A stretch of DNA of 6,523 bases from Candidatus Vogelbacteria bacterium. Its GTDB lineage: Bacteria > Patescibacteriota > Minisyncoccia > Phycocordibacterales > XYD1-FULL-46-19. The notes beneath the pieces are model-generated. The model made no database searches. It was not told where the DNA came from and saw only the letters and a program-made list of their open reading frames with translations. The stretch spans positions 1-6,523 of the forward strand of contig CAIKBK010000102.1 of assembly GCA_903825615.1 (NCBI GenBank). The letters run 5' to 3'. Each line of letters opens with the position of its first letter. Position 1 is the first letter of the stretch. Shown one piece after another: positions 1-6,523 of this stretch. A program made the position numbers and the translations under genes.

Positions 1-532
1 CATCGGCCGAGCGGTAGAAGTCGCGGTCGAGATCTTTCTCAATTTGGGCTTCAGATTGGCCGGTATTCTTGGCCATAATTTTAATCAAGTTTTTCTTAGT
101 TTTGATGATATGTTCGGCGGTGATGGCAATATCCGAGGCTTGGCCCTCGGTGCCACCAAGTGGTTGATGAATCATTACTTCAGCATTAGGGAGAGCGAGG
201 CGCTTGCCCTTCGCGCCAGACGAGAGGACCCAAGCGCCACCCGAGGCCGCCATACCCACACAGACGGTCGAGACATCGGGCTTCACATAATTTATAGTGT
301 CAATAATAGCGAGGGTCGAGGTAACGGAACCACCCGGGGAGTTCACATAGAGAATAATATCTTTTTTACTGTCCTCAGCGGCGAGGAATAAGAGTTGAGC
401 AATAATAATATTGGCCACATTATCATCAATGGCTCCGCCTAAGAAGACGATGCGGTCTTTTAATAAACGCGAATAAATATCATAGGCACGCTCGCCTAGT
501 GGTGACTTCTCAATAACTGTTGGTATTAACAT
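1..532 (-). CDS. clpP: ATP-dependent Clp protease proteolytic subunit ClpP (3' end cut by window)
   Basis: This is the serine peptidase subunit that forms a tetradecameric barrel and degrades proteins unfolded by a Clp ATPase such as ClpX or ClpC in the cytoplasm. I translated 177 codons by hand. The start MLIPTVIEK and the segments [17 protein letters not shown] and MIHQPLGG are family hallmarks. The catalytic triad is complete: Ser97 in AAS, His122 in IHQP and Asp171 in DRD. These match the numbering of the mature E. coli enzyme. The start has no propeptide, as in many short ClpPs. About 15-25 C-terminal residues lie outside the window. One small difference is GMAASGGAW around the nucleophile, where GQAASMGAF is more usual. 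No Shine-Dalgarno sequence precedes the ATG, and a possible promoter ends just before it. tig lies on the same strand about 3 kb upstream; in many bacteria the two genes are adjacent. Confidence 0.96.
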
Positions 533-537
533 AAGAC

Positions 538-567
538 ATATTAAAGCATAAAAAAGTTAAAATGCAA
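538..567 (-). promoter_or_regulatory. possible clpP promoter giving a leaderless transcript
   Basis: Reading the minus strand, TTGCAT (567-562) and TAATAT (543-538) are separated by 18 bases and resemble sigma70 -35 and -10 boxes. A start site about 7 bases past the -10 box would fall on or beside the clpP ATG at 532. No Shine-Dalgarno sequence is present. The likely reading is therefore a leaderless or nearly leaderless clpP mRNA. The region is very A+T rich, so a chance match is possible. Confidence 0.45.
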
Positions 568-596
568 AATGGCCAGAGGGGGAGCCCCTGGCCATT
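551..596 (-). terminator. intrinsic terminator after the MshEN-like gene
   Basis: The arms AATGGCCAG (568-576) and CTGGCCATT (588-596) pair perfectly. After one bulged base, three more G-C pairs (578-580 with 585-587) close a four-base loop. On the minus strand the stem is followed by a broken T-rich tail (TTTTGCATTTTAACTTTTTT, partly within the stem). It lies 25 bases past the stop of the small minus-strand gene. It would stop that transcript before clpP. The interrupted T-tract lowers confidence, and the tail also contains the proposed clpP -35 box. Confidence 0.6.
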
Positions 597-621
597 GGAT
601 CTGGCTAAACCGATTCTGTTT

Positions 622-906
622 TTACTTTTGCGGAGGCCAAGGGATGGGGTTTCTTATGGCTACGGGCAAGTTGCGATAAGCGTGTTCAGTGTCAGTAATC
701 TTTGCCTTTCCCTCGTTTTGTTCAGTGAGGACCTCATTCATCTTGTCTCTAGAGACAACTCCCATCAAGACAATAATGCTTCCGAACCCAAGTTTGTCCC
801 AGCCCTCTTCCTCTCTTTGTCGGCGTAACGCCTCCACAATAACATCTTCGGTTAAGAGGCCTTTTTGTTGAAGAATTGCCCCCAAAAGATTAGCCTTGTT
901 TGCCAT
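622..906 (-). CDS. small stand-alone MshEN-like (type II secretion ATPase N-domain-like) protein
   Basis: A 94-residue soluble protein with two tandem copies of a pattern typical of the MshEN / GspE N-terminal fold. Copy 1 has Gly9, Gly16, Leu27 and Gln30. Copy 2 has Gly42, Gly49, Leu60 and Gln63. The spacing is identical in both (7 residues between glycines, 21 from first Gly to Gln). In characterised MshEN domains such motifs can bind cyclic di-GMP, and in larger proteins the domain sits in front of a secretion or pilus ATPase. Here no ATPase domain follows, and the Arg that normally opens each motif (RLG) is replaced by Leu7 and Gly40, so nucleotide binding is doubtful. The tail after about residue 70 is proline-rich (IPWPPQK) and probably unstructured. 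The ATG at 904-906 is fixed by a strong AGGAGG eight bases upstream. The gene is transcribed divergently from the HTH-ATPase pair. The family call rests on pattern recognition only; a function is not assigned. Confidence 0.75.
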   Translation of the reverse strand: MANKANLLGAILQQKGLLTEDVIVEALRRQREEEGWDKLGFGSIIVLMGVVSRDKMNEVLTEQNEGKAKITDTEHAYRNLPVAIRNPIPWPPQK

Positions 907-1104
907 TGCGGTATCCTCCTGTTGAGTTGCTCTGTCTATTCATATAGTGCCTCAACCTCTCAATTTTGCAAGTCATCTTACCTCAGGGGGTATTAGCCTA
1001 GGTCTTGACTTTTATACCAAAATATGATAGGACTAGAGCGGAATTGTAGCATTGAAATGGGTAAAACAAGGTATAACCAACCAGAAAGAAAGGCAGGTGC
1101 TAGG
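907..1104. promoter_or_regulatory. divergent intergenic control region
   Basis: These roughly 200 bases separate the leftward MshEN-like gene from the rightward HTH-ATPase pair and should hold promoters for both. Rightward, TTGACT (1005-1010) is a near-consensus -35 box, but the base run 17 bases later (TAGGAC, 1028-1033) is a poor -10. TATGAT (1023-1028) is a good -10 but lacks a well-placed partner. Leftward, TTGCAA (971-966) with ACTATA (948-943) at 17 bases is weak. A 7-base inverted repeat, TTATACC (1012-1018) and GGTATAA (1070-1076), brackets the rightward start region, and GTTGAG/CTCAAC (921-926, 951-956) forms a second short inverted repeat. Either could be an operator for the adjacent HTH protein, but both are short enough to arise by chance. 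Confidence 0.4.
915..920 (-). promoter_or_regulatory. strong Shine-Dalgarno of the MshEN-like gene
   Basis: The minus strand reads AGGAGG with eight bases to the ATG. This is a consensus ribosome binding site. It is notable because nusA, tig and clpP in this window have none. Confidence 0.85.
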
Positions 1105-1782
1105 ATGAAAACAGTTGATGCTCTCAAGAGCTATTTGGCTTCTGATCATTTTGATCCTAAGTCGGTGGCGGAGGTGGCGGGAGTAGGGGTGGACGCGGTC
1201 CATCGTTGGAAGAAGAAGGGCCGGGTCCCAATCGGGGAGATTCTCCTCAGGGTCCGTTTCCTTCTATTCTACGTCGGCTACCAAGTCGACGAATTGAGTC
1301 AGTTGCCGAAGGATTTGTTCCTGGCCGCTGAAGCTGTGGCGTTGCGCTTGGTTCTCATGAAGTGGATTGCCGACTTGCTTGGCTTGACCGAAGACTCGGC
1401 TCGTCGGGTATTATTAGGCAGTCGCGAGACCCAACCTGACAACATCGAACAAGTCGTCACTTGGTACCACGAACAGGGAATGGAAGATTTCGTGGAGGAA
1501 GGCCGGGAGAAGATGAAAAAAATTCTCGGCGTAGCAGGTGCTCCCTTGGCCTGTGATGCCGGGGGTCACCAACAATTCATCGTTTCAGCGGTGGCCAACC
1601 TGAAGGCGCTCGAGTATTTCACTGCTCGTCTGGAAACGGACGAGTTCACGGAAGAGGAAAGACAACTCTTCAGAGACTTGGGCCACGAAAGAGTCATGCG
1701 AGTTGCAAATCAACTGTTCCGTCTGACCAGTAAAACGTCAAGACAGGAACTAATGCGGAAAGAAGGAGAAAAGGCGCTATGA
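1105..1782 (+). CDS. tandem helix-turn-helix protein, probable DNA-binding regulator
   Basis: A 225-residue, largely helical protein of no family I can name. Residues about 19-42 (SVAEVAGVGVDAVHRWKKKG) read as a helix-turn-helix with a basic recognition helix, followed by a helical segment ending GYQVDEL. Residues about 87-106 (IADLLGLTEDSARRVLLG) look like a second, diverged HTH in a repeat of the same layout. The remainder (about 155-210) is predicted helical, with no cysteine cluster, catalytic motif or membrane segment. The reading frame is open from an ATG at 1024. I prefer the ATG at 1105 because an AGG (1095-1097) sits seven bases upstream of it, HTH homology starts soon after, and the 1024 codon overlaps a possible -10 box. 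The last bases overlap the ATPase start (ATGA), so the two are translationally coupled. Likely role, by inference: recruiting the ATPase to DNA and/or repressing its own divergent promoter. Confidence 0.8.
   Translation: MKTVDALKSYLASDHFDPKSVAEVAGVGVDAVHRWKKKGRVPIGEILLRVRFLLFYVGYQVDELSQLPKDLFLAAEAVALRLVLMKWIADLLGLTEDSARRVLLGSRETQPDNIEQVVTWYHEQGMEDFVEEGREKMKKILGVAGAPLACDAGGHQQFIVSAVANLKALEYFTARLETDEFTEEERQLFRDLGHERVMRVANQLFRLTSKTSRQELMRKEGEKAL
1763..1768 (+). promoter_or_regulatory. Shine-Dalgarno of the GHKL ATPase gene
   Basis: AAGGAG lies ten bases before the ATG at 1779, inside the end of the HTH gene. Together with the ATGA overlap it supports this start and coupled translation of the pair. 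Confidence 0.75.
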
Positions 1783-3449
1783 CCACAACCAAAAAGACCG
1801 CAACCGGCGGTCGGAGCAAACTCCGGTTTCACCACGGCACAGCGCTCCGGCGCATTGCCGACATGTACCCAACCCTCGCCGATATGCTTCTGGAGGAAGT
1901 CCAGAACGCGATCGATGCGGGTGCCACCCGTATCAGCATTTCGGTCAATCAAAAGACCGGGTTCATCACCATCTCCGACAACGGCGATGGCGCGACGATC
2001 GCGAAGTTCGAGAAGGCACTGCAGTCCATCTGCGTGTCGATCAAGGATGCCGGGAAATTCGGCCGGTTCGGAATCGGTCTTATCTCCCCGCTCGGGAAGT
2101 GCAAACGGTTCCGCTTCATCTCGTCGTCCCAAGAGGATGGTGGGGTGTATCGGGAATGGGATTTCGTCAGCGACGCTATCTGCAAGAAAGAAGTCATTGA
2201 CTCGATCCCCTACAAGACCCGACCCGATCTGACTTTCCGCCAGGAAGGCAAGTCGGGCGGAGTTCCCTGGCGCACCATGGTGCAGATCGAGGGGTTCACA
2301 AGCGAGCGGGTTGTCGCCAAGATGAGTCCCGAGTCGCTCGGGGTTGATATCGTCGATCGTTACGGCGTAGTGATGCGTCGCAACAAAGTGACGGTGTCGA
2401 TCGAGTTGGTCGACAAGGACGGCAACAAGCACGCCAAAGAAATACGGGCCACGCAGTGGTCTGGAGCCGAGTTGCCCGAGGTGTTGATTCACGACAGTGA
2501 TGCCGGGGCGACCAAGTTCCGTCTCTACCACGCCCGTCGCACGGCGATGGGTCGCAAGGGTAAGGTGTTGGTCGGAGAATCGAACGACGATTTCCGGATC
2601 GACTTCAGGACCTTCGCGGCTGGCGCTGGAGATCTTCTGCCGAAGGAGGTAGTGGATATCCTGACCTCGGGAATTTTCGAAGGCGAGATCTTAACGAGTA
2701 AGGCGAAGATTCACGTTACGCGTCGCTCGTTCAACACCGACATCTCCTTGGTTGGCTTCTGCTCGGCCATTGAGCAGTGGTACAAGGGCACGGGCAAGAA
2801 CCTGTACAAGATGATCGCGAGTGAGCGGCGCGACGAACGAAATCAGGCCCTCGGCCTGCGCTCGCTCATGGTCCTTGAAGGGCTCTTCCGTAATCCGGAG
2901 AACGATTTCCTTCGGGAGTTGTTCAAACGGATCCAGGTCGGTTCGATTGGCGCAGGTCATACCCCGATTGCCAAGAAGAAAGTGATCGGCCTTGAGAAAG
3001 ATAATTCGCTCTCGACGCAAGGCCAGGGCAAGAAAGACGGGAAAGGTGGCAGTGGTGGCGGTGGTGCCTCCGAGAAAGAAAAGGATGACCATCACCCAAT
3101 TACCGTCACTGGTCCGTCCGGGCGTCAGCGCAAAGCCGTACGCTCGAACTCGCTTGGTCTGCGCATCTCGCATGACCAGATCAAGGGCAGTGATGCCCTT
3201 TGGACCTTCGACAAGGAAACAGGGACGTTGTTCTTCAACACCTTGCACCCGGCTTGGGCTCGGTGCGAGGGGTCGGACGGCGACCTCATGCGCTTGCAGG
3301 AAGCAGTGGCGATTCAGGCCCTGGTCCTCCAGACGATGCCAGAGGACATGATGGTCCAGGCTGAGCTCTACCAAGCTCAGTTGGTCTGGCCAACCGTCTT
3401 CCTCATCAAAGAGGCGGACAAGTTGGCCGGTCGTCGCAAGACGTACTAG
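1779..3449 (+). CDS. GHKL/HATPase-fold (Hsp90/MutL/MORC-like) ATP-binding protein
   Basis: A 556-residue cytoplasmic protein with an intact Bergerat-fold ATP site. The N-box is Glu39, Asn43 and Asp46 in LEEVQNAIDAGAT, the layout seen in MutL with the general-base Glu four before the Mg-binding Asn. The G1 motif is DNGDG (67-71). The G2 lid motif is GKFGRFGIGL (92-101), closest in look to Hsp90 and related ATPases. No histidine-kinase dimerisation helix, membrane segment or receiver domain is visible. Residues about 165-330 probably form a second alpha/beta (transducer-like) domain, and 330-400 are helical. A hydrophilic Gly/Lys-rich linker (about 413-438) leads to a C-terminal domain (about 445-556) that I do not recognise; no MutL metal-binding endonuclease motif is evident. 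GHKL ATPases of this general type act as ATP-driven clamps in chaperones, mismatch repair, topoisomerase VI and bacterial MORC-like proteins linked to restriction systems. The substrate here is unknown. Base composition is clearly richer in G+C than tig. It ends in TAG, followed by a strong terminator. Confidence 0.85.
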   Translation: MTTTKKTATGGRSKLRFHHGTALRRIADMYPTLADMLLEEVQNAIDAGATRISISVNQKTGFITISDNGDGATIAKFEKALQSICVSIKDAGKFGRFGIGLISPLGKCKRFRFISSSQEDGGVYREWDFVSDAICKKEVIDSIPYKTRPDLTFRQEGKSGGVPWRTMVQIEGFTSERVVAKMSPESLGVDIVDRYGVVMRRNKVTVSIELVDKDGNKHAKEIRATQWSGAELPEVLIHDSDAGATKFRLYHARRTAMGRKGKVLVGESNDDFRIDFRTFAAGAGDLLPKEVVDILTSGIFEGEILTSKAKIHVTRRSFNTDISLVGFCSAIEQWYKGTGKNLYKMIASERRDERNQALGLRSLMVLEGLFRNPENDFLRELFKRIQVGSIGAGHTPIAKKKVIGLEKDNSLSTQGQGKKDGKGGSGGGGASEKEKDDHHPITVTGPSGRQRKAVRSNSLGLRISHDQIKGSDALWTFDKETGTLFFNTLHPAWARCEGSDGDLMRLQEAVAIQALVLQTMPEDMMVQAELYQAQLVWPTVFLIKEADKLAGRRKTY

Positions 3450-3479
3450 TAAGCAGTGTTTTACCCACAGTTCACAACC

Positions 3480-3528
3480 AAGTCCCCGGCGCCAGTTAGG
3501 CGACGGGGACTTCATTAGTTATTTTTTT
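3480..3528 (+). terminator. intrinsic terminator of the HTH-ATPase operon
   Basis: AAGTCCCCG (3480-3488) pairs with CGGGGACTT (3504-3512). After a G/A mismatch, CGCC (3490-3493) pairs with GGCG (3499-3502) around a five-base loop. The plus strand continues into a T-rich tail (seven T's at 3522-3528, then more). It begins 31 bases after the ATPase stop, and its T-tract overlaps the stop codon of tig, which converges from the other strand. On the minus strand the stem is preceded by an A-run but not followed by a T-run, so it should work mainly rightward. Confidence 0.85.
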
Positions 3529-4600
3529 ATTTTATTCCTTCAAGATACTCAAAAACTTTTTCATTAACAATTAGACCGGCAGCATAAGAACGCAAGCGGT
3601 CCTCTGGGATATCTTTATATTGAGTTTTCAGATAATCTACTTCATTTTTTAATTCTTCTTCAGGAGCGCCGATTTTCTCTAAGTGAGCCACTTCACCTAA
3701 GATGAGGCCGAAGGCGACACGCTCACGAGCTTGTTTACTCCAGCTATCACGTAATTCTTCCTTGGTTTTCTTAAGATGAGCTAGGTAATCTTCGAAATTA
3801 AGACCCATATAACCAATTTGTCCTTCCATCTCGGCGAGCATTTTATCTTTCTCGCTCTCAACCAGAATATTGGCGATTTTGATTTCGGACTTGGTGATAA
3901 CCTCCTCAACAATCTTCACCCTTTTTTTGTCTTTAGCTTTGTTTTTCTTTTCTAAACTCAAATTCTCTTTAATCTTAGCCTTAAGCTCGTCAAGAGTTTG
4001 GAATTGGCCGAGGCTCTTGGCAAATTCATCATTGAGTTCAGGAAGGACTTCTTCGTGTTTGCATTCTTCCCCTTCCTTATGTTCGTGATGAGAATGTTCA
4101 GCGCTGGTGCGACTCTTTCTCAAATCCTCAAGCACTTTTTCTATTTCTTCCGGCGACACCTTGGACTCACTTGAGGTCTCGCCGGTGGTGGGGGAGAGCT
4201 CAGCGTTAACCTTTTTGGCAATCGCTTTGTAGTCGCCAATTTTTACTTCGGGCATAATGGCGGTCTTGATTTTAAAACCAAGGGGATTACCAAGGGCAAT
4301 TTTAGTGATCGTAATTTCGGGGCGACCCAGAGCCGTAATTTTGTGTTCAGTTAAGATCTCTGGATAGAGATCACTGAGCGCTTCTTGGGCCATTTCCCAA
4401 AGCACCTTCTCTTCACCCACTTGTTCGATAAGAACTTTCTCGGGGATGTGGCCGGGTCTGAAACCGTCAACTTTAGTATCGGCGCCTAAAGTTTTAAGTG
4501 CTTTGTCACGATAACTGGCAAACTCGGTCATGGCCAATTCGCCAGTGATTTCTACTTCGCCTTCAGTGGCCGGGTTAATTTTGAGATCAGTTATTGTCAT
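3527..4600 (-). CDS. tig: trigger factor, PPIase-less form with His-rich linker
   Basis: This is a ribosome-associated chaperone that meets nascent chains at the exit tunnel. At 357 residues it is shorter than the usual 430 or so. The N-terminal ribosome-docking domain is clear, with the signature loop GFRPGHIP at 46-53. Residues about 148-165 (VSPEEIEKVLEDLRKSR) match the helix that normally leads into the FKBP-type prolyl isomerase domain. Residues from about 186 (LPELNDEFAKSLG) match the segment that normally follows it. The roughly 100-residue isomerase domain is therefore missing, replaced by about 20 residues rich in His, Glu and Cys (His169, 171, 172, 174, 182 and Cys180). The C-terminal substrate-cradle helices run to the end, including KQARERVAFGLILGEVA near 289-305. 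The gene starts eight bases after the stop of the 49-residue membrane protein gene and has no Shine-Dalgarno sequence, suggesting coupled re-initiation or an A+T-rich start. Loss of the isomerase domain appears in reduced genomes and is consistent with a CPR host. Confidence 0.93.
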   Translation of the reverse strand: MTITDLKINPATEGEVEITGELAMTEFASYRDKALKTLGADTKVDGFRPGHIPEKVLIEQVGEEKVLWEMAQEALSDLYPEILTEHKITALGRPEITITKIALGNPLGFKIKTAIMPEVKIGDYKAIAKKVNAELSPTTGETSSESKVSPEEIEKVLEDLRKSRTSAEHSHHEHKEGEECKHEEVLPELNDEFAKSLGQFQTLDELKAKIKENLSLEKKNKAKDKKRVKIVEEVITKSEIKIANILVESEKDKMLAEMEGQIGYMGLNFEDYLAHLKKTKEELRDSWSKQARERVAFGLILGEVAHLEKIGAPEEELKNEVDYLKTQYKDIPEDRLRSYAAGLIVNEKVFEYLEGIK

Positions 4601-4608
4601 AAAGTGGT

Positions 4609-4758
4609 TTATTGAACTGGTAATTCTTGGGTAACATTAGCGTTCTGATTTTGACTTTGGGTGTAATACTGGCCAAAAAAGAGATACCAACCGCCGAAGA
4701 AGATGGCTACCACTAAGAGGGCAATGATAATAGCAATATTTGTGTTGTCGTTATCCAT
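4609..4758 (-). CDS. 49-residue single-pass membrane protein
   Basis: This small gene runs from ATG to TAA just upstream of tig. The translation has a short acidic/polar N-terminus (MDNDNTN), one hydrophobic span at about residues 8-29 ending in aromatic residues (GGWYLFFG), and a Gln/Asn-rich C-terminal tail of about 20 residues (TQSQNQNANV and onward). This is a normal layout for a single-pass membrane protein. The hydrophobic segment could also act as an uncleaved signal anchor. No family is recognised. It lies on the operon strand, with 29 bases before it and 8 after it. The close fit between stop and tig start supports a real, translated frame. No clear Shine-Dalgarno sequence is present. 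Its position in an operon with a secreted protein and a nascent-chain chaperone hints at an envelope or export role, which is inference only. Confidence 0.7.
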   Translation of the reverse strand: MDNDNTNIAIIIALLVVAIFFGGWYLFFGQYYTQSQNQNANVTQELPVQ

Positions 4759-4766
4759 AATTTTTA

Positions 4767-4781
4767 CCCGCGTTTTGCGGG
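4767..4781 (-). other. small intergenic hairpin
   Basis: CCCGC and GCGGG form a five-base-pair stem with a five-base loop in the 29-base gap between the secreted and membrane protein genes. Neither strand has a T-run after it, so it is not a standard terminator. It may stabilise an mRNA end or hinder ribosome access to the small gene; it may also mean nothing. Confidence 0.35.
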
Positions 4782-4787
4782 GCAAGT

Positions 4788-5246
4788 TTAGCCTAATAAT
4801 TTAAGAGCCTCTTTAATTTTTTTGTGAGTCAATCTTAAGTCTTTGATAATTGAACGAACGAGCCTTTTTGTTTCTTGCCAACTAACATTTGTTGCGTTTT
4901 GCGGTTTGAGACTGACTTTAAGTTTATCGATCTCGGCTTGATTGCGGTCGAGAATAGTTTTAATCTCTGTCACCTTCTCCATTAATAGAGTCTTCTGGCT
5001 ACTGCTGGCTTCTTCTTCAACTTTCTCTAATACACTATTATATATCCCTTGACTGCGCTCTTGAGAGAAAAGGAGATTCTGAACCATCATCTGGCCATAG
5101 CTAACGGCTCGTTTGGCTTGCATTTGTTGCCACCCTGTTTTTAGAGGAGCCAGTCGGTCTGTCCAGGGTGAGGTGGTCTGGGCCAGACTAAAGGCTGGCC
5201 AAATTAACAAGCAAATTAAAATTAATATTTTTTTATTACTCGCCAT
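4788..5246 (-). CDS. small secreted, coiled-coil-like protein of unknown family
   Basis: A 152-residue protein with an evident N-terminal signal peptide: basic MASNKK, a hydrophobic core (ILILICLLIWPAF) and a likely signal peptidase I site after Ser-Leu-Ala (about residue 22). There is no lipobox cysteine. The mature part is charged and almost entirely helical. Segments such as VLEKVEEEASSSQ (about 72-84) and a heptad-like stretch through LDRNQAEIDKLKVSL suggest a coiled coil. The basic C-terminus (RLTHKKIKEALKLLG) ends in a helix. I do not recognise a family. A GTG three bases upstream (5247-5249) is also in frame, but the ATG is preferred. The start lies inside the last codons of nusA (11 bp overlap), so it is probably co-transcribed and translationally coupled. 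It probably acts in the cell envelope or outside the cell. Confidence 0.8.
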   Translation of the reverse strand: MASNKKILILICLLIWPAFSLAQTTSPWTDRLAPLKTGWQQMQAKRAVSYGQMMVQNLLFSQERSQGIYNSVLEKVEEEASSSQKTLLMEKVTEIKTILDRNQAEIDKLKVSLKPQNATNVSWQETKRLVRSIIKDLRLTHKKIKEALKLLG

Positions 5247-6384
5247 CACTTTTTAAGTCTTTAGTTGGAGCTTCTTCTTCCACTTCTTCATCAATCTCTG
5301 GCGAACTGATATCAATCTTCCAGCCGGTGAGTTTGGCTGCGAGGCGAGCATTCTGTCCGCCTTTACCAACGGCTAAAGAGAATTGGTCGGGATCCACTTC
5401 AATTTGGGCTTCCTTGCCTTCTTCGTCAAGGGACAAGCTATTAACCTTGGCTGGGGACAAGGCGTTGGCGATGAAGGTTTCGGGGGCTTCGGACCACTCA
5501 ATAATGTCTATTTTTTCACCACCAATTTCGTTAATAACGGCCGAGACGCGAGAACCTTTCTGTCCAACACAAGAGCCAACAGGATCTATGTTTGAAGCAT
5601 TAGAAGCGACAGCCAGCTTGGTGCGGGAGCCAGCCTCGCGGGCGATAGCTTTAATTTCTACTACGCCACTGGCTATTTCTGGAGCTTCGGCGGCAAAGAG
5701 CAACTCCACAAATTTAGGGTGAGAGCGGGATAGGCGGAGGTTGATACCGCGCGGTGTCTCCTCAACCTGATAGAGATAAGCGCGGATACGTTCGCCCGGG
5801 CGATAGAACTCGCCGGGGATTTGATCATCACGCAAGAGTACCCCAACGGCGCGTCCAAGGTCGACAAAGACTGTCCCGCGGTCCACCTTCTGGACTGAAC
5901 CGCTAAGAATAAGGCCAACTCGGTCTTGATATTCGCCTAAAGTGCTTTCTTTCTCGGCTTCGCGGAGGCGCTGGATAATAACTTGTTTGGCGGTTTGGGC
6001 GGCTATTCGGCCATAATCGTCCTTAGTCTCTAAAGGGAAGACAATCTCGTCGCCCACTTGGGAATCTTTTTTAATTTTGCGGGCATCTTCAGTCGTAATA
6101 TGGTGTTCAGAATTAAATTTGGGGCGCTCATCGTCTTCGGCTTCTCGTTCCTCCTCATCCATACGCGTCGTGGTTTCGTCAGCCACAATTTTAACTTGAT
6201 AGAAACTGGTAACGCCGGTGTTGAGGTCAAATTTGGCGCGAATAATCTGGCCTTTTTTACCATAATCCTTCTTATAGGCGGCGACCAGAGAATCCTCAAT
6301 GGCGACAAGAATTTTCTCTTTAGGGATATGACGCTCCTCCTCCATTTGTTCGAGACCAGCCTTAAGGGCTTTAAGATCAATCAT
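5236..6384 (-). CDS. nusA: transcription termination/antitermination protein NusA
   Basis: NusA binds RNA polymerase and modulates pausing, hairpin-dependent termination and antitermination. The 382-residue product has the standard order. The NusA N-terminal domain (about 1-140) begins with the typical helix through EERHIPKEKILVAIEDSLV. An S1 RNA-binding domain spans about 153-220. KH1 spans about 235-300 with the loop GQKG (274-277) in the DPVGSCVGQKG signature. KH2 spans about 305-362 with GKGG (340-343) in FSLAVGKGGQNARLA. The N-domain carries a strongly acidic insertion (about 70-90, rich in Asp, Glu and Arg), and the protein ends in an acidic tail; there are no E. coli-type C-terminal repeats. 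It is the first gene of the visible operon. rimP and infB, its usual neighbours, are not seen on the downstream side, where the secreted protein gene follows instead. No Shine-Dalgarno sequence precedes the ATG, and the upstream leader may contain an attenuator. Confidence 0.96.
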   Translation of the reverse strand: MIDLKALKAGLEQMEEERHIPKEKILVAIEDSLVAAYKKDYGKKGQIIRAKFDLNTGVTSFYQVKIVADETTTRMDEEEREAEDDERPKFNSEHHITTEDARKIKKDSQVGDEIVFPLETKDDYGRIAAQTAKQVIIQRLREAEKESTLGEYQDRVGLILSGSVQKVDRGTVFVDLGRAVGVLLRDDQIPGEFYRPGERIRAYLYQVEETPRGINLRLSRSHPKFVELLFAAEAPEIASGVVEIKAIAREAGSRTKLAVASNASNIDPVGSCVGQKGSRVSAVINEIGGEKIDIIEWSEAPETFIANALSPAKVNSLSLDEEGKEAQIEVDPDQFSLAVGKGGQNARLAAKLTGWKIDISSPEIDEEVEEEAPTKDLKSDGE

Positions 6385-6411
6385 GATTATTTTAATTTGA
6401 GATTATCTTTT

Positions 6412-6442
6412 AAAAAAAATGGCCCGTTGGGACACAACAGAC
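6412..6442 (-). terminator. possible attenuator/terminator in the nusA leader
   Basis: On the minus strand GTCTGTTG (6442-6435) pairs with CAACGGGC (6429-6422) in RNA, with two G-U pairs, around a five-base loop. After two bases comes an unbroken run of eight T's (6419-6412). That is the layout of an intrinsic terminator. It lies between the candidate promoter and nusA. The stem is modest, so it could instead end an upstream transcript or act as a NusA-responsive pause. Confidence 0.5.
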
Positions 6443-6453
6443 TACTGCCTTTA

Positions 6454-6481
6454 ATAATAAACTTTTCTATTAAACTGTCAA
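6454..6481 (-). promoter_or_regulatory. sigma70-type promoter for the nusA operon
   Basis: On the minus strand a perfect TTGACA (6481-6476) and TATTAT (6459-6454) are separated by 16 bases. Transcription would start near 6447, giving a leader of about 60 bases before the nusA ATG that contains the hairpin and U-tract. Confidence 0.65.
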
Positions 6482-6493
6482 ATTTAATTTCCC

Positions 6494-6523
6494 GCCAGGC
6501 CTCGGGCTCACTTGAGGCCTGGC
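6494..6523. repeat. perfect inverted repeat at the right edge
   Basis: GCCAGGCCTC (6494-6503) and GAGGCCTGGC (6514-6523) form a perfect ten-base-pair stem with a ten-base loop. On the minus strand it is followed by GGGAAATTAAATTT, not a T-run. On the plus strand what follows is outside the window. It could be a terminator of a convergent or upstream gene, or part of a structured RNA. It sits just upstream of the nusA promoter. Confidence 0.6.

Follow-up and report, generated by a model that had tools for sequence, protein, structure and literature searches.

A tandem-HTH protein and a GHKL-S5 ATPase form a recurrent, unnamed gene pair in Patescibacteria

Two adjoining genes in a contig of Candidatus Vogelbacteria, coding for a tandem helix-turn-helix (HTH) protein and a GHKL-S5 ATPase, are a real and unnamed pair, and in the core family of the ATPase the HTH gene adjoins the ATPase gene in 18 of 18 loci. 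One of these is the window, i.e., the whole stretch of 6,523 nucleotides that was analysed, which is the entire contig C102 in a genome of 578 kb and 117 contigs that is about 93% complete. A sequence-only reading had proposed that the HTH gene overlaps by ATGA with the gene for a complete Bergerat-fold ATPase, in a system with no standard name, and this was borne out: all of the ATP motifs are intact, and searches of Pfam, NCBIfam and PADLOC tied the pair with confidence to no named family of housekeeping or defence proteins. No published description of an HTH-ATPase pair was found in the titles and abstracts searched, which does not establish its absence from print. The reading favored here, with a probability of roughly 0.5, is that of a mobile cassette in which an ATP-gated GHKL-S5 clamp would act at DNA sites chosen by the HTH protein, likely against phage or plasmid DNA.

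Gene layout and protein architecture

The pair lies on the plus strand, and clpP, the 94-aa ORF, tig and nusA lie on the minus strand (Table 1); the G+C content of the pair is 50–58%, with 38–53% in the flanks within the window. The stem-loop that follows the pair is probably a terminator for the ATPase and tig alike.

Table 1. Features of the window, with positions counted from its first nucleotide
Feature	Position	Strand	Basis
94-aa MshEN-type ORF	622..906	-	Pfam/NCBIfam scan
Interval gained between tig and clpP, with approximate outer limits	907..3526	.	comparison with relatives
Tandem-HTH (XRE-like) partner, 225 aa, predicted targeting/DNA-binding subunit	1105..1782	+	ORF, homologues, profile, model
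First XRE-like HTH unit, residues 1–60	1105..1284	+	
Second XRE-like HTH unit, residues 61–144	1285..1536	+	
C-terminal helical hairpin of the HTH protein, residues 154–224	1564..1776	+	model, homologues
AAGGAG, Shine-Dalgarno-like, within the HTH gene, 10 nt 5′ of the ATPase ATG	1763..1768	+	sequence read
ATGA, start/stop overlap of the HTH and ATPase genes	1779..1782	+	ORFs
GHKL-S5 ATPase, 556 aa	1779..3449	+	Pfam HATPase_c_3 E 9.6e-12; model pLDDT 86.7
GHKL (Bergerat) ATP-binding domain, residues 19–171	1833..2291	+	motifs, model, alignment
S5-type transducer domain, residues 184–315	2328..2723	+	model, alignment
Long helix of the ATPase, residues 322–371	2742..2891	+	model
C-terminal beta domain and helical end of the ATPase, residues 387–550	2937..3428	+	model, alignment
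14-nt stem-loop (inverted repeat I5) between convergent ATPase and tig	3480..3512	.	inverted-repeat search

The ATPase belongs to the GHKL superfamily by its Pfam HATPase_c_3 score (45.5 bits, cut-off 25), and to the GHKL-S5 group (MutL/MORC/paraMORC-like) by an S5-type transducer that directly follows the GHKL domain and carries a conserved basic residue. Residues E39, N43, D46, D67, G69, G71, G95, G98 and G100 are invariant, and the Bergerat motifs are kept in 47 of 47 aligned relatives. The S5 domain has a family motif, SGxFEGEI (297–304), and an invariant R315, possibly an arginine finger. The predicted fold is closest to MutL/MORC, which ranked first by Z, in support of the earlier reading. 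Foldseek with the same model gave, among the matches listed, Hsp90-family structures throughout, and Hsp90 was set aside as the nearest fold family because the rmsd of the whole-length alignments was near 16. In the C-terminal domain H394, H438, R451, N487 and H490 are conserved; no Pfam match was found there when a PD-(D/E)xK or DUF4263 nuclease, as expected for paraMORC3 or Shedu I-D, was looked for, and a sequence search of residues 380–556 against solved structures gave a best E of 0.54, which is not significant. The homologue search returned 90 proteins, counting that of the window, and by these relatives the family is Patescibacteria-centred and unnamed; PADLOC gave no system-level match, and PADLOC and NCBIfam both returned GHKL background only.

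The HTH protein was modelled with two HTH units (pLDDT 91); its XRE-like fold matches are weak, so that DNA binding is a prediction. The C-terminal hairpin, which is LSNLLNRLCSERAR-like in many relatives, might possibly serve as a dimer or ATPase contact. A leave-one-out profile placed the HTH protein of the window first among 32 ORFs (E 2.7e-31). In 136 of 136 pairs it diverges more than the ATPase, and the identity matrices of the two proteins are correlated (Mantel r 0.82, 0 of 5000 permutations, n = 17). Small regulatory proteins commonly change faster, which need not point to an arms race.

Partners and distribution of the cassette

The core loci were drawn from genome_contigs (9), viral_contigs (1 true relative of 4) and sampled whole genomes, with duplicates merged before counting (L006 = G520, L007 = G311). 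Distant GHKL proteins without an HTH gene, such as those of L042–L044, were kept outside the count, as were 100 of the 104 matching genomes of the phylum scan, whose best E was 1e-12 or weaker; the profile score of core members is at least 76 bits, the lowest being a contig-end fragment, and that of the distant GHKL proteins, which are of similar size, is 29–54 bits. The HTH gene lies upstream of the ATPase gene in 17 core loci and downstream in one (L041), and the 4-nt gene overlap recurs in 8 of 17 measured loci; the ATPase is truncated by the contig end in G396, and its N-terminus is in another frame in G006. Seven of the 18 loci (L003, L010, L055–L059) were absent from the profile that found their HTH genes, and with leave-one-out profiles the HTH gene came first among all ORFs of every locus, the weakest being that of G366 (E 6.5e-6). 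Long antisense or overlapping ORFs masked the HTH genes of L003, L010, L055 and L056, which were recovered by a six-frame search. All ten ATPase-bearing genomes searched had a single HTH match, beside the ATPase.

The proposal that the pairing is conserved thus stood for the core family and failed beyond it: none of the 9 fetched loci of distant GHKL proteins (L109–L117, 7.8–13 kb) and none of 26 short ones (L015–L040) had an HTH gene, and matches to the ParB-like and small proteins described below were likewise absent from these 35. The nine were taken from the strongest of the weaker matches and include extra copies of G006 and G210; three of them (L109, L110, L113) are also similar in the C-terminal domain and are therefore true distant relatives beyond the shared GHKL core, and the ATPases of L109 and L110 are 81% identical and have the same neighbouring genes. 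HTH pairing is accordingly a trait of the core family only. The core family was generally not found among defence or restriction genes. In 4 of the 9 distant loci (L111, L112, L116, L117) the ATPase gene is immediately preceded by a cytosine-methylase-like gene, so named by eye from a DLFxGxGG-type motif, and the four products are mutually homologous (BLASTP E 1e-26 or better), which points to a putative restriction-linked ancestry of the ATPase. Fifty neighbours of core loci were chosen for annotation; those that matched Pfam are mostly housekeeping genes, and the only DNA methylase is about 1.8 kb off, in L055; no nuclease, helicase or methylase was found in the core cassette.

The HTH profile matched 7 of 383 genomes of the window's class and 4 of 361 genomes of the phylum, and three genomes (G829, G752, G050) had an HTH match and no ATPase match. 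All three have, after the HTH gene, a gene for a small protein (78–98 aa) and then one for a protein with a DGRHR motif (265–302 aa), two of which are 47% identical over 253 residues. A profile of the three DGRHR-motif sequences matched ParB (4umk, E 1.6e-4, positions 3–85) and sulfiredoxin (E 0.026), its best row being 8vd6, a probably spurious repeat protein (E 4.2e-5), and TIGR00180 matched one of the three, under its curated cut-off (E 9.5e-4). These profile matches make a ParB fold likely; the region after DGRHR is unlike the canonical ParB box III. When viral contigs were scanned with the ParB-like profile, two loci were found: in one (L105, IMG/VR), which also has a partial head-protein match, the HTH gene lies directly before the ParB-like gene with a 4-nt overlap, and in the other (L106) no HTH neighbour of the ParB-like gene was detected. 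The HTH genes of the ParB type were found with profiles made from ATPase partners only (E 8.6e-24 to 1.6e-36, first in each locus), and they precede a ParB-like protein in 4 of 4 ATPase-less loci; one HTH family thus appears to have partners of two unrelated nucleotide-switch folds. The small protein (TFSL...GWRA) is encoded in 3 of 4 ParB-type loci and in 3 of the 18 core loci with the ATPase. In L002 and L056 its gene comes immediately before the HTH gene, and in L057 it lies farther off; in these three it was found by a profile of two ParB-type members (E 4e-7 to 6e-5), and none was detected in the window.

The pair is rare, being present in about 1% of sampled genomes. At E ≤ 1e-20 the ATPase was matched in 4 of 379 genomes of the phylum, in 5 of 383 of the window's class and in 3 of 294 of the class of G311, one of these being a contig-edge fragment; the phylum and class samples overlap, and whole genomes were sampled in the window's phylum only. 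The genome_contigs scan covered all phyla with one short pattern. Single-sequence scans of genome_contigs and viral_contigs gave no relative, and profile scans of both did find relatives; tblastn with the window ATPase and one ParB-like protein gave no match at E 1e-5 in 72,556 plasmid and 50,697 phage records.

The insertion site of the pair in the window is the tig-clpP junction; in the relatives G955, G248 and G132 tig and clpP lie within about 65 bp of each other. In another relative, G902, a single 80-aa ORF stands alone between them, and this ORF and the 94-aa ORF of the window are 29% identical over 76 residues by direct comparison (E 0.003), with no tblastn match at 1e-3. Judged by this similarity the two are probably the same gene, already there before the insertion, so that the gain at this junction would be the pair alone. 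Repeated loss is a less simple alternative to a gain, and the terminal repeats, among the repeat families listed, were short and chance-like only. The patchy distribution with its empty sites backs the earlier reading of the pair.

Four of the 6 loci from Saccharibacteria (L006, L007, L008, L010) have the pair next to groEL, the exceptions being the 6-kb contig L009 and L059. In L048, L050 and L008 the pair has groEL on one side and a conserved 194-aa gene on the other, and in L010 it comes after groEL; among five pair-less Saccharibacteria fetched, groEL directly adjoins the 194-aa gene in three, and that gene was undetected in the other two. A functional link with groEL was set aside, since the pair is inverted in L008, and the neighbourhood is more simply a single insertion site. 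Between two Saccharibacteria (L048 and L050) the ATPase gene has a dS of 0.70 and mostly 75–89% nucleotide identity, groEL a dS of 3.67 and 63–77%, and the HTH gene a dS beyond computing and 43–64%, with the downstream sequence below 50%. As divergence is much lower in the ATPase gene than in the HTH gene and groEL, parts of the cassette appear to be exchanged, the simplest reading of these values being that the ATPase gene was exchanged without its HTH partner. Other core loci lie near lepA, uvrA or RNase R; in L058 a tyrosine recombinase gene begins 9 nt downstream and is followed by a CHC2 zinc-finger (primase-type) gene. L041 is listed as viral (IMG/VR), and 0 of its 10 proteins had a PHROG match. 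The genomes of Patescibacteria are very small, and a pair of genes retained there as mobile cargo that recombines bears on the costs that such cells must carry.

The proposed clamp and its rivals

In the proposed mechanism, the HTH protein would choose DNA sites, contact the ATPase and load it onto the DNA so marked; ATP binding would dimerise the ATPase around the DNA, by analogy with MutL, MORC or Hsp90, and the closed clamp would silence or block the invading phage or plasmid DNA. The ParB-like protein would be a functional substitute for the ATPase, as a clamp gated by CTP or another NTP. The clamp-loading view is the simplest one common to both types of locus and draws on published precedents: ParB is a DNA clamp gated by CTP, and other nucleotides are also bound within its wider fold (PMC12704722); MORC2 uses ATP to clamp and compact DNA (PMC12216690); and phage protection by VcSduA needs a GHKL protein (PMC12137116). 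A role in conflict, of mobile DNA with the host or of one element with another, would fit the patchy, recombining cassette, the contigs listed as viral and the methylase-linked distant relatives. A wider and somewhat less probable proposal is that a fast-changing HTH "address" protein would run two unrelated clamps interchangeably, GHKL-S5 or ParB-fold, at times with the TFSL/GWRA protein, in cassettes that Patescibacteria and their viruses trade against competing DNA; the two clamps would then be convergent modules exchanged behind one targeting subunit. If the clamp is true, the GHKL/ParB-like swap behind one HTH family suggests selection for a site-loaded, nucleotide-gated ring and not for a particular enzyme.

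Against the clamp and defence view stand the core cassette, which lacks nuclease, helicase and methylase and has housekeeping neighbours, the PADLOC search without a system match, the distant relatives and L106 without an HTH gene, and L041 without PHROG matches. ParB-fold proteins also have non-clamp roles, e.g., sulfiredoxin and SerK (PMC12704722), which speaks against reading the ParB-like protein as a clamp.

The main rival, itself rather unlikely, is that the cassette maintains or controls phages, plasmids or integrated elements (by partition, copy or lysogeny control) and has stayed behind in the chromosomes of Patescibacteria or been traded among them; the clamp would then serve the element and not host defence. 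It would account for the ParB-like partner, the IMG/VR contigs L041 and L105 with the partial head-protein match of the latter, the recombinase and CHC2 genes beside L058, and an XRE-like fold as in phage repressors; however, most copies lie among housekeeping genes, the gain between tig and clpP seems to be the pair only, the 50 scanned neighbours included no recognisable ParA, and neither the window ATPase nor the one ParB-like protein searched was matched in the plasmid and phage records.

A toxin-antitoxin-like pair, in which the HTH protein would repress the operon and restrain an ATPase that is harmful when released, is improbable. A small first gene that changes faster, the frequent 4-nt overlap and a mobile two-gene cassette would suit it, but the ATPase is large and multi-domain with no toxic domain recognised, the alternative loci have a second component of a different fold, and the HTH protein has two HTH units; typical antitoxins are smaller than this protein. 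Slightly less credible still is a proteostasis or stress module, in which an Hsp90-like ATPase would have an HTH regulator of its own and be linked to operons for chaperones and proteases. The tig-clpP site, the groEL neighbourhood in Saccharibacteria and the Hsp90-family matches listed by Foldseek favor it, yet other loci are near uvrA, lepA or RNase R, the inversion in L008 means that no operon is shared with groEL, the whole-length rmsd and the Z ranking turn away from Hsp90, the HtpG score is far below its cut-off (see below), and a chaperone would hardly be expected to have a ParB-like protein as its substitute. Least probable is a reduced paraMORC or mismatch-repair-like module for repair of the host chromosome, which the MutL/MORC-like fold and sequence would allow and against which stand the presence in about 1% of sampled genomes, the empty sites in relatives, a cassette with no recognised nuclease, helicase or MutS partner, and the low MutL equivalog score.

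Comparison with known systems

The ATPase fits none of the named families, and its scores for MutL, HtpG and MzaB are far below the cut-offs. The NCBIfam equivalog for Hsp90/HtpG scored 11.2 bits (cut-off 371) and that for MutL 28.5 bits (cut-off 180), with no MutL C-terminal domain recognised. MzaB of the MZA anti-phage system shares the GHKL N-terminal region (equivalog 22.9 bits, cut-off 850), as does TmtA, where the match covers 75 residues of a 1486-position profile. Shedu type I-D/VcSduA is alike in having a GHKL ATPase in an anti-phage protein, in about 1% of genomes, and differs in its fused DUF4263 nuclease, of which the window ATPase has no Pfam match (PMC12137116). The ParB/Noc/KorB CTP clamps and the wider ParB-CTPase fold (PMC12704722) bear on the alternative partner, with its DGRHR motif and its profile match to ParB 4umk; this partner differs in following a separate tandem-HTH protein with no parA seen.

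The paraMORCs 1–5, which Iyer et al. 2008 (PMC2292703) link to restriction, share with the ATPase an N-terminal GHKL domain with all motifs, an S5 domain, a C-terminal extension of their own and a sporadic distribution, and the likeness extends to the Patescibacteria relatives that adjoin methylase-like genes. They differ in that their operon has an SFII helicase, a DNA methylase or a restriction nuclease, and the partner in the core family is a tandem-HTH protein. None of the three was seen in the window, and the 50 chosen neighbours of the other core loci gave only the methylase of L055; 4 of 9 distant relatives do have a methylase-like neighbour, by a motif read by eye. No nuclease or TIR domain was recognised at the ATPase C-terminus. 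The MORC S5 signature GhXhhpXXRhl, as given in the same source, was absent from the ATPase family (0 of 47 rows by regular expression). If the clamp is true, it would suggest how defence or silencing can work without a nuclease, and the pair may be a prokaryotic counterpart of silencing by MORC.

Small reading frames

The only reading frame between tig and clpP in the sampled genome G902 encodes 80 aa, and in a direct comparison its product weakly resembled that of the 94-aa frame near the pair in the window (29% over 76 positions, E 0.003). A small TFSL/GWRA protein of 78–118 aa is common to the ATPase and the ParB-like variants of the system, and scanning two of its members against NCBIfam returned no matches.

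Coordinates of small genes and of an HTH-protein relative
Feature	Locus	Position	Strand	Match
94-aa protein gene	window	622-906	(-)	NCBIfam c-di-GMP-binding MshEN motif, E 4.9e-10
TFSL/GWRA protein	L057	3820-4176		
TFSL/GWRA protein	L002	5475-5786		
TFSL/GWRA protein	L056	596-880		
TFSL/GWRA protein	L101	7235-7471		
TFSL/GWRA protein	L102	4738-5034		
TFSL/GWRA protein	L104	9302-9541		
324-aa HTH protein of G366	L049	7262-8236		

Unusual members and possibly mobile surroundings

P0094, an HTH-protein relative of 324 aa, comes from Verrucomicrobiae according to its source, and an HTH protein of the same length is found in G366, a genome assigned to the window's phylum. An HTH partner was sought for the ParB-like relative on the IMG/VR contig L106 (7998-8771), and none was detectable there. 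The N-terminal part of the G006 ATPase (L047, 11276-11401) and the remainder of the protein lie in different frames, reflecting either a frameshift or an assembly error.

In locus L058 the ATPase gene is followed after 9 nt by a tyrosine recombinase and then by a CHC2 zinc-finger (primase-type) gene, a stretch (10872-12441) that may belong to an element integrated there. In L010, about 6.5 kb of other genes (8702-15232), including one for a DUF4143 AAA protein, separate the pair from the conserved 194-aa gene. The site next to groEL thus has the appearance of a hot spot for insertions.

Distant ATPases behind methylase-like genes

In L111, L112, L116 and L117 a cytosine-methylase-like gene, recognized by its motif by eye, is directly followed by a distant GHKL ATPase, which in two of the four is about 547 aa long with an N-terminal extension. 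These appear to be paraMORC-like, restriction-type loci in Patescibacteria.
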